Shown: positions 1-64,000 of the stretch, piece by piece | Layout: each line of letters starts with the position of its first letter | How positions within the stretch are numbered: position 1 is the stretch's first letter | Notes under the pieces: generated by a model | Told to the model about the DNA's origin: nothing | The model's database searches: none | The model's input: only the letters and a program-made list of their open reading frames with translations | Source: a bacterium | GTDB taxonomy: Bacteria > Bacteroidota > Ignavibacteria > SZUA-365 | Length of the DNA stretch: 64,000 nt | Assembly (NCBI GenBank): GCA_020444325.1 | Contig: JAHLLD010000002.1 | Span: 1-64,000, forward strand | Direction: 5' to 3' | Made by a program: the position numbers and the translations under genes

Positions 1-236
1 AGGCACTCCCGCGTGCCGCAGGCACTCCCGCGTGCCGCAGGCACTCCCGCGTGCCGCAGGCACTCCCGCGTGCCGCAGGCACTCCCGCGTGCCGCAGGCA
101 CTCCCGCGTGCCGCAGGCACTCCCGCGTGCCGCAGGCACTCCCGCGTGCCGCAGGCACTCCCGCGTGCCGCAGGCACTCCCGCGTGCCGCAGGCACTCCC
201 GCGTGCCGCAGGCACTCCCGCGTGCCGCAGGCACTC
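1..236. repeat. 19-bp tandem repeat array, about 12.4 perfect copies, cut by the window edge
   Basis: The unit aggcactcccgcgtgccgc repeats head to tail from base 1 to 236 with no mismatch and then decays at base 237. Because 19 is not a multiple of three and the unit has no stop in one direction, all three plus frames stay open through it; these open frames are artefacts. The array continues beyond the left edge, so its true length is unknown. It lies directly upstream of the hydrolase gene at 304. Its perfect identity suggests recent expansion by slippage. Confidence 0.97.
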
Positions 237-303
237 TTGCTATCTCACCCGGGTGCTTCTATATTGCTTTTCCCCCTTCGATATTATCAACTGGAGGAAT
301 ACG

Positions 304-981
304 ATGCTGAACATTACGTATCTGAGCCATTCTTCTTTTCTTCTGGAGGACGGGACGCACACGGTGGTGATCGATCCGTTTCTGACAGGAAATCCGAACG
401 CGCCGATGAAGGCGGAGGATATCGATGCGCAGTTTGTGGTGCTGACGCATGCGCATGGCGATCATATCGGCGATGCATTCGAGATTGCGAAACGCTGCGA
501 TGCGCTGGTGATCGCAGTGAATGAACTCGCCAATTTTGCAGCTGAAAATGGTGCCCGGGCACATAACATGCATATCGGCGGTGCTTACACGTTTCCTTTC
601 GGACGACTGAAATTCACCATCGCACATCACGGATCGTCATCTCCCGACGGCAGATACATGGGTGAACCTGCAGGGGTCGTTATCACCATGGGCGGCAAGA
701 CGGTGTATCACACCGGCGATACCGGCCTTTTCCTCGATATGCAGCTCATCGGGCAGCGGGATGCCATCGACTGCATGATCGCGCCGATTGGAGATAATTT
801 CACCATGGGCATCGATGACGCGGTGAAGGCGGTGGAGTTCGCCAAGCCGGGCCTGGCCATTCCCATTCACTATAACACCTTTCCCGTGATCGAGGCCGAC
901 CCGCAGGAGTTTCGCAGCAAGGTGGAAGCGTCGGGACATCAGGCGCGCGTTCTCGACTTCGGTGAACGCTACGAACTCTGA
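304..981 (+). CDS. Metal-dependent hydrolase, UPF0173 type (metallo-beta-lactamase fold)
   Basis: This 225-residue cytoplasmic protein has the metallo-beta-lactamase signature H49-A-H51-G-D53-H54, an early Asp in VIDPFLTGNP, a downstream HTGDTG metal-ligand motif and a late HYNTFP histidine. These features and the length match the UPF0173 (YtkL-like) family, whose natural substrate is not established. The ATG at 304 is chosen because GGAGGA sits at 293-298 and the fold begins at once (MLNITYLSHSSFLL). Longer forms that start in the upstream repeat array have no ribosome site and would add repeat-coded sequence, so they are rejected. No signal peptide is seen. The gene stands alone. Family assignment is firm; the substrate is unknown. 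Confidence 0.9.
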   Translation: MLNITYLSHSSFLLEDGTHTVVIDPFLTGNPNAPMKAEDIDAQFVVLTHAHGDHIGDAFEIAKRCDALVIAVNELANFAAENGARAHNMHIGGAYTFPFGRLKFTIAHHGSSSPDGRYMGEPAGVVITMGGKTVYHTGDTGLFLDMQLIGQRDAIDCMIAPIGDNFTMGIDDAVKAVEFAKPGLAIPIHYNTFPVIEADPQEFRSKVEASGHQARVLDFGERYEL

Positions 982-1034
982 CAGACGCATTGAGCTCAGA
1001 CAAACGTTTCGAGCTTTGACAATCGTTTCGAGTT
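978..1034. repeat. Degenerate 19-bp tandem repeat, three copies
   Basis: Three 19-bp units run through the stop codon of the hydrolase gene: CTGACAGACGCATTGAGCT, CAGACAAACGTTTCGAGCT and TTGACAATCGTTTCGAGTT, followed by a partial CTGACAGG. The period equals that of the array at 1-236 but the sequence is unrelated. The copies have diverged, so this array is older or was never perfect. Confidence 0.75.
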
Positions 1035-1300
1035 CTGACAGGGTACGCCTGTTGTTACCGCGCGTGGAGTTTTTTACGGTCAGGAAGAGTTCCCGAACGG
1101 CTATTTGTTTTTTGTGAAATAATTCGCAGATTGGTGTCCCTTCAAGGGCCAACGCTCTTGGAAACGGAATGCACTGATTGACCATCCCGCGTCTGCCTGC
1201 AAGCCCTGCGCGCGGTCAATGACACAACATCGAAAGGGTATTTATCCCGGACAGCCCGGAGGGAAGGGTAGTTCATCCTGTTCCACCTGTGCGAGCATGC
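982..1300. other. Gene-free spacer
   Basis: About 320 bases between the hydrolase and the next lipoprotein gene. Apart from the tail of the degenerate 19-bp repeat, no convincing gene, terminator hairpin or promoter was found. The open frames here are antisense to the neighbours and lack ribosome sites. Confidence 0.5.
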
Positions 1301-2053
1301 ATGCATACGTTTGCTTCCGCATTGTTCCGCAATATTCATCTGATTCTCGTAGTGACGTTTGTGTTTACCGCCTGCGGCGGGAAACAGATGAGCATTGAGG
1401 AATTCCAGGCCAAAGCGCGTGAAGCGGAGGAAAAATCCTCCTCGATTGTTTCCTGTCAGGAATCCATGCGCGACCTGCTGCAATCCTACAACCAGACTGT
1501 TGCTCCCGAGCGACGCCTCACGCTTAACTTTCATCCGGAATCAGGCATGAGCCGGGAAGAGTTGAAAACGCTGCTGGCGCATATCGAGAGCGAACCGGAC
1601 CCCGCCTGCCGTGGGATACTCGAACAGATTGCCATGCTGCAGGAAGACGTCGATCTTCTGCATGACAGTCTGCACGAAATCACGGAAGAACTGCCGGCAC
1701 CGCATCGCGTCGAGCGCGGAGAGAACCATTACACGCTCTGCATGGATTATCTGATGCAGAATCATGGGCTTTCGCAGCGCGCAGCCGATTCCCTCGTGGC
1801 GCGGGTCGCGTTGACCGGTGACATCATCGAGGGTTTCCATGTGTGGTACCTGTACCAGAACGACGTGTTCGGAACCTTCGTAACGCAGGGCGACGCGAGT
1901 ATTTCACCGACGGTGTTCGCAAAGGTTGTCAAGAACCACCTGCTCGAGGAAGCCCGCAAACAGGGACGCCACGAAGCGTTTGAAAGCATTCTCGACAGTC
2001 TCAAACGTTCCGGTGCCCTGCTGGCCAATCTGAAAAACGGAGCCCTGCGGTAA
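1301..2053 (+). CDS. Predicted lipoprotein of unknown function
   Basis: About 250 residues. The N terminus is a lipoprotein signal: a hydrophobic stretch NIHLILVVTFVFTACGG with a lipobox Cys near residue 25. The mature part is helical and charged (IEEFQAKAREAEEKSS, then EQIAMLQEDVDLLHDSLHE), which suggests coiled coil, followed by a more globular half with YTLCMDYLMQNHGLSQRAAD. I do not recognise the family. An in-frame GTG at 1289 would add four residues; neither start has a clear ribosome site. A hairpin follows the gene at 2078-2110. It stands alone and converges with the minus-strand gene ending at 2189. Confidence 0.75.
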   Translation: MHTFASALFRNIHLILVVTFVFTACGGKQMSIEEFQAKAREAEEKSSSIVSCQESMRDLLQSYNQTVAPERRLTLNFHPESGMSREELKTLLAHIESEPDPACRGILEQIAMLQEDVDLLHDSLHEITEELPAPHRVERGENHYTLCMDYLMQNHGLSQRAADSLVARVALTGDIIEGFHVWYLYQNDVFGTFVTQGDASISPTVFAKVVKNHLLEEARKQGRHEAFESILDSLKRSGALLANLKNGALR

Positions 2054-2077
2054 ATCCGCCGGACGTAGGAAAAAAGT

Positions 2078-2110
2078 GGCGGTCCCTTTCCTCACCGGAG
2101 AGGGACCGCC
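2078..2110. terminator. Hairpin terminator between convergent genes
   Basis: GGCGGTCCCT (2078-2087) pairs perfectly with AGGGACCGCC (2101-2110) around a 13-base loop. An A-rich run (2070-2075) on one side and TTGAATTT on the other suggest it can end transcription from both directions. Confidence 0.65.
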
Positions 2111-2188
2111 TTGAATTTAGGGGAGCCCGCCCACATTATCGGACTCCCTGTCACTTCGCTCAATCAACAGGGTAATGCGTCACTGTGC

Positions 2189-4276
2189 TCATCTGATCAG
2201 CATCAATTTGCGCGAAGTGCTTGTCTTGCCATTATCCATTTTGCAGAAGTAGATGCCTGCGGGGAGATCCCCGGCGTTGAATCGTACGCTGTGCCGGCCG
2301 GCGGACTGCTGCCCGTCGACCAGGCGTGCAACCTCCCTTCCAAGGGCGTCGTGCACGGCCAACCGCATGTACATCCCATGCGGGAGGCTGTAGCGTATCG
2401 CGGTGCCTCCCGTGAAAGGATTGGGCGAGTTCGCCTCGAGTGAAAACTGTGCAACCGTGCCGCGGTCATCGCGAGCGTCGACGAGGGATACCGGGACATT
2501 CGCTCCGGTGAGATACCAGACGTACTGGTTGGCGAGCAGGGGATCATCGTCAGTTCGCTCCCCGATGCCCCATTCTACAAAGAGAATGTGGAGCTGGTCC
2601 TGCTCACCGGCATACGCGGCCATCTTGGTGTATTTTGCACCCACATCGGTCAGCGCGGTCAGCCGCATCATGCTGTCCATCTCCGCGGTATTGTGATCGG
2701 GTTCGGCGAAATCCCAGGAATAGGTCCAGGGCCGTTTCAGGTTCGATGCGATGTGCCGTCCATTGGCATAGATTTGCGTGATCGTGTCTTCAAACAGCGT
2801 GGGAGTTCCCGCAACATCGGCCACGGTCCATGTCAGCATGGGCGTGATCCACTTCGCCCAGAGTTTCGTTCCATCCCCGTTGCGTGCCCATGCGACTTCA
2901 TTCCGAAACACCGCAGCTTCATCGCTCTCCGACTGTGATGTGAACGCCAGTCTGTCCGTACGCACCCGGTACACGGGTCCCGCGGGAAGGATGTGCCATG
3001 TCCCACGGGTGTCACGGAAGATTTCGGTGACGAAGGTGGAGTCGACATGCCGGAGATTGATGGAGGAATCGGGCAGCGCTTCATCGAAGGGATTGAAGGG
3101 ATTCAGATCAGCGGAGCAGACGGTAAGGAAATGCGGGATGTTGTCGGCGTCGAGCACGACATCGAGATCCCAGGACTGCGCAATCTTCGTCTCGAAGGGG
3201 GCAGGACGATCCTGCAGTTCGGACAGTCTTACGGTTTGTACCTCACCCCAGCTCTCTCCTCCGTTCGTTGAAATGCGCCATGCGATGGCGTGCAGTTCGT
3301 CGATCAGGTTGGCGCGTCCCGGTTCGGTCTCGCTGAGCTGTACCCAGCTCGCGACCATCGTACTTCCGTTCGGTGAGATGCTCAGGCGATGACTCAGCGC
3401 TGCATAGCCGTTCGGCACGATGCCCGATTTGAAAAACGGATTTTCAAGGCTCGCAGCATTCCAGTTCTCGCCGCCGTCAGTCGATTTGAGAAGGTAGTAT
3501 TCCTCGTAGGAGAGTCCGTTGGAGGGATCGATCGCCTCCGCGGCGGAATAGAGATCGCCGGTGCTCCGATCCATCATGATTGACCAGGGGATGCCCCAGT
3601 CCGGGGGACCCGGTACTGTTGCATACGCGGGGGACTGATTCATCAGCCCCGATTTCATCGCATTGATTTCACCGAATCCCTCGCTGCCGTCTCCGAAGCT
3701 GACGACCTGCGGCCAGAGCAGTGCGGTTTGCGGTACCGTTTCTCCGGCATTGGGAAGGAATATATTCGGGTAACGGGGCTGGTCTGTGGTCGCCACATTG
3801 CCGCCTTTGGGCGACCAGCTGTTTCCATCGTCGGTGGAGTAACGGATATACAACGTATTCCCGTCACCATCGGGGGAGCGGTCATCACCGCGAAATACAA
3901 TGGCGACACTTCCTGTATTCGGGTCACACGCTATCTGATTGCGGTTCTCACCGATCATGCAATAGGTGTTTGCCATTTGTCCCACCTCAAAGAGCGGAAA
4001 CTGCACCGAAGCGTTTTGCGCCGTGGTGTTTGCTGTCTTCACCAGTCGCCGCGGCGCATCGGAGGCGGCTCTGTATGCGTTGCGGGATTGGGAAGTTCGA
4101 TGTAGGGGGGAGAGGGGGCCCGGGATTCGGGCAGACGATTGGCGTTCGGGTTGATCGGTCGGACGCAGCTGGACCTTATGTGCGGGGGTGGCAGGAGGCT
4201 CACGCAGCGGTGACTGGGCGAACAGGCTGCAGGTCAGGAGGAGGACGGACAAAAGCGTAGCGAGGCATCGCATCAT
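2189..4276 (-). CDS. Secreted sialidase-like (Asp-box) protein with T9SS sorting domain, copy 1
   Basis: This 695-residue protein has a signal peptide (MMRCLATLLSVLLLTCSLFAQ) and a long beta-propeller-like body. The body holds Asp-box (BNR) motifs STDDGNSW, STDGGENW and STNGGESW, as in sialidases and other six-bladed propellers. The C terminus is a T9SS type A domain: SPNPFTGGTAIRYSL, then DALGREVARL and ending KLMLIR. It should be exported through the outer membrane and attached or released. The start has AGGAG just upstream on the minus strand. It is a clear paralog of the gene at 4446-6485, lies directly downstream of it and is of similar length. The catalytic residues of true sialidases are not evident, so glycosidase activity is not claimed. 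Confidence 0.85.
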   Translation of the reverse strand: MMRCLATLLSVLLLTCSLFAQSPLREPPATPAHKVQLRPTDQPERQSSARIPGPLSPLHRTSQSRNAYRAASDAPRRLVKTANTTAQNASVQFPLFEVGQMANTYCMIGENRNQIACDPNTGSVAIVFRGDDRSPDGDGNTLYIRYSTDDGNSWSPKGGNVATTDQPRYPNIFLPNAGETVPQTALLWPQVVSFGDGSEGFGEINAMKSGLMNQSPAYATVPGPPDWGIPWSIMMDRSTGDLYSAAEAIDPSNGLSYEEYYLLKSTDGGENWNAASLENPFFKSGIVPNGYAALSHRLSISPNGSTMVASWVQLSETEPGRANLIDELHAIAWRISTNGGESWGEVQTVRLSELQDRPAPFETKIAQSWDLDVVLDADNIPHFLTVCSADLNPFNPFDEALPDSSINLRHVDSTFVTEIFRDTRGTWHILPAGPVYRVRTDRLAFTSQSESDEAAVFRNEVAWARNGDGTKLWAKWITPMLTWTVADVAGTPTLFEDTITQIYANGRHIASNLKRPWTYSWDFAEPDHNTAEMDSMMRLTALTDVGAKYTKMAAYAGEQDQLHILFVEWGIGERTDDDPLLANQYVWYLTGANVPVSLVDARDDRGTVAQFSLEANSPNPFTGGTAIRYSLPHGMYMRLAVHDALGREVARLVDGQQSAGRHSVRFNAGDLPAGIYFCKMDNGKTSTSRKLMLIR

Positions 4277-4395
4277 GACAGACTCCTGTATGCATGTGGG
4301 AACGGTCGGGAGCCTGACACCTCCACCCAGACGCCAGGCGGCTATGTATTGTGTTCATAGTCTAGGACACCAGAATCGGAATTAGGTAACAAAAA

Positions 4396-4424
4396 AAATC
4401 CTCCCCCGAAACGGGGGAGGATTT
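4396..4424 (-). terminator. Strong rho-independent terminator
   Basis: A perfect 13-bp stem, AAATCCTCCCCCG (4396-4408) with CGGGGGAGGATTT (4412-4424) and a three-base loop AAA. On the minus strand a run of T follows (the A tract at 4391-4398). It lies just past the stop codon of the 4446-6485 gene and separates the two paralogs into distinct transcripts. Confidence 0.92.
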
Positions 4425-4445
4425 CAAAGCGGGAAAAAGATCTGC

Positions 4446-6485
4446 TTATTTGCTGAGCATCATCTTTTTCGCAACACTGTTGGCGCCGCTCTCGAGACGG
4501 TAGATATACATACCGCTGGAAAGCTTGCTGGCGTCGAAGGTCACGCGATGCGTTCCGGCATTGCGATACTCGTCAACCAGCGTGGCAACTTCCTGTCCGA
4601 GCAGGTTGAAGATACGCAGGGAAACCTGCGAAGCCTTCGGCAGCGTAAAGCTGATTTCGGTGCTCGGGTTGAAGGGGTTCGGGTAGTTCTGTGCGAGTGC
4701 GAAGGCACCCGGGGTTGCGTCGAGCTGCTCGACGTCAACGGCATCCAGAACCTTGAGCATGACATCGTTCACATACCAGACGACCTGATCGGTGAATACG
4801 GGATCGTCATCAAGACGCTCACCGATGCCCCACTCGGTAAAGATGATATGCAGATGGCCATCTTCGCCCTGCTCGTTGGCATAGTAGGCGATCTTCGTGT
4901 ACTTGGCCATGACATCTTCAAGATCCGTCACGCGCATGATGCTGTCGAGCACGAAGGTGTTCGGGTCGTCCGGATCCGTGTAATTCCACTTGTAGGTCCA
5001 TGCATCGAGACTGCGGCTGTCGACATTACGGCCATTGACATAAATCTGGCAGATGGTGTCAGCCGGCAGGGTCTGATCGACGACCGGGAACCAGGTGAAG
5101 ATCGGGGAGATCCACTTCGCATAGATCTTGCTGCCGTCCCAGTTACGGGCCCAGTTCGGCTCGTTGCGGAACACGGCGGCTGCGTCGGTGGAGGAGGTAG
5201 CGGTGAAGGACAGGCGGTCGGTACGCACGCGGCGCACGGGACCAATCGGATATACTTTCCAGCCACCCTCGGGAACCATGCAGATTTCCGAAGTGAAAGT
5301 GGAGTCGACGTGCACGAGGCTGATGGTGCTGTCCGTCGGGGCTTCGTTGGTCGGCCAGAACGGATACAGGTCAGCGGAGAGCACGGTGATGAAGTGAGGC
5401 ATGTCGTCTTTGTCGAGGATCACATCGAGATCCCATGACATTTCGCACTTGGCGTCGAAGGGACGCGGGAGATTCGGGAGTGCACTGGGCTTGATACGCT
5501 CAGGATCGCTCCAGGTGGAACCCATATCGGTCGAGATGCGATAGGCGATCTCATGGTTGGCTTCGAGCAGCAGGGCCGAGCCCGGCTCGCTTTCAATGAT
5601 CAGGTTGTAGGCGCAGATCATCGTGCCGTTCGGCGAGATGTCAAAACGCACGTTGGTCGTGAAATAACCACTGGGCGTCAGGTCGGCGTACCACACCGGG
5701 TTGTCGAAGTTGACAGGATTCCAGTTCGCGCCGCCGTCGGTGGACTTCATAACGAAGTATTCGCCGGTGGAGGTGCCGTTGGAGGGCTCGAGTGCGAGAG
5801 CGATGCTGTAAAGATCGCCGGTAGCCTGATCCTGCTTGATCTGCCAGGGGATTGACCAGTTGGGAGGAGTGGCAAACTGACCGTACGACGGGTTGCCGTT
5901 GCCGATGTCGGCCTTCATCGAGTACACTTCACCGAAACCGTCGGTTCCGTCACCGAAGGTCGTGACCTGCGGCCACAGCACTGCGGTGTGGGCGCCGCTG
6001 CTGCCATTGGCGTTCGGCAGGAAGATGCTCGGGTAACGCGGGCTTGCACTGTTGGCGATGTTGTCGCCCTGCGGCGTCCAGGTCGCGCCGTTATCGTTCG
6101 AATAGCGAATGTACAGCGTGTTGCCGTCGCCCTGCGAGGAGCGATCGTTGCCGCGGAAGATCACGGCGACATTCCCGGTGTTGGGGTCGCAGGCGATCTG
6201 GTTGCGGGTGTCACCGATCATGGCATACGTGTTGGCCATGAGTCCGATTTCATAAAGGTCATTGGTCTGCGTCTTGCGAAGCGTGTTCGTGGTGCTGCGC
6301 ACGCGGTTGTTGCGGGCCTGTTCGGTAAGCATGAGCAGCTTCTGCTCGAAGGTGACCTTGGGAGCTTTCGCGGCATCGAGCTGGGCCGATCCGGACAGGG
6401 CATCAGGTGTTTTGACAACCACCTGCTGTGCCTGTGCCACTCCGGCGAAAGCCACCAGAACGGCGATCAGAAACAGTTTCTTCAT
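4446..6485 (-). CDS. Secreted sialidase-like (Asp-box) protein with T9SS sorting domain, copy 2
   Basis: About 679 residues from the ATG at 6485, chosen because AGGAG lies just upstream and MKKLFLIAVLVAFAGVAQAQ is a clean signal peptide; an in-frame start 17 codons earlier would bury it. Asp-box motifs YSNDNGATW, KSTDGGANW and ISTDMGSTW mark a propeller. The C-terminal T9SS type A domain is AQNYPNPFNPSTEISF with NLLGQEVATLVDE, ending KKMMLSK. It aligns with the neighbour at 2189-4276 over essentially its whole length (for example LMANTYAMIGDTRNQIACDPNTG against QMANTYCMIGENRNQIACDPNTG), so the pair arose by tandem duplication. It ends at a strong terminator. Substrate unknown. Confidence 0.87.
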   Translation of the reverse strand: MKKLFLIAVLVAFAGVAQAQQVVVKTPDALSGSAQLDAAKAPKVTFEQKLLMLTEQARNNRVRSTTNTLRKTQTNDLYEIGLMANTYAMIGDTRNQIACDPNTGNVAVIFRGNDRSSQGDGNTLYIRYSNDNGATWTPQGDNIANSASPRYPSIFLPNANGSSGAHTAVLWPQVTTFGDGTDGFGEVYSMKADIGNGNPSYGQFATPPNWSIPWQIKQDQATGDLYSIALALEPSNGTSTGEYFVMKSTDGGANWNPVNFDNPVWYADLTPSGYFTTNVRFDISPNGTMICAYNLIIESEPGSALLLEANHEIAYRISTDMGSTWSDPERIKPSALPNLPRPFDAKCEMSWDLDVILDKDDMPHFITVLSADLYPFWPTNEAPTDSTISLVHVDSTFTSEICMVPEGGWKVYPIGPVRRVRTDRLSFTATSSTDAAAVFRNEPNWARNWDGSKIYAKWISPIFTWFPVVDQTLPADTICQIYVNGRNVDSRSLDAWTYKWNYTDPDDPNTFVLDSIMRVTDLEDVMAKYTKIAYYANEQGEDGHLHIIFTEWGIGERLDDDPVFTDQVVWYVNDVMLKVLDAVDVEQLDATPGAFALAQNYPNPFNPSTEISFTLPKASQVSLRIFNLLGQEVATLVDEYRNAGTHRVTFDASKLSSGMYIYRLESGANSVAKKMMLSK

Positions 6486-6747
6486 TCGTGACTCCTGTTG
6501 ATTGAGTGGAACGTGTAAATTATACGTTGTTCGCATGCAATGGCTAAAGAGGGCGGAGAGAGCCGGTCTTTCTTCTTAGACACAGAATTGCGGACTTGGT
6601 AACATCATTTTCCGCAACATCGCACGCCTCAAGGACGGTCCGCTGCGAGATGTCCGCAACGGCAGAATCCAATTCGTAATGTAATAGTTGTGCAAACAAA
6701 AGCCTAACAATATCCACCGGAACCCGGTGTTTCAGGGTGGATATGCG

Positions 6748-7941
6748 TCAATAGGATGCGAGATTTACTGTATAGGCTTCGTTGCCGTAGGTGACATTGA
6801 GCAGTTCCATGTATCGGTCCGCATCACGTTTGTCGGAAAAGGGACCGACAAGCACGCGATACCAGCTTGTGCTGCCTATCCTCTTCTTCGTCAGGAACGC
6901 GGGGTAGCCCAGTCCGACCAGTTTCCTGGCCTCGCTGCGTGCGATAGGCAGCTCCTTGAACGATGAGACCTTTACCGCATAGCCGTTCAATGGCTCGTTG
7001 ATCACGTCAAACTCGCTGCCACTCCGCTGTGTGGGGAGAGGATCAGCCCTGTGCCGTGGTGCAGGTGCTGTGGCGGTGCTTTCTGCAGGAAGGTCTTCCT
7101 CGACTTCGTCCACGGCAAGACGTGTGCTGTCAAGAAAGGCATCAGCCGGGAGCACGCTGGCGTAATTCGCCTTTGCTTCGGTCGCCTGCTGCGGGGAGTC
7201 GTACGGACCGAGGCGCACGCGGTAATACGTGCGGTGTTTGCGCGGAATGTATTCGCTTTCAACAACGACGTCAAGACCCTGGGCACGGTACCGCTCTGCT
7301 TCCAGGTCGGCTTTTGCCAGATCGTCCCATGACGAAACCTGCAGGAAATAATCCCATGATCGCATCGGCGTTGCTGCAGTTTCATCGACGTGCGTGGCAG
7401 CGTCGTCGGTGAGCTCCGTATCCATTGGTGGAATCACTTCCTCGCTGCTGCTGAAAAGCCCTGCAATACTGTCGCGCACGGACGGGAAGGGATTGATATG
7501 CCAGAGAAAAGCGATGAGCACGAGAAATATCACAATGCTCAGAATGGCGATCAGCGGACCGCTTCCGGATTTTTGGCCTTTCGCGGGCGCATCTCCTGTA
7601 TCGCCTGCCTCGGACGAACCGCCTTCTCCGGTATCATGTGCTGCCGCAGCATCGGTTGCGGATCCCTCCGTCGTCGCTGTCCCCTCTGCTGAGGAACTGC
7701 CGTCATCGACCCCTGAAGCATCGGCCGACGCAGGCGGCATATCCCCGTCCTGTGGGGGCGGTGCCGATTCACCACTAAGATGTGAGAGATCTCTTTCGGG
7801 GTATTTGTTCAATACGCTGTGACGGCCCGTATCCCCGCCAGGTGTCTCACCGCCTGTTGAAGGGGTGGACTGTCGGGGAGAGCCGGCACGCGATCCGGGG
7901 TTTTGCGGATTGCTGCCCTGCGCAAAGTTGAAGTCAGGCAC
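6748..7941 (-). CDS. SPOR-domain membrane protein with two SPOR repeats
   Basis: 397 residues. An acidic, Ser/Gly/Ala-rich N-terminal cytoplasmic part (1-125) is followed by one membrane segment (PLIAILSIVIFLVLIAFLWHI, about 129-149). Two SPOR-like domains follow in the periplasm: YFLQVSSWDDLAKADLEAERYRAQG with YRVRLGPYDSPQQATEA, and YAVKVSSFKELPIARSEARKL with WYRVLVGPFSDKRDADRY. SPOR domains bind peptidoglycan stripped of stem peptides, often at division sites, so a role in division or wall maintenance is inferred. The gene starts 30 bases after the TPR gene at 7972-9120 and is probably co-transcribed with it. Confidence 0.85.
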   Translation of the reverse strand: MPDFNFAQGSNPQNPGSRAGSPRQSTPSTGGETPGGDTGRHSVLNKYPERDLSHLSGESAPPPQDGDMPPASADASGVDDGSSSAEGTATTEGSATDAAAAHDTGEGGSSEAGDTGDAPAKGQKSGSGPLIAILSIVIFLVLIAFLWHINPFPSVRDSIAGLFSSSEEVIPPMDTELTDDAATHVDETAATPMRSWDYFLQVSSWDDLAKADLEAERYRAQGLDVVVESEYIPRKHRTYYRVRLGPYDSPQQATEAKANYASVLPADAFLDSTRLAVDEVEEDLPAESTATAPAPRHRADPLPTQRSGSEFDVINEPLNGYAVKVSSFKELPIARSEARKLVGLGYPAFLTKKRIGSTSWYRVLVGPFSDKRDADRYMELLNVTYGNEAYTVNLASY

Positions 7942-7971
7942 GGATGAATCCTTCTCTGGTGATACGTCCGT

Positions 7972-9120
7972 TTATCGCCGTTTCGGAATCGTGATCTGCT
8001 TGATGTTGTGTTCGACTTTCTTCTTGTAGTAGTTCGACTCGGGGCCGAGTTCCATGTATTTCTCGTATGCCGCGAGCGCCTTCTGCAAGTCGTTGAGGCG
8101 AAGATACGTATCACCGAGAATGCGATATGTTTTGTTGTACTCCGCATCGAACGTGCGAGCCTGGATAAGTGTCTGTTCCGCGTCGGCGTACTTGCCGTCA
8201 TGCAGCAGGAACTCTCCGAGACGCACGCGCGCCCAGGTCATGAAGGGATTGGTCTGCAGCGCTTCACGCAAGTCGATGATGCCCTCAATACGGGTTTCAT
8301 CCCTGTTGAGTTTGCCGCGGCCGACCTTGGCCAGGTTTTCCGCTTCCTTGATCTTGGCGTACCCGACCGAGTCGTACATGCCATACTGCATGTGGTTGGG
8401 GAGAAAGTCCATGGTCAGGATATACTGGTCAACCAGATTTCCTGCCGTCGCCGCACCACCGCCGGTCTCATGCACGTTGAAGCGGACGATCAGCTCTTTC
8501 GTATTGTCGAAATTCACGTCAGTGAAAACGGCATCCACTTTTTCGGTGATGTACGTGTCGTTGATCATTCCCTCGTTCTGCGTCCACGTCGTCAGCACGA
8601 TCAGGGCTGTTTTGGTGTAACCGAGTACCGTACCCTTGACCTGCTTGACACCATCCTCGAAGGTGCGCGTGGTCTGCAGATACATCTGCACTCCTTCATC
8701 AAGAGTGACGATGGGATGCATGACCACTTCGCCGCCCGGGAAGTTCAGCAGATCCATGAGCTGATACTTGCCGCCGCCCATCGGGGAGACGATCAGCGTC
8801 ACGTTGCACCCGTTTTTCTCGGGCCCCGTGTGATACAGCATCCACATCTCGTCTCTGCCGTCACCGTCGAAGTCCGCCTGGTAACCACTGAGCGTCCCCT
8901 CCGGTTTCTCACCGAGACAGACATCTTCGGGCTTGATGCCGTCCGCACCTTCGGCAATGATATCCGCCAGTGCGGTGGCAGGAAGGGTGACCTTGGCATA
9001 GGCGTCGTCGGGGGCGACGCTGTACTGCATGCCGAAGGCATACTGTGCCTGTGCCTGTGTGGCCGGTGCTAGAAGACAAACGACGAGGAGGAGGGTGGAA
9101 ACGAGCGTTTTCATGAGCAT
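7972..9120 (-). CDS. Secreted tetratricopeptide-repeat protein
   Basis: 382 residues with a signal peptide (MKTLVSTLLLVVCLLAPATQAQAQ). The middle (about 60-270) is a beta-rich region of unknown family that includes DFDGDGRDEMWMLY, like an FG-GAP or VCBS-type calcium motif. The C-terminal 120 residues hold TPR units (DGKYADAEQTLIQARTFDAE and YRILGDTYLRLNDLQKALAAYEKYMELGPES). It is likely periplasmic. It starts at either of two ATGs six bases apart (9120 or 9114); neither has a strong ribosome site. It precedes the SPOR gene by 30 bases, and a periplasmic scaffold function with that protein is an inference. Confidence 0.8.
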   Translation of the reverse strand: MLMKTLVSTLLLVVCLLAPATQAQAQYAFGMQYSVAPDDAYAKVTLPATALADIIAEGADGIKPEDVCLGEKPEGTLSGYQADFDGDGRDEMWMLYHTGPEKNGCNVTLIVSPMGGGKYQLMDLLNFPGGEVVMHPIVTLDEGVQMYLQTTRTFEDGVKQVKGTVLGYTKTALIVLTTWTQNEGMINDTYITEKVDAVFTDVNFDNTKELIVRFNVHETGGGAATAGNLVDQYILTMDFLPNHMQYGMYDSVGYAKIKEAENLAKVGRGKLNRDETRIEGIIDLREALQTNPFMTWARVRLGEFLLHDGKYADAEQTLIQARTFDAEYNKTYRILGDTYLRLNDLQKALAAYEKYMELGPESNYYKKKVEHNIKQITIPKRR

Positions 9121-9370
9121 CGAGGATGGATATGAGTAATGTAGAAATCTAGGCCAAAATACAGAGTCTGCGCTCCAGTTGCAACCAGATGCAACGTGCT
9201 GGAAGTGCCTGCTTATATGCGTGAAAACGCGATGTGGTTCCCTGCCCGCTGATGGACTGCCACCGACTGCATACCGGGCTGCATGCAGGTTGTCGGCCCG
9301 GTGTTGACCCTGTCCGGCCGATTTCCCATTTTATAATCTGCAATTCCCGCTATCTACATGGAGGTTATGC

Positions 9371-10735
9371 ATGCCGTTTGCATCCGTCAATCCGGCGACC
9401 GGTGAAATTCTCGAACATATCGATGCCGATGCGCCTGAGCGTGTCTCGCAGAAGCTCGCACTTGCTGAGGAGCGATTCGCCGCGTGGCGGAAGGTTCCGA
9501 TGGAGGAACGCACGCGGCACATGCTGGCAGCTGCCGCGGAATTGCGTGAGCGTGCCGATGTATACGCGCGCGCCATGACCATGGAAATGGGCAAGCCGAT
9601 TACACAGGCGCGCAGCGAGGTCGAGAAGTGCGCCTGGGTCTGTGAGTATTACGCCGAGGAGGCCGCGGGTATGCTGGAAATCGAATACATCGATTCGGAT
9701 GCGGGGAAAAGCTATGTGCGCTTCGATCCTCTCGGACCCGTACTCGCCGTCATGCCCTGGAATTTCCCGTTCTGGCAGGTGTTCCGTTTCGCCGCTCCCG
9801 CCCTCATGGCTGGCAATACCGGTCTCCTCAAGCACGCTTCGAATGTGCCCCGCTGTGCATTACTGATCGAAGAGGTGTTCAAACGTGCGGGCTTCCCGGA
9901 AGGATGCTTTCAGACGCTGATGATCTCCTCTTCCGAGGTCGACGATGTGTTGCGCCGGCCTGAAGTGCGGGCGGCCACACTCACCGGCTCCGAGCATGCC
10001 GGGGGGAAGGTCGCACAGACGGCAGGCGGCGATATCAAGAAGACGGTGTTGGAACTGGGCGGAAGCGATCCGTTCATCGTCCTCGACGACGCAGATGTGG
10101 AGCAGGCCGCACGCACCGGCGCGACGGCGCGCATGATCAATACCGGGCAAAGCTGCATCGCCGCGAAACGCTTCATCATCGTCGAATCGGTGCGTGAGCG
10201 TTTTACCGAAGCGTTCGTACAGGCGCTGAAGGAAATGAAGGTGGGGGATCCGATGGAGGATGATACCGAGGTCGGTGCCATGGCCAGGGAAGATCTGCTG
10301 CGTGAACTCGATGCGCAGGTCAGGGCCAGTGTCGACGCGGGAGCGCAGCTGCTGCTGGGTGGTGGGCGAATGGACATGAAAGGTGTATTCTATGCACCCA
10401 CCGTGGTGACCGATGTGCGCAAGGGGATGCCGATGTATGAGGAAGAAACCTTCGGTCCGGCTGCGGCCATTATCGTCGTGAAGGATGAACAGGAAGCGAT
10501 CACTGTGGCAAATGATTCGGATTTCGGTCTCGGAGCCAGTGTGTGGACGAAAGATGCGCAGCGCGCGGAAGCTCTGCTGCCGCATATCGACGCCGGCGCC
10601 GTGTTTGTGAACGGACTCGTCAAATCCGATCCCCGGCTTCCCTTCGGGGGCGTCAAGCGCTCGGGCTATGGCCGGGAACTGTCACATTACGGTATAAAGG
10701 AATTCGTAAATGTTAAAACAGTCTGGATCGCATGA
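9371..10735 (+). CDS. NAD(P)-dependent aldehyde dehydrogenase, succinate-semialdehyde-dehydrogenase-like
   Basis: 454 residues, the normal length for the short succinate-semialdehyde dehydrogenase-type aldehyde dehydrogenases. The catalytic Cys is C262 in NTGQSCIAAKRF and the general base is E228 in VLELGGSDPF. The nucleotide-binding and oxyanion region MPWNFPFWQVFRFAAPALMAGN and the C-terminal LPFGGVKRSGYGRELSHYGIKEF are all present. It oxidises an aldehyde to the acid in the cytoplasm; succinate semialdehyde is the best guess from family likeness. The ATG at 9371 follows GGAGG at 9360-9364. Its stop overlaps the start of the next gene by four bases (ATGA), so the two are translationally coupled. 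Confidence 0.92.
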   Translation: MPFASVNPATGEILEHIDADAPERVSQKLALAEERFAAWRKVPMEERTRHMLAAAAELRERADVYARAMTMEMGKPITQARSEVEKCAWVCEYYAEEAAGMLEIEYIDSDAGKSYVRFDPLGPVLAVMPWNFPFWQVFRFAAPALMAGNTGLLKHASNVPRCALLIEEVFKRAGFPEGCFQTLMISSSEVDDVLRRPEVRAATLTGSEHAGGKVAQTAGGDIKKTVLELGGSDPFIVLDDADVEQAARTGATARMINTGQSCIAAKRFIIVESVRERFTEAFVQALKEMKVGDPMEDDTEVGAMAREDLLRELDAQVRASVDAGAQLLLGGGRMDMKGVFYAPTVVTDVRKGMPMYEEETFGPAAAIIVVKDEQEAITVANDSDFGLGASVWTKDAQRAEALLPHIDAGAVFVNGLVKSDPRLPFGGVKRSGYGRELSHYGIKEFVNVKTVWIA

Positions 10736-11952
10736 TGAAACATCTGATACTGCTCCTGTCCGTGCTGCTGCTGACATCGTGCGGGAGCGAGAAAACGCAG
10801 ACAGAGACAGCGACGGAAATCGCACTGGTAGAAAGTACGCCGGTGGAAACCCCTCTCGGACTCGATGCTTTCAAGAGTACACGCAGTACCTGGCTGGATA
10901 TGATCGGCGCTGCGGAGAAAAGCCTGGATATCGCACAGTTCTATTTCGCCAACATGGAGGGCGAGGCTCTTGATGGTGTCATCGAAGCCGTTCTTGCCGC
11001 CGCGAAGCGTGGTGTGCGCGTACGCGTGCTCGCGGAGAAAAAATTCTATGACCTGTACCCCGAGACCGTTGATATTTTTCGCAGGGAAAACGGTATCACC
11101 GTCCATATTTATGATATTTCCGGCATCAACGGACGAGGCGTGCTGCACGCAAAATATTTCGTGGTCGACGACAAATCCGTATTCGTCGGGAGTCAGAACT
11201 GGGACTGGCGTTCCCTGACACAGATCAACGAACTTGGCGTTGCGATCACCGACATCGCCATCGCGACGGCCTTCACCACGGTGTTCAATTTCGACTGGCA
11301 GCTCGCCGAAAACCGGGGACTGGAGGAAGCGAGCAGAAGCGCCGGCCGCATTACCGGGAAATTCCCGGTCGTTATAGAGGATGACCTCGGGAGGCACGAG
11401 ATCACCCCGGTGTTCAGTCCGCGCGATCTTCTCCCGATGGGGGCGGAGTGGGACGAAACAGCAATTAAAAAACTGATTGCAGGGGCGCAGGACAGTATCA
11501 GTATCCAGGTCCTGAGCTATCACAGTTATCCACCCATTGGAGATGTGCTGCTTGCCGCTGCTGAGCGCGGTGTGCAGGTGCACATGCTGGTGTCGGACTG
11601 GTCGCTTCATCCAGACCAGCAGGAGGATCTCAAATATCTGCAGGGAATTCCGAACATCTCGGTGCGCTTCACCGCCATCCCTGATGCAAGCGGTGGTTTC
11701 ATTTCCTACGCCCGGGTCGAGCATTGCAAGTACATCCTTGTCGACACCGACCGTGCGTGGATCGGAACCAGCAACTGGTCACGCGATTATTTCCACTCTT
11801 CGCGGAACGCCGGGATCATCCTCCGTTCGGCGGGACTCGTCGGGTTGCTTCATGAAAAATTCCAGCAGAGCTGGAACGGCCCGTACGCGCAGGATCTGGA
11901 TCCCGCGAAAAAATACGAGGTGCGCAAAAACGATGATGGGAGCGGAACGTGA
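10732..11952 (+). CDS. Phospholipase-D-fold lipoprotein
   Basis: 406 residues. The N terminus is a lipoprotein signal (HLILLLSVLLLTSCGSEK, lipobox Cys near residue 17). Two complete HKD motifs of the PLD superfamily follow: H139-A-K-Y-F-V-V-D with GSQNWDWRS, and H331-C-K-Y-I-L-V-D with GTSNWSRD. The superfamily cleaves or transfers phosphodiester bonds, as in phospholipases, cardiolipin synthases and nucleases; as a lipoprotein it should act in the periplasm or on the outer membrane. The start overlaps the aldehyde dehydrogenase stop (ATGA) and its own stop overlaps the next gene (GTGA). An ATG three bases later (10735) is an alternative start. Confidence 0.88.
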   Translation: MMKHLILLLSVLLLTSCGSEKTQTETATEIALVESTPVETPLGLDAFKSTRSTWLDMIGAAEKSLDIAQFYFANMEGEALDGVIEAVLAAAKRGVRVRVLAEKKFYDLYPETVDIFRRENGITVHIYDISGINGRGVLHAKYFVVDDKSVFVGSQNWDWRSLTQINELGVAITDIAIATAFTTVFNFDWQLAENRGLEEASRSAGRITGKFPVVIEDDLGRHEITPVFSPRDLLPMGAEWDETAIKKLIAGAQDSISIQVLSYHSYPPIGDVLLAAAERGVQVHMLVSDWSLHPDQQEDLKYLQGIPNISVRFTAIPDASGGFISYARVEHCKYILVDTDRAWIGTSNWSRDYFHSSRNAGIILRSAGLVGLLHEKFQQSWNGPYAQDLDPAKKYEVRKNDDGSGT

Positions 11953-12497
11953 CAACGGTCGTGCGCAAGGGCGGTAAGGTAGATATCCCTCCGGGAGATG
12001 AATCGTCAGGTCGTTCCGGGCAGAAAATTACAGACGAGGAGCAGGCACGCAGAACACGCTTCTGGGCACGTGTGTTTGCCATTACCATGATTGCGACGCT
12101 CCCTGTGACCGCAATCGCACTCTGGCTTCTGACCTACCTGCCGCTCTGGCCGCATGACCTCGATGTGCATGGCCTGATTGCGATCTCCGTCGGTATCGTC
12201 GGTGTGCTCGTGTTCTTCATTTTCCTGTACAAGTTCCAGATGCTCGCGACGCTCACTCGCCGCAGACGTATCGTTGCGCTCATCCTTCATGCGTGCGTCG
12301 TTCTGCTGCTCTTCCTGCTCCTGATATGGGGAGGATATGACAGTCCATGGCGCGACCATGCATTCTGGGGCACCTTCAATCTGCAGGAAGCCGTCAAGCC
12401 GTGGGTTATTGCCGTCCTTGTCATCGGAACGCTGACCATGCTCGGCAGCCTGTTCGACTACGTGCGGAAAAGACTGTCCGGCGAGCTATGCGATTGA
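11949..12497 (+). CDS. Four-helix membrane protein of unknown function
   Basis: 182 residues. A hydrophilic N-terminal 40 residues precede four predicted membrane segments: FAITMIATLPVTAIALWLL, LIAISVGIVGVLVFFIFLY, VALILHACVVLLLFLLLIW and WVIAVLVIGTLTMLGSLF. I do not recognise a family. The GTG start overlaps the stop of the PLD lipoprotein gene by four bases, so it is translationally coupled and probably functions with it. No better ATG is available before the first helix. Confidence 0.75.
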   Translation: MTTVVRKGGKVDIPPGDESSGRSGQKITDEEQARRTRFWARVFAITMIATLPVTAIALWLLTYLPLWPHDLDVHGLIAISVGIVGVLVFFIFLYKFQMLATLTRRRRIVALILHACVVLLLFLLLIWGGYDSPWRDHAFWGTFNLQEAVKPWVIAVLVIGTLTMLGSLFDYVRKRLSGELCD

Positions 12498-12544
12498 CGG
12501 AAGGGACTGCGGAGACATGTCAGGCGGCCGCTTCACCGGCTGCC

Positions 12545-13636
12545 TCAGGGGAGAGCAGTACGAATTTCTTCAATGGTACGAACGGCGGCCATGCCGTCGC
12601 CGAACAGCGTTACTGCGCTTTCGGTCGGCAGTGGCAGCTCGAGCGCTTCGCGAATGCGCTGGGGATCGCTGCCCGTAATTGTACACCACCCGCTCTCGCA
12701 GAGCTGATGCCAGGCGGTCGCATCGTCGAGACAGATGCTCGGGACGCCGCTGAAGCATGCCTCACGCGTCAATCCGCCGGAATCGGTGAGCACGTGGCGG
12801 GCGCCACGCAGCAGCGCGAGCAGTTCGTGATGAGCGAGCGGAGGGAGCAGATGCAGCGAGCCTTGTGAGGAGGAAATGCCCGCTTCTTTCAGACGGACTT
12901 CGGTGCGGGGATGCAGTGGCAGGAATACGGGCAGGGGGAGGTCGGTGAGGGTATCGATCAGTGAAGTCAGTCTTGCCGGGTTGTCTGTATTGATAGCCCT
13001 GTGTACGGTGCTGAGCGCGTATTCACCGGACGGAAGCGCGTATTTCTGGCGGAGCGACTGCAGTGCGGGCAGGTCGGTGATCGCCCGGAGATAGAGGTCG
13101 AACATGATATCGCCGGTGAAAACGGCGTCTCCTCCGGCCAGCTCCGCGTCGAGATTGTCCACGGCTTCTTCCGTCGCGCAGAGCAGTAACGAGGAGAGAT
13201 GGTCGACCGTCACGCGATTGCCCTCCTCCGGCGCCGAAGCGGGATGGATGCGCGACCCATGCATGTCACGGCTGCGCTCCCCGGCCTCCACGTGAATGAG
13301 TGGGAGGGAAAGGCGCGTGGCCGCGAGTGCGGCGGCCAGTGTACTGTCGGTGTCACCGAAACAGAGCACGGCATCGGGACGGTATTTCCGCATCAGCGGA
13401 TCGAGCTGGGTAAGCAACGACGCGAGCCGTTTGCTGCCGTCCATTCCCCCGGCGTCAAGTGTCGCGGCGGGACGCGGCAACGCGTATTCCCGGATGAATT
13501 GCTCCGAGAGTGCGGTGTCGTAATGCTGCCCGGTGTCAAGCAGCACATTGTTGAACGGGAGAGGATCATGCGCAGCGATGGCCGCGAATTTCAGGTATTG
13601 CGGCCTTGTGCCGATAACGGTTAGAAGTGTGGACAT
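12545..13636 (-). CDS. wecB: UDP-N-acetylglucosamine 2-epimerase (non-hydrolysing)
   Basis: 363 residues, the usual family length. Family motifs are in order: TVIGTRPQYLK at the N terminus, LLDTGQHYD, VLCFGDTDSTLAAALAA, IHVEAGERSRDM, LSTVHRAINTD, PLHPRTE and LTDSGGLTREACFSGVPSI. The enzyme interconverts UDP-GlcNAc and UDP-ManNAc and supplies ManNAc for surface polysaccharide. One deviation is GERSRDM where many members have AGLRS. It is the last gene of a minus-strand run (peptidase, glycosyltransferase, purD, small protein, wecB), 12 bases after the previous stop. The neighbouring glycosyltransferase supports a role in cell-surface glycan synthesis. Confidence 0.9.
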   Translation of the reverse strand: MSTLLTVIGTRPQYLKFAAIAAHDPLPFNNVLLDTGQHYDTALSEQFIREYALPRPAATLDAGGMDGSKRLASLLTQLDPLMRKYRPDAVLCFGDTDSTLAAALAATRLSLPLIHVEAGERSRDMHGSRIHPASAPEEGNRVTVDHLSSLLLCATEEAVDNLDAELAGGDAVFTGDIMFDLYLRAITDLPALQSLRQKYALPSGEYALSTVHRAINTDNPARLTSLIDTLTDLPLPVFLPLHPRTEVRLKEAGISSSQGSLHLLPPLAHHELLALLRGARHVLTDSGGLTREACFSGVPSICLDDATAWHQLCESGWCTITGSDPQRIREALELPLPTESAVTLFGDGMAAVRTIEEIRTALP

Positions 13637-13648
13637 ACGCGCTGGGTG

Positions 13649-14035
13649 TCAGAGATGAAAACACACGGAGGTCAGTTCCGCATTGACAGCAGCCTGCCGG
13701 CCCTGGATGAGACCGAGGGGACGCACAATCTCCACCATTTCATTGAGACTTCCGTCAAAACGGTATTTCTCCCGGAACTCTTCACGCGGATAAATCACCC
13801 ATATCACGCCTTCAGGATCGATGGCGGGTTTGAGGCGGCGGGCTTTCTGCTTCCACTCGGCTGCGGATGTCGGCGCCACGAAGGCGATATCGCACACCCC
13901 CTGCATAACGAGTTTGTTGTCCTCACAGAGCGGAACGATGATGTCGCGCAGATATTCCGGTTCGCGATCGATGCGGATTTTCAGCCAGGGGATGATGCCC
14001 CATTTTTCGCCGAGGGTTTTTTGTGTTCTGCTCAT
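13649..14035 (-). CDS. Small protein, possibly DUF3052-like
   Basis: 128 residues, cytoplasmic, without signal or membrane segment. The pattern DIAFVAPTSAAEWKQKARRL followed by KPAIDPEGVIWVIYPRE resembles the DUF3052 family, where a predicted alpha/beta fold carries an RAELE-like helix and a GxLWVxWP strand. I assign this with low certainty. It sits 14 bases after purD and 12 bases before wecB in an apparent operon. The N-terminal LGEKWGIIPWLKIRIDREPE has no motif I recognise. No function is proposed. Confidence 0.7.
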   Translation of the reverse strand: MSRTQKTLGEKWGIIPWLKIRIDREPEYLRDIIVPLCEDNKLVMQGVCDIAFVAPTSAAEWKQKARRLKPAIDPEGVIWVIYPREEFREKYRFDGSLNEMVEIVRPLGLIQGRQAAVNAELTSVCFHL

Positions 14036-14049
14036 GGTATTTGCGGATG

Positions 14050-15348
14050 CTATTCGTCGTCCGTGGATGGAAGTGCCTTTTTACCGATATCGGTGCGGTA
14101 ATACGCACCGTCAAAACGAATGCGATTCACCGCATTGTAGGCGAGCCGGATGCTTGCCGCGAAATCCCTGTCCTCTCCGAGAGCGGTCACCCCGAGCACG
14201 CGTCCGCCTGCTGTGACGACACGGCTGCCATCTTCCCTGGTGCCCGCATGAAACACGATCACACCCTCACGGTTCTCATCAATGCTGTCGAGTCCGGAAA
14301 TGGTTTTTCCCGTTGCGTAGGCATCGGGATATCCGCTGGACGCCATCACCACGCATACGGCATTCGCGTCATGCAGCGGAAGCCGGCTGAGTTCCAGCTT
14401 GCTGTCAGCGATCGCGCCGAGAAGGTCAGCCAGATCGTAATCGATGAGAGGGAGAACCACCTGTGTTTCGGGATCGCCGAAACGGCAATTGTATTCAAGT
14501 ACTTTTGGCCCGTCTTCCGTCAGCATCAATCCCACGAACAACACCCCGGCATAAGGCACGCCATCAGCGCGCATGCCGTCGATCGTCGGTTTGACGATAC
14601 GAATCTTTATGTCGGCCAGCAGCTCACTCGGGACATGTGGAGTAGGTGCGAATGCGCCCATCCCGCCGGTGTTCTTACCAAGATCGTTATCGAGAATGCG
14701 TTTGTGGTCCTGCGCCGGAGCCAGGGTGACAAAGCGTGAACCGTCGGTGAGCGCAAAAACGGAAGCTTCGACGCCGGTCAGGAATTCCTCGACGACCAGT
14801 GTCGTGCCGGCCTCACCGAAGGCACCGCCCTCGATCATCTCCTTCGCGCTGTGCAGCGCGTCTTTCTCGGATTCCGCGATAATGACGCCTTTCCCGGCAG
14901 CGAGTCCGTCTGCTTTCAGAACCAGCGGATATTTGGAACTGTGGAGGTACTCGAACAATGCTTCACTTTCGTCACTGGTGAACACACGGTATTCCGCTGT
15001 GGGGATGCGGTGCCGTTTCATGAAGTCCTTCGCGAACGCCTTGCTGGTCTCGAGCTGTGCCGCCTTGCGGGTGGGACCGAAGATGCGCAGCCCTTCATCC
15101 TTGAAGCGGTCGACGATCCCTTCGGCCAACGGTGCCTCAGGGCCGACGACGGTGAGGTCGATGTGTTCTTTTTTCGCAAATGCAAGGAGGGCGTCGATAT
15201 CTGTGGGCTTGATGTTGACATTGTGTCCCAGTCGCGCCGTTCCGGCATTCCCGGGAGCGCAATACAGGGCGTCGACGTTCCTGCTGTGATTGAGTTTCCA
15301 GCAGATGGCGTGTTCACGGCCGCCGTTGCCAATGACAAGAATTTTCAT
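14050..15348 (-). CDS. purD: Phosphoribosylamine--glycine ligase
   Basis: 432 residues, full length. It starts with the family signature MKILVIGNGGREHAICWKL and includes the ATP-grasp elements PLVLKADGLAAGKGV, TLVVEEFLTGVEASVFALTDG, PAQDHKRILDNDLGKNTGGMGAFAP and EYNCRFGDPETQVVLP. It carries out the second step of purine synthesis: 5-phosphoribosylamine plus glycine plus ATP gives GAR. Its start overlaps the glycosyltransferase stop by four bases (ATGA), which puts a purine gene inside a mixed surface-glycan and peptidase operon. No other pur gene is in the window. Confidence 0.97.
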   Translation of the reverse strand: MKILVIGNGGREHAICWKLNHSRNVDALYCAPGNAGTARLGHNVNIKPTDIDALLAFAKKEHIDLTVVGPEAPLAEGIVDRFKDEGLRIFGPTRKAAQLETSKAFAKDFMKRHRIPTAEYRVFTSDESEALFEYLHSSKYPLVLKADGLAAGKGVIIAESEKDALHSAKEMIEGGAFGEAGTTLVVEEFLTGVEASVFALTDGSRFVTLAPAQDHKRILDNDLGKNTGGMGAFAPTPHVPSELLADIKIRIVKPTIDGMRADGVPYAGVLFVGLMLTEDGPKVLEYNCRFGDPETQVVLPLIDYDLADLLGAIADSKLELSRLPLHDANAVCVVMASSGYPDAYATGKTISGLDSIDENREGVIVFHAGTREDGSRVVTAGGRVLGVTALGEDRDFAASIRLAYNAVNRIRFDGAYYRTDIGKKALPSTDDE

Positions 15349-16727
15349 GCTGCATCTGAAGAAGTAGGGTGATGTTCATCATGCGCCCGCTGCCTTCCGG
15401 CTGAACGCGTACGCACGCGCGTACCATGTGGGTCCGCCTCGAGAAGAGACGCGAACATCGTTGCAAGCCGGCCGGTCAATGATTTGCGGTCGAATTGCTC
15501 AACATAGTCATACGCTGGAGCGGGCAAATTATCATTTTTATACAGTGCATACAAGGCGAGTATCTGATCTGTAATGGTCTTCCTGTCCTCAGGAAACGCA
15601 AAGAACGCCGCGCCGCTTTTCTGCAGCACCTGCCGGGCCGCTCCCTCCGGAACGCAGGCGAGAACGGGCTTGCGAGCGCCGAGATATTCATAGAGTTTCC
15701 CAGTCGACATCATCTCTTCGCCCCGTCCGCTGCCGATGATCAGCCACAGCACATCGGCATCGACCAGGTGCTGTATGGTTTCACGATGCGGGAGATAGCC
15801 GTGCATGAACACGGCATCATCGAGCTGCAGCTCCGCAGTGAGCCTGCGGTCTTCTTCGCGGTCCGTTCCGACAAAGTGCGCTTCAATCTTTCCGCGCAGC
15901 GCAGGCTGACGGTCAAAGGCGTCGCACAGCGCACGGAGAAAATGCTCAGGTGTCCGGTTGTAGTAGAACGTACCGGCATAGAGGAAGCGCATGGGGCCGC
16001 CGGATTTGCGCGCACGCTGCACCTGCCGGAAATCGTCCTGGTCGAATCCCTGGGAGAGAATCTGTACGTCATTGTGCGCGAGAAAGGGGTAGCCCTTCAG
16101 GATGCGCTCCTTGATGGGACGATTGATACTGATGATGGTATCGGCGCTGCGCAGGACGCGATGTTCCTTCCTGCGATGCAGTGCGCGATGGAGGGGGGTG
16201 GGATAAAAGTGCAGCGGATTTTCGAGCCAGGCGTCGCGGTAGTCAATGACGAGGGGAAGGCCGGTGCGCCGCTTGATTTCCGCACCGATGACGAAATCGG
16301 TATAGGGCGGCGCCGTCGCAAAAATCACATCGAAAGGCTGGCGCTCATGGGCTTCGAGCGCGGCTTTCACGGCATGTTTTTTCCAGCCAATCTTATTGTC
16401 GGGAATGAACAGCGCGTTGCTGAGCTTGGCGAGCAGACCGCGGGACTTTCCCGATGGCATGCGTACCACATCTTTTTTCCGCATCAGATGCAGCGGGTCG
16501 AGCGAGCGCGTTCGCAGCACTTCGATGCCGAGTCCTTCCAGCTCATCGAGCAGACTCTCGTCTTTCGCAAAATATGCTCGCTCGTCGACCGTGAGTACCG
16601 TTGGCTGCCATCCGAATGCAGGGAGGTATTTGACGAACTTCAGTGTACGCTGCACGCCGCTGAGGCCGAGCGGCGGAAAATAATAAGCGATCACCAGGAC
16701 GCGGTGTACGGTTTTCTGTTCTCTCAC
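15345..16727 (-). CDS. Glycosyltransferase, GT4-like
   Basis: 460 residues with the GT-B fold layout. The N-terminal domain has YYFPPLGLSGVQRTLKFVKYLPAFGWQPTVLT, with the GG/SGxxR loop typical of GT4 enzymes. The C-terminal domain has MRFLYAGTFYYNRTPEHFLRAL, DDAVFMHGYLPHRETIQHLVDADVL and STGKLYEYLGARKPVLA, where the E of KLYEYLG corresponds to the sugar-nucleotide Glu. It likely transfers a hexose or related sugar during surface polysaccharide or lipid glycosylation. It is coupled at both ends by four-base overlaps (with the M24 peptidase at 16724 and purD at 15348). The C-terminal 40 residues are basic and low-complexity. The acceptor is unknown. Confidence 0.88.
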   Translation of the reverse strand: MREQKTVHRVLVIAYYFPPLGLSGVQRTLKFVKYLPAFGWQPTVLTVDERAYFAKDESLLDELEGLGIEVLRTRSLDPLHLMRKKDVVRMPSGKSRGLLAKLSNALFIPDNKIGWKKHAVKAALEAHERQPFDVIFATAPPYTDFVIGAEIKRRTGLPLVIDYRDAWLENPLHFYPTPLHRALHRRKEHRVLRSADTIISINRPIKERILKGYPFLAHNDVQILSQGFDQDDFRQVQRARKSGGPMRFLYAGTFYYNRTPEHFLRALCDAFDRQPALRGKIEAHFVGTDREEDRRLTAELQLDDAVFMHGYLPHRETIQHLVDADVLWLIIGSGRGEEMMSTGKLYEYLGARKPVLACVPEGAARQVLQKSGAAFFAFPEDRKTITDQILALYALYKNDNLPAPAYDYVEQFDRKSLTGRLATMFASLLEADPHGTRVRTRSAGRQRAHDEHHPTSSDAA

Positions 16728-17854
16728 GGTTCGAGCTCCGTCAGGCCGCGGGGCAGGGAAGTCAGTGCTTCGGCGCCGCTGGAGGTGATCAGGATATCAT
16801 CCTCGATACGAACACCGCCCAGTCCGGGCACATAGATGCCAGGTTCAATCGTAATGATCATCCCGGGCTCAAGCGGCTGGCTGTTGCGCCATGAAAGCAG
16901 CGGCGCTTCATGAATTTCGAGTCCGATGCCATGTCCCAGCCCATGCTCGAAGCGGTCGCCGTACCCATTGTCGCGAATGACATTACGCACCAGCTCGTCG
17001 AGCTGATTGCAGGGGAGGCCGGGAGCCGCGGCTGCACGTCCGATCTCCTGCGCGCCGGCGACGACATCATAAATGCGGCGCATGCGGGGCGACGCTTTTC
17101 CCAGGAAAACCGTGCGTGTGATATCGCTGGCGTAGCCCTCGACGACGCATCCGAAGTCCATGAGCACCGTGTGGCCCGCGCGCAGTGCACTGCGTGAGGG
17201 TTGCCCGTGAATGAGCGACGAGCGTTTTCCGAAGAGTACTATGGGTGGAAAGCTGTCGCCGTCCGCGCCCATGCGACGCTGCCGGTAGGTGATCTCCGCC
17301 GCGATGTCAATTTCGGTCACGCCCGGTTTGAGCAGGGGGAGGATTTCGTTGTACACCATTTCACTGATGCGAATAGCCTGACGCGTGGAATGCACTTCGT
17401 CCGCATATTTGTTTTCCCGCAGCTGTTCCACTGCGTCGTGCAGAGGCAGGAGGCGCAGCGGCTTGAGCGTGCGCTTCAGGTTGCTGACGGTGGTGTAGGA
17501 GAGGTGCCCCGCTTCAAAGGCCATGCTGCGCTGCTTCCGAAGCAGTCCTTCAGAACGCAGGGCGTCGGTCATGCTGCGTCCCGCAACGATAAGGATTTGC
17601 GTCCCGCGTACTTCCCGGGCCGCCTGTTCGCGATAGCGCGGGTCGGTCAGCAGGATGCTTGAGCGTTTACGGACCAGCAGCCAGCCGTTCGAGCCCGTGA
17701 AACCGGTCAGGTAGCGTACGTGAGGAAGGTGGGTGACGAGGAAGCTGTCTGCCAGTCCCTCTCGCAGTGCATCCTGCAGAACACGCAGACTCTCACCGCG
17801 ACGCCTGTCCCCGGACGCCCGGGAAGCAGTCCTATGTGTGCTTTTTGCACCCAA
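16724..17854 (-). CDS. M24 metallopeptidase, Xaa-Pro aminopeptidase-like
   Basis: 376 residues. The N-terminal creatinase-like domain (about 25-150) has FLVTHLPHVRYLTGFTGSNGWLLV. The C-terminal pita-bread domain has the five metal ligands in HTVLMDFGCVVEGYASDITRT, GLGHGIGLEIHEAP, MIITIEPGIYV and GGVRIEDDILIT. It removes an N-terminal residue before proline in the cytoplasm. The only in-frame start that leaves the fold complete is a TTG at 17854, preceded by a spacer with no strong ribosome site, so the exact N terminus is uncertain. It is first in the minus-strand run leading to wecB and overlaps the next gene by four bases. Confidence 0.9.
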   Translation of the reverse strand: MGAKSTHRTASRASGDRRRGESLRVLQDALREGLADSFLVTHLPHVRYLTGFTGSNGWLLVRKRSSILLTDPRYREQAAREVRGTQILIVAGRSMTDALRSEGLLRKQRSMAFEAGHLSYTTVSNLKRTLKPLRLLPLHDAVEQLRENKYADEVHSTRQAIRISEMVYNEILPLLKPGVTEIDIAAEITYRQRRMGADGDSFPPIVLFGKRSSLIHGQPSRSALRAGHTVLMDFGCVVEGYASDITRTVFLGKASPRMRRIYDVVAGAQEIGRAAAAPGLPCNQLDELVRNVIRDNGYGDRFEHGLGHGIGLEIHEAPLLSWRNSQPLEPGMIITIEPGIYVPGLGGVRIEDDILITSSGAEALTSLPRGLTELEP

Positions 17855-17988
17855 GAATGTGGATAACTTCTGAAAACTTGTGGATAACGTGATGCTGGCA
17901 CGGGAAATCGGGCTAAACGGACTGTTTTGCCAGATTATTTTCCTGTGCAGAAGCCGGTCAATTCAGGAAAACTGTGAATAACCTGCGA

Positions 17989-19491
<1,503 letters not shown>

Positions 19492-19499
19492 TTACGTAT

Positions 19500-19571
19500 A
19501 TGCGTTCTGTCTCGTCAATGCGTGCTCTCACATGAATGCGTAGGGTCACGCCATTGCGTGCTGTTACGTAT
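19500..19571. repeat. 18-bp degenerate tandem repeat, four copies
   Basis: TGCGT recurs exactly every 18 bases at 19501, 19519, 19537 and 19555. The units are ATGCGTTCTGTCTCGTCA, ATGCGTGCTCTCACATGA, ATGCGTAGGGTCACGCCA and TTGCGTGCTGTTACG. It fills the 100-base spacer between guaB and the acyl-CoA dehydrogenase stop codon. It has no good hairpin and no coding value. Confidence 0.8.
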
Positions 19572-20736
19572 ATGCCGGAATACCGGTGATCTGCTGACCG
19601 AGCACGAGGGTATGAATATCATGCGTCCCCTCGTAGGTGCGAACCGATTCCAGGTTGTTCATATGGCGCATGACGGGGTACTCGTCGAGAATGCCGTTCG
19701 CACCGAGAATGTCGCGTGCGAGCCGCGCTATGCGCAGCGCGATGTCGACGTTGTTGCGCTTGGCCAGCGAAACATGCGCAAAGTTCATACTGCCATCATC
19801 TTTCATGCGTCCGAGATGCACGGCGAGCAAACGCGCCTTTGTGATTTCCGTCACCATGAATGCGAGTTTTTCCTGCACGAGCTGGAATGAGCCGATGGGA
19901 CGGTCGAACTGCTTCCGCGTCTTTGCATAATCCACCGCGGTATCGTAACAGGCTTCGGCGGCCCCGATTGCGCCCCATGCGATGCCGAATCGGGCCTGTG
20001 TCAGGCAGGAAAGGGGGGCTTTGAGTCCTTCCGCATCGGGGAGCATGTTCGTGGCGGGAATGCGGCAGTCCTGAAAAACCAGTTCCGATGTCACGGATGC
20101 CCGCAGGCTGTGCTTCCCCTTCATTTCAGGTGCGCTGAATCCTTTCGTCCCTTTCTCAACCAGGAAGCCACGGACTGTGCCGTCAAGCTTGGCCCAAACG
20201 ACGGCGACGTCAGCCAGTGTCCCGTTCGTGATCCACATTTTCGCGCCATTGAGAATGAAGCTGTCACCGTCGCGCACCGCGCGCGTCTCCATGCCGCCGG
20301 GATCCGAGCCGTGATCGGGTTCGGTGAGCCCGAAGCATCCGATGGCGTCCGCCGCGGCAAGCCGTGGCAGCCAGTGCTTCTTCTGCTCTTCGGATCCATA
20401 TTTGTAGATGGGGAACATGACCAGGGAGTTCTGCACGCTGGCGAAACTGCGCACGCCGCTGTCGCCGCGCTCGAGCTCCTGCATCATCAATCCGTAAATC
20501 ACATTGCTCGCCCCTGCACCCCCGTATTCCTCGGGTAGATTGACACCGAAGACCCCGAGTTCAGCCATCTTTTTCGGCAGTTGCATCGGAAAGCGTCCCT
20601 CCCTCGCGGCTTCCTCGATGACCGGCAGTACCTCGTCGTCAACGAAGCTCCGCATTGTGCTGCGCACAAGACGTTCTTCTTCCGTAAACAGTATATCGAT
20701 GTTGTAGAAATCTGATCCGGTCTGCATAAAATCCAT
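19564..20736 (-). CDS. gcdH: Acyl-CoA dehydrogenase, glutaryl-CoA dehydrogenase-like
   Basis: About 390 residues from the ATG at 20736. The sequence follows the glutaryl-CoA dehydrogenase branch closely: SLVMFPIYKYGSEEQKKHWL, GCFGLTEPDHGSDPGGMETRA, KMWITNGTLADVAVVWAK, KGKHSLRASVTSELVFQD, ARFGIAWGAIGAAE, and the catalytic Glu in NLESVRTYEGTHDIHTLVLG. The family converts glutaryl-CoA to crotonyl-CoA in lysine and tryptophan breakdown using FAD. An open frame reaches upstream to 20955, but that extension is low-complexity and unlike the family, so the start at 20736 (or 20727) is preferred. It is divergent from the gene at 21002. Confidence 0.9.
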   Translation of the reverse strand: MDFMQTGSDFYNIDILFTEEERLVRSTMRSFVDDEVLPVIEEAAREGRFPMQLPKKMAELGVFGVNLPEEYGGAGASNVIYGLMMQELERGDSGVRSFASVQNSLVMFPIYKYGSEEQKKHWLPRLAAADAIGCFGLTEPDHGSDPGGMETRAVRDGDSFILNGAKMWITNGTLADVAVVWAKLDGTVRGFLVEKGTKGFSAPEMKGKHSLRASVTSELVFQDCRIPATNMLPDAEGLKAPLSCLTQARFGIAWGAIGAAEACYDTAVDYAKTRKQFDRPIGSFQLVQEKLAFMVTEITKARLLAVHLGRMKDDGSMNFAHVSLAKRNNVDIALRIARLARDILGANGILDEYPVMRHMNNLESVRTYEGTHDIHTLVLGQQITGIPAYT

Positions 20737-21001
20737 CCGGTCGTTCTCTGAAGGCGGGACTGCTGGGGAAATCCAGAATATCAACAAACCTAAGAAGGAC
20801 GGCGGCGAAAAGCAAGGTAGTAGGGTGTCATTCCTCCGTGCGCTTCCACTTCCCACAGGCGCTTCGCAGCAGGGATGAACAACGGCCGGGGCCGTCATCC
20901 AGCGCCGGGAGGGAGACTGGCGGAGCAGGGTGGGATATTTGTATATTGCGCACAATCAACGACGTATTCAGGCAACGAATAAACAGAAAGGAAGTATTTC
21001 C

Positions 21002-22051
21002 ATGAAATATGCTGTGACAGCACTCCTGCTCGCATGCGCCACCACGTTTGCGCATGCGCAGATACAGATTACACGGGCAGATGTTGAGGCGCGCATGGGC
21101 GCGACGCAGATGACATCATACGATTCGACATTTTCCGGTGGCACGACGTTTGACCTCTCAGGGTCGGTCTACGACCTCTCGATGATCACTGGCAATGCAA
21201 CGACCGTACAGACGATGTTCATGGATCCGGCGCAGACGCCGTATCCCCATGAATTTCCTGATGCGACGGATGCGCAGGCTGTGCAGACAGGGGAGGGCGC
21301 GGGATACATGTACCTGCGTCTGAGTGATGAGGGACTGTACGCGCTGGGGATCGGCGCCGAGGTGCAGGGGATGGATTTTCTGCTCAAGTACAATCCGGAA
21401 AAACCGCAGATGCTGTTTCCCCTGCAGAATGGAACGAACTGGACGTACCAGAGCGGGGTCATGTCGCCGTTCGATGGAATGGAACAGGTCGAACAGAGCG
21501 ACATCGAAGTCGTCGGAGAAGGTACGCTGCGTACCCCCGAAGGCGATACACCCTGCCTCGTGGTGAAGGAATGGTCGCGCTCGACGACGAAGATTGAATT
21601 CGGGGGACAGGTGCTGACCGAATCATACACGACGGACATCAGCTATCAGTTTCTTACGAAAACAGGGGTGAGCGGTTCGATCAGCATCGATACGCTTGAT
21701 GCGGACAGCAATACGCCCGGACTCGTCTACGCAAGCTGGTCGAAATCGGAAATCAGCACAGGGACGGAAAACGTGCCCCTGGCGCGTGACCTCACCGTGC
21801 GATCGGTATATCCCAATCCCGTGGCTTCCGGACAGATCACCGTCGAGTGGTTCTCCGCCTCGGCCGGAAATGTACGCCTGAGTGTTGTCGATGTGCTCGG
21901 ACGCGAACGCATCGCAGCATGGTCGGAAAACGTGAATGCGGGCATGCGGAGCACGAGGCTTCAGCTCGGGACCCTGCCACAGGGACGGTATTTCCTTCGC
22001 ATCCAGCAGGGTACGGATGTTGCCATGCGTCCCCTGTCTGTCGTACATTGA
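21002..22051 (+). CDS. Secreted protein with T9SS sorting domain, unknown function
   Basis: 349 residues. The start at 21002 has AAAGGAAG at 20988-20995 and gives a clean signal peptide (MKYAVTALLLACATTFAHAQ). The body (about 25-265) is beta-rich with LQNGTNWTYQSGVMSPFDGM, VEQSDIEVVGEGTLRTPEGD and TYTDISYQFLTKTG-like strands, but I recognise no family. The last 80 residues are a T9SS type A domain: VRSVYPNPVASGQITVEWF, VVDVLGRERIAAW and LPQGRYFLRIQQGTD. It probably reaches the cell surface. It precedes the giant surface protein by about 125 bases. Confidence 0.82.
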   Translation: MKYAVTALLLACATTFAHAQIQITRADVEARMGATQMTSYDSTFSGGTTFDLSGSVYDLSMITGNATTVQTMFMDPAQTPYPHEFPDATDAQAVQTGEGAGYMYLRLSDEGLYALGIGAEVQGMDFLLKYNPEKPQMLFPLQNGTNWTYQSGVMSPFDGMEQVEQSDIEVVGEGTLRTPEGDTPCLVVKEWSRSTTKIEFGGQVLTESYTTDISYQFLTKTGVSGSISIDTLDADSNTPGLVYASWSKSEISTGTENVPLARDLTVRSVYPNPVASGQITVEWFSASAGNVRLSVVDVLGRERIAAWSENVNAGMRSTRLQLGTLPQGRYFLRIQQGTDVAMRPLSVVH

Positions 22052-22176
22052 TGCAGGAACAGTTGAATGCGTGAGAGATGCGTGCGCTCCGTCCGATCAT
22101 CGGATGGAGGGATCGGTTTCGATCCCACGCAAACGGTCTCATGACGGTTCTCCACAATGGACACAGGTCTCACGCC

Positions 22177-25100
22177 ATGCACACCCGAATCGCCTGGTTG
22201 TTTGCTCCTGCTCTGCTGATAGTATTGTGTTCAGGGACTCCTGAATCCGTCGCGGCCCCTCCGCGACCGGCTGAGCATATGGATTATGCAGAAACTGCAT
22301 ATTTCCTGCCGGAGGCGTATGCAGAATCTGCATATTCTCCGCGGGATTTTTATGCGGAAACTGCATATCGCGTATCCAACCCGGCTGCGACACCCAACCG
22401 GGGCCGTCCCCCTGCACTGGAGACAATCCCTTACGCGCAGGAGTTTCTCCTCGTTGAGAACAACGGGCAGTGGAGTGGTGATGCAAAACTGGGACGCCTG
22501 CACGCGGTGAGCACCGTCCACGACGGGGCGCGCCTGTATTTCTTCGACAGGGGCATCAGCATCGTTCACGAAGGTCTTGCCGCCGCATCGGCCCGCCGCA
22601 TCCCCGGTGCCGAGCACTACACATCGCTGCCGCCGCAGCTGCAGCGCTATCGTGTCGACCTTCGTTTTCTCTCCGCCCGCATTCCCGCCGACGTTCTTTT
22701 TTCAGAAAGTGCGCAGACGCGTTTTCGCTACTACATTCCCGGTTCGCCCTTAGGCGTTGAGGCTGCCGGGTCCCGCGTGATCGAGTATCGTGATCTCTAC
22801 CCGGGGATCGACCTGTCATGCCGTATCGAGAACGGTGGATTGAAGTATGAATTCCATGTGCATCCCGGAGCGGATCCTTCACGCATTCGTCTGCGCTACG
22901 ATGGTGTGAACGACGGAAAGATCACGGGCAGCGGCGGACTCGCACTCCGTCACGGCGCGGGTACCGTGCAGGATTCCGCGCCGGTGGCCTGGCAACCGGC
23001 GGGGGCAGTGCATATGCCGTGCGACATCGCATGGGCGAAGGATGGACATGTCTTCTCATTCAATATGGGAGCGTATGACAGAACGCGTACGCTCGTCATC
23101 GATCCTTTCCTTCAGTGGAGCACATTCCTTGGCGGCAAGCTTTCGGATTATGCCCGCGATGTCACCGTCGATGGCAAAGGTGGGATGATACTCTGCGGAT
23201 ACACCGCAGGGAACGACTTTCCTGTTACGCCCGGTGCCCTGCAGGCGAAATCCCTCGGCAATTTTGATCTGTTCATTACCGCCTTCAACCGTGAACGCAA
23301 GATGCGGTGGTCGACGTATTACGGTGGGACGGGGTCGGAAGAAAATCCCTGCATCGCACGTGCCGAGAAAGATGGCGGACTGTATATCTCGGGCTCGACT
23401 TCGAGCAGGGATCTCCCGGTTTCGCCTGAGGCCACGCAGCCACGAAACGGGGGACGATACGATGCCTTCCTCCTGGCGCTGACGTCCGAGGGCCAGCGTC
23501 GCTGGTCCACCTATTTCGGCGGCAGCTATTCCGACGAATGCAGTGACATCGCCGTTGCCGGGGATGGATCGATCTATGTTGCCGGGGGGACGTACAGTAC
23601 GAATTTTCCGGTCACACCCGATGCGGTGCAAACCAGCAACGGCGGGGATTATGACATGTTCGTGGCGCAATTCACGGCGAAAGGCACGCGGCAGTGGGCC
23701 AGCTACATCGGTGGTTGGAGCATGGATTACGCCACCAGCATCGCGGTGGATGAGGCAGGAGACCTCTTTCTCGGCGGAAGAACCGAGAGCAGTAATTTCC
23801 CGGCGGTCTCGCAGGGTCTGCAGTCATCTTACGGCGGCGGCAGCTTCGATGGCATCGTACTGCGTATCAGCGGCAAGACGCACAAGTTGCTCTGGAGTAC
23901 GTATGTAGGCGGAGAGGAAGAGGACAACGTTGACCAGCTGCTCCTCGACGCCAAAGGGAATATCGTCATCACCGGGTACACGGCAAGCAAGCGTTTTCCC
24001 ATAGCAGGAAAAGCCGAGCAGCGCCGGCAGGCGGGCCTCATTGATGCATTCCTCGCACGGATGGACGGCCGTGGAAAAATCCAGTGGGCGACCTATCTGG
24101 GTGGGTCCGAAGTCGACAAGGCGACGGGGCTGGCAGTGGACAAGTACGGGAATATCATGATTGCCGGTTTTACCGGGAGCAAGAATTTCCCGCTCGCTGG
24201 CAAAGGTTTCCAGGAAGAGAAGAAGGGCGGCTACGATGTGTTTCTTTCCCAGTTCGGCACAGAAGGCGCCTATATCTGGGGAACGCTGTTCGGTGGCGAA
24301 ACGCATGATATCGCCTACGGTCTCGCGATTGATGCGAAGGGAAATTCCATCGTTGTTGGCGGTACGGAAAGCCGTGGCTTCCGCACTGCTGGCAATATTT
24401 ACCAGGGTGACCTCGCAGGACTGACAGACGCTTTCGTACTTCGCATCATCTTCAATGAACCTGCAGCGAATGCAGGTCGCGATACCACGATCTGCTACGG
24501 CGGCAGCGCCCAACTCGGTGGAGAAGCGGTGGGTGGACAGCCTCCATATCGTTACTCCTGGGCACCTTCATCTTCACTCTCATCGGCGACGGATATACAT
24601 CCCCAGGCAACTCCATCGAAGTCGCAGGAGTATGTGCTCGTCGTGACGGATGCTGAAGGCGCCGTCGCACGGGATACGGTCATGGTGCATGTCTCCAGTC
24701 CGCCCGTGGTCGATGCCGGGAATGATCGTGCACTTTGCCCGGGAGGCAGCGAAGCACTGCAGGCAAACGTTCGCGACGGTCGTCCCCCTTACACCTATAC
24801 CTGGTCGCCTGCTGAAGGACTCAACAACGTGGAATCCGCGAATCCCGTCGCAACTCCCGGGCGCAGTACGCGCTACGTGATCACCGTGCGGGACGCCCTC
24901 GGCTGCACTGCCAGCGACTCGGTTATGGTCCGCGTGCATCCCGCGGTTGCAGTAGATGCAGGACGCAGCCTCGAAGCGTGTGCGAACGCACCGGTGCGTC
25001 TGCGCGCCGCGGTCACGGGGGGACAGGCGCCATTCCGCTACAGTTGGAAGCCTGCGGTGGGACTCGATAACCCCGGTCTGCAGTCTCCGCAGCTCATGCC

Positions 25101-28100
25101 ACAGAAGGATGCCGTCTATATCGTCACGGTCACCGACGCGAATGGATGTACCGGGAGCGATACGCTGTCGGTTTCCGTTCATCGTCCCCCGGTCGTGGAC
25201 GCAGGCGACAATCAGGCGCTCTGTGCGGGTGATGAATTGAAACTGCGCGCGAGGGTCAGTGGAGGCAAACCGCCTTACACCTACGCATGGTCTCCGGGCA
25301 CGGGACTCTCGTCCACAAAGGATTTGAGTCCGGTGGCAAGTCCGAAGAACACGACGATGTATGTTCTCAGCGCGACAGATCGGAATGGCTGCATTGTCCG
25401 CGATTCCGTACTCGTCAGCGTGCACCCACAGCCCGTACTGAAAATGGCGACGGATGTGGATCTCTGTTCCTCAACGGACGTGCAGATCGGGGCGGAAGCC
25501 ACGACCGGTACGCCGCCGTATCGCTACAGCTGGAAACCGGCGACCGGGCTCAGCGCGGCGAATATTGCAATGCCCAGAGCGGCACCCGATCGCAGTACGA
25601 CATACACCGTTGTCGCGGAAGATGCCAACGGCTGCCGCGTGCAGTCAACAGTGCGCGTGACCGTGCAGCCGAGACCCCGAATACGACTGCGCGACAAGGA
25701 ACGCGTCTGCCTCGGCGCGGACCTGAAGCTGGAGCCCGACGTCTCGGGCGGGAAACCTCCTTACACCTACGCATGGTCGCCGTCATTCGGACTTTCCGCT
25801 GCAAACATCGCCCGTCCCGTAGCTCGCCCGGCTTCCCCGGTGACGTATACACTGCGGGTGACCGATGCGCGCGGCTGCGTCGGCGAAGCGAAAGTAGATG
25901 TTGAAGTGCTCGCACCGCCGGCGGTCAACGCCGGGGAGGATGTCGTGCTGTGCGAGGGTACGCCTGTGACGCTCGATGCGCGTGTGACGGGAGGACGGCC
26001 TCCGTACCGCGTTGTCTGGAGTCCCAACGAGGGGCTGAGCAGCGTCCGCAAACTCGATCCCACCGTCCGCACTACACAGTCGCGCGTGTACACCATAACG
26101 ATCACCGATAAAAATGGCTGCGTCGCGACGGACGAAATTACGGTGCAGGTCGCACCGCCGCCTCGCGTCAATGCCGGCAAGGATGTCACGACCTGTTCCG
26201 GGACACCGGTCGCATTGAACGCCGCAGTGAGCGGAGGCACACCTCCGTATCGCTATCAGTGGGCACCGGCCGCGGGACTGAGTGCTCCCATGGCCGCCAC
26301 CACGACGGCACAGCCAGACAGATCCACCCGCTACACGCTCACGGTGACCGACGCGCGCGGATGTGTTGCAACGGATGAGGTGTCAGTTGATGTTCAGGCG
26401 GCACCTGTAATTACTGCGCCGAAGGAACTGACGATTTGTCGTAACCAGGGACAGCGTATCGAACTGTCTGCGAGCGGGGGACGAAAGCCATATCGCTATG
26501 AATGGACGCCGCGTAATGGACTGAGTGACGGCAGCAGTGCTACCCCGGTTGCAAATCCGATTCAGACGACGACGTACACAGTGACCGTTACCGATCAGAA
26601 CGGCTGCCGTGTGTTCAAGACCATCACGGTGACCGTGCTCCCGTGCAACAAGTCCGATGCCGGAGATGACGAGACCATGTGCGACGGGGGCGAAGTACGT
26701 ATCGGAGCCGCTGTGGTAGACACCATGTACGGTGCCCAGTATTCGTGGAAACCTGCAGCGGGATTGAGCAGTGCGACTTCCGCGCAGCCAGTGGCACGAC
26801 CTGCAAAGACCACACGGTACGTCCTGAGCAAAAGCAACCGCTTCGATTGCGTGAGCAGGGACACCGTGCTGATTACCGTATTCCCCTCACCGAAGGTGGA
26901 AGCGGGGAAGGATCTCGTACTCTGTCCCGGCAGCAGTGGAGACCTGAAGGGTAAGGTGTCCGGCGGTACGCCCCCCATATCGTTTCGCTGGGAGCCTGCA
27001 ACCGGACTCACCCGCAGCGATGCGCTTACCGCCCGTGCCTCTCCTCTGGAGAGCACGACCTATCGGCTGATCGTTACGGATGCAAACGGTTGTATGGCGG
27101 AAGATTCACTCACCGTACGCGTGCCGCCGGCACTGGCAGTTGACATGCAGCGAACGGTTGAGGTGTGTGAGGGAAACGAAATTCGCCTGGGGGGCAGGAT
27201 CAGTGGAGGACAATCCCCGTATGAAGTGATGTGGAGTCCGGCAAAAGGACTCAGCGACCGGAAGTCCCCGACTCCCGCATTTTCGGGCAGTGCCTCCGGC
27301 ATATATTTCATGACCGTCACCGATGCCGTGGGCTGTGAGTTCATCGATACCGTCGCCGTTACTGTTTTTCCCGCACCTGTCGCGGAAATCCGTACCGAAG
27401 GTCCCCCGGAATTCTGCGAAGGTGAGAGCCTGACGCTTGCCGCTCCTGCGGGGTACGCAGGCTATGCCTGGAGCAACGGTGCGAAATCGTCATCCATTAC
27501 TGTGAAGGAAGGCGGGAGCTATGCTGTCACCGTGACCGATGCGCATGGTTGCAACAGCACCTCGCAATCTCTCAGCGTCACCCGCCATTCGCGTCCCACG
27601 CCCGCCATTGCGGCGCGTGGACCACTGACATTCTGTGAAGGCGACAGCGTGCTGCTGGACGCCGGTAAAGGCTATATCGCCTACAGCTGGTCCACCGGTG
27701 CGACGACGCGGCGCATTGCGGCGCATGCGTCCGGCACCTACAGTGTCAGTGTCGTCGGAGACGGTGACTGCGAAGCGCAGGCAGAGCCTGTAACGGTGAC
27801 AGTCCACCCTTTGCCTGTCGCATCCATGCTCCGCCGCCTCGATACGCTGATCGCCGCTCCTGCAGAGAAATATCAGTGGCTGCGCGACGGCAGAGTCCTT
27901 CCCGATGCGCGGGGACGCATGCATGTTGCCGATGCGAGTGGAACCTATGTGCTGCGCACGTCGAATGCGCAGGGGTGCTCGGCTGAGAGTTCGCCGATGA
28001 AGCTGGAATTCGCTTCCGCGACGGTGGATCTCCCGGATCTCCGTGTGCATGCAGGTGATACCGTGGATATCAGCCTGCGGCTCATTACGTCGAAAGGACT

Positions 28101-28374
28101 CGACCGCTCAGGCGCCGATACATTGCTGGCCCTCATGCCGCTGAAAAAAAAAAGTGTTCGCATCCTCTCCGGGGGTGATCTCTGGACGGATGACGACGGT
28201 GAAGAATATGTGCGCTTTCACGGCAGTTACCACAGGGGAAAGAAGACCCTGGCCGTTGTGCGCATGGTCGTAGAGGAGGAGAGGGGCGTGATCCCTCTTG
28301 AGCTTGTTTCCGTGCGATGGCTGAACGGCCTCGTTCGCACTATTCGCAGGGATGGAAAAATCCGCTTGCAATAG
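22177..28374 (+). CDS. Giant secreted SBBP / PKD-like repeat surface protein
   Basis: About 2065 residues. Start ATG 22177 is chosen because MHTRIAWLFAPALLIVLCSG begins a signal peptide; in-frame starts at 22078 and 22141 are possible and no ribosome site decides. Directly after the signal come three 11-residue repeats of YAETAY type coded by a DNA repeat at 22285-22371. Next is an SBBP N-terminal domain (LLVENNGQWSGDAKLGRLH), then a propeller of SBBP repeats (WSTFLGGKLSDYARDVTVDG and about eight like it, to about residue 755). From about 760 to 1880 are 14 PKD-like repeats near 80 residues each, with LCxG..., GGxPPYxYxWxP, YxVTVTDANGC and usually two Cys. No T9SS type A tail is visible; the C terminus ends with an unrecognised beta domain. 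It probably acts in adhesion. Confidence 0.88.
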   Translation: MHTRIAWLFAPALLIVLCSGTPESVAAPPRPAEHMDYAETAYFLPEAYAESAYSPRDFYAETAYRVSNPAATPNRGRPPALETIPYAQEFLLVENNGQWSGDAKLGRLHAVSTVHDGARLYFFDRGISIVHEGLAAASARRIPGAEHYTSLPPQLQRYRVDLRFLSARIPADVLFSESAQTRFRYYIPGSPLGVEAAGSRVIEYRDLYPGIDLSCRIENGGLKYEFHVHPGADPSRIRLRYDGVNDGKITGSGGLALRHGAGTVQDSAPVAWQPAGAVHMPCDIAWAKDGHVFSFNMGAYDRTRTLVIDPFLQWSTFLGGKLSDYARDVTVDGKGGMILCGYTAGNDFPVTPGALQAKSLGNFDLFITAFNRERKMRWSTYYGGTGSEENPCIARAEKDGGLYISGSTSSRDLPVSPEATQPRNGGRYDAFLLALTSEGQRRWSTYFGGSYSDECSDIAVAGDGSIYVAGGTYSTNFPVTPDAVQTSNGGDYDMFVAQFTAKGTRQWASYIGGWSMDYATSIAVDEAGDLFLGGRTESSNFPAVSQGLQSSYGGGSFDGIVLRISGKTHKLLWSTYVGGEEEDNVDQLLLDAKGNIVITGYTASKRFPIAGKAEQRRQAGLIDAFLARMDGRGKIQWATYLGGSEVDKATGLAVDKYGNIMIAGFTGSKNFPLAGKGFQEEKKGGYDVFLSQFGTEGAYIWGTLFGGETHDIAYGLAIDAKGNSIVVGGTESRGFRTAGNIYQGDLAGLTDAFVLRIIFNEPAANAGRDTTICYGGSAQLGGEAVGGQPPYRYSWAPSSSLSSATDIHPQATPSKSQEYVLVVTDAEGAVARDTVMVHVSSPPVVDAGNDRALCPGGSEALQANVRDGRPPYTYTWSPAEGLNNVESANPVATPGRSTRYVITVRDALGCTASDSVMVRVHPAVAVDAGRSLEACANAPVRLRAAVTGGQAPFRYSWKPAVGLDNPGLQSPQLMPQKDAVYIVTVTDANGCTGSDTLSVSVHRPPVVDAGDNQALCAGDELKLRARVSGGKPPYTYAWSPGTGLSSTKDLSPVASPKNTTMYVLSATDRNGCIVRDSVLVSVHPQPVLKMATDVDLCSSTDVQIGAEATTGTPPYRYSWKPATGLSAANIAMPRAAPDRSTTYTVVAEDANGCRVQSTVRVTVQPRPRIRLRDKERVCLGADLKLEPDVSGGKPPYTYAWSPSFGLSAANIARPVARPASPVTYTLRVTDARGCVGEAKVDVEVLAPPAVNAGEDVVLCEGTPVTLDARVTGGRPPYRVVWSPNEGLSSVRKLDPTVRTTQSRVYTITITDKNGCVATDEITVQVAPPPRVNAGKDVTTCSGTPVALNAAVSGGTPPYRYQWAPAAGLSAPMAATTTAQPDRSTRYTLTVTDARGCVATDEVSVDVQAAPVITAPKELTICRNQGQRIELSASGGRKPYRYEWTPRNGLSDGSSATPVANPIQTTTYTVTVTDQNGCRVFKTITVTVLPCNKSDAGDDETMCDGGEVRIGAAVVDTMYGAQYSWKPAAGLSSATSAQPVARPAKTTRYVLSKSNRFDCVSRDTVLITVFPSPKVEAGKDLVLCPGSSGDLKGKVSGGTPPISFRWEPATGLTRSDALTARASPLESTTYRLIVTDANGCMAEDSLTVRVPPALAVDMQRTVEVCEGNEIRLGGRISGGQSPYEVMWSPAKGLSDRKSPTPAFSGSASGIYFMTVTDAVGCEFIDTVAVTVFPAPVAEIRTEGPPEFCEGESLTLAAPAGYAGYAWSNGAKSSSITVKEGGSYAVTVTDAHGCNSTSQSLSVTRHSRPTPAIAARGPLTFCEGDSVLLDAGKGYIAYSWSTGATTRRIAAHASGTYSVSVVGDGDCEAQAEPVTVTVHPLPVASMLRRLDTLIAAPAEKYQWLRDGRVLPDARGRMHVADASGTYVLRTSNAQGCSAESSPMKLEFASATVDLPDLRVHAGDTVDISLRLITSKGLDRSGADTLLALMPLKKKSVRILSGGDLWTDDDGEEYVRFHGSYHRGKKTLAVVRMVVEEERGVIPLELVSVRWLNGLVRTIRRDGKIRLQ
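22285..22371. repeat. 33-bp in-frame tandem repeat built on a palindrome
   Basis: Three units start at 22285, 22318 and 22351, each beginning with TATGCAGAAACTGCATAT or a close variant (a 7-bp inverted repeat with a three-base loop). The period of 33 keeps the reading frame and codes for 11-residue repeats beginning YAETAY or YAESAY. The middle unit shares the 20 bases from 22318 to 22337 exactly with an intergenic copy at 59303-59325. Confidence 0.85.
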
Positions 28375-28430
28375 ACCCCCTCCTTCCGTAGACTTTTCCA
28401 TACGATTATCACATCGGTTGAGGTGCATTC

Positions 28431-30437
28431 GTGAAGTCACGCCTGCTTGTTCCGCTGCTTTTCATGTTGCTTTCGACGGCCGTCATCGCCCAGCAAAACG
28501 AGGAGGATGATACGCAACGGCCCCGCTATGGCGTATTCGGTGATTACGCGCTGAACTACCACAGCGCGGATTTCCAGCGCCTGCCGGGTGTGCCCAACTG
28601 CTGTCCCCGATTCGAGGAAGGTGACGGCAGCGGCTTCATGCTCGGCCTGCTCTATGAGCTGCCGCTCATGCAGAAGCTTTCGCTGCTGGTGCGGCTGGGT
28701 TACGTGGATTACAGCGGACTGCTTTCAGCCGAGGAGAAGGAAATGCTGTTTGTTTCTCCCACCTTTTACGAAGGCACCTTCGAGCATACGGTAGATGCCT
28801 CGCTTGCCGCCATTGCTCTTGAACCGATGATCGCATACAATATTGCAGGCGGACTTTCGCTGCTTGGCGGATTGCAGGCGGGTCTGGTCACGACGGCACA
28901 GTACGAACAGGTCGAGACCATTATCGATCCACCTGACCGTGGTGTGTTCGTCGATACGCAGCAGCGTACGAGGAATTTTTCCGCGGGGGACATTCCTGAT
29001 GCTTCCTCCTTCGTCGCTTTCCTCGTGGGCGGATTGCGCTACGAGGTGCCGCTGAATGATCGGGGCACGCTGTTCGCTGCACCGGAAGCGCTGTACTCAC
29101 TCGGACTGACACAGGTAGTGTCTGATCTCACATGGTCCGTCAATACCTTTCGCATCGGTGTTGCCCTGATGTATCGTCCCAGAGCGGAAAGGGTTCGCAT
29201 CGTTGCTCCACCGCCTCCACCTCCGCCGCCCCCGCCACCCCCGCCACCACCTGAGCTCATGGCTGCGGTCACGGCATCCGGGGTGACGGATGCAGGCAGG
29301 GAACTGCCGATCGCGACGATTCGAGTGGAAGAGTTCATTTCCTCCGAAATGCGTCCCCTGCTCAACTATGTGTTCTTTGATGAGAATTCCTCCACGCTCC
29401 CGGATCGGTATGACAAGCTTTCGAAGCCGGAGACCGCGTCCTTTACCATGCTGCAGCTCAAGCAGCTCGACAATCTCGAGACCTACCATCATGTTCTGAA
29501 CATCATCGGCAGTCGCATGCTCGAGCATCCGGAGGCAACGCTGCAGCTGGTTGGAAATAACAGTGATGAAGGCGTGGAAGCCGGGAATACGCAGCTGTCG
29601 AAGCAGCGCGCGGAAACGGTACGTGACTACTTTGCGTCCGTGTGGGGCATTGCGCCGAATCGCCTTCGTATCGAAGCCCGCGATCTTCCGGCAAAGCCTT
29701 CGAACATCGAGGAAGTCGACGGCATTCAGGAAAACCGTCGGGTAGAGATCTACAGCAATGTTCCGGAGATTCTCGATCCCGTTATCATTGACGATACGCT
29801 GCGCTCGGTCAATCCGCCGCTTATTCGTTTCCGTCCCGATGTGCAGAGCGATGCAGGCGTCATCGACTGGGCGCTGCGTGTACGGCAGGGCGAGAAGGAT
29901 TTGAAGGGATTCCGCGGCAAACTCAATCCCCCCGAGACCATCGACTGGGAAGTGCAGAACGAGCGCGAGAGCATTCCGCGTTCGGATGAGGACCTTACTT
30001 ACATTCTCACTGTGACTGATGCAGCGCAGCAGGTGGCATCATCCGAAGCGGGACGTCTGCCCGTCGAACAGATTACGGTGCAGAAAAAGCGCCGCGAGCA
30101 GATGGGTGATCGCATCATTGACCGCTACAATCTCATTCTCTTCGATTTCAATTCGGAGAAACTTGGTCCGCGCAACGAACGCATCATCGATATGATTCGT
30201 CCCCGCATCGCCGAGAACGCCACGGTGACTATCACGGGCTTCACGGATCGTATCGGCGAGACTTCAGTCAACGAGCCGCTTTCGCAGGGACGTGCACGCA
30301 GCGCCGCACGCGCACTCGGTGTCCCGCCTGAGCGTGCGACGGGACAAGGTGAAACGAACATGTACACGAACGACTTGCCTGAGGGCAGGTTCTACTGCCG
30401 CACCGTGACGATCCTGGTCGAAACGCCGGTGGAATAA
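28431..30437 (+). CDS. Outer-membrane protein with beta-barrel and two OmpA-like domains
   Basis: 668 residues from a GTG start, with TGAGGTG upstream and a signal peptide MKSRLLVPLLFMLLSTAVIAQ. Residues 25-255 look like an outer-membrane barrel (GFMLGLLYELPLMQKLSLLVRLGYVDYSG). A run of 15 prolines (about 260-274) links to a first OmpA-like domain (NYVFFDENSSTLPDRYDKLS, QLSKQRAETVRDYFASVWGI, ENRRVEIY). A beta region follows, then a second OmpA-like domain (YNLILFDFNSEKLGPRNERI, GFTDRIGETSVNEPLSQGRA). OmpA domains bind peptidoglycan, so it should tether outer membrane to wall at two points. It starts 57 bases after the giant gene and may share its transcript. Confidence 0.88.
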   Translation: MKSRLLVPLLFMLLSTAVIAQQNEEDDTQRPRYGVFGDYALNYHSADFQRLPGVPNCCPRFEEGDGSGFMLGLLYELPLMQKLSLLVRLGYVDYSGLLSAEEKEMLFVSPTFYEGTFEHTVDASLAAIALEPMIAYNIAGGLSLLGGLQAGLVTTAQYEQVETIIDPPDRGVFVDTQQRTRNFSAGDIPDASSFVAFLVGGLRYEVPLNDRGTLFAAPEALYSLGLTQVVSDLTWSVNTFRIGVALMYRPRAERVRIVAPPPPPPPPPPPPPPPELMAAVTASGVTDAGRELPIATIRVEEFISSEMRPLLNYVFFDENSSTLPDRYDKLSKPETASFTMLQLKQLDNLETYHHVLNIIGSRMLEHPEATLQLVGNNSDEGVEAGNTQLSKQRAETVRDYFASVWGIAPNRLRIEARDLPAKPSNIEEVDGIQENRRVEIYSNVPEILDPVIIDDTLRSVNPPLIRFRPDVQSDAGVIDWALRVRQGEKDLKGFRGKLNPPETIDWEVQNERESIPRSDEDLTYILTVTDAAQQVASSEAGRLPVEQITVQKKRREQMGDRIIDRYNLILFDFNSEKLGPRNERIIDMIRPRIAENATVTITGFTDRIGETSVNEPLSQGRARSAARALGVPPERATGQGETNMYTNDLPEGRFYCRTVTILVETPVE

Positions 30438-30452
30438 TCTTTTCGCATCCTC

Positions 30453-30480
30453 GCGCGCAGGTGCTCAGGCGCCTGCGCGC
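30453..30480 (+). terminator. Hairpin after the OmpA-like gene
   Basis: GCGCGCAGG (30453-30461) pairs with CCTGCGCGC (30472-30480) around a ten-base loop that can pair further. It lacks a clean T run (ATGTTAT follows), so termination is likely but not certain. Confidence 0.5.
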
Positions 30481-30589
30481 ATGTTATATCGGAAGGGAGA
30501 GGAATTATTCATCCATGACGCCGGATTGACTGGCAGAGGGAGGCTTCCATTCGCATTATGCATGAAAGATGCCAGAAATGGAGGTTGTC

Positions 30590-30736
30590 ATGGCAACGCT
30601 GATATCCCTGCTGTTCCTGCTGTTTTCACTGGCAGCAATCATATTTACCCTTGGAATCTGCCGTGCTTCGAGACAGGCGGATGATCTTGTGCGGCGCATC
30701 ATGGATCCGCGTGTCAAGCAGGAAACACCCGCCTGA
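30590..30736 (+). CDS. Small single-helix membrane protein
   Basis: 48 residues beginning MATLISLLFLLFSLAAII. One membrane helix (about 3-24) is followed by a basic, polar cytoplasmic tail that ends KQETPA. A strong ribosome site (GGAGG at 30581-30585) is correctly spaced before the ATG, which is the main support for a real gene. I do not recognise a family. It stands between the OmpA-like gene and the convergent DUF72 gene. Confidence 0.6.
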   Translation: MATLISLLFLLFSLAAIIFTLGICRASRQADDLVRRIMDPRVKQETPA

Positions 30737-30768
30737 TCGACGGATGCATGTTTGCCGAGTACTGAAGA

Positions 30769-31629
30769 TTACAGCTGAAGCATTTCGCGCACACGTTCGA
30801 TGGTCATCGGCGCGGATCCTTCGTAATGATTGTTGACATTCAGGTACACATCCACGTCCTGTGCGAGCAGGGTATGTGTCATATCCACGATTTCGCGGAG
30901 TTCATCGTCGCGGGGTTCGATGCGGCTGCTCCAGTTCCCACCTGTCTTTTCCTCTATCCCTTTTCTGTCGGGTCCGTGCAGTCGCAGGACGCAGCTTCCA
31001 CTGACGGGCGCTCCATGCTCCTTGAAGACCTCGGTAATCGGTGGCATGTAGTACCCCTGCAGAAACACGTGATGCGCCCTGTGTTCTGCAAGAAGGTTGA
31101 AATACTTTTTGTTGAGGTAGTTCGGATTTCGGGATTCGATACCGATGGGGAAATCCCGGGGGATGCCGGAAAGGAAATCTGCCAGCCGGTCGAGGAAAAG
31201 ATCCTGCGCGGGCATTTTCTGCCGGTTCAGGTACTCGAACTGCAGCATCACCGGTCCCAGCTGACCATGCAGCGGCGCAAGAGTGTCGAGGAAGCGCGAG
31301 AAAAGCTCGACGGAGAGGAAATCCGGATTTTCCTCCAGCGCTGCGGACCGGGATCGATTGCGGAAATGGGACAGCGTCACGGAGTTGGGCGCCTTGACCG
31401 TGAAGCGAAAATCCTTCGGTACGCTTGCTGCATATTCGTTCACGGTATCATTTCGCGGAAGGGTGATTTTCCCTGGTCCATGCAGCGACCAGAACCACTG
31501 ATCCACTTCGACCGTATCGAACTTCGCAGCATATTCCTCTAGGAAATTGATCCCTTTCTCCGCGGAATACACCAGTCCCTTCCATGACCCGTATTTCCAG
31601 CTGCATGTGCCGATGCGCAGAACTGCCAT
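30769..31629 (-). CDS. DUF72 family protein (YecE-like)
   Basis: 286 residues from the ATG at 31629, which has GGAAGAG upstream; the open frame extends 13 codons further without support. Family features include the start RIGTCSWKYGSWKGLVYS, WFWSLHGPGKITLPR, FRFTVKAPNSVTLSHF, GPVMLQFEYLNRQK and VYLNVNNHYEGSAPMTIERV. DUF72 proteins form a TIM-barrel-like fold of unknown biochemical role. Cytoplasmic, no signal. Divergent from the barrel gene at 31853. Confidence 0.92.
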   Translation of the reverse strand: MAVLRIGTCSWKYGSWKGLVYSAEKGINFLEEYAAKFDTVEVDQWFWSLHGPGKITLPRNDTVNEYAASVPKDFRFTVKAPNSVTLSHFRNRSRSAALEENPDFLSVELFSRFLDTLAPLHGQLGPVMLQFEYLNRQKMPAQDLFLDRLADFLSGIPRDFPIGIESRNPNYLNKKYFNLLAEHRAHHVFLQGYYMPPITEVFKEHGAPVSGSCVLRLHGPDRKGIEEKTGGNWSSRIEPRDDELREIVDMTHTLLAQDVDVYLNVNNHYEGSAPMTIERVREMLQL

Positions 31630-31852
31630 ATGCTCTTCCGATTGGTGACGATACATGCAGAGTAGCAATTTTCATGCACAGGCCGCAAGCCTCGCAGCCA
31701 TTCGAGTGTGCGATCCGCGTCTGTATGGGAAATAAACACTGAAATGCGTACTTTGTCGCATTCAAACACGCACAAGTTCATTGGGTTATCCGTCTCGCGC
31801 GGATGGTGTGCTCATGACTTGCGAAATGCAACGCATTCTTTCAGGAGGAGAC

Positions 31853-32572
31853 ATGAAACGCAGTCTGGCTGTCATACTTTTGCTGCTTCTTGTTACGGGA
31901 AGCGTCCTTGCTCAGGAAAAGAAAACAGAAAAGCAGGAGACGAACATCCGTATCGAGCAGACGAAAGAGGAAAAGAGTAACTACTACACCGTCCGTTTCG
32001 GCGCCTGGTTCCCCAAAGACGAAGAGAAGGCGTTCAACTACAACAACAACCTCATTGAGGAAACAGGCGATTTTGCAGATCAGTCGCAGGCGCTTGGGCT
32101 GGACTTCCACTTCCGTCGCAATGTGGGACGCCCGTTGTTTTTCGACGCTTCCGCCTCGGTGTGGTACACGACGACGGATTTCAATTTCAGTAATGTGACT
32201 TCCAATCCCGATGAGATCCAGGATGCCTCGACATGGTCCATCATCCTGCCCATCACCGTCGGACTTTCTGTCGCGCCGCTGCCGGACAATCCGATTCAGC
32301 CTTACGCGATGGCGGGCGTCGGCGCATACTTCGGTTTCACGGGTCGCGATATCACAAGAGTTTCGAATCAGAATGAACCGGATGACACCGAGACGTACAT
32401 TCGTTTCGGATTCTATCTCGGTGCAGGACTCGATTTCCTCTTCGCGGAGGATTTCGGTATCAGTGCCGGTGCGAAGTATCAGTTCATCAAGTTCGACGAC
32501 CCGCTGTTTACCGGACAGACGGATCTGACCGGGTTGCAGGCGACGATTGGTTTCGTCATGCGCGTGCGCTGA
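31853..32572 (+). CDS. Outer-membrane beta-barrel protein
   Basis: 239 residues. The start at 31853 has a near-perfect ribosome site (AGGAGGAG) and a signal peptide (MKRSLAVILLLLLVTGSVLAQ). After a short charged linker (EKKTEKQETNIRIEQTKEE) come alternating amphipathic strands that end in an aromatic or hydrophobic residue, such as YYTVRFGAWFPKDEEKAFNY, LGLDFHFRRNVGRPLFF and FGFYLGAGLDFLFAEDFGIS, with a final VMRVR. This matches the OmpW or porin-like barrel group without a precise family. A hairpin terminator follows at 32602-32641. Confidence 0.82.
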   Translation: MKRSLAVILLLLLVTGSVLAQEKKTEKQETNIRIEQTKEEKSNYYTVRFGAWFPKDEEKAFNYNNNLIEETGDFADQSQALGLDFHFRRNVGRPLFFDASASVWYTTTDFNFSNVTSNPDEIQDASTWSIILPITVGLSVAPLPDNPIQPYAMAGVGAYFGFTGRDITRVSNQNEPDDTETYIRFGFYLGAGLDFLFAEDFGISAGAKYQFIKFDDPLFTGQTDLTGLQATIGFVMRVR

Positions 32573-32601
32573 TATCCTGCCATATTCTTTAGATCTGCAA
32601 G

Positions 32602-32641
32602 CATCCACCAGGTGTCCGTTCGGCACGGTCACTGGTGGATG
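32602..32641 (+). terminator. Hairpin terminator
   Basis: CATCCACCA (32602-32610) pairs with TGGTGGATG (32633-32641) over a 22-base loop, followed by TTTCAGTTT. It closes the barrel gene at 31853-32572. Confidence 0.6.
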
Positions 32642-32853
32642 TTTCAGTTTCTGATGCATCCTGCACTCGCAGCTCCAGGCATGCACGCCAGCTCGCTGAC
32701 GTCCCATGAGTCCGGGGGGAATGATTCTTCGTGTCACGTGTCATGATTGCAGGAAACAGCCACACATCCGATTTCCCGGTCCAGAGTTCTTGATACAGGG
32801 TGGCTGATATGTGATATTACGGGAGCAATCTGCACCCTTCGGAGGAACTGCCC

Positions 32854-34494
32854 ATGAAACGACGCGAGTTCATCACCACAACTGCGGCAACTGCAGCGGC
32901 GCTTGCGATTCCGCGACACACTTACGCGCGTGCGCCCAGATTAGCGGCCGACGCCCTTGATTTGCATCCCTTCATTGAGGCCAACCCTCAGGCAGTATTC
33001 ATCAAGCGTACGTCCGTGCCCGACAAGCTCGCCACAGATGCCAAGCGGGCGGCTGGCCGAGAACTTGCTTCCGAGATTTTCAGCGCTGCCGAAGGTGGGG
33101 ACATCCCATTCAGTTCCGCCTTTGCCATCAAACCCAACCTGACCTGCACCAACGGCACGGGGAATACCGCTGCAGGTATGGGGATCATTACCGATCTCGA
33201 TTTTCTTGACGGCGTCGTCGACGGCGTGACCACGCTCGGTTTCCCGGGCGGCAATATGTTTGCGCGAGAAGGGAACTGGCTGGGAGACGGTTACTGCGCA
33301 GGGGAGTACAACGTGACGGGTGTGCTCGTCGAACAGCTGTCGCAGCGGTATGGAATGCACGTGCATGATTTCCCGACCGGACGCAATCTGCGCGACATGA
33401 CACTCGAGACCCTGCAGGAGGGGACGGAAGTGATCTGGAAGAACGTCCCTGACGGACAGGTGTTTCAGCGCCTGGGGTACGTTGCCCCGTACAATGACGA
33501 AGACAGCTGGCTGCTGAACATCGCGAAGTTCAAGACGCACGGGATGGGAATGACGCTCTGCGCCAAGAATCTGCAGGGGATGGTTGTCAGTCCCTACGTG
33601 CGCTTCTGCGAAGGTGTCGATGCCACCAAGCAGCATCCATCATCTGTACTCAGTGACTTCCACCCTGATTTCGAGCAGCATATCGATGCGCTCTACAGTC
33701 AGCATCTCGCTGCGGGTATCCCACGGTGGGATCGTCCCGGCCGCACCGCATCCGGCGGCTACGGTATGGAAACCTGGGCACAGCGAACCTGCGATTCGCA
33801 AAGTGTGATTCATCCCGGACTCAACATCATCGAGGGTATTTACGGAAGGAATGGCGATGGATTCAACGCAGGACCGGGTCCGGGTGACACGCCGCAGGAC
33901 TTCATGTCCAACATTCTCGTCTTCGGGAAAAACCCTTTCCACGTCGATATCGTCGGCATCTGGCTGGCCGGTCACGAACCCGGCAACTTTGGACTGTATC
34001 ACATCGCGCATGAGCGGGGACTGAGTCCGCTTTTCAATCCGGCCAGTATTCCTCTCTACGACTGGAATGGTGGAGAACCCATTCAGGCCAGCCTCAACGA
34101 GTACGAAAGAACGCCGTTGCGCTGTCCATATCTGACCAGGGATTATGATGGTGGGACGGAAGAGCATTACCATCTCGTGGATGAGCCGTTCGATTACTCC
34201 ACGGTCGGTGCTGCTTCCGCAGCGTCACTGCCGGAACAGGCTTCTCTCATGGCGCTGACCAATCCCGTCCGCACGTCGGCCAGCTTCCAGCTGTCGCTGC
34301 CGCGCGAGACGGCTGTGCGCGTCGACGTATACAATCAACTCGGCCAGCGTGTGGGCCGGTTGAGTGAGGGACGCATGCAGGCAGGAACGCATCACCTCAG
34401 GTGGTCACCCGGTCGTCTGCCCTCCGGGATGTATATTGTCGTGCTGCACGCGCGAAACCAGTCTGCCCAGTGCCGGGTGATGCTCACGCGTTGA
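32854..34494 (+). CDS. DUF362-like protein with Tat signal and T9SS sorting domain
   Basis: 546 residues. It opens with a twin-arginine signal (MKRREFITTTAATAAALAIP). The body (about 40-440) contains AFAIKPNLTCTNGTGNT, NIAKFKTHGMGMTLCAKNLQGMVV and NIIEGIYGRNGDGFNAGPGPG, which resemble the DUF362 family. The last 80 residues are a T9SS type A domain (LTNPVRTSASFQLSLP, NQLGQRVGRLSEGR, LPSGMYIVVLHARN). So it is predicted to fold in the cytoplasm, cross by Tat and then leave by T9SS. GGAGG precedes the start. No iron-sulfur Cys cluster is evident. Function unknown. Confidence 0.82.
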   Translation: MKRREFITTTAATAAALAIPRHTYARAPRLAADALDLHPFIEANPQAVFIKRTSVPDKLATDAKRAAGRELASEIFSAAEGGDIPFSSAFAIKPNLTCTNGTGNTAAGMGIITDLDFLDGVVDGVTTLGFPGGNMFAREGNWLGDGYCAGEYNVTGVLVEQLSQRYGMHVHDFPTGRNLRDMTLETLQEGTEVIWKNVPDGQVFQRLGYVAPYNDEDSWLLNIAKFKTHGMGMTLCAKNLQGMVVSPYVRFCEGVDATKQHPSSVLSDFHPDFEQHIDALYSQHLAAGIPRWDRPGRTASGGYGMETWAQRTCDSQSVIHPGLNIIEGIYGRNGDGFNAGPGPGDTPQDFMSNILVFGKNPFHVDIVGIWLAGHEPGNFGLYHIAHERGLSPLFNPASIPLYDWNGGEPIQASLNEYERTPLRCPYLTRDYDGGTEEHYHLVDEPFDYSTVGAASAASLPEQASLMALTNPVRTSASFQLSLPRETAVRVDVYNQLGQRVGRLSEGRMQAGTHHLRWSPGRLPSGMYIVVLHARNQSAQCRVMLTR

Positions 34495-34553
34495 TAGCCT
34501 GGGTCCCTGGCGGTGTACGGTCATGGTTTATGCCGCGCAATGCTTACTGAAAT

Positions 34554-34584
34554 TTGACACAAAAAAATTTTGGTCGCATTTTAT
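34554..34584 (+). promoter_or_regulatory. Possible promoter
   Basis: TTGACA at 34554-34559 is followed, 19 bases on, by TTTTATTG at 34579-34586, in an AT-rich stretch about 48 bases before the lipoprotein start at 34632. Spacing is longer than ideal, so this is tentative. Confidence 0.3.
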
Positions 34585-34631
34585 TGCTTTCGGGGGCAGC
34601 GTGCCGCCGTATCAGCACGATGGAGGAAGTC

Positions 34632-35114
34632 ATGAGAAAACTATTGCAAGGGGGGATGCCAGTGCTGGTCGCGCTGCTGTTGTTCGGATGCGCTGCGCAG
34701 CGCACCGCATCGCCTGAGGCCATGCGTCATGAGGCGCGCATGCATTACCCGGACCGGAGTGATGCACAGATCTACAATGCCGTGAAAAGCTGGGTGCTGG
34801 CGCATTGCGAGTGGGATGGCGATATCCTGCAGTTTGAAGACACCGCACAGCATGCGTTGATGGCGCGTGGCGTATGGAAGCGTGCGAGTGAGTATGCGCC
34901 CATGCTTGAAGTGGATATCGAGTACACCCTCAGTGTCGAAATAGACAAGGGGGAGGCCTTCTTTCAGCTGTCAAGACTCGCGGCGATGTCAGCCGACGAG
35001 AAGCACGAAGAGATGACGTTCTATTCAAATTCCGAGAAGTTTCATGAAGATGTCGAGACCCGTTTTCAGGAAATGATCGGCCAGCTGGATTTTGCCATAC
35101 AGAATTCGGAGTAA
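34632..35114 (+). CDS. Predicted lipoprotein of unknown function
   Basis: 160 residues from the ATG at 34632, preceded by GGAGGAAG. The signal is MRKLLQGGMPVLVALLLFGC with the lipobox LLFGC. The mature part contains YPDRSDAQIYNAVKSWVLAH and a repeated beta/helix pattern (VDIEYTLSVEIDKGEAFFQL), but no family I recognise. A longer frame from 34554 would run through the promoter-like region and is rejected. A strong terminator follows at 35178-35216, so it is a single-gene transcript. Confidence 0.78.
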   Translation: MRKLLQGGMPVLVALLLFGCAAQRTASPEAMRHEARMHYPDRSDAQIYNAVKSWVLAHCEWDGDILQFEDTAQHALMARGVWKRASEYAPMLEVDIEYTLSVEIDKGEAFFQLSRLAAMSADEKHEEMTFYSNSEKFHEDVETRFQEMIGQLDFAIQNSE

Positions 35115-35441
35115 TCCCGGATCGATCCGTTTTTCAAACTCACGGTACAGGTCCGTCGGGCCACACCGAACCCGGCATCCCGCCTGCCGCCTTGCGGCAC
35201 TGGCGGGATTTTTTTTCTGCTTCCGAAGCACCGCACTTGCATCTGTGTTGGAAATTGGATAGTGTGGCAGAGTCTAACCATAAGCCAGTGCAGAAGCGTC
35301 GAAAGCAGATTCCCATTCAGGGTGCATCTGCGGAGGTCATACCCGTATGATGTTGTGAGGGATATCGATGTCTGACCAACTGGCGAACTGCCGGAAACGA
35401 GGCGTACGGCAATCCAATCATTCTGAACAAGGAGGTTCACC
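35115..35441. other. Gene-free spacer with terminator
   Basis: 327 bases between the lipoprotein and the gene at 35442. It holds the terminator at 35178-35216; the remaining 225 bases contain no gene and should include the promoter of the following cassette, although no clear box was found. Confidence 0.55.
35178..35216 (+). terminator. Rho-independent terminator
   Basis: TCCCGCC (35178-35184) pairs with GGCGGGA (35202-35208); the inner part GCCGCCTTGCGGC can fold as a second stem. Eight T follow directly (35209-35216). Confidence 0.9.
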
Positions 35442-36191
35442 ATGATGATGAAACCGACGCTGTCGTTCGACCGGAGCAGGGAGTTGTTCGAGGGCCTGCA
35501 GCAATCAAGAAATCCACACGCCGCTGATTCGCTTACGCGCGCGAGTGAAGCCCCTGAAATCGATCCCCAGCAATATCTCGAAGCCCGGATTTACAAGGTC
35601 TTCGTAAAAGAGGATATGGAGGACTCATTACTGGGGCTTAATGCTGAAGCCGAGCTATATCTGATTGGTGTTGCGCTCGACAATATTTCATCCGATCCAC
35701 TGTCTTTCAAAGTAGACACGTTTCGTATTTCTTCTTCCGATCCATCTGATGACGATACCCCTGAGAGCAGACCTGACCGGTTGCTGCAATTCGGGAGCAC
35801 GGGATGGTCGTTCTATCGATCGCCGAATGGGAAGTTGCCGACGTACCTGGATCTGAATATGGTGTTGTTCGAATCGGATGAGGATCTGCGGGAAACCGGG
35901 CAGATCATGAAAGATCTGGCGACAAACGAAGAACTGAAAGGGATGAAGAATTCTGCGATTGCAATGCTCAAATCTGCATCGACGGCGACGTGGGCTGGGT
36001 TTGCATCGAATATGGCGTTGCAGGTGGTCGGTCTTATCGGGAAGTACCTCGTATTAAATCAGGACGATGTCATCTCTCATCTGCAGGCCAGTCATTCTAC
36101 CGCCTTTGGTGACATCGGGAACAGGGATTTCAAGTTCAGCGATCACAATGCCGGATGGTGGTATGGTATGCGCCAGGTTGAAAATGCATAG
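35442..36191 (+). CDS. Uncharacterised soluble partner of the Cache/STAND-like protein
   Basis: 249 residues, no signal peptide. The ATG at 35442 lies seven bases after GGAGG. The N-terminal 50 residues are polar and probably disordered. Residues about 50-150 are beta-rich and acidic (ARIYKVFVKEDMEDSLLGLN, AEAELYLIGVALDN, GSTGWSFYRSPNGKLPTYL). About 168-205 is an Ala-rich, partly amphipathic helix (SAIAMLKSASTATWAGFASN, then MALQVVGLIGKYLVL), followed by an aromatic C terminus (NAGWWYGMRQVENA). I do not recognise the family. The stop is 19 bases before the 1390-residue gene and a terminator isolates the pair upstream, so the two are taken as one transcript. Confidence 0.75.
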   Translation: MMMKPTLSFDRSRELFEGLQQSRNPHAADSLTRASEAPEIDPQQYLEARIYKVFVKEDMEDSLLGLNAEAELYLIGVALDNISSDPLSFKVDTFRISSSDPSDDDTPESRPDRLLQFGSTGWSFYRSPNGKLPTYLDLNMVLFESDEDLRETGQIMKDLATNEELKGMKNSAIAMLKSASTATWAGFASNMALQVVGLIGKYLVLNQDDVISHLQASHSTAFGDIGNRDFKFSDHNAGWWYGMRQVENA

Positions 36192-36210
36192 ATGCGAAAG
36201 GTAGCAGGAT

Positions 36211-39200
36211 ATGAGCAAGGACAGTTCCGGACAGGTGAAAACGCGGCGCAGCGGTTTTCCACGGCGTAAGTACTTTGCCGTGGGAGCGGTATTACTTTTC
36301 CTCGCGGTGTGTGTACTGCTGTATTTTCGCAGTCTTGAGCGGAACAGGGAACATCTGACGCAACACAACATCCGTCACCTCGGCACCATCGCGACCGTTA
36401 TCCAGGAACGGCTCGATGCGTTTGCCGATGCTGTCGGCAATGCGCTGGATTATTCCGCTGATGACCGCTGGAAGGCCGCACAGCAGCCATGTGAGCCTGA
36501 TCGCCGGTATACGAGGAACGCAGAGGCAAATCCTCCGCGGCCACAGGGGGTCTCGGTACGGCAGGAATACGAGAAACTGCCTGCCCATCTGCGAGGCAGA
36601 ATGATCACGGAACAGAAAATGAAGTCTCCACAGGCAGATGTCGTTGCGCAAAGCAACCGGGAGGTAAAGGAGGAGAAGCCTGACAATGCTGAGGAGGTGC
36701 AGCGCGTCGCGCAACAGAAGCGCAAACTCATGTTCAGTGACAGCGCAAGCGTCATTGAAGCAACGCCCAGCTACGATCAGCTTCTCGACGTGGCACAAAT
36801 CACGGAAGGATCTTTCGATGCCATCCTGCTTGTCAGTGCGGCTGGAGACAGTGTGCTGTTCAACAGTGCGCCACAGACCATGCGCATCACGCGCATCGAC
36901 AGCGTGCTGATTGACGAGCAGAATCGGTCTTTCCTCGAGGTTGCCATGAACACGAATGTCGGCCTTCTCACTGTCGCCAACAAGGAATTCCTCATCTACA
37001 TACAGGTGATGAAGGATCTGCGCGTTTGCGGAATGCTGGAGCGGGATCGATTTGAAAAGCAGGTGCAGTCCATTCATGGCGTTTCCCTGCTCGACGGTAT
37101 GATTGTCCTCGCCCTGCTGCTTCTTGCAATTCCTCTGATCACGCTGCATTACGCACGCATCAACGAACGCATTCAGCCGTTAAATGTTCTCATCACTATT
37201 GCATGCATCATCCTCGGGTCGACCCTGGTCGTCCTGTTGCTGGCGGATTTCCTGTACAACAAGCAAACAGTCGACGAGGTCGACAATCGCACCCTTGAAC
37301 ATTTTTCCCGTGAAATCAAGCAACGTGTGACCCGCGAGTTCGCGCAGCTCGACAGCATGACCACAATGCTGGACAGAGACATTGCTGCGCGTTCGGGCGT
37401 CCCATTCGATTCCGTCCACGCGCTGACGGATTCCGCAATCGGATCTCGGCTGATGGGGCATCTCGATTCCCTGCCTTTCCATCTGCGTCCAGCGATCTTT
37501 CATCAACCCTCTCAGCGAGCGTTCGATCGCATCCTGTCACGATACCCGTATTTCCATCAGCTGTACTGGATGGACGAGGAAGGACTCATGAAAGCGCTGT
37601 GGACGAAGAATCCCTATCTCTATTACGATGTACCGGTGAAGGACCGGGAATACTTCCAGGCTGTCATGAACGGCGCACAGCGTTATATACAGCCTCATTA
37701 CACCCGCTCGAGCGGGGATTTCATGGTTGCCTACAGCCGTCCATCGCCCCTGTTCTTTCGGGAAGGCGCGATGCGGGTGAAAGCAGCAGCGTCCGATGAC
37801 GATTCCGGTGCATGCTGGGACACCCTCCATACCGCAGTGGGAGCCGTGGACCTCCTGCCGCGCTCGCTTGTAAACACCTGGTTTCCGGAAGGGTACGGTT
37901 TCATGTTCATCGACCGCGCGGGATTTGTCCTTTTCCATTCAATTACGCGCCGCAGCCTGCATGAGAATCTGTTTGACGAGTGCGGAGACAATGCGCTTCG
38001 CGATATCGTCGAAGCGGGGGCAGATGGCCTTGTGAGTACACGGTACTGGGAAGACCAGGTCCGTATGCTTGCGTCCCCGTTTTCCCTCCCGCATGTGAAG
38101 GATTCGTGGTATCTGGTCGTCTACTCCGAGCAGGATATGATCACGGATATGAAAGCGGGAAACCTGATGATGAGTGGCATGATGTACCTGTATTTTTTCA
38201 TCCCCATCATGCTTGGCTTCATATTTTTTGCCTATATGTGGGATCCCCGGCTGCGTCTGCTCTGGCACAAACCGGGCTTTGAAAAACAGTACAAGGAGCG
38301 CACGCTCAGCAGCCTGATCGCGGCAGCAGTGACCATGTTTGCGGCGATGTTCCTTTTCGACGATGTATACCTGGTATTGCTGACGGGCCTCGTGCTTCCG
38401 CATGCGCACTACCAGCTCACGCTCTGGAACATGGATGCAAATGCCATACCCTATCCCACGCATCATCGGAGACGCTGGCTGCATGCGATGCGTTCACGGC
38501 GCGGAGCTGCGTTCATTGTCCATGCAATCATGGTATTGCTGTACCTCTACATTCTCTTCGTGAACATGGATGCCGATGCGGATGCTGCTGTCGGATGGAC
38601 GGCCTGGGGACGCTTGCTGGTACTGGCGGCACTGGTACTCCTGCTGATTCTTATCGACCGGGGGGTACATCTTTTCGTGCAGCGTCGCGGAAGTCGTGGG
38701 AAAAACGACGAAAGTCTGAAATGGTATGTGCGGTCTCTCACGGCGACCGTGTTGCTGGTGAGTTTCGTCCCCATGGCGATTTTCTTCCGTGGGGCGACTG
38801 ACCTGCACAGCATGGCGTACGAAAGAGTGCAGAAGGATTCGTTTTTTCGCTCACTCACTGTGCGCAATGCCCGCCTTGAAGCGGAGTATGAGAGTGAACG
38901 TATCCTGCATGAAGACGCGTCGCGACTTTCCAATGCAAGCGTAAAGCAGGAGGAAGGCCCTGCGCTGTACGACACGCTTGCCATGACCGCAAAGCGGGAT
39001 ACGCGCGATGTGTATATCATTGGGAAGAAGGAGGGGCTGCAAGCGTCCAGCAGTGTCCCTGTAGTCGTGAATGACACACTGCTGCGGGCCTTCCTGCTTC
39101 CTGTCAACAGCAGTGCGCGGCTGTTTCGCCGGCAGCTCGCCTCCGGTGGCGCCGGGTCGATCGACACCACCGCTGTGGTGGATGCAGGATTTCGCGCTGA

Positions 39201-40383
39201 CAACCTTCCACCGTTGGTATACCCACGTTCGTTTCGCGTGACGCCACGGTTCGGCGGTGTGCTTCCCGTGATTCTCGCCTTCGGAATATTTCTCTTGATA
39301 CTGTACACGCTTATCAGGTATGGCACGCGCAGACTGTTCATGACGGAGATGCGTGTGCCGGACAGACTTCCCGGACGATGGGAAGACGGCAGCTGCCTCT
39401 TCATCTGGACGTCGGAAGAGGACCACCGGCGTTTTCTTGATCGTTGCCGGAGCATGTCGCCCGAGCCGGAAATACACTGCCTGAATGAACACAGTATGAA
39501 GGCATTGCTCGAGGACAACGAACATCGTCCAGGAGACGACCGGCGTGTCGTGCTCGACTGTTTCGAATATGATGCCAACAACGCCATCGCCAATCTGCGC
39601 AAGCTGGAACTTCTTGAACACCTGCTTTTCACCCAGTCTGCCCGTGTCTGTGTTGTGTGCTCAGTCGATCCGGAATACTATTTCTTCCAAAGCGACGATT
39701 CGCCGCAAAGTCCGGATCTGCGTGAGCGCTGGAAACGTGTGCTGAACATGCTGGTCACTCTCGAGTACGGCAACAGTACGGAAGAGCATGTACGTACGCC
39801 GCACAGACAGCCACTGGGGACGCATCCCTCGCTGGCCGAAATCGTCGATATGGATTGTACGCTTGCAGGAATGGAGGACATTGCCGAGCACGCACACCGG
39901 TTGGTGCGCGACGGATTGTTGAAGGAGAGGGATGATGTGCTGCTGTGGATCAGTAAACAGAGCAAACCGTTGTATCAAAGTATCTGGATGACCTGTCGCA
40001 AGCGAGAGCGCTTTGTTCTCTATCGTATAGCGCAGGACGGCTTTGTCCCGCACCGGGCGTTGAACATTATTCGTCAGCTCGTCACGCGTGGCCTTCTGAT
40101 ACGTGACCCGAGTCTCTGCGTATTCAATGAAACCTTCGAGCGTTTCATTCTCGAAGTCAAGACACCCGAACAGATCAGGGAATGGGAAGCTGAAGAGCCA
40201 CCCGGAATCTGGGGCAGCATCAAGCACCCGATACTCGTCGGATTCGTGGTGATCGCGGCTGCGCTGTTCTACGTGAACCCCAATTACTTCGATTCGACCG
40301 TAGCCATCCTGACGGCGCTCGCCGGCGCCATCCCGCTTCTCTTCCGCGTCCGCGGTTTCATCACGACCGGGAAGGCGGAGTAG
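36211..40383 (+). CDS. Cache-sensor multi-membrane protein with degenerate STAND/AAA-like and winged-helix C-terminal domain
   Basis: 1390 residues. One helix (about 24-43), an extracytoplasmic segment, two helices (about 294-345), then a Cache-like sensor (about 346-650, with PYFHQLYWMDEEGLM and VPVKDREYFQAVMNGAQRYI). Several helices follow (about 651-860), another extracytoplasmic loop, a helix at 1014-1042, and a cytoplasmic domain (about 1043-1335). This last part has a Walker-B-like strand (RRVVLDCFEYD) and a sensor-like strand (ARVCVVCSVDPEYY), but no GxxxxGK[ST] P-loop. It ends with a winged-helix-like stretch (YRIAQDGFVPHRALNIIRQL, RGLLIRDPSLCVFNETFERF) and two terminal helices. It is likely a membrane signalling protein with an inactive or divergent NTPase fold. 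Start follows AGGAT. Confidence 0.85.
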   Translation: MSKDSSGQVKTRRSGFPRRKYFAVGAVLLFLAVCVLLYFRSLERNREHLTQHNIRHLGTIATVIQERLDAFADAVGNALDYSADDRWKAAQQPCEPDRRYTRNAEANPPRPQGVSVRQEYEKLPAHLRGRMITEQKMKSPQADVVAQSNREVKEEKPDNAEEVQRVAQQKRKLMFSDSASVIEATPSYDQLLDVAQITEGSFDAILLVSAAGDSVLFNSAPQTMRITRIDSVLIDEQNRSFLEVAMNTNVGLLTVANKEFLIYIQVMKDLRVCGMLERDRFEKQVQSIHGVSLLDGMIVLALLLLAIPLITLHYARINERIQPLNVLITIACIILGSTLVVLLLADFLYNKQTVDEVDNRTLEHFSREIKQRVTREFAQLDSMTTMLDRDIAARSGVPFDSVHALTDSAIGSRLMGHLDSLPFHLRPAIFHQPSQRAFDRILSRYPYFHQLYWMDEEGLMKALWTKNPYLYYDVPVKDREYFQAVMNGAQRYIQPHYTRSSGDFMVAYSRPSPLFFREGAMRVKAAASDDDSGACWDTLHTAVGAVDLLPRSLVNTWFPEGYGFMFIDRAGFVLFHSITRRSLHENLFDECGDNALRDIVEAGADGLVSTRYWEDQVRMLASPFSLPHVKDSWYLVVYSEQDMITDMKAGNLMMSGMMYLYFFIPIMLGFIFFAYMWDPRLRLLWHKPGFEKQYKERTLSSLIAAAVTMFAAMFLFDDVYLVLLTGLVLPHAHYQLTLWNMDANAIPYPTHHRRRWLHAMRSRRGAAFIVHAIMVLLYLYILFVNMDADADAAVGWTAWGRLLVLAALVLLLILIDRGVHLFVQRRGSRGKNDESLKWYVRSLTATVLLVSFVPMAIFFRGATDLHSMAYERVQKDSFFRSLTVRNARLEAEYESERILHEDASRLSNASVKQEEGPALYDTLAMTAKRDTRDVYIIGKKEGLQASSSVPVVVNDTLLRAFLLPVNSSARLFRRQLASGGAGSIDTTAVVDAGFRADNLPPLVYPRSFRVTPRFGGVLPVILAFGIFLLILYTLIRYGTRRLFMTEMRVPDRLPGRWEDGSCLFIWTSEEDHRRFLDRCRSMSPEPEIHCLNEHSMKALLEDNEHRPGDDRRVVLDCFEYDANNAIANLRKLELLEHLLFTQSARVCVVCSVDPEYYFFQSDDSPQSPDLRERWKRVLNMLVTLEYGNSTEEHVRTPHRQPLGTHPSLAEIVDMDCTLAGMEDIAEHAHRLVRDGLLKERDDVLLWISKQSKPLYQSIWMTCRKRERFVLYRIAQDGFVPHRALNIIRQLVTRGLLIRDPSLCVFNETFERFILEVKTPEQIREWEAEEPPGIWGSIKHPILVGFVVIAAALFYVNPNYFDSTVAILTALAGAIPLLFRVRGFITTGKAE

Positions 40384-40593
40384 ACGGCGGCATCTCCAGA
40401 ATGCCGATGGGAGCGAATTTCAGAAAATCAGGGGGAGAGATGCAGAATAGGTGGTAGTACCGATGCGTGGCTCCGCTGCAGGCGGTATTATGGGGATAAG
40501 GTCAACTACTCCTAAATATAGTATTCAATGGCAGCACTGGGTTGCGCGCTGCCGATACGCACCTGCATCTCAATTATTCCGGCGGAGGTCCAC

Positions 40594-42963
40594 ATGAGTT
40601 CATGGCGAAACCACTTCGTATCATCCCTGAAAACATTTTCCTTCCTCACCGTTCCACTGTTGCTGATGATTCTGTTGCCTTGCTCATTGAGCGCGCAGCT
40701 CAGTGGTACGTACACGATCGGGAGCGGAGGAGACTACACAACCTTCAACGACGCCATCACTGCTTTGAACAGCTCAGGGATATCGGGCGCAGTGACGTTC
40801 AATGTGCTGGCGGGAAGCTACAATGAAAGCATCGTGATCGGGGAGATTACCGGTGCAAGCGCGGTGAACACAGTCACATTCGACGGAGGCAGTGGAAACG
40901 CCGCCACCCGCATCCTGACGTATGCTGTCCCTTCAGCTGATGGATCTGTCGTGACACTCAACGGTGCGGATTATGTCCGTATCCGGAATATCAGCATCGT
41001 TTCCACGGATGCGTTATACGGATACGGTATCAAATTCAGTAACAGCGCTGATTACAACGAGATCACGGGTTGCAATATCACGCTGCCGGAGAATTCGGCA
41101 TCATATTACCATCGCTGCATCGTAACAGCGCCATTGTCTGGTCGTCCGGGATACGAAGATTATGGGAGTTATAATCTCATCTCCGGAAATACTATTCGCA
41201 ACGGACTTACAGGTATCGAATGGCATGGCCCCTCTCAGGGCAATGTAGATGACTGCCGCAGCAACCACTTTATTGGAAACACCATTCTCAATTTCCACGA
41301 CTATGGGATTTATATTTACTACGGTGCAGAGTATACCATAGTTGGGAACACGATACATCAGAGGGATGTCGCGACAAGCGGCGGAAATGCCTGCGCACTG
41401 TACGTTTCAGGTATTATTGATGGTGCGACGATTGCACGGAACTATGTTAGCAGCCGGGTGTACGGTATGCGATTAAACTACCTCAACTACTATGCAGCTG
41501 AATATGCGACGCCAATACGGGTGTACAACAACATGATAGTTGTTGATGGTACGGGAAATGTACGCGGGCTGTACATGTTCAACTGTAAAAAAACCGATGT
41601 CATCCACAACTCACTGCGTGTGACAACATTGATATCGACGGCGTACGGAATCTATTCCTCTGGTTCAAGCACCTCCGACAACATTTGTGCGAACAATATG
41701 ATCTCCGTTGAGTCGAGCGGTGCCGTGCGTCCTATATACGTACTCAGTGCAAATCCGTTTGCTGTTTTCGACTATAATATCGCACATGTGTTTGGACAGA
41801 ATGTATATTCGACAGTATGGAGATGGGGTGGCGTCAACTACATTTCTCTCGATGCTCTTAAGTCGTCGGTTACTGGATTCCATCAGCATAGCCTGGATGC
41901 TGATCCGGAGTGGCTCTCTCCCACAGATTTACATACAATGGCCTTGGCAGCATATCGCACTGGACTGGGGGGACTTGATCTGCCTCTCGATTACGATGGC
42001 GAGACCCGATACAGCAGTCCCTGCATCGGTGCTGACGAATACGTGCTGTGTGACCTGACCTGTCCCGACAACATCGTTCTCGACAATGATGCCGGACTCT
42101 GCTCAGCTGTCGCAACCTTCATGCCGACAGCAACGATCGGCTGCGGCACGGTTACCTGCAACCCTCCTTCCGGAAGCATTTTCCCGGTTGGCACGACAAC
42201 GGTGGATTGCTACACCGATGCGGGTCCCCAGTGCAGTTTCACCGTTACCGTGCACGATGCCGAGGCACCGATCATCAGTTCTGCATCTCCTATGGTACTG
42301 TGGCCTGTGGATCATGGTTACGAAACAGTGGGTGTGCAGCAGCTTGTCGCGAGCGTCGCGGATAATTGCGACATGCTCTCAGCCGGTGATATCCGAATTG
42401 TCGGTGCGTACAGTGATGAAGATGAAATCGGACAGGGCTCGGGCAATACGCTCGATGACATCGTGATCGCACAGGATTGCCAGTCGGTAGAACTGCGGAG
42501 GGAGCGGGATGGTACGGGCGACGGACGCGTGTACTCCATTCAGCTCGCTGTCACCGATGCTGCAGGCAATACGGGTGTTGCTGTCAGCAAGGTGCATGTG
42601 TCGCACAACAGCAATTCCGCCGCAGTTGAAGGTCCGGCTCTGTACACTGTCGCGGGACCCTGCGGCGCTCCAAAACAGCGCATCTCTGCTCCATTGCCGG
42701 GAAGCATGACGCTGCAGCAGAACTACCCGAATCCCTTCAACCCGTCGACGACGATTCTATTCTCCATTCCCGACGACAACATTATCAGTCTGCGTGTGTA
42801 CGATATGCTCGGACGCACGGTCGAAACACTGGCTGAAGGACGGTATGCGGCCGGTGCGTATACCGTGCAGTTCGATGCTTCATGGCTTGCAGCCGGACGA
42901 TATGTCTACCGTCTCGAGGGCGGCGGTCAGATTCTGCAGCGGAGCATGTTGCTGATCAAGTAA
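40594..42963 (+). CDS. Secreted parallel beta-helix protein with HYR-like and T9SS domains
   Basis: 789 residues. ATG 40594 follows GGAGG and begins a long signal (SSWRNHFVSSLKTFSFLTVP, then LLLMILLPCSLSAQ). The body (about 45-480) is a right-handed parallel beta-helix with repeats such as ISGNTIRNGLTGIEWHG, FIGNTILNFHDYGIYIYYG and IVGNTIHQRDVATSGGN. Next is a HYR-like module (CPDNIVLDNDAGLCSAVATF with PVGTTTVDCYTDAGPQCSF). The tail is T9SS type A (LQQNYPNPFNPSTTILFSI, YDMLGRTVETLAEGRY, ending SMLLIK). Beta-helix proteins of this kind often bind or cut polysaccharide, but catalytic residues are not evident. A hairpin follows at 43016-43048. Confidence 0.87.
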   Translation: MSSWRNHFVSSLKTFSFLTVPLLLMILLPCSLSAQLSGTYTIGSGGDYTTFNDAITALNSSGISGAVTFNVLAGSYNESIVIGEITGASAVNTVTFDGGSGNAATRILTYAVPSADGSVVTLNGADYVRIRNISIVSTDALYGYGIKFSNSADYNEITGCNITLPENSASYYHRCIVTAPLSGRPGYEDYGSYNLISGNTIRNGLTGIEWHGPSQGNVDDCRSNHFIGNTILNFHDYGIYIYYGAEYTIVGNTIHQRDVATSGGNACALYVSGIIDGATIARNYVSSRVYGMRLNYLNYYAAEYATPIRVYNNMIVVDGTGNVRGLYMFNCKKTDVIHNSLRVTTLISTAYGIYSSGSSTSDNICANNMISVESSGAVRPIYVLSANPFAVFDYNIAHVFGQNVYSTVWRWGGVNYISLDALKSSVTGFHQHSLDADPEWLSPTDLHTMALAAYRTGLGGLDLPLDYDGETRYSSPCIGADEYVLCDLTCPDNIVLDNDAGLCSAVATFMPTATIGCGTVTCNPPSGSIFPVGTTTVDCYTDAGPQCSFTVTVHDAEAPIISSASPMVLWPVDHGYETVGVQQLVASVADNCDMLSAGDIRIVGAYSDEDEIGQGSGNTLDDIVIAQDCQSVELRRERDGTGDGRVYSIQLAVTDAAGNTGVAVSKVHVSHNSNSAAVEGPALYTVAGPCGAPKQRISAPLPGSMTLQQNYPNPFNPSTTILFSIPDDNIISLRVYDMLGRTVETLAEGRYAAGAYTVQFDASWLAAGRYVYRLEGGGQILQRSMLLIK

Positions 42964-43015
42964 TGAGCGTGCCACCGTACCAATTCGCAGATGGTATGGG
43001 CACCTTCTGAGACGG

Positions 43016-43048
43016 AATCCCCTGTGGCGATTGCAGCCGCAGGGGATT
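43016..43048 (+). terminator. Hairpin terminator
   Basis: AATCCCCTG (43016-43024) pairs with CAGGGGATT (43040-43048); the loop can form extra GC pairs. No long T run follows, so confidence is moderate. Confidence 0.5.
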
Positions 43049-43208
43049 CACGTCCATTTGCAAACACGGAACGAAATGACATTCTCGTGACAACCGATCT
43101 GTCGCAGATAGCGAGTTTGCCCAAAATCAAGAATGTCTCTGTTTCTCATGCGCAGGAAGTACGTGCATTGAAGAGTCCAGAATCATTGCCAAAGCGAGGA
43201 GGATCGTC

Positions 43209-46200
43209 ATGCGCATCATTTTGCTGCTTCTACTCACATTGTTTGTGTCTCATCCCATGCTTGCGCAGAAACAGGGCAAGCCGCTCGGGAAAACGCCAGC
43301 CGTTCTGACAAACGATTCCTACGTCCAGCTTGGCGGAAACAACATGACCATGTGGCTGTCGAATAACGGGTCGATTTCGCACAGTCCGTTGTCCGATGCG
43401 TCGGGTCTGGAATGGCCTGCGGCTTCAGGTCGACATGTCATGTACGAGGATGGTTTTGTAATCGGTGCGCGCCAGTCCGGAACCCTGCATATCGGGGGAT
43501 CCACCTATGTCAATGCGCTGCAGGCCGGAAACATACTCGCATCAGGACAGGCCTCGAATCCGGGGAGTCCGATACATCGTGTCTACCACGTGGGCGATTA
43601 CACCTCGCAGGAATTTGCGCACCTCAGCTCCGCCCAGCAATCGGCCTTCAGGATTGATTTCCTGGAATGGCCTGTCGATCTCGGTGCCCCGTGGATTGAC
43701 GGAGACAGCAATGGCAGGTATGAGCCGGATTTCGATGCATGGATGGCAGGGACCCCGGGAACAGATAAGCCAGACTTCCGGGGGAAGGAGATGTGCTGGT
43801 ATGTTTCGAACGATCTTGACGGTGCCCGCGCGGCCAGTCTGTATGGAACGATGCCGATGGGCATCGAAGTGCAGGTGCTCGCATGGACAGGCACGGGTGA
43901 TCCCGTCTCGGAAAACACAATCTATGTCAGTTTCACGATGATCAATAAGGGGACAGCAGACCTGACGGATTGTTATATCGGACGCTGGGCCGACCCTGAC
44001 GTTGGGGATGCCTTTAATGATCTGGTCGGAATTGACACGTCCCTCGTCGCGATGTATGCATACAACGGGGAGCCGCTGGATGACATTTATGACATGCAGC
44101 CACCTGCTGTGGGTGTGATCTGGCTGCAGACAGCGATCGCACCCGCAATGGGATCGAGAGCGCGGTACGGAAACGGCTGGCGGGAAGGCTATCGGAACGT
44201 GCCGCTCAGTTCATTCGCATTCTATATCAACGGCGATCCGGATTACCAGGATCCGGAACTCGGTTCAGCTTTGGGTGCACCGCAGATGTACAATTATTTG
44301 AGCGGCCGCCTGTACGACGGCAGCGCCTATATTGATCCAACGACCTCAAAGGCAACGCGCTTCCCGCTTACCGGTGATCCGGGTACGGGACTCGGCTGGG
44401 TCGATGGCCTGCTGCATGAACCGGGAGACCGCCGTATGCTGTCTGCCTGCGGTCCGTTCACAGTCGCGGTGGGCGATACGCAGCAGGTGGTGTGTGCGAC
44501 TTCAATCGGTACAGGAGTCACACCGCTGCTCGCGGTGCAGCAGCTCCTTGACAATGCGTACCGGCTGCGGAGGAGCTATCAGACCATGCGTCCCATGCTG
44601 GCACTCACCGACACCAGGTATCAGTTGTCCTGGCCCGCGGAGGACGCATTTGAACTGACGACATACGTGCAGGCCGAGGCGGGTCAGAATCTGGAAGCCA
44701 TTCTCCGCGCACCGGGCAGCACGGAGCTCGGACGTTTCCCGCTCCGGGATGACGGGCAGCATGGTGACGGTGCAGCGGGGGACGGATTGTATGCCGGACT
44801 TTTCACACATGCGGCATTTTCCACAGGTGCCGATCTTATCGTTGCGCTGACGGAGAACGGAGAGATTCGGAACGATGCCATCGCTGCGAGGATGCTGCCG
44901 CTTGTCGGGGAGATTCGCCTCAATGATCTGCGAGTGGTGTCCGATCATATGGACTTCAATGGCGAGGCATCGCCCGGTGAAAACATCATCGTTGAGATGT
45001 CACTTGAGAACCGATCCACGCTCGCACTCGGTCCGTGGAACCTGTCGATGCTCGTTGCACCCGAGGCGACGCTCATCTCCAGATACTCACCAGTTATTCA
45101 GCCAGGGAATTCAGAGCAGTTGAACGGACTGCAGGACTCAACTCTCCATGCGCTGCGATGGGATGTTCCGGAGAACGCTCTGCCCAATACGACATTTCGC
45201 GTCCCTGTACATATCATTGCCAGTCAGTACTGCCAGTGGAACGATACACTGGAACTGCCGATACATGAACTCTCCAGGCCCATGTTTACAGGCGAGCTCT
45301 TTCACGAGGAGGGTCCCGCAGTGGGTACACTGGGTTATGTGGTCTCGGATCCTGACGCATTGAACGGACACCTTCTGCGTATCACGGTTGAGGGGAGGGA
45401 TACGGAGAACAAAACGCTGACAGTGCGGGATATCACAGATGGTGTCGTACTGCATTCAGGGATTCCCGTCCCGGACCGCTATGGCCATTTCTCTCCGGAG
45501 ATTGCCGGCATCCATCTCTGTATAGGCAGTACGTACGGGGACGTTGTCCTCTACCAGGAGGGATGGACGAACAGGGCGCTGAAGGACCCCCTCTGGGAGT
45601 TTGAACATCCTGATCGCACCTGGTTCAGCCCCTACGCCGGGTATCTCGCGTATGGCGATCAGTTTTTCGGTACTTCACTCTACATATTCGATACCTACCC
45701 TGTCCTGCTGGTATTTGATCGCAATGCGCAGTCCAAGGGCTACATGTATCTCCAGGGAGGAAGTCCGAACTACGCATATGACGGATACTATGAGAGTCCG
45801 CTCCGCGTCTATGACATGAGCGATTCCTCCAATCCCCGCCAGATCAGCTATGCGTTCGTTGAAAGATCCGGATCGGCATCAAATGACATGAGCTGGTTCC
45901 CGACAGCTTCTCCGGCAGACCGTGAGTATTTGATTCCGCTCGACCTTGCGTATACCGAGTCACCGAATCCGGCCTACACTTCTCCGCTCGATGTCAATGC
46001 GTATGCAACACCGATGCTTTATCTGATCTGGCCACTTCTCAATGCACAGTCAGGAAGCTTTCAGGATGGAGACAGGTTCTGGATTCATCCCCAGCTCCCG
46101 ATGTCGGAGCGGGATTCCTACCTCCTGGATCTCGGCCAGGTGAGCAGCGTTGGTCGTCCTGCGCAGATTCCACAGGATGTGGAACTGCATCAGAACTATC

Positions 46201-46439
46201 CGAATCCATTTACGGCAAGCACTACGCTTGCATTCACACTCCGGCGTCCCGCGACGGTAACACTCAGCATCACCGATGCGCTCGGCAGGCAGGTTCGGAG
46301 AATCGTTGATGGGGAATCGCTCGTTGCAGGCATGCATGTTCGGGCGTTTGCATCCCACAATCTCCCGCCCGGTATTTACTTCGCCCGTGTCACGGCAGGT
46401 GAACGGACGCAGGTAAAAAGAATGCTGCTGCTCCGCTGA
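43209..46439 (+). CDS. Large secreted T9SS protein of unknown function
   Basis: 1076 residues. ATG 43209 follows GAGGAGGATC and a signal peptide (MRIILLLLLTLFVSHPMLAQ). The N-terminal half contains LGAPWIDGDSNGRYEPDFDA (a calcium-loop-like segment), MPMGIEVQVLAWTGTGD and a long beta-sandwich-like region, as seen in exported FCB-group proteins of unknown role. The centre has LRDDGQHGDGAAGDGLYAGL, resembling the dockerin-linked or choice-of-anchor group. The C terminus is T9SS type A (LHQNYPNPFTASTTLAFTL, TDALGRQVRRIVDG, LPPGIYFARVTAGE). A hairpin terminator follows at 46465-46497. No enzymatic motif is visible. Confidence 0.85.
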   Translation: MRIILLLLLTLFVSHPMLAQKQGKPLGKTPAVLTNDSYVQLGGNNMTMWLSNNGSISHSPLSDASGLEWPAASGRHVMYEDGFVIGARQSGTLHIGGSTYVNALQAGNILASGQASNPGSPIHRVYHVGDYTSQEFAHLSSAQQSAFRIDFLEWPVDLGAPWIDGDSNGRYEPDFDAWMAGTPGTDKPDFRGKEMCWYVSNDLDGARAASLYGTMPMGIEVQVLAWTGTGDPVSENTIYVSFTMINKGTADLTDCYIGRWADPDVGDAFNDLVGIDTSLVAMYAYNGEPLDDIYDMQPPAVGVIWLQTAIAPAMGSRARYGNGWREGYRNVPLSSFAFYINGDPDYQDPELGSALGAPQMYNYLSGRLYDGSAYIDPTTSKATRFPLTGDPGTGLGWVDGLLHEPGDRRMLSACGPFTVAVGDTQQVVCATSIGTGVTPLLAVQQLLDNAYRLRRSYQTMRPMLALTDTRYQLSWPAEDAFELTTYVQAEAGQNLEAILRAPGSTELGRFPLRDDGQHGDGAAGDGLYAGLFTHAAFSTGADLIVALTENGEIRNDAIAARMLPLVGEIRLNDLRVVSDHMDFNGEASPGENIIVEMSLENRSTLALGPWNLSMLVAPEATLISRYSPVIQPGNSEQLNGLQDSTLHALRWDVPENALPNTTFRVPVHIIASQYCQWNDTLELPIHELSRPMFTGELFHEEGPAVGTLGYVVSDPDALNGHLLRITVEGRDTENKTLTVRDITDGVVLHSGIPVPDRYGHFSPEIAGIHLCIGSTYGDVVLYQEGWTNRALKDPLWEFEHPDRTWFSPYAGYLAYGDQFFGTSLYIFDTYPVLLVFDRNAQSKGYMYLQGGSPNYAYDGYYESPLRVYDMSDSSNPRQISYAFVERSGSASNDMSWFPTASPADREYLIPLDLAYTESPNPAYTSPLDVNAYATPMLYLIWPLLNAQSGSFQDGDRFWIHPQLPMSERDSYLLDLGQVSSVGRPAQIPQDVELHQNYPNPFTASTTLAFTLRRPATVTLSITDALGRQVRRIVDGESLVAGMHVRAFASHNLPPGIYFARVTAGERTQVKRMLLLR

Positions 46440-46464
46440 GAACGTGTCACAGAGCATTCAACTT

Positions 46465-46497
46465 AGAGAGATCCCATCCTCGCGGTGGGATCTCTCT
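46465..46497 (+). terminator. Hairpin terminator
   Basis: AGAGAGATCCCA (46465-46476) and TGGGATCTCTCT (46486-46497) form a perfect 12-bp stem with a nine-base loop. Only a short pyrimidine tail follows. Confidence 0.7.
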
Positions 46498-46503
46498 GCT
46501 TGC

Positions 46504-46518
46504 ATGCAGGATTTGCAT
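46504..46518. repeat. Degenerate copy of the ATGCAGAATCTGCAT element
   Basis: ATGCAGGATTTGCAT matches the element seen at 59306-59320 and 22319-22333 at 13 of 15 positions, and it is likewise followed by a C/T-rich CCTCCGC. It lies 25 bases before the palindrome of the DUF134 gene. Confidence 0.45.
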
Positions 46519-46543
46519 TCCTCCGCATTGATGCGTACAATTA

Positions 46544-46567
46544 CATTATGAATATATATTCATAATG
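46544..46567. promoter_or_regulatory. 24-bp perfect palindrome, probable operator of the DUF134 gene
   Basis: Bases 46544-46567 form a perfect 24-bp palindrome with core TGAATATATATTCA. It ends where the ribosome site (GGAG at 46567-46570) begins, eight bases before the start codon at 46576. A binding protein here would block transcription or translation initiation. The core resembles the sites before the other DUF134 gene (TGAACATATGTTC), so self-regulation is inferred. Confidence 0.7.
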
Positions 46568-46575
46568 GAGATGTG

Positions 46576-46905
46576 ATGCCAAGACCCCCATGCAGAAGAC
46601 GTGTTCATGAACCACCGGAATTCGTACGATTCAAGCCCGCCGGAATTCCGCAGCGCCTGCTGGACCGGGTCTGCCTTCGGGTCGACGAGTTTGAAGCGTT
46701 GCGGCTTGCAGATTATGAAGGACTGGATCAGAAGGAAGCGGCGGAACGAATGAACATTTCGCCCTCAACGTTTTCGCGTCTGATCGAGTCTGCCCGCTAT
46801 TCTCTGGTTCGGGCGATTATTGAGGGAAAAACTCTGGACATCGAGGGGGGCTCCATAGACTACGTACATCCACATCGACGCAGGAACAGCGGCGATGAAG
46901 TATAG
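46576..46905 (+). CDS. DUF134 family DNA-binding regulator (short form)
   Basis: 109 residues. It has the family signature [32 protein letters not shown] and a helix-turn-helix [20 protein letters not shown]. The ATG at 46576 (MPRPPCRRR) is preferred over the GTG three bases before because family members begin MPRP and GGAG is spaced correctly. It ends soon after the IEGGSIDYV segment and lacks the zinc-ribbon tail present in the second copy at 59425. A perfect palindrome lies directly upstream. It is followed after 44 bases by a peroxiredoxin gene, suggesting redox-related control. Confidence 0.9.
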
Positions 46906-46949
46906 ACATACATCAATCTCAATTTTCATGCTTTCTATGGAGAACATCA

Positions 46950-47600
46950 ATGGAAACAAATGAAGTACGCATGCCGCTGCTGGGAGATCAGTTTCCCGAA
47001 CTGCAGGTACAGACCACGCATGGACCAATGAACATCCCGGGAGATTTCAAGGGATCCTGGTTCGTGCTTTTCAGTCATCCGGCGGATTTTACCCCGGTAT
47101 GCACGACGGAATTCGTGGCATTCCAGAAACGCGTCGATCAATTTGATGAACTCGGTGTCAAACTCGTTGGTATGTCCGTCGACCAGGTCTTCTCCCATAT
47201 CAAATGGGTAGAGTGGATCAAGGAAACGTTGGACGTCGAGATCACCTATCCCATCGTCGCTGCGAACGACAGTATTGCGATGAAGCTCGGCATGCTGCAT
47301 CCGGGCAAGGGGACGAATACGGTGCGTGCCGTGTTTATTGGCGATCCGGAAGGGAAGATCAGAATCATTCTGTACTATCCGCAGGAAATCGGCCGCAACA
47401 TGGATGAGGTGGTCCGCGCCGTTCGCGCCCTGCAGATTTCCGACAAGCAGGGAGCGGTTCCCGCCGGCTGGCCCGACAACGAACTCATCGGCGACCGTAT
47501 CATCGTGCCTCCGGCGACCAACGTGAAAGACGCCTCGGAGCGTCCCTCGCAGTACGAGTGCTATGACTGGTGGTTCTGCCATAAGCCGCTGGAGAAGTAA
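46950..47600 (+). CDS. Peroxiredoxin, Prx6-type with C-terminal cysteine pair
   Basis: 216 residues. The peroxidatic Cys is C51 in [12 protein letters not shown], preceded by SHPADF. The C-terminal extension has C204 and C210 in [11 protein letters not shown]. This three-Cys layout matches archaeal-type thioredoxin peroxidases (such as the Aeropyrum enzyme with C50, C207 and C213), in which the resolving Cys is near the C terminus and the protein forms decamers. It reduces hydrogen and alkyl peroxides in the cytoplasm. GGAGAAC precedes the ATG. It lies 44 bases after the DUF134 gene on the same strand, with a bidirectional terminator downstream. Confidence 0.95.
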
Positions 47601-47647
47601 CGCCAGCTCGGAATCTCCACCTCCCGACGTTCATCACCAGAAAAAGA

Positions 47648-47674
47648 GAAAGCCCCCGCAGTGCGGGGGCTTTC
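47648..47674. terminator. Bidirectional rho-independent terminator
   Basis: GAAAGCCCCCGC (47648-47659) pairs perfectly with GCGGGGGCTTTC (47663-47674) over a three-base loop. It separates the peroxiredoxin gene from the convergent gene at 47697 and has A-rich sequence on its left, so it can end transcription on both strands. Confidence 0.88.
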
Positions 47675-47696
47675 GTGCAATGCGGCAGATCTGCTC

Positions 47697-48215
47697 TTAC
47701 TTGCAATCTATCTTTTCGTTTTTGAACTCGATACTCAGATATTCCTGATTACAGAAATCGTAGGTGTATTCAATCTGCTGATGTACCGTGTAGTTGTTGC
47801 CGGGGCCCTGTCCGATCAAGCGGAAGTTGTTCACAATCGAGAACTGCACAACACATTCCTCACCGCAGTTCACGATCTCGTCTTCGATCGACATGGTCAT
47901 GCCGGTCGCCTGGTAGCTGTCACCTGTGACCGATCCCGTTCCTGACAGCTTTTTCGGATGTGCAACCGATTTGATATGCGTACAGCCCTCGTCATCGACC
48001 CAGGTCTGCATCATGATGTGCAGGGTCCCTTCAAAGGTTACGAGTTCACCTTCGCCATCATTCGCACAGGCGACGAACTGCGTCATCGTAAACGGGAATG
48101 ATTGGTTGGTCGTGCGCTGCGCGAAAGCTGATCCGCTCGCGAACAGGCCTGTAAGGACGAAAGCAAGGGTCAGCGCTGCAACCATGTTGCGCGGATGTGT
48201 TCTGGAAACTGTCAT
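47697..48215 (-). CDS. Small secreted protein, paralog of the 55553 gene
   Basis: 172 residues with a signal peptide (VAALTLAFVLTGLFASGSAFAQ). The mature part has about seven Cys and beta strands such as EGTLHIMMQTWVDDEGCTHI and QFSIVNNFRLIGQGPGNNY, ending YDFCNQEYLSIEFKNEKIDC. It shares layout and several positions with the protein at 55553-56035 (a D/E-E-x-G-C segment, an I/V..FR/WR strand, a final short IxC/IEC). The family is unnamed to me. GGAGAG precedes the start. It is probably periplasmic or extracellular. The leader is AT-rich, which fits its own promoter. Confidence 0.75.
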   Translation of the reverse strand: MTVSRTHPRNMVAALTLAFVLTGLFASGSAFAQRTTNQSFPFTMTQFVACANDGEGELVTFEGTLHIMMQTWVDDEGCTHIKSVAHPKKLSGTGSVTGDSYQATGMTMSIEDEIVNCGEECVVQFSIVNNFRLIGQGPGNNYTVHQQIEYTYDFCNQEYLSIEFKNEKIDCK

Positions 48216-48582
48216 AATGACTCTCCACTATATAAATGATATGGGATTACGCCTCACCGGAACAGCGCCACTTGTGGTCTCCGTCGGCTTTTAAGATTCG
48301 TTCTCGAACTATGTATTATCGGTAAATAGACTAGATAAAGATAGTATTAAATAGCCGAAAAGCAAGTGCGATGCGATTAAACTCAGATTGCGATGCGTGC
48401 TTCGAATGACTTCGGACTGGCTGGCAAGCATCGCAACATCGAGGGCACGACACCTCAGGCAAAAAATCCGAGTTGCTTTACCTCAATCCGGGAACAAAGG
48501 TGTCGGCTTGATCGTGAGAGGGGGGTGAACGCATCCCCATAGTACGCTCATGATTCCTGACCCCCAATCCAAAGGTGTGACC
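48216..48582. other. Divergent spacer
   Basis: 367 bases between the minus-strand secreted-protein gene and the serpin gene. The part from 48290 to 48370 is AT-rich (for example ATGTATTATCGGTAAATAG) and probably carries the promoter of the minus-strand gene, but no box pair is clear. No gene was found. Confidence 0.5.
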
Positions 48583-49785
48583 ATGGTACATCTTATCCTT
48601 GCACTGACATTAACCCTTCTGTCACTGCTGCCTGTAAATACTGGGGGAGCACTGACAGAAGCAACTGCGGACTCTGTCGCAGTCGATGCCCTGGTCAAGG
48701 CGAATACCCATTTTGCGTTGGATCTGTATCACAAGCTGTCTACGCCTGGAGAGAATCTCTTTTACTCGCCGTACAGCATCTCCGCGGCCCTGGGTATGGC
48801 AACTGCCGGAGCGCGCGGAAGCACGTTGCGCGAAATGTCAGGCGCTTTGCATTTCGACAATGAATTCAATCCACACACATCGTTCAGGGAGCTTGATCGA
48901 AACGTGCTCTCATCTGCCGCGCAAAGCGGACAGCCGCTTCAAATGGCGAACGGCCTCTGCATGACTGGCGGTCACCTTGACGAGGGGTACCGATCATTGC
49001 TGGAGTCAGTGTATCGGGCACAATTTTTCAATGGAGGGAGCAGACGCATCAATGACTGGGTCAGAAAGCGTACGGGCGGTAAAATCGTGAAGCTCGTTGA
49101 CGCACTCCCATCCAACAACGTGTGCATGCTGCTCAATGCGATATACTTCAAAGGGAGCTGGGAATGCCGGTTCAATCCTGCGCGCACCAGGGTCGCCGTA
49201 TTCCATGTGTCACCGGGACGACAGGTGCGACATCCCATGATGCAGCAGAGGGGACGATTCCGCATTCTGCAAAACTCCTCTCTCCAGGTGATTTCCCTCC
49301 CGTATCAGAATGATCGATTATCCATGGTGGTTCTGCTGCCAAAAGAGCGTCATGGTCTCCATGCGATTGAAAAGGAATTCACGGCGGAGTGGCTGTCGCA
49401 AGTGCTGCAGAAATTGGATGCCTCGCCTCTCCGTACCATCGACCTGTATTTCCCCAGATACAGACTGGAGACGGATTATGATCTTGTCTCCGCATGCAGG
49501 CAACTGGGCATGCTCGAAGCCTGTACGCCGGAGAAAGCCGATTTCGGTGGGATGGGCTGGGCGGCAGGTGATCTCTGGATCGGACAGATCAGGCATAAAG
49601 CATACGTCGATGTTACCGAGGAAGGAACAGAGGCTGCGGCAGCTACGGGTATCGGGATGCAGACAAAATCCGCAAGACGGTATCCGGTATTTCGTGCGGA
49701 TCACCCGTTTATTTTCCTGATTCGTGATAACACGACGAAGAGCATTCTCTTTGCAGGTCGCCTCCATGATCCGACTGATCACTGA
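48583..49785 (+). CDS. Serpin (secreted serine protease inhibitor)
   Basis: 400 residues from the ATG at 48583 (AAAGGTG upstream), with a signal peptide (MVHLILALTLTLLSLLPVNT). Serpin signatures include NLFYSPYSISAALGMATAGA, NAIYFKGSWECRFNP and the final HPFIFLIRDNTTKSILFAGR. The reactive-centre hinge E346-E-G-T-E-A-A-A-A-T fits an inhibitory serpin (small residues at P12-P9). Counting from the hinge, P1 is K362 and P1' is S363, which predicts inhibition of trypsin-like proteases; nearby Arg residues leave this open by a few positions. It acts in the periplasm or outside. It stands alone before the two-component system. Confidence 0.93.
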   Translation: MVHLILALTLTLLSLLPVNTGGALTEATADSVAVDALVKANTHFALDLYHKLSTPGENLFYSPYSISAALGMATAGARGSTLREMSGALHFDNEFNPHTSFRELDRNVLSSAAQSGQPLQMANGLCMTGGHLDEGYRSLLESVYRAQFFNGGSRRINDWVRKRTGGKIVKLVDALPSNNVCMLLNAIYFKGSWECRFNPARTRVAVFHVSPGRQVRHPMMQQRGRFRILQNSSLQVISLPYQNDRLSMVVLLPKERHGLHAIEKEFTAEWLSQVLQKLDASPLRTIDLYFPRYRLETDYDLVSACRQLGMLEACTPEKADFGGMGWAAGDLWIGQIRHKAYVDVTEEGTEAAAATGIGMQTKSARRYPVFRADHPFIFLIRDNTTKSILFAGRLHDPTDH

Positions 49786-49871
49786 AGGCAAGCATCTTTT
49801 TCTCCACGCATCCGTGATACTTTTACAATAATTCAATAGTATGCTGTACACGAATACATGACAGCGAGACT

Positions 49872-50585
49872 ATGAATACTGTTCTGATTATAGAGGACGA
49901 CGCACGCATCACGGAACTGCTGGAGATCCATCTGCATGACCTGGACTGCAAAACCACGACGGTGCGCAACGGCAGTGAAGGACTGGCCATTGCGATGGGA
50001 CAGGAATTCGATCTCATCGTGCTCGACATCATGCTGCCGGGAATGGACGGGTTGGAGATTTGCCGTCGTTTGCGGGCGGAACGCAAGACCACACCTATTC
50101 TCATGCTTACCGCCAAGTCGGAAGAAATCGACAAGGTGCTCGGGTTGGAGACGGGCGCGGACGACTACCTGACGAAACCGTTCAGCATCAGGGAATTCAT
50201 CGCTCGGGTGAAAGCCATGTTCCGTCGCGTAGAATTGCTGCAGAAGAGCATGCCGGAGACCACATCCGTTTTTTCCTTTCATGGACTGGTCATCGACAGG
50301 GAAATGCGGCGCGTGATGCTCAATGAGCACAAGATTGAACTGACTCCTCGCGAGTTCGATCTCCTGGTACTCTTCGCTTTCCACCCCGGGCGCACGTACA
50401 CGCGGGAAGAACTCCTCAACACCGTGTGGGGATATCAGTACGACGGCTACGAACATAACGTCAACTCCCACATCAACCGCCTGCGTTCCAAAATCGAAAC
50501 TGATATGTCGGAGCCAAAATTCATACGCACTACCTGGGGCGTCGGCTATCGCTTCTGCGACCCTGATGAATGGGAGGAGTCATGA
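49872..50585 (+). CDS. Response regulator, OmpR/PhoB family
   Basis: 237 residues. The receiver domain (1-120) has the acidic pocket E/D in LIIEDDARI, the phosphoacceptor D52 in LIVLDIMLPGMDGL, T in MLTAKSEEID and K in DDYLTKPFSIRE. The C-terminal winged-helix domain has ELTPREFDLLVLFAFHPGRT and HINRLRSKIETD with the final RTTWGVGYRF. It should control target genes after phosphorylation by the coupled kinase, whose start overlaps its stop by four bases. Targets are unknown; the lipoprotein at 52286 is the nearest candidate. Confidence 0.96.
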   Translation: MNTVLIIEDDARITELLEIHLHDLDCKTTTVRNGSEGLAIAMGQEFDLIVLDIMLPGMDGLEICRRLRAERKTTPILMLTAKSEEIDKVLGLETGADDYLTKPFSIREFIARVKAMFRRVELLQKSMPETTSVFSFHGLVIDREMRRVMLNEHKIELTPREFDLLVLFAFHPGRTYTREELLNTVWGYQYDGYEHNVNSHINRLRSKIETDMSEPKFIRTTWGVGYRFCDPDEWEES

Positions 50586-52078
50586 CGAAGAAAAGAGCGG
50601 AACGACGCATGCGGCGATCGATTTTTTCGAGTCTGTACTGGAGGATTTCCGCGATCTTTCTGGTCCTGCTCCTCGTGCTCTCAGCAATTTACATCTATGT
50701 GGCTGCCTTCACCGCGGAAATGTATTTCCAGGAGGCTTCCCAGCGATTGAATTCCACTGTCGCAGCGCAGATCGCGAGTGATATTACTCCCTTTGTCGAC
50801 GGGAAAGTGAACACCGAGAGCCTCGAACAGGTGTTTCACAACGTCATGGTCATTAATCCGAGCATCGAGGTGTATCTGCTCGATACTACGGGACGCATTC
50901 TTTCCTACTATGCGCCGAACAAGACGATGCAGCATGACAGGATTTCCATGGATCCGATTCAAGAGTTTATTCGCACCGAAGGCAAGAGCTTTGTGATGGG
51001 CATGGATCCGAAAAAGGAAGAAGGGGAAAAGGTGTTTTCCGCCGCGGCGATTGAGAAAGATGGCAAGCTGCAGGGCTATATTTATGTCATTCTGGAAGGG
51101 GAGGAATACGAATCGTCGACATCGTTTCTCCTGGGCAGCTACATCCTTCGGATAGGTACGCGTACCGTGTTTATCACCCTTGCCGCGGCGATTCTGATCG
51201 GACTACTCGCAATCCGTTCAATCACAAAGAATGTGCGCACCATCAGGAACACGATGCAGGAATTCAAATCGGGAAACGTTGACGCACGTATTCACATGCC
51301 GGGAAAGGGGGAACTGACAGACCTGGCGGAGTCATTCAATCACATGGCGGATACCATCACGCAGAATATGGAGGAAATAAAAACCCTCGATACGTTGCGC
51401 CGCGAACTGGTGGCAAATGTTTCGCATGATCTGCGAACGCCGCTTGCGATCATCCAGGGATATGTTGAGACTGTTCTGATGAAAGATGACTCCCTCGATC
51501 CCGGGGATAAAATGCGCTATCTCTCCACCGTGCTTTCCAGCACCGAGCGTCTGCGCAAGCTGGTCGAAGAACTGTTTGAACTTTCCAAACTGGAAGCCAA
51601 GCAGACCAAACCGAAGTTGGAACTGTTTTCGATCGCGGAACTGGTGCAGGATGTCGCGCAGAAGTTCGATGTGCTCGCCCGGCAGAAAAACATCACGGTC
51701 CGAACTGTTCTGCCGCACGACCTTCCACCAGTCAATGCTGACATTGCGCTGATCGAACGCGTGCTGCAGAACCTGGTCGACAACGCTCTCAAGTTCACAC
51801 CGGAATCGGGTACCATCACGATTGCGTTGAGCAAGTCCGATGTCGGGGTGAACGTTGAGATCATCGATTCCGGTGAGGGCATCTCGCCGGAGGACCTCCC
51901 GCACGTGTTCGAGCGCTATACGCAGGGGGGAAAGGACCTCGCCTCACTGGAGGAGGGCACCGGACTCGGACTTGCCATCGTGAAGAAAATCCTCGAGGCG
52001 CACGGCGTTACCATCTCTGTCAAAAGCGCCATCAGGGAAGGAACAGCCTTTTCCTTCCAGCTCCCCGTCACAACATAA
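50582..52078 (+). CDS. Sensor histidine kinase
   Basis: 498 residues. The ATG at 50582 overlaps the response-regulator stop (ATGA) and has GGAGG upstream; a GTG-type extension is not needed. First membrane helix about 22-42 (ISAIFLVLLLVLSAIYIYVA), an extracytoplasmic sensor domain (about 45-185), second helix about 190-215, HAMP (RNTMQEFKSGNVDARIHM), HisKA with H282 in LVANVSHDLRTPLAIIQGYV, and HATPase with VLQNLVDNALKFTPESGT, DSGEGISPEDLPHVFERY and GTGLGLAIVKKILEAHG. It phosphorylates itself and then the coupled regulator. The signal is not predictable. Confidence 0.96.
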   Translation: MTKKRAERRMRRSIFSSLYWRISAIFLVLLLVLSAIYIYVAAFTAEMYFQEASQRLNSTVAAQIASDITPFVDGKVNTESLEQVFHNVMVINPSIEVYLLDTTGRILSYYAPNKTMQHDRISMDPIQEFIRTEGKSFVMGMDPKKEEGEKVFSAAAIEKDGKLQGYIYVILEGEEYESSTSFLLGSYILRIGTRTVFITLAAAILIGLLAIRSITKNVRTIRNTMQEFKSGNVDARIHMPGKGELTDLAESFNHMADTITQNMEEIKTLDTLRRELVANVSHDLRTPLAIIQGYVETVLMKDDSLDPGDKMRYLSTVLSSTERLRKLVEELFELSKLEAKQTKPKLELFSIAELVQDVAQKFDVLARQKNITVRTVLPHDLPPVNADIALIERVLQNLVDNALKFTPESGTITIALSKSDVGVNVEIIDSGEGISPEDLPHVFERYTQGGKDLASLEEGTGLGLAIVKKILEAHGVTISVKSAIREGTAFSFQLPVTT

Positions 52079-52285
52079 CTCCATAAGCGCATCTCCGCAG
52101 TTGCAGTCGTCCACAGGAAGTACTTTCTGCGGCGCTGCGTTGCAGTCACGCAGCATGCCGGCAGCCTCACTCATTCTCTGCAGATTCCACCGATACGTTA
52201 TCCTTTTGTGACAGTTTCGTGATAGATGAGCGGTAGTTTTCAGCATACTACTTCACGTAACATTCTATCAACACGAGGTATACTC

Positions 52286-53233
52286 ATGCTTCACATACGC
52301 TCAATTCTCGCAACTGTCGTTGTGGCGCTGCTTTTCGCTGGCTGCAGTGATGACGAAATGTCTCCTGTCGGACCCACGCCGGTGGATCCGAACATGGCTG
52401 AAAAAGTCAGCATTGACCGCTTCAGTGCCACCGCGGGCAATCTTTTTGTCAGGACGTCTTCCAACGGACTCCCGGCCGCCAACGAGGCGATCAACTTTGA
52501 CAGTGGTCCCTTCATCACGCACGGACTCGGACCGAACGGCGAGAAGGTCTCGTATTACAATTTTGACGTGCAGCCACTTGAGTCCGCCCCCATTTTCGTG
52601 CTGTTCCGCGATGGCGAGAGTAGTCCCGTTGCAGACCAGCTGAACATCGTCGACGACATCCCGGGTGATTCCGACTACAACGATTTCTGGAACGTGCAGA
52701 AGGTCACGGTCCCTGCAGACTACGTGGCCAACACGGTTACCTCGTACCAGGAGATCATGGACGCCGGGTATGCGATTGAGAAAACCGACATGATTGTGAA
52801 CTGTCCTATCGTCCCGGAAGGTTCGACAGCCACGATGCGCCTCAACGGTGGCTCGACCGCGCTGACCCGTGGTTGGTACCAGGGGAAGATCGTATTCTAC
52901 TTCAATTTCCTGGAGAAGGAACTGCACGCCACACCACCGGCGACGGGATTCTCGATGGTCCCCATTTCCCCGATCTATGTTGCATTCAACATCAATCCCG
53001 ATATGATGGGCGGTGGTCCCCCTTCCGGTTTCATGACGGAAATGGGCAGCATGCAGACGCATAACGTCACCGCAACCATACCTTCGGATGCCTCATACTC
53101 ACCGCTGTGGTTCGTGAACGTGTACGACAACAACGATTTCTCCATGGTCATGGATCTTTCGTCGGCAACATCAGCGAACATCCTGGCAACCGGTGTGGCG
53201 AATGTCAACTGTCCCATCGTCTCGGTGCAGTAG
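52286..53233 (+). CDS. Predicted lipoprotein of unknown function
   Basis: 315 residues from the ATG at 52286, preceded by ACGAGGT. The signal is MLHIRSILATVVVALLFAGC with a lipobox and DDE following. The mature part is beta-rich with two similar halves: SSNGLPAANEAINFDSGPFI / LNIVDDIPGDSDYNDFWNVQ and MRLNGGSTALTRGWYQGKIV / IPSDASYSPLWFVNVYDNND. Each ends with a conserved IPxxxxYxxxWxVxV. I know no family name for it. It starts about 200 bases after the kinase and is followed by a hairpin at 53335-53367. Confidence 0.78.
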   Translation: MLHIRSILATVVVALLFAGCSDDEMSPVGPTPVDPNMAEKVSIDRFSATAGNLFVRTSSNGLPAANEAINFDSGPFITHGLGPNGEKVSYYNFDVQPLESAPIFVLFRDGESSPVADQLNIVDDIPGDSDYNDFWNVQKVTVPADYVANTVTSYQEIMDAGYAIEKTDMIVNCPIVPEGSTATMRLNGGSTALTRGWYQGKIVFYFNFLEKELHATPPATGFSMVPISPIYVAFNINPDMMGGGPPSGFMTEMGSMQTHNVTATIPSDASYSPLWFVNVYDNNDFSMVMDLSSATSANILATGVANVNCPIVSVQ

Positions 53234-53707
53234 CACAGCCCGCCGCCGGCGATACACGGTTCCAATTTACCGAAGCAATGCACCGGTTCGATGCTGATCA
53301 AACGCAGCTCTCCAGCCGGACAGCATCACACAGCGGCAACAGGCGCCTGAAAAGGGCGCCTGTTGCCGTATGCGCTACCATCCGGGGTGGAAGTCAGGCC
53401 GCGGATGACTGAGAATTGCATTCGCACGCCAGGTGACACGCGCTGCCGCACGATGATGTCCAGACCAGCAAATGTCGAATAGCCTTGTGGCTGGGTACGC
53501 AGAAATGTATTATGAGAGAAATCCACAAGACAATCTGTTTAGCGGCAACACTGTCGATACCCAGCGTCCGAGGAAACGAGCGCGAATGATGCGTGCGTGG
53601 ATGTGAGGGGTAGCAACACTTGAGTATTGTGCGATATGCAACGTGACAAAGGCGGGGCTGGCAAGTCCGTACCGCGTCATTTATCAAACACGATGTGAGT
53701 GTGCAGC
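53234..53707. other. Gene-free spacer
   Basis: About 470 bases between the lipoprotein and the radical SAM gene. It contains the hairpin at 53335-53367. The rest is without a gene; short frames here are antisense or lack ribosome sites. Confidence 0.55.
53335..53367 (+). terminator. Perfect 13-bp hairpin
   Basis: GGCAACAGGCGCC (53335-53347) pairs without mismatch with GGCGCCTGTTGCC (53355-53367). There is no T run (GTATGCG follows), so it may be a terminator or an RNA-stabilising hairpin. Confidence 0.55.
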
Positions 53708-55303
53708 ATGGCAAATCTCATGGATGCGGGAACGCGCTGTCTTCTTGTTCAGTCGCAATTTTCCAGGTTCAGTTTCTGGAACTACGTGGAAATTTGCCGA
53801 CTTGTCGGTGCAAAATATCCCGCTGCCCCACTCGGGCTGATGACGGTTGCTGCCCTGCTTCCGCAGCATTGGGAATTCAAATTGGTGGATGAAAACGTTG
53901 AGCCCTTGCTCGACGAACATTTCGAATGGGCGGATATCGTGTGTACCGGTGGCATGCTTCCGCAGCAGAAAAGTGTGCTCTCTATTATCGAAAGGGCGAA
54001 CGGCTTCGGCTGTCCGGTGGTTGTCGGGGGACCCGATCCTACGTCTCAGCCGGACAAGTATCGAAGTGCAGACTACCTCGTCCGTGGTGAAGGTGAAATC
54101 ACCATACCGATGTTTCTCGAGGACCTCACGAATGGAAGCACAGGTGGAGAATACTGGTCGGAGGAACATGCGGACATGACCCTCGCGGTCGTGCCTCGCT
54201 TCGATCTCATCCAGTTCCGGGACTATATACAGGTTGGAATACAGTATTCGCGGGGCTGTCCGTTCGACTGCGAGTTTTGCGATATCATCCAGCTGTATGG
54301 AAGAAAATCCAGAACGAAGACTCCCGAGCAGGTCATCAGGGAACTGCAGGTTTTGTACGACCTGGGGCACAGAGGGCACATCGACTTTGTCGACGACAAT
54401 TTCATTGGCAACAAGAAAAATGTACGGACGGTGCTGCCCATTATTCGGGACTGGTCAAGCGCGCACAAATACCCGTTTTACTTTTCCACGGAATCGTCCA
54501 TAAATCTGGCTGAAGACGAAGGGCTCATGCAGATGATGCAGGATGTGGATTTTCGCTTCGTGTTCGTTGGCATCGAGACTCCGGAAGAGGAAATCCTCAG
54601 ACAGACGAAAAAAACTGCGAATCTGAACAAATCCGTCAGTGATGCAGTCGAGAAAATCTCATCCTACGGAATGATTGTCAATGGAGGGTTCATCGTCGGA
54701 TTCGACAATGAAACCGAGCGGTCGGCCAAGAACATGATCAGCTGCATACAGGATTCCGGCATCTGCATGGCAATGGTCGGAAAGTTATACGCGCTACCGA
54801 ACACGCAGCTGACCGAGCGGTTGAAGCTGGAAGGTCGTCTGTTTGAAGACGGAGCGACGCTCAAGGAAGATGACAGCGACCTGGATCAGTTGACGAGTGG
54901 ACTGAATTTTGAAACCGTCAGACCTCGCGTAGAAGTCCTTCGTGACTACATGGCCATCGTCAAACACATCTACGCCCCCAAATTTTACTATGAACGTGTT
55001 GTTCGTACTGGCCTGTGCCTGAAACCCCGCTACAAGTATTTTCCACCCGCCTCGCAGCTGTTCCGGACGCTTCGCGCGTTTTTCAGAGTCTGCGCCAAAG
55101 CAGGCCTCAGCAAGTCGACCGGGTGGTTGTACTGGAAGGCGCTGCTCAGGATTGTGATCCAGAACCCACGTGCCCTCGAGGCTACCGTCAATCTCTCGGC
55201 CATGTTCATACATTTCCACAAACAGTCAGACCATGTTCTTGCCATGGTGCACAACGAATTGCGCAGCCTCGATCCCGCTATCGAGGAGTTGGTCCTGGAC
55301 TGA
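53708..55303 (+). CDS. B12-binding radical SAM protein, DUF4070 / HpnR-like
   Basis: 531 residues from the ATG at 53708; GTG 53699 and ATG 53720 are alternatives and no ribosome site decides. The N-terminal B12-binding-like domain has APLGLMTVAALLPQHWEFKL and ADIVCTGGMLPQQKSVLS. The radical SAM cluster is C184-P-F-D-C188-E-F-C191, the canonical CxxxCxxC, followed by DIIQLYGRKSRTKTPEQVIR. The C-terminal region (about 380-530) matches DUF4070. Relatives include the hopanoid C-3 methylase HpnR; the reaction here is probably a methylation or rearrangement on an unknown lipid or cofactor. It stands alone, without neighbouring hopanoid genes. Confidence 0.88.
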   Translation: MANLMDAGTRCLLVQSQFSRFSFWNYVEICRLVGAKYPAAPLGLMTVAALLPQHWEFKLVDENVEPLLDEHFEWADIVCTGGMLPQQKSVLSIIERANGFGCPVVVGGPDPTSQPDKYRSADYLVRGEGEITIPMFLEDLTNGSTGGEYWSEEHADMTLAVVPRFDLIQFRDYIQVGIQYSRGCPFDCEFCDIIQLYGRKSRTKTPEQVIRELQVLYDLGHRGHIDFVDDNFIGNKKNVRTVLPIIRDWSSAHKYPFYFSTESSINLAEDEGLMQMMQDVDFRFVFVGIETPEEEILRQTKKTANLNKSVSDAVEKISSYGMIVNGGFIVGFDNETERSAKNMISCIQDSGICMAMVGKLYALPNTQLTERLKLEGRLFEDGATLKEDDSDLDQLTSGLNFETVRPRVEVLRDYMAIVKHIYAPKFYYERVVRTGLCLKPRYKYFPPASQLFRTLRAFFRVCAKAGLSKSTGWLYWKALLRIVIQNPRALEATVNLSAMFIHFHKQSDHVLAMVHNELRSLDPAIEELVLD

Positions 55304-55371
55304 ATCAACTCATCTTCGCGCTATGGCATCTTACGGCGTGAGAGTCAGAAAAAATATAGTTCTCGATGCTA

Positions 55372-55400
55372 TTGCATATGGCGTGAGATCAAGGTATAAT
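55372..55400 (+). promoter_or_regulatory. Sigma-70-like promoter for the secreted-protein gene
   Basis: TTGCAT at 55372-55377 and TATAAT at 55395-55400 are separated by exactly 17 bases. The gene at 55553 lies about 150 bases downstream, leaving a long leader. Confidence 0.5.
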
Positions 55401-55552
55401 GAGGAGTCGATTCATCGCAATTATCCGAAAAGAATTGTCCGGGCAACGGCCTAAAGTGTGGTCATGCTCGGTCTACCCAAGTGGCAGCTACAGGCTGATC
55501 GCTTTGTTGCAGCCGCGGGAGAACCGGCATAACCATATATAGAGGAGCCTCT

Positions 55553-56035
55553 ATGTTTCCCGCATACAAAAATATTTCTCTCGCTGCTGGCATTGTCATG
55601 TTCGCATTGCTGCTCGGATTTTCTGCAAGTGCGCAGGGTCAGGGAAAGAGTGAGAAAATGCCCTACGGTCTTACCTTCAATCTTTGTAACGGTGAACTGA
55701 TCGAAACCACCGGTAACCTGAACTTCGTCGCCAACATTGTAGAAGACGAGAACGGCTGTGTGACGTTCAAGTATCATTACAACACGCAGAACGTCCGTGG
55801 CATCGGCCTTGATACGGGTGACGAGTACCGCATTATCGATGTTGGCCTGCAGAAGGGAACCGACGTCACCGTCTGCGGTGGCTGTCTACTCAACCTTGAC
55901 ATTGTTTCGACATGGAGGGTGATCGCGAAAGACGGTACGTCCTCCATCGTGCATCAGGTACTTACACTGCAGATTGATATCTGCACCTTTGAGTTCAGCG
56001 TCGTAGAGAAGCACGTTTCGATTGAATGTGAATAA
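55553..56035 (+). CDS. Small secreted protein, paralog of the 47697 gene
   Basis: 160 residues with a signal peptide (ISLAAGIVMFALLLGFSASAQ). The mature part is Cys-containing and beta-rich (TFNLCNGELIETTGNLNFVA, EDENGCVTFKYHYNTQN, VCGGCLLNLDIVSTWRVIAK, DICTFEFSVVEKHVSIEC). It parallels the 172-residue protein at 47697-48215 in length, Cys placement and ending. GAGGAG precedes the ATG. A perfect 11-bp terminator follows at 56066-56095. It is probably periplasmic or secreted; the function is unknown. Confidence 0.75.
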   Translation: MFPAYKNISLAAGIVMFALLLGFSASAQGQGKSEKMPYGLTFNLCNGELIETTGNLNFVANIVEDENGCVTFKYHYNTQNVRGIGLDTGDEYRIIDVGLQKGTDVTVCGGCLLNLDIVSTWRVIAKDGTSSIVHQVLTLQIDICTFEFSVVEKHVSIECE

Positions 56036-56065
56036 CGGCGCGATATCCCTTCATACGCATCATTC

Positions 56066-56095
56066 AGGCGTCCCGCTCAGCGGGACGCCTTTTTT
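56066..56095 (+). terminator. Rho-independent terminator
   Basis: AGGCGTCCCGC (56066-56076) pairs with GCGGGACGCCT (56080-56090) over a TCA loop, then a T run to 56095. Confidence 0.93.
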
Positions 56096-56171
56096 GATGT
56101 TCAGCGCTCGCATGGAGTATTTGTCGACAATAGTTTAAAAACCGGGAACTTCTCGTCACTGGGATGATGTT

Positions 56172-56216
56172 GAGTATCTGTCTAGCAATTAGATCAATAA
56201 TCTTATACAGATACTC
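56172..56216. promoter_or_regulatory. 10-bp inverted repeat upstream of the DUF4397 gene
   Basis: GAGTATCTGT (56172-56181) and ACAGATACTC (56207-56216) are perfect inverted arms 25 bases apart, in an AT-rich tract 45 bases before the start at 56261. It could be an operator or leader hairpin. Confidence 0.45.
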
Positions 56217-56260
56217 GACAGAGTAGATTGTTATTACGTCCCACTGAATAGGAGGCCACT

Positions 56261-58411
56261 ATGAGATACACATTCTCTTTCATTATCGCCGCGTTCCTGC
56301 TCGCCTCAACGGCAATGACAGCGCAACAGGCGCGTCTGCAGGTCATTCACAATGCTGCTGACCCTGCAGCAGCAACTGTTGACATATATGTGAACAACGT
56401 CTTGTTCGAGGACGATTTTGCGTTTCGCACCGCGACAGCCTTTGCTGACGTACCGGCTGGCGTACCACTGGGCATCGGCGTGGCACCGGGGAACAGCACC
56501 GGTCCAGGAGACATTCTCACGACGTTCAATGTCACCCTGGATGCAGGAAAGACGTACGTAGCAGTAGCTAACGGCGTCCTCAACACATCGAATTTCGCTG
56601 CCAACCCTGATTCCCGCAGCACGGCGTTCACGTTGTTCACGACGGCAATGGGACAGGAGTCCGGCACGAGCCCCGCGGGTGTCGATATCAACGTGCTGCA
56701 CGGAGCGACGGATGCTCCGACGGTCGATGTGATCAATCGCGGATCCGGTATTCTTGTGAACGACGCCGCGTATGGCGACATGACCGGCTATCTCACGGTC
56801 CCTGCCACCAGCTATAAGCTTGACATCACCCCGGGCAATGACAACAATACCATTGTAGCATCCTTCGAAGCTGATCTGACCGGTCTCGGCGGCGGAGCCG
56901 CGGTGGTGTTCGCTTCCGGCTTTCTTGCCCCGGCGGGCAATCAGAACGGTCCTGCATTCGGACTCTTCGCAGCGCTGCCGAATGGTACAGTTGTTGCGCT
57001 GCCTGCGATCCCGGCCCCGACTGCCCGCCTGCAGGTGATTCATAATGCCGCGGATCCTTCCGCATCGAGCGTGGACATTTATGTCAACGGTGGACTTTTC
57101 CAGAATGATTTTGCATTCCGCACCGCCACACCTTTCGTCACCGTACCGGCAGAAGTTCAGCTTACCATCGGCGTGGCACCGGGGAACAGCACCGGTCCCG
57201 GAGACATCATTGCGACCTTCCCCGTCACTTTGAGCGACACGAAAACGTATGTGGTGGCTGCCAACGGCGTCCTCAACACATCGAATTTCGCTGCCAACCC
57301 TGATTCCCGCAGCACGGCGTTCACGTTGTTCACGACGGCAATGGGACAGGAGTCCGGCACGAGCGCCGCGGGTGTCGATATCAACGTGCTGCACGGTGCT
57401 ACAGATGCTCCCGGAGTAGATGTCATTGCACGTGGGGTTGGTACGCTCGTCGATGATGCTGCGTATGGCGACATGACCGGTTATTTCACCGTCCCTGCAG
57501 GCAAGTATATCCTTGACATTACACCGGGTGGAAATAACAACGTCATTGTGGCCTCGTTTGTCGCGGATCTGAATGGTCTTGGCGGTGCTGCAGCGGTCGT
57601 GTTTGCGTCTGGATTCCTGTCACCTGCCGCGAATCAGAACGGACCGGCCTTTGGCCTGTATGCGGCGTTACCGAACGGTACCGTTGTTGAGCTCCCTTTG
57701 AGCGTCTACGTTGATGTCATGGCCGGTGGCTGCCCGAATCCGTTCAATGTTCGCGCCCAGGGGAAACTTCCGGTCTCCGTGCTCGGTACCTCCTGGTTCG
57801 ACGTTTCCAATATTGACGCCACGACCGTGCGTCTCAATGGTGTGGCTCCGACAGGTAGTCCTGCCGCAGGTGACGTTGCCATGCCATATATGGCGATGCC
57901 CATGGATTGCGGCGACTGCAGCAGCGTCGGCATGGATATGATCAATGACTGGACCTTCAAATTCGAGCGTCCTTATGTAACGTCCACGCTCGGCGCGGTT
58001 TCAAACAATGACTGTGTCCCTGTCGTGGTCACCGGCCAGCTGAACGACGGACGCGCTTTCATTGGCAGCGATGTACTGCGCATCATCAAGAATGGGAAGG
58101 GCCCGCGCAAATCTGATGCAGGCATCAGCAGCTACGCGCTTGTCCTCGAGCAGAACGCGCCTAACCCCGTCCTTACCGGCACCAGCTTCCGCTATACTCT
58201 TCCAAATGAGGGTAATGTGACGCTGGAAGTGTATGACGCACTCGGACAGCGTGTCGCCACTGTGGTCAGCGGATTCCGCGCCGCAGGTGTACACACCGCC
58301 AGCTGGGATGGTCTTGCAGATGCGGGAAATGCACTCCCCGCCGGTACATACATTTACCGTCTGAATATCGGCGGACAGGTTGTCTCGAAGATGCTGGTCC
58401 TGGCTCGTTAA
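56261..58411 (+). CDS. Secreted DUF4397 repeat protein with T9SS sorting domain
   Basis: 716 residues. The signal peptide is MRYTFSFIIAAFLLASTAMT. Two DUF4397-like units follow (about 24-250 and 255-485), each starting ARLQVIHNAADP and containing GVLNTSNFAANPDSRSTAFT and VDINVLHGATDAP; the DNA for part of the two copies is nearly identical. A short domain YVDVMAGGCPNPFNVRAQGK through NDCVPVVVTGQLNDGRAFIG comes next. The tail is T9SS type A (LEQNAPNPVLTGTSFRYTL, YDALGQRVATVVSGFR, LPAGTYIYRLNIGGQ). AGGAGG precedes the start. It is likely a surface-exposed structural or binding protein. A hairpin follows at 58437-58460. Confidence 0.88.
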   Translation: MRYTFSFIIAAFLLASTAMTAQQARLQVIHNAADPAAATVDIYVNNVLFEDDFAFRTATAFADVPAGVPLGIGVAPGNSTGPGDILTTFNVTLDAGKTYVAVANGVLNTSNFAANPDSRSTAFTLFTTAMGQESGTSPAGVDINVLHGATDAPTVDVINRGSGILVNDAAYGDMTGYLTVPATSYKLDITPGNDNNTIVASFEADLTGLGGGAAVVFASGFLAPAGNQNGPAFGLFAALPNGTVVALPAIPAPTARLQVIHNAADPSASSVDIYVNGGLFQNDFAFRTATPFVTVPAEVQLTIGVAPGNSTGPGDIIATFPVTLSDTKTYVVAANGVLNTSNFAANPDSRSTAFTLFTTAMGQESGTSAAGVDINVLHGATDAPGVDVIARGVGTLVDDAAYGDMTGYFTVPAGKYILDITPGGNNNVIVASFVADLNGLGGAAAVVFASGFLSPAANQNGPAFGLYAALPNGTVVELPLSVYVDVMAGGCPNPFNVRAQGKLPVSVLGTSWFDVSNIDATTVRLNGVAPTGSPAAGDVAMPYMAMPMDCGDCSSVGMDMINDWTFKFERPYVTSTLGAVSNNDCVPVVVTGQLNDGRAFIGSDVLRIIKNGKGPRKSDAGISSYALVLEQNAPNPVLTGTSFRYTLPNEGNVTLEVYDALGQRVATVVSGFRAAGVHTASWDGLADAGNALPAGTYIYRLNIGGQVVSKMLVLAR
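56570..57396 (+). repeat. Internal direct repeat inside the DUF4397 gene (134 bp, one mismatch)
   Basis: Bases 56570-56703 and 57263-57396 are identical except for one base (56672 C against 57365 G), although flanking parts of the two domains have diverged far more. The offset is 693 bases (231 codons). This patch points to recent gene conversion between the two domain copies. Confidence 0.85.
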
Positions 58412-58436
58412 AGGTCACGTCAAGTCCCCTCTCTTC

Positions 58437-58460
58437 AGCGGCTCCCCATTGGGAGCCGCT
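58437..58460 (+). terminator. Hairpin terminator
   Basis: AGCGGCTCCC (58437-58446) pairs with GGGAGCCGCT (58451-58460) over four bases, followed by GTCATGTTTC. Confidence 0.65.
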
Positions 58461-58670
58461 GTCATGTTTCTCCGGGAAAGGGAAATCTGTTTTCCGTCCC
58501 CATGGTTTTCCAGACAGCAATCGTGGACCTGTTCGTGTTCCCATGCGCGCCGCATATTCAGCATATCTGTAACCTGTGCAATGATGACAGGAAGAGCTTC
58601 TGCGAAAGGGTTGCCAATTATACTGGAAGATTGAGTACTTTTCCCAGAAGTACCTTCATCCAGGTTCTCC

Positions 58671-59039
58671 ATGTCTGTTGCCGCCATTCTCATCACACTC
58701 GCACTCGTGTTCTATTCGCTGGGCGTATGGGCCGAGCGTCTGGCCCGATACCTTAAGTCCTGGCATGCATTTTCATTCTGGACGGGATTCATATTCGATG
58801 TCTCGGGAACGCTGGCCATGCATCAGATGGCAACGGGTCCTTTCGATATCACTGAACCCCATACGTTCACCGGACAGCTGGCGCTCTGGCTGATGCTTGC
58901 ACATGCAATCTGGGCTACCATCGTCGTTCGACGGGGAAGCGAGCGCATCCGTACGCGCTTCCACCGCTACAGCCTCGTGGTCTGGATCATCTGGCTTGTT
59001 CCGTATTTCGGCGGTATGTACCTCGGCATGAGCCAGTAG
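58671..59039 (+). CDS. Small integral membrane protein, HsmA/TIGR03987-like
   Basis: 122 residues with four predicted membrane segments: AAILITLALVFYSLGVWAER, AFSFWTGFIFDVSGTLAMHQM, LALWLMLAHAIWATIVV and YSLVVWIIWLVPYFGGMYLG. The pattern, including FYSLGVWAERL and GFIFDVSGT, fits my memory of the HsmA/TIGR03987 small membrane family, whose role is unknown. The ATG at 58671 has only a weak AGG upstream. It stands between the DUF4397 gene and tRNA-Val. Confidence 0.75.
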   Translation: MSVAAILITLALVFYSLGVWAERLARYLKSWHAFSFWTGFIFDVSGTLAMHQMATGPFDITEPHTFTGQLALWLMLAHAIWATIVVRRGSERIRTRFHRYSLVVWIIWLVPYFGGMYLGMSQ

Positions 59040-59111
59040 CACAGCGCATCGTTCCCCGTCGCATCTCTGAGCAGGCTCCTTCCTCGCAGATCTATGAATT
59101 CAGCAGAAATG

Positions 59112-59140
59112 AAAAACCCTCGCGAGGCGAGGGCTTTTTT
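59112..59140. terminator. Bidirectional terminator
   Basis: CCCTCGC (59117-59123) pairs with GCGAGGG (59127-59133) over GAG, flanked by AAAAA on the left and CTTTTTT on the right. On the minus strand it lies just past the tRNA-Val gene. Confidence 0.85.
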
Positions 59141-59142
59141 CG

Positions 59143-59217
59143 TGGACGCAGTGGGATTTGAACCTACGACCTCTCGCGTGTGAGGCGAGCGCTCTGGACC
59201 AACTGAGCTATGCGTCC
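59143..59217 (-). tRNA. tRNA-Val (CAC anticodon)
   Basis: A complete cloverleaf on the minus strand: acceptor GGACGCA with TGCGTCC, D arm GCTC...GAGC, anticodon arm CTCGC-CTCACAC-GCGAG with anticodon CAC (Val, reads GUG), and T loop TTCAAAT. The T stem is GTAGG with CCCAC, leaving one A-C mismatch in the middle. CCA is not encoded. Confidence 0.93.
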
Positions 59218-59302
59218 GAACAGATTACAAAGATAGGCAGGGACTCAGAATTTTCCAATAGAACACGGGTGGAAACGAACTTTTTTCGCGTTGCTTCAGC
59301 AG

Positions 59303-59325
59303 GAATATGCAGAATCTGCATATTC
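59303..59325. repeat. Palindromic element, intergenic copy
   Basis: GAATATGCAG and CTGCATATTC form 10-bp perfect inverted arms around AAT. Twenty of these bases recur exactly inside the giant surface-protein gene at 22318-22337, and a diverged form lies at 46504-46518. Confidence 0.75.
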
Positions 59326-59364
59326 GTGAGAATCGTGTGAAATGTACCGCGAAGGCTTGCATTA

Positions 59365-59413
59365 TGAACATATGTTCGTTAGATTGTGCGGGCAGGTAAC
59401 GAACATATGTTCA
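59365..59413. promoter_or_regulatory. Inverted pair of palindromes, probable operator of the second DUF134 gene
   Basis: TGAACATATGTTCGTTA (59365-59381) recurs as its reverse complement TAACGAACATATGTTCA (59397-59413), 15 bases apart. Each arm holds the perfect 12-bp palindrome GAACATATGTTC. The second arm ends 11 bases before the start codon at 59425. The core resembles the site before the other DUF134 gene, so these are probably regulator-binding sites. Confidence 0.7.
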
Positions 59414-59424
59414 GAAAGTTGGGT

Positions 59425-59916
59425 ATGCCAAGACCCCGAAGACCGAGACGTATACATGGACCCCCGAGATTCCACCACTTCAAACCGGTGGGCGTACCGC
59501 GCAGATATCTGGAAGCGGTGACGTTGACTGTCGATGAATACGAAGCGATACGGCTGGCGGATTACGAGGGCATGGACCAGCAGCCTGCAGCTGATAAGAT
59601 GGGTATCTCGCGACCGACGTTTTCGCGTTTGATCGAGGCAGCGCGGACGAAACTGGCCCAGAGCATTGTCGAAGGCAAGGAATTGCTGATTGAAGGCGGC
59701 GAGATCGATTATGTGCATACGCTGCAGCGTTGTTCGGATTGCGGAGAAGAACAGCTCGACAGCCTCTCCCCGGAGGAATTTGCGGAAGAGATGATGGGGC
59801 AGTGCTGCCGCAGATGTGGGTCCGAGAACGTTGAGGACCTTGATGAAGAGGCACTCGGACCAGGGTATGGCAAACGGAATTGTAGGCGGAGGGGGTCGAA
59901 GAACGGCAACGAGTGA
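59425..59916 (+). CDS. DUF134 family DNA-binding regulator with zinc ribbon
   Basis: 163 residues. FHHFKPVGVPRR, VTLTVDEYEAIRLADYEGMD and the helix-turn-helix QQPAADKMGISRPTFSRLIE are the family core. Residues about 103-134 form a zinc ribbon (CSDCGEE ... CCRRCGSEN). The basic C terminus follows. The start at 59425 (MPRPRRPRRI) matches the family beginning; upstream GTG 59386 and ATG 59407 lie within the operator and are rejected. It is a paralog of the 46576 gene, which lacks the ribbon. No co-directional partner gene follows closely. Confidence 0.9.
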   Translation: MPRPRRPRRIHGPPRFHHFKPVGVPRRYLEAVTLTVDEYEAIRLADYEGMDQQPAADKMGISRPTFSRLIEAARTKLAQSIVEGKELLIEGGEIDYVHTLQRCSDCGEEQLDSLSPEEFAEEMMGQCCRRCGSENVEDLDEEALGPGYGKRNCRRRGSKNGNE

Positions 59917-60111
59917 GGTTGCAAGCAACGAATGGTGGGCGGGGCTGCATGTGCGCACGAACTCATACGCGGAATATTGCTGCGTTGAGGCACAGGCAAG
60001 AGCCCCTTGTGGAATACCTATAGAGGAGCCGTTCTTCACCCTCCCGCATACAGCGTACTGTCGGCAGTGCGTCAGAGTTAACAGGAAATCTCCTGGCAGG
60101 GATGATACAAA

Positions 60112-60150
60112 GACGAGGCCCTGTTCCTTAATGTGGAACAGGACCTCGTC
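60112..60150 (-). terminator. Terminator-like hairpin downstream of ssb
   Basis: GACGAGG-C-CCTGTTCC (60112-60127) pairs with GGAACAGG-A-CCTCGTC (60135-60150), a 15-bp stem with one mismatch. The tail on the minus strand (TCTTTGTATC) is only moderately T-rich. Confidence 0.65.
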
Positions 60151-60188
60151 TGCGTTATGGATGATCGATGCCTTGCCAGTGATTTCGA

Positions 60189-60620
60189 CTAGAACGGCAG
60201 ATCCTCATCTTTCTGATCGGCTGCAGGCGGGGGAGACGATTCGGGTCCGGGGCCACCGGAACCTCCGTTGCCACCACCACCGGAACCACGGCTGTCAAGG
60301 AACATGAAGTCGTTGACGACGACTTCCGTCATGTAACGTTTGTTCCCGTCCTTGTCGTCCCAACTGCGCGTCTGCAGTTTCCCTTCGACATACACCTTCG
60401 AACCTTTCTTCAGGTATTCGCCGAAAAGCTCGGCGAGCTTACGCCAGGCGACGCAACGATGCCATTCGGTACGCTCGACAAGCGTGCCGTTCTGGTCCTT
60501 GTAAGATTCGTTAGTGGCCAGGCTGAAGCTGACGACAGGGATGTTGCTTTCGGTGTAACGCAGTTCGGGATCTCCGCCGAGATTGCCGATGAGCATCACT
60601 TTGTTTACGCCGTAAGACAT
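60189..60620 (-). CDS. ssb: Single-stranded DNA-binding protein
   Basis: 143 residues. An OB-fold core (about 1-105) starts [20 protein letters not shown] and includes [31 protein letters not shown] and [21 protein letters not shown] Gly/Pro/Ser-rich linker leads to the acidic tip DEDLPF that recruits replication and repair partners. It binds single-stranded DNA in replication. GGAGGA precedes the start. It lies 33 bases after the NHL gene on the same strand and may be read from the envelope operon as well as its own promoter. Confidence 0.97.
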
Positions 60621-60653
60621 GGTAGTTCCTCCAGAATTTGTTCCCCAAAAATG

Positions 60654-61532
60654 TTAGTTGTTGGGGAAAAGTATACAGGTCTGTTGTGTCAAGATCAAGA
60701 GAAAAGGAAGGGTATATGCGGCATCGCGAAATTCTCCGCACGCGCCGGCAAGTACCATCTGCTCCTTTGCGATTGAACGACGCAATTCTCCACGAGCACT
60801 ATAGAAATGCAGCGTGTCAGGAGTCACGACGAGTATGCCGTTCTTCGTGACGGTGATACCCTGTGCATCGGTGAATTGGTCGCTACCGAAATGAAACAGA
60901 AAGTTTCCGAATAAATCAAATACCACCACGCGATGGGATTCCAGCACATAGAGATGCTTGTTCTCATCCGCTGCCAGCGCGACCGGTTCGGTCAGCCGTC
61001 CCTCCCCGGCCTCGATGCCTCCGAACACCCGCGAGACCGATCGCAGATTGTTCAGCGCCAGTACGCGGTTGTTTTCTCCGTCGAGTACGAACAGCTGTTC
61101 AAGAGAGGAATTTGCCACATCGAGAGGATATCCGAAACCGGGATCCGAGGCATCGTCTTCGCCGCTGAGGGAAGCCATGAAACGCAGACCACGGTCGAAG
61201 CGGGAAACCCGGTTGTTCCCGTAGTCGGCAACGTAGACTGCAATTCCGAGCCGGGCGTCAATACCGGTGGGACGATCGAACTGGGTGTCGTCCCAGCCCG
61301 GACCACCGACTTCGGCCAGGCGTGAGCCACGCATGTCGAATTTCTGCACCAGTGCCGTGCTGCCGTCGACGATATACACGTTGTTGAACTGGTCCACCGA
61401 CAGCGCCTCGGCATCGGTGAAATCACCGAAACGGTATTCCTCAACAAGCGCAGCAGGCGTATGCGACTGGGTGTGTGCAGTGATTGGCACTGCGCACAGC
61501 AGGGCTGTGAAGATGGCAAGAAGCATGCGCAT
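60654..61532 (-). CDS. Secreted NHL-repeat protein
   Basis: 292 residues with a signal peptide (MRMLLAIFTALLCAVPITAH). NHL-type repeats form a propeller: ALSVDQFNNVYIVDGSTALV, GIDARLGIAVYVADYGNNRV, VLDGENNRVLALN and ALAADENKHLYVLESHRVVV. Such propellers bind proteins or ligands in the periplasm or at the surface. It is the fifth gene of a minus-strand run that begins with two TonB proteins; it starts eight bases after the lipoprotein gene at 61541. Confidence 0.85.
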   Translation of the reverse strand: MRMLLAIFTALLCAVPITAHTQSHTPAALVEEYRFGDFTDAEALSVDQFNNVYIVDGSTALVQKFDMRGSRLAEVGGPGWDDTQFDRPTGIDARLGIAVYVADYGNNRVSRFDRGLRFMASLSGEDDASDPGFGYPLDVANSSLEQLFVLDGENNRVLALNNLRSVSRVFGGIEAGEGRLTEPVALAADENKHLYVLESHRVVVFDLFGNFLFHFGSDQFTDAQGITVTKNGILVVTPDTLHFYSARGELRRSIAKEQMVLAGACGEFRDAAYTLPFLLILTQQTCILFPNN

Positions 61533-61540
61533 GCTTCCCC

Positions 61541-62041
61541 CTATTGCGTCTTGAAAATTTCGACGATGGGACTGCGATAGAGCAGGGGGAGATCCAGTGA
61601 GGAGTTCATCCGTATCGCGAGCCGCGCTTTCGGGGATATCTCGGTATCGATCGGCTCGAGGCCGTAGCCCGGTGAACGGAAGGTGATTTCAACCGTGCTC
61701 TTCGCGGGGATGTTGACTTTGCGTACGCGCTGTTCTTCAATGAGTACGACAGCAGGAAAACGCCGCAGAGGCTGACCGCTGGAGGCATCGAGAATGAGCA
61801 TCTCCGGATCAGTGAGCATGACATCCGCTTCGCTTGCATTTGTGACGCTGAGACGGAGAATGGCATTCCCGGAAGGCTTGTTTCCCGGCATGAAATTGTT
61901 CCACACCTCCGTAGCGGCCGGTGCGACGGTCAGATGGTCGAAAATGGTCGGACTCCCGCTGCAGGCGCCCATCAGAACGATGAGCGCCGCGGCGAGAATG
62001 AGATTACTTGGTTGTAACCGTGACAGGCATGCTCTTGACAT
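61541..62041 (-). CDS. Predicted lipoprotein of unknown function (1)
   Basis: 166 residues from the ATG at 62041, which places a lipobox in LAAALIVLMGACSGSP; upstream in-frame starts at 62056 and 62083 are possible and overlap the previous gene further. The mature part is a single beta-sandwich-like domain with LRLSVTNASEADVMLTDPEM, KVNIPAKSTVEITFRSPGYG and ISPKARLAIRMNSSLDL. It resembles LEA-14 or DUF-type beta sandwiches without firm match. It overlaps the neighbouring lipoprotein gene (62004) by 38 bases and is probably translated with it. Confidence 0.75.
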   Translation of the reverse strand: MSRACLSRLQPSNLILAAALIVLMGACSGSPTIFDHLTVAPAATEVWNNFMPGNKPSGNAILRLSVTNASEADVMLTDPEMLILDASSGQPLRRFPAVVLIEEQRVRKVNIPAKSTVEITFRSPGYGLEPIDTEISPKARLAIRMNSSLDLPLLYRSPIVEIFKTQ

Positions 62042-62468
62042 CGGTGCGGTATCCATCTGTTGTCTGGAATGCGAGTCCCACAATCACCTGCGGGTGCTGC
62101 TTGGTATCGAAAGCTTTGAGTCCGAGAGGCATGACAACCGGAATCTCGCGCGTCTCCTTCGGGAGCAAGCGGACGGTGGATATCGAGCCGTAGGAATCGG
62201 GGATGATGGGACGGAAACGCAGCAGCGCTTCGTTCGTTGCCGCACTGATCAGTTCTCCCTCGAGAAAGCCGACATTCATCTGCTTCTCCGTACGATTGAT
62301 AAGACGCACGGTGATTTTGGCGGTCACCTGCTTCTCACTACCGACTTTTTCGGTGGTCACGGTGATGTCGCCGTACTGAATGGCGAGTGAATCGGTGATT
62401 GCGTCCGAGGAACAGCCGGCGAACACGATGGCCAGCATGGCAAAAACGGAAACAAGACGGTTCTTCAT
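62004..62468 (-). CDS. Predicted lipoprotein of unknown function (2)
   Basis: 154 residues. The signal MKNRLVSVFAMLAIVFAGCS has a lipobox Cys. The mature domain is beta-rich (YGDITVTTEKVGSEKQVTAK, VRLINRTEKQMNVGFLEGEL, LPKETREIPVVMPLG), similar in layout to the next lipoprotein. Both may be beta-sandwich proteins of the periplasmic face. It starts 34 bases after the TonB gene at 62503 on the same strand, so it is probably in the TonB transcript. Confidence 0.78.
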   Translation of the reverse strand: MKNRLVSVFAMLAIVFAGCSSDAITDSLAIQYGDITVTTEKVGSEKQVTAKITVRLINRTEKQMNVGFLEGELISAATNEALLRFRPIIPDSYGSISTVRLLPKETREIPVVMPLGLKAFDTKQHPQVIVGLAFQTTDGYRTDVKSMPVTVTTK

Positions 62469-62502
62469 AGATACTCACGCATTATGGTATTGATGGAGTT
62501 GC

Positions 62503-63153
62503 TTATTGCAGTCGAAAATTGATGGGAACGGTTATCCATACGCGTACGGGCTTGTCGCGCTGCAGTCCGGGAGTGAACTTCACACGTCGCACGGCCTCAA
62601 TGGCTGCTTCATCGCAGCCTCCGCCCAGGCTCTGAAGGACTTCCGCTTTCTCGACATTTCCCGTTTTGTCGAGAAGCACGCGCAAAACAACTTTTCCCTG
62701 TACTCCGGCACGGCGGGCGAGCGGCGGGTACTCGAGTTCATTCATCAGTGCCTCGATGCCACCGACAATCGTCGGAGGATCTTCCACGGCGACGAAGATC
62801 TCGTCAGTTTCCGCTGCGTCATCGTCATCCGCTATCAGCTCCGGAGGTGGCCCAACGGGGGTTTGCGTATCCAGCTCCGAGTCGAAGTCCGGCAACATAT
62901 CCGTCGCATTCGGCGAAGCGAACGGAAGCGGGGGACGAGGAGGTGGCGGAGGAAGTGTCTGCTGCTGTGTGACGGGGATATCCGTTATCGAAATCGTGTT
63001 TTCGGCTCTCGTAATCAGGCGGTGCTCCATCTCATCCAGCGGGAAGAATGCAAATGCGGAGATGACGAGCATCAACGCAACAACCAGCGATACTTCGAAA
63101 TACCGCCGTGTTTTCCCTTTGATATTCGCCCGGGATTTTTTGTGAACTGCCAT
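62503..63153 (-). CDS. TonB-family energy transducer (2)
   Basis: 216 residues from the ATG at 63153, preceded by GGAGGATG; an in-frame start 13 codons earlier has no such site. One N-terminal membrane helix (about 21-40, VSLVVALMLVISAFAFF), a proline-rich linker (LPPPPPRPPLPF) and an acidic stretch lead to the TonB C-terminal domain (VEDPPTIVGGIEALMNELEY, VVLRVLLDKTGNVEKAEVLQ, AVRRVKFTPGLQRDKPVRVW). It transmits proton-motive energy to outer-membrane receptors. It is a close paralog of the gene at 63314 and of equal length. No ExbB or ExbD gene is in the window. Confidence 0.93.
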   Translation of the reverse strand: MAVHKKSRANIKGKTRRYFEVSLVVALMLVISAFAFFPLDEMEHRLITRAENTISITDIPVTQQQTLPPPPPRPPLPFASPNATDMLPDFDSELDTQTPVGPPPELIADDDDAAETDEIFVAVEDPPTIVGGIEALMNELEYPPLARRAGVQGKVVLRVLLDKTGNVEKAEVLQSLGGGCDEAAIEAVRRVKFTPGLQRDKPVRVWITVPINFRLQ

Positions 63154-63313
63154 GCTCTCATCCTCCTTCCTGATTCGGGGAAATCGTTGCATCCCGAATA
63201 CCGTGTCCCGGAAGGGAGGAGTGTGCGAACAACGGCCGGACCGTCATCGGCCGGCCGAAATTCGCGATACTATCTATGCTCTTCCCGGTGAGTGCCGGGA
63301 GGGAACGGGATGT

Positions 63314-63964
63314 CTAGTTGAGACGGAAGCGTACGGGCACGGAGACCTTGACGTTCACCGGCTTGCCACGCTGGAGGCCGGGATTGAAGGTGACTTTCTT
63401 GACTGCTTCCATAGCAGCTTCGTCACAACCACCGCCGATGCCGCGCATGACCTCGGTACCGGTGACCTTGCCATCCTTGTTCACGTAGGCAAGAACGACG
63501 ACGGTACCTTCCACGCCTGCACGAATCGCGAGATCGGGGTATACGAGATGCTTGCGTACGGCATCGAGTCCGCCAATAATCGTCGGGGGATCTTCCACGA
63601 CCTCAAAGTACACTTCCTCTTCCTCTACCTGCTTCTGTGCGGGAGGGGCTGCGGGAGCTTCCATCGTCGCTTCGAGATCGATTTCCGAACTGATGTCGAT
63701 ATCATCAATGGCATCAGCGCTGGGAGCCTCGATGGGGATGGGAGGACGCGGTGGGGGAGGCGGGCGGTTTTCCTGCCTCGTGTTCTCGATGTCTTCAACT
63801 TTCACGATCTCGTCGCTGGCCTGGATCGCCACGTTCTCACGCTGGATATCCGGGAAAAAAGCGAATGCGGCGGTCACCAGGAGGAGCGCGATGATAAGCG
63901 AGATCTCCATGTACCTCCGCGCTTTTCCTTTGACGTCCGCCTTTGGGGTTTTTTCGACTGCCAT
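63314..63964 (-). CDS. TonB-family energy transducer (1)
   Basis: 216 residues. Layout is as in its neighbour: helix about 21-39 (ISLIIALLLVTAAFAFF), a proline-rich linker (PPPPPRPPIPI), an acidic stretch and a TonB C-terminal domain (VEDPPTIIGGLDAVRKHLVY, YVNKDGKVTGTEVMRGIGGG, VKKVTFNPGLQRGKPVNVKV). AGGATT precedes the start. It is the first gene of the run TonB, TonB, lipoprotein, lipoprotein, NHL. A 161-base gap with GC-rich hairpins separates it from the second TonB gene. It may be cut off from further upstream genes by the window edge. Confidence 0.93.
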   Translation of the reverse strand: MAVEKTPKADVKGKARRYMEISLIIALLLVTAAFAFFPDIQRENVAIQASDEIVKVEDIENTRQENRPPPPPRPPIPIEAPSADAIDDIDISSEIDLEATMEAPAAPPAQKQVEEEEVYFEVVEDPPTIIGGLDAVRKHLVYPDLAIRAGVEGTVVVLAYVNKDGKVTGTEVMRGIGGGCDEAAMEAVKKVTFNPGLQRGKPVNVKVSVPVRFRLN

Positions 63965-64000
63965 CGTGTAATCCTGCTCTTATCGTAAATGAATTGTTCG

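Follow-up and report, generated by a model that had tools for sequence, protein, structure and literature searches.

STAND proteins serve as switches in the immune receptors of plants, animals and bacteria, and they are thought to need the exchange of ATP or ADP. The protein family described here shares with STAND NTPases, i.e., the NB-ARC domains of plant NLRs such as RPP1, archaeal PAB2304, bacterial Avs and nSTAND1 (the last described by Kaur et al., 2021, PMC8195603), a predicted order of P-loop-type core, helical part and winged helix. However, in this family an intact Walker A motif is missing from 19/19 homologues, the large protein is predicted to be anchored by 11–12 membrane helices, two of which follow the winged helix, and it has neither a fused cytoplasmic effector nor a repeat sensor, its sensor being periplasmic. 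The nearest published idea is that of the iSTAND (catalytically inactive STAND) ternary systems, in which the STAND core is likewise inactive and some members have membrane segments (Kaur et al., 2020, PMC7159879). The iSTAND proteins work with MoxR and vWA proteins, which are required there, and a Cache domain is not mentioned in that paper (PMC7159879); inspection by eye of the reading frames at our loci, part of whose neighbours were profiled, revealed no MoxR or vWA protein. The dCache receptors, i.e., chemoreceptors, histidine kinases (e.g., KinD) and diguanylate cyclases, place a periplasmic dCache between membrane helices as the large protein does, whereas its output is a pseudo-STAND domain instead of a kinase, cyclase or methyl-accepting domain, and it contains further membrane helices and periplasmic segments. 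The CapV-type patatin effectors of CBASS resemble patatins found beside two of the large genes, but none of the reading frames at these loci could be recognised as a nucleotide cyclase, and a membrane receptor takes its place. A description of a Cache-STAND membrane protein with a patatin was not found in the open-access subset of the literature, where absence is no proof of novelty. It is fair to call this protein a variant of STAND-type receptors, combining a dead STAND domain with a periplasmic Cache and membrane anchoring.

The window, i.e., the whole 64,000-nucleotide stretch of an Ignavibacteria contig (JAHLLD010000002.1) that was analysed, carries the gene of this 1390-aa protein directly behind that of a 249-aa protein, on the same strand (Table 1). 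The two reading frames, the 19 bases between them and the terminator upstream had all been proposed in the initial annotation and were found as described. Both genes can be regarded as real because intact long-frame homologues exist in other genera. The terminator consists of a GC stem followed by T8 (−25.2 kcal/mol, z −3.46, i.e., about −3.5, with 1 of 200 shuffles equally stable) and ends about 225 bases before the start of the 249-aa gene, while no strong fold is present just 3′ of the large gene (40370–40470, z +0.45). The close spacing suggests that the two genes would be read as one transcript. The GC content is 0.505 in the 249-aa gene vs. 0.557 in the neighbouring large gene, which hints at a separate arrival of the former. 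The gene upstream of the terminator (window 34554–35114) gave a weak match to DUF4468 (E = 6e-4) and apparently has no relation to the two-gene unit; the sole Rfam match within the window is a tRNA gene (59143–59217, minus strand).

Table 1. Features of the two-gene unit, with positions in the window; residue numbers (aa) refer to the 1390-aa protein.
Feature	Position	Strand	Basis or remark
Intrinsic terminator, divides upstream gene from two-gene unit	35177..35217	+	fold prediction
249-aa partner gene	35442..36191	+	no known family
1390-aa transmembrane Cache/pseudo-STAND protein gene	36211..40383	+	
Membrane helix 1 (aa 21-39), N-terminus on the cytoplasmic side	36271..36327	+	topology
First periplasmic domain (aa 40-292), no assigned fold	36328..37086	+	topology
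Membrane helices 2-3 (aa 293-344)	37087..37242	+	topology
Second periplasmic domain (aa 345-655), dCache	37243..38175	+	Pfam match aa 419-511
Membrane helices 4-9 (aa 656-858)	38176..38784	+	positively charged inside loops
Third periplasmic segment (aa 859-1016), no assigned fold	38785..39258	+	topology
Membrane helix 10 (aa 1017-1035)	39259..39315	+	hydropathy
Pseudo-STAND nucleotide-binding and helical part (aa 1049-1251)	39355..39963	+	AlphaFold2 model, AAA+/STAND matches
Site of lost P-loop (aa 1062-1081)	39394..39453	+	model strand 1062-1065, then helix 1069-1081; sisters carry GxPGxxKL about here
Walker-B strand RVVLD (aa 1112-1116)	39544..39558	+	strand 67-71 of model
Sensor-1-like strand RVCVVC (aa 1145-1150)	39643..39660	+	strand 100-105 of model
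Winged-helix-like domain (aa 1252-1316)	39964..40158	+	most conserved region across the family
Two C-terminal membrane helices (aa 1337-1378)	40219..40344	+	

The anatomy of the large protein is well supported by prediction and comparison. Hydropathy and topology agree with the hydrophobic segments noticed at the outset and give 11 membrane helices, or 12 if the stretch 698–736 forms two helices, as in some homologues. The charged loops fit the positive-inside rule with a cytoplasmic N-terminus, three periplasmic segments, a cytoplasmic domain (aa 1036–1336) and two final helices. The second periplasmic segment, flanked by membrane helices, is supported as a predicted dCache domain, in agreement with the Cache-like sensor first suggested for the protein. 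In the window protein dCache_1 is matched with E = 1.9e-8 at 34.6 bits, below the curated Pfam cut-off of 45, and dCache is therefore a family-level call: 9/19 family members match this model (best 2.7e-11), and the family profile compared with solved dCache structures matches KinD best (E = 5e-5) and also the sensors of diguanylate cyclases.

For the cytoplasmic part, the initial annotation had proposed a degenerate STAND-like domain, and structure prediction with fold search points the same way. The AlphaFold2 model of aa 1046–1390, built with 19 homologues, has a pLDDT of 77.8, and the proteins that Foldseek and VIA list as its matches belong to the P-loop NTPases, in most cases to the AAA+ or STAND groups. 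Many of these, e.g., clamp loaders, DnaA-like proteins and RuvB, align mainly in the core, while the longest alignments, running from the core through the winged helix, are to STAND proteins, i.e., RPP1 (Z 9.4 over 237 residues), WRR4A (Z 9.0 over 233) and PAB2304 (Z 8.9 over 237); in all, STAND chains align over 227–237 residues at Z of about 9. Since the fold statistics are only moderate (best Foldseek E 2e-3; VIA Z of about 9 with 6–8 Å rmsd over long alignments), the STAND assignment rests on the consistency of the matches and on a motif relic. This relic, GxPGxxKL, occurs at the expected place in five homologues of one clade (GSPGSGKL, GAPGAGKL, GLPGSNKL, GLPGSGKL and GSPGSGKL) with the Mg-binding Ser/Thr replaced by Leu; one homologue also matches Pfam nSTAND1 (E = 0.0018). 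The predicted fold, a core of AAA+/STAND type followed by a helical part and a winged helix, is thus supported at the level of the model. The window protein and the homologues outside the relic clade have no P-loop at that place, and a motif scan for intact Walker A (GxxxxGK[ST]) confirmed its absence from the window protein, as first noted, and from all 19 homologues; the only P-loop-like match in the window protein, GFITTGKA at 1382, lies in the C-terminal tail. The Walker-B-like RRVVLDCFEYD is present as originally read (aa 1111–1121), its Asp being kept in the window protein and a few homologues and replaced by Asn or Thr in most others. As Walker A is absent, the domain is named pseudo-STAND and not a functional STAND NTPase, and we call the large protein a putative transmembrane pseudo-STAND receptor.

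The 249-aa partner gave no known family, no signal peptide and no detectable enzyme motif or fold, and its AlphaFold2 model is unusable (pLDDT 34). Matches to uteroglobin-fusion and SctB proteins (E 0.005–0.04) were taken as chance, for they fade with the family alignment, and those to DUF3810 and MAG1210 were rejected on the same ground of chance. The Ala-rich stretch at aa 187–205 is moderately hydrophobic (KD 1.41), under the usual threshold for a membrane helix, and the contact with membranes once suggested for it is putative. Outside the window, homologues turned up only as solitary genes, in three genomes that all belong to one distant genus of the phylum; none was detected in viral contigs, plasmids or phages, and none of the other large-gene loci carries the partner. 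A conserved two-gene cassette is therefore not supported: the initial annotation had taken a partner without the large gene in most genomes as a refutation, and in all three other genomes with the partner the large gene is missing beside it.

Homologues were reached only via a search of whole genomes; pattern-based scans of genome contigs with the large protein or an alignment of the partner gave no match, nor did the window protein as a query against plasmids. The large protein occurs in 6/92 and 7/151 genomes of two families, in about 2% of the sampled genomes of the phylum, and in 3/5 sampled genomes of the window's own genus vs. 0/7 in the sister genera of its family. In a maximum-likelihood tree the window protein and its two relatives from the same genus form a fully supported group; long branches make the deeper placement uncertain. 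Over the stretches compared, the three same-genus loci have no specific flanking genes in common, and the large gene therefore has the character of an accessory gene that moves. A shorter relative of 1001 aa, found in one plasmid record only, is encoded on the Persicobacter megaplasmid CP012852 (L090, 5541–9441); it has no recognisable second Cache region and keeps the winged helix and the C-terminal helices. Its gene overlaps an upstream 303-aa gene of no known family, which is another candidate type of partner. In two genomes of one family (L012, 7321–11379; L014, 9455–13018) the large gene adjoins the same HAD-like, 395/402-aa and 352-aa genes in opposite orientation; the L014 copy is very divergent, and most of its NTPase core fails to align. 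A hotspot of integration, or an inversion accompanied by decay, could explain this arrangement. Of the C-terminal winged-helix region, 56 residues are left in a frame of 77 aa (L038/L065; G377:C1:509996-510163), which resembles a decayed copy of the large gene.

Partners at the 19 large-gene loci vary: a patatin at three, a Tle1-like/DUF2235 hydrolase at two, DUF2278 at one, the 249-aa gene at one, and often none. The patatin genes (L012, L062 and L063) and the DUF2235 genes (upstream of the large gene in L013, downstream in L061) lie on the same strand with tight spacing; L061 also has DUF5675 adjoining the large gene, and in L063 a gene for a muramoyl-alanine amidase is found one position farther out from the receptor. 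Even within one genus the partner is the 249-aa gene, DUF2278 or none. The DUF2278 protein with a lamin-tail domain is encoded 103 bases from the large gene of a same-genus relative (L067), with a papain-like/alpha-beta hydrolase protein further upstream. The whole upstream region of this locus (111–6515) is rich in hydrolases, comprising a calcineurin-like phosphoesterase, a membrane protein, a papain-like and alpha/beta hydrolase fusion, a 110-aa gene and the DUF2278 gene. The patatins belong to two subfamilies of about 23% identity, and those of L062/L063 match PADLOC anti-phage phospholipase effectors (E = 9e-48) with the Ser-Asp dyad motifs kept; the literature on DUF2235 deals mostly with T6SS phospholipase effectors.

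A phospholipase-type gene thus adjoins the large gene in 5/19 loci, against a chance expectation of about 0.0013 per locus obtained from measured copy numbers (26 patatin and 7 DUF2235 genes in 12 genomes), which gives P of about 5e-11, or about 1e-8 when counted as four events. Since the loci were gathered with the large protein alone, the lipases were not selected for. The linkage is not obligatory, because a tight hydrolase neighbour is missing from 11–12 of the 19 loci, among them all six of one subfamily. In two other genomes with the large gene (G462 and G122), patatins of the two subfamilies named above occur unlinked to it, and the single DUF2235 gene of the window's genome lies on another contig. 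Further genes of these surroundings include related 394–414-aa proteins with no confident Pfam match, encoded at the start of patatin/DUF2235-linked clusters (L012, 3328–4572; L061, 5159–6343) next to an opposite-strand LuxR-type gene (PAS and LuxR HTH by profile in L061); these 394–414-aa proteins may represent an extra component. Elsewhere, a stand-alone DUF2235 hydrolase is followed on the same strand by a 92-aa gene and a 1698-aa protein of no known kind (L079, 9453–16192). DNA methyltransferase/restriction-type genes flank two large-gene loci (L070, 12427–14298; L069, 5672–6592). PADLOC further gave one weak match to HEC-02B (E = 5e-5) in a single distant homologue.

The most economical account, to which we lean tentatively and at a little less than even confidence, is that of a periplasm-sensing receptor whose dead STAND domain serves as a clamp or scaffold for a lineage-specific soluble effector, commonly a phospholipase. 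The 1390-aa protein would be an inner-membrane receptor whose periplasmic domains, one of them a dCache, may sense a small molecule or a change of the envelope. The signal would pass through the membrane helices to the cytoplasmic STAND domain, i.e., its nucleotide-binding core, helical part and winged helix, where a change of conformation would set free or activate an exchangeable effector that attacks membranes. Because the ATPase motif is lost and, in the window's branch, ATP binding probably too, this domain might act as a mechanical clamp or scaffold and not as an ATP-driven switch, which would hold, recruit or activate a soluble effector often encoded just upstream. The effector would vary between lineages (two patatin subfamilies, DUF2235 hydrolases, DUF2278, and the 249-aa protein in the window, whose position suggests such a role), and membrane damage or remodelling would be the likely output since most effectors of recognisable family are of lipid-attacking types. 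An envelope sensor of ordinary physiology, which responds to nutrients or to stress of the envelope and adjusts the turnover of lipids via patatin or DUF2235, with no immunity involved and the 249-aa gene a passenger, is a serious if rather unlikely alternative. It agrees with the fact that dCache domains usually bind nutrients, with the lower GC and solitary homologues of the 249-aa gene, and with one subfamily that in three relatives of one genus (three of the six members mentioned above) constantly lies downstream of an antiporter-like operon and looks vertically inherited; yet the sparse occurrence, in the phylum as in the own and sister genera, the differing surroundings within one genus and the swapping partners rather resemble an accessory conflict gene.

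Such patchiness also fits an anti-phage or abortive-infection system, in which phage damage to the envelope would be sensed outside and the STAND-like domain would unleash a membrane-killing effector, as do the STAND fold, the patatins scoring as PADLOC effectors, and the methyltransferase/restriction-type genes near L069 and L070. A role in defence is possible, but most loci lie outside obvious defence islands, the defence STANDs described so far are, to our knowledge, ATP-reliant and mostly soluble, and PADLOC assigns neither the window receptor nor its 249-aa partner to a known defence family, for which reason defence is kept only as a rival, and a slightly less probable one than ordinary physiology. 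That the large protein acts alone, e.g., as a ligand-gated membrane protein with coincidental neighbours, would suit the orphan state of more than half of the loci, but is improbable given phospholipase adjacency far above chance, which is seen upstream as well as downstream of the gene and involves lipase families not related to each other. As to the 249-aa protein, its lack of an enzyme motif or known family, and its gene being encoded first with tight spacing, would also suit a role as inhibitor or adaptor by which the receptor is kept in check; this is doubtful, however, since the protein occurs alone in the three other genomes and therefore does not depend on the receptor. The 249-aa protein may thus be an effector, an inhibitor or a passenger. 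The receptor-clamp account, extended to a membrane-spanning pseudo-NLR class that would join periplasmic Cache sensing and an ATPase-dead STAND clamp to interchangeable, membrane-attacking effectors encoded by neighbouring genes, with the 249-aa protein as an undescribed effector type, is a bolder proposal that we advance with low confidence.

The frequent position of this large receptor gene beside genes of lipid-cutting enzymes in related bacteria suggests an unrecorded kind of cell-surface alarm. If the clamp mechanism is true, a STAND domain that has lost its ATP site, is fixed to the membrane and takes its signal from periplasmic Cache domains would be an example of another mode of gating for such switches, and receptors of a nutrient type would be linked to phospholipase effectors. 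The comparison also gives a name to an accessory family that was undescribed in this phylum and whose partners can be tested.

Follow-up and report, generated by a model that had tools for sequence, protein, structure and literature searches.

The best sequence match to DUF134 (UPF0251) among solved structures is DeoR of Bacillus subtilis, a member of the SorC/DeoR subfamily. In the parts of the source available, contacts with G4 and T12 of ATTGAACAAAATTTCAAT are reported for its residues R39 and R34, and the authors state there that at 3.7 Å resolution the contacts were not shown with high confidence (PMC11229326). DUF134 itself, present in both bacteria and archaea, has no function assigned to it in the family libraries that were searched. 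Sequence search retrieved no solved structure of a DUF134 protein, nor did Foldseek yield a PDB match with E at or below 0.001. The first-pass annotation of the DNA studied here knew of no described site for the family, and none was found in print, in a search that covered mostly open-licence literature.

The window, that is, the whole stretch of DNA that was analysed, is 64,000 nucleotides long. Two DUF134 genes had been claimed for it and both were confirmed (PF02001 matches of 78.5 and 101.5 bits vs a curated cut-off of 27); the genome has three, the last (DUF134#3) lying outside the window at C1:310674. The relevant features of the window are the following.

46513..46541, + strand: likely promoter of DUF134#1, TTGCAT (46513-46518), 17 bp, TACAAT (46536-46541), read from sequence
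46544..46567, no strand assigned: predicted operator of DUF134#1, a perfect 24-bp palindrome directly 3' of the -10 hexamer
46576..46905, + strand: DUF134#1, 109 aa, helix ISPSTFSRL, without C-terminal zinc ribbon (PF02001, E 5.7e-22)
46950..47600, + strand: 1-Cys peroxiredoxin gene (NF009668 peroxiredoxin, E 9.4e-106)
59357..59385, + strand: likely promoter of DUF134#2, TTGCAT (59357-59362), 17 bp, TAGATT (59380-59385), read from sequence
59362..59381, no strand assigned: predicted operator 1 of DUF134#2, inside the -35/-10 spacer
59397..59416, no strand assigned: predicted operator 2 of DUF134#2, 35 bp downstream of operator 1
59425..59916, + strand: DUF134#2, 163 aa, helix ISRPTFSRL, C-terminal CxxC...CxxC (PF02001, E 4e-29)

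DUF134 proteins are very probably sequence-specific DNA-binding autoregulators of small regulons. As dimers, with a helix-turn-helix like those found in sigma-70 region 4 and in DeoR, they would recognise the palindrome TTATG(a/c)(a/g)CAT.ATG(c/t)(g/t)CATAA at the promoters of their own genes. DUF134 bound in the -35/-10 spacer would obstruct RNA polymerase and so repress its own gene, and either a partner protein or the zinc ribbon at the C-terminus would serve as sensor for a metal, Fe-S or sulfur signal. Such a regulon would be small, consisting of DUF134 plus an adjacent or formerly adjacent operon; an operon of Mrp/NUBPL-type ATPases, NifX and DUF5320 would be governed in trans. DUF134#1 would be a diverged paralogue tied to the 1-Cys peroxiredoxin, one whose helix has changed and whose operator has changed to match.

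The 24-bp palindrome reported before DUF134#1, CATTATGAATATATATTCATAATG at 46544-46567, is indeed perfect and overlaps GGAG, the start of the gene then following at 46576, which bears out its placement at the ribosome site. Its 12-bp arms are the longest among the perfect palindromes of the window, a length reached by 1/100 dinucleotide shuffles. The predicted operator lies directly 3' of TTGCAT-17-TACAAT and covers the expected start; hexamers like these are also readable upstream in relatives, where the operator has the counterparts TTATGAAGATATTTTCATAA (G001) and TTATGAATATATTTTCATTT (G002). The peroxiredoxin gene is probably co-transcribed with DUF134#1. The same gene order is found in G001, where the two genes overlap, and the pair also occurs in G002, as judged from a matching antisense frame.

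Before DUF134#2, the inverted 17-bp arms described earlier, TGAACATATGTTCGTTA (59365-59381) and TAACGAACATATGTTCA (59397-59413), are exact reverse complements, and each contains the core GAACATATGTTC attributed to it. The common consensus proposed for both genes, TGAAYATATRTTCA, fits the palindrome at 46544-46567 with 0 mismatches; the sites at 59365 and 59400 are each off by one end base. In relatives the promoter of DUF134#2 reads TTGACT or TTGCAT, 17 bp, TATATT. At DUF134#3 a weaker version of the operator, TAATGAGCATATGCCTATAA, sits between TTGCAC and TATAAT, and a NifX-domain gene lies behind. The N-terminus of the proteins (MPRP.. at window positions 46576 and 59425; RRGRP in DUF134#3, L002:1495), which we take to resemble an AT-hook, could grip the AT-rich flanks of the operators.

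The window holds three matches to TGAAYATATRTTCA at ≤2 mismatches (0, 1 and 1 mismatches) vs 0.26 expected, a number reached by 1/100 shuffles. Just five places in the 4.65 Mb home genome match at ≤1 mismatch. Three of these are in the window and the other two form a pair, C2:276225/276260, spaced 35 bp as at DUF134#2. Behind the pair comes an operon with two Mrp/NUBPL-type ATPases (CbiA/ParA-type, with ferredoxin motifs), NifX (Nitro_FeMo-Co) and DUF5320. The genome-wide scan called for by the first-pass annotation thus returned few copies, and all five places are at promoters of DUF134 or of an operon that follows DUF134 in relatives. This operon and DUF134#2 are 217 kb apart in the home genome, which has two Nitro_FeMo-Co genes only, one in the Mrp operon and one behind DUF134#3. 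Relatives hold ATPase/NifX genes behind their DUF134#2 counterparts, as read from translations: two ATPases, NifX and a DUF5320-like gene in G009, with paired operators in front; at least one ATPase plus NifX in G001; and a same-strand NifX gene about 2 kb behind in G008 and G011. For this reason the home operon was most likely split, with both halves retaining their operators. Since the Mrp/NifX operon has paired operators of the DUF134#2 type, it is predicted to be under trans control. Its second operator, TTATGAATATATGTGCAAAA (L019:4261 = C2:276260), has one DUF134#1-like and one DUF134#2-like half-site, so both paralogues might bind it.

Two-mismatch matches in the home genome number 23, of which 15 were inspected (9 within an ORF of at least 70 codons, 6 outside). 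Nothing convincing was seen among these 15, a separate TTTTAACATATGTTAAAA motif aside, and therefore no further regulon members are claimed. The same 20-mer, AATTTTAACATATGTTAAAA, is intergenic twice in the home genome: one copy is upstream of TetR-like and secreted-protein-like genes and the other is near a small toxin-antitoxin-like pair (functions judged by eye; L227:965 = C4:42564 and L228:975 = C6:187674). It is possibly the operator of some other regulator.

The core GAACATATGTTC, identical at three home sites, is also the core of the Firmicutes LexA footprint TACGAACATATGTTCGTA, according to the part of the source available (PMC2248561), and the home genome has a lexA gene at C2:215522. 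It is nevertheless extremely unlikely that the sites are LexA (SOS) boxes, bound by LexA instead of DUF134. The best matches upstream of lexA and recA are 4-9 mismatches off the two motifs; among the matches listed, whose C1 and C2 entries cover both genes, no GAACNNNNGTTC place is near lexA or recA. The sites follow DUF134 across genomes. Unlike the Gram-positive LexA box, they vary in core and flanks with the DUF134 helix, those of other lineages reading GAGCATATGCTC or GCACATATGTGC in step with it. With no such site at lexA or recA, the LexA reading was rejected for the home genome.

A conserved palindrome in the promoter region of DUF134 genes was found well beyond the home genome. The best 80 of 537 confirmed DUF134 matches were taken, and 15 near-duplicates were dropped to leave 65 loci; being the closest of the 537, they do not stand for the whole family. 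The best 80 span Cloacimonadota, Neomarinimicrobiota, Calditrichota, Deltaproteobacteria, Spirochaetes, Krumholzibacteriia, Bacteroidetes, Planctomycetota, Armatimonadetes, Thorarchaeota and others. The consensus TGAAYATATRTTCA, which is independent of the 65 loci, occurs at ≤2 mismatches in 33/65 of them vs 5/723 control regions (taken upstream of the other reading frames that these loci contain), and in 0.77% of 1300 shuffles; the upstream check suggested by the first-pass annotation thus came out in favour of its motif. A refined 20-mer, settled ahead of the statistics though with these loci already viewed once, matches at ≤3 mismatches in 46/65 loci vs 1/723 controls and 0/1300 shuffles. 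More than 4 mismatches separate it from the best match in 13/65 loci, some of them with divergent or farther sites. Matches at +314 in three loci (L069, L078, L081) were discarded, as they encode the zinc-ribbon residues CGHMF. No palindrome was seen upstream of DUF134 in three Thorarchaeota loci (L097, L120, L127); these share GACCGGAATCCTTTT about 30-55 bp upstream of the gene, followed by a variable stretch. In a held-out set of 40 upstream regions retrieved after the pattern was fixed, 21 have a match at ≤3 mismatches and 25 a site recognisable by eye. The 15 without a site comprise 14 of one paralogue type (family f31) and one marginal family match; two of the 14 (G146, G204) do have one farther off, about 1.6 kb upstream.

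DUF134 was detected at E 0.001 or better in 22 of 61 relative genomes and above the curated cut-off in 19. The upstream regions in these relatives carry single TTATGAGCATATGCTYATAA-type sites, paired TTATGAACATATGTKCATTA sites, or the variants TTATTAGCATATGCTAATAA or TTTTGTGCATATGCACAAAA. The refined 20-mer, TTATGMRCATATGYKCATAA, composed after these regions had been viewed, matches at ≤2 mismatches in 29 places in the 61 genomes, 24 of them ≤150 bp upstream of DUF134. The remaining places are two at the home Mrp/NifX operon, one within a reading frame (G006) and two in a genome lacking DUF134 (G029); the same pattern read backward gave 3 places. By genome, TTATGMRCATATGYKCATAA is present in 16/19 with DUF134 above the cut-off vs 1/42 without (Fisher 8e-11), and among 296 genomes of the phylum, at ≤1 mismatch, in 18/75 vs 1/221 others (5e-11); both P values overstate independence because the genomes are related. 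The phylum search gave 19 places in 19 genomes. Eleven adjoin DUF134 and five are 0.67-1.6 kb upstream of it, an OsmC-like gene coming first in four (in G146 OsmC is Pfam-confirmed, with SLAC1 behind); the fifth is in G234. One stands upstream of a pyridine-nucleotide oxidoreductase gene (G246), one before a zinc-ribbon gene and a NifX gene (G091), and the last is that of G259.

That another regulator with the same helix, for example of the SorC/DeoR family, reads the palindromes and DUF134 is merely its target is very unlikely, since the motif follows DUF134 presence across genomes and the operator bases follow DUF134 helix residues, down to the home genome, in which DUF134#1, with its odd helix, has an odd operator. 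Two observations speak for such a regulator. The one motif site of G259, a genome with no DUF134 above the cut-off, is TTATGAGCATATGATCATAA (L258:1501), which lies some 150 bp ahead of a gene whose SorC-family product has the helix SRPKVSRLI and the sugar-binding domain PF04198; and B. subtilis DeoR reads TTGAAC half-sites, as given in the part of its report available (PMC11229326).

The AlphaFold2 model of DUF134#2 (mean pLDDT 85.9; helices 36-47, 52-59 and 63-83) contains a DNA-binding helix-turn-helix that matches sigma region 4 and DeoR. The residue-base survey started from 148 protein/upstream pairs, which gave 119 called sites and, after proteins at least 85% identical were dropped, 104. 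The site caller scored symmetry only and was blind to which bases stand at -6 to -3. Helix residues 63, 67 and 68 covary with operator positions ±3, ±4 and ±6. R63 goes with C at -3 in 99/100, and C is never seen there with the three P63 proteins (DUF134#1 and its G001 and G002 counterparts). With half-sites counted as halves, G67 goes with G at -4 in 40/42 and S or T67 with A in 53.5/57; R68 goes with G at -6 in 82.5/91 and N68 with T in 12/12. Sign tests on independent helix/operator changes, made on a helix-free tree, were not significant; no residue changes more than 2-3 times on it, so that the association, though consistent, lacks statistical independence. DNA binding by DUF134 proteins is, on these sequence comparisons, well supported. 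DUF134#1 and DUF134#2 probably read slightly different motifs, because DUF134#1 is missing the arginine that is paired with C at -3, and its site is missing that C.

The operator centre lies within the 16-18 bp spacer of -35-like and -10-like hexamers in 24/55 called loci vs 15/1100 random positions. The -10 half of this comparison is circular in part, TTATAA being contained in the operator arm; the -35 half is free of circularity. The spacing of paired operators is 24, 26, 34 or 35 bp, in two clusters about one helical turn apart, and looser pairs, at 30, 77 and 100 bp, depend on matches with 3 mismatches. As the site often fills the spacer, with a second copy 24-26 or 34-35 bp downstream in some lineages, DUF134 when bound most likely stands in the way of RNA polymerase. 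From operator position alone, we infer repression rather than activation. The best fold matches of DUF134 include sigma region 4, and Pfam Sigma70_r4_2 matches too, as would suit a protein that binds but activates, or acts as a sigma-like recruiter. Such a role is unlikely: the operator is between -35 and -10 or directly 3' of -10, many loci have near-consensus -35 and -10 hexamers at 17-bp spacing, and the proteins are of 109-163 aa, without sigma regions 1-3.

For the autorepressor reading, the genes behind DUF134 suggest what the regulon may contain. The downstream survey covered 97 reading frames from 44/65 loci, the other loci lacking a called DUF134 frame or offering under 1.5 kb of sequence after it. 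ParA/NUBPL accounts for 28 of the frames, Fer4 for 27, Nitro_FeMo-Co for 22 and DUF5320 for 17. One locus (L066) has a ZIP transporter gene with the site in front and DUF134 behind, and in another (L165) an ArsP_2 heavy-metal exporter adjoins the DUF134 gene. An extra intergenic TTATGAGCATATGTGCATTA was seen upstream of multihaem cytochrome genes (L074:1375), in a locus that also has a DUF134-Mrp-NifX operon. A metal, Fe-S or sulfur signal for DUF134 is a guess, made because of the Fe-S and metal genes downstream and the double CxxC.

The predicted operator, code and regulon make the entire DUF134 family directly testable, the code offers target prediction from protein sequence alone, and DUF134 would be linked to how the Mrp/NifX iron-sulfur carrier operons, which are poorly understood, are controlled. 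A wider proposition is put forward tentatively, the balance tipping slightly against it: that DUF134 proteins are phylum-crossing zinc-ribbon autorepressors with a portable code (63 to ±3, 67 to ±4, 68 to ±6), governing Mrp/NifX, ZIP/ArsP_2, OsmC/SLAC1/oxidoreductase and peroxiredoxin genes through a shared metal/sulfur signal. On that proposition the window would show operon splitting with operators retained, and a duplicated regulator insulated by a matched change, from R63 to P in the helix and by loss of C at -3 in the operator.

The Mrp/NifX operon resembles the Desulfovibrio ORP/MrpORP system, in which Mrp-type ATPases occur with a dinitrogenase-cofactor (NifX-type) domain; the ORP operons differ in being reported as sigma-54-controlled, with a regulator of their own, in the part of the source available (PMC6345978). 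The term DUF134 is absent from the main text of that paper (PMC6345978). Another close known system is DeoR. Its recognition helix is nearly identical, ISRPTVSRLL vs ISRPTFSRLI in DUF134, with 42% identity and 0.7 Å over 40 residues of the model, and its operator half-site TTGAAC falls in the same register. On our own alignment and the five-residue distance between the arginines, DeoR R39 and R34 were equated with DUF134 residues 68 and 63, and their contacts with positions -6 and +3; so equated, two residue-base pairings in DUF134 agree with the DeoR-DNA contacts reported in the available part of that source (PMC11229326). In contrast to DeoR, DUF134 is without a sugar-binding effector domain, neither DUF134#1 nor DUF134#2 having a Pfam match to PF04198, which places neither in the SorC/DeoR family, and 55/65 of the proteins have a double CxxC after residue 92. 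DUF134 sites also differ from those of DeoR in their centre, mostly CATATG, and in having Fe-S, NifX and metal genes as their neighbours. This way of reading DNA is thus known from DeoR, whereas the operator, partner domain and regulon appear to be new for DUF134.
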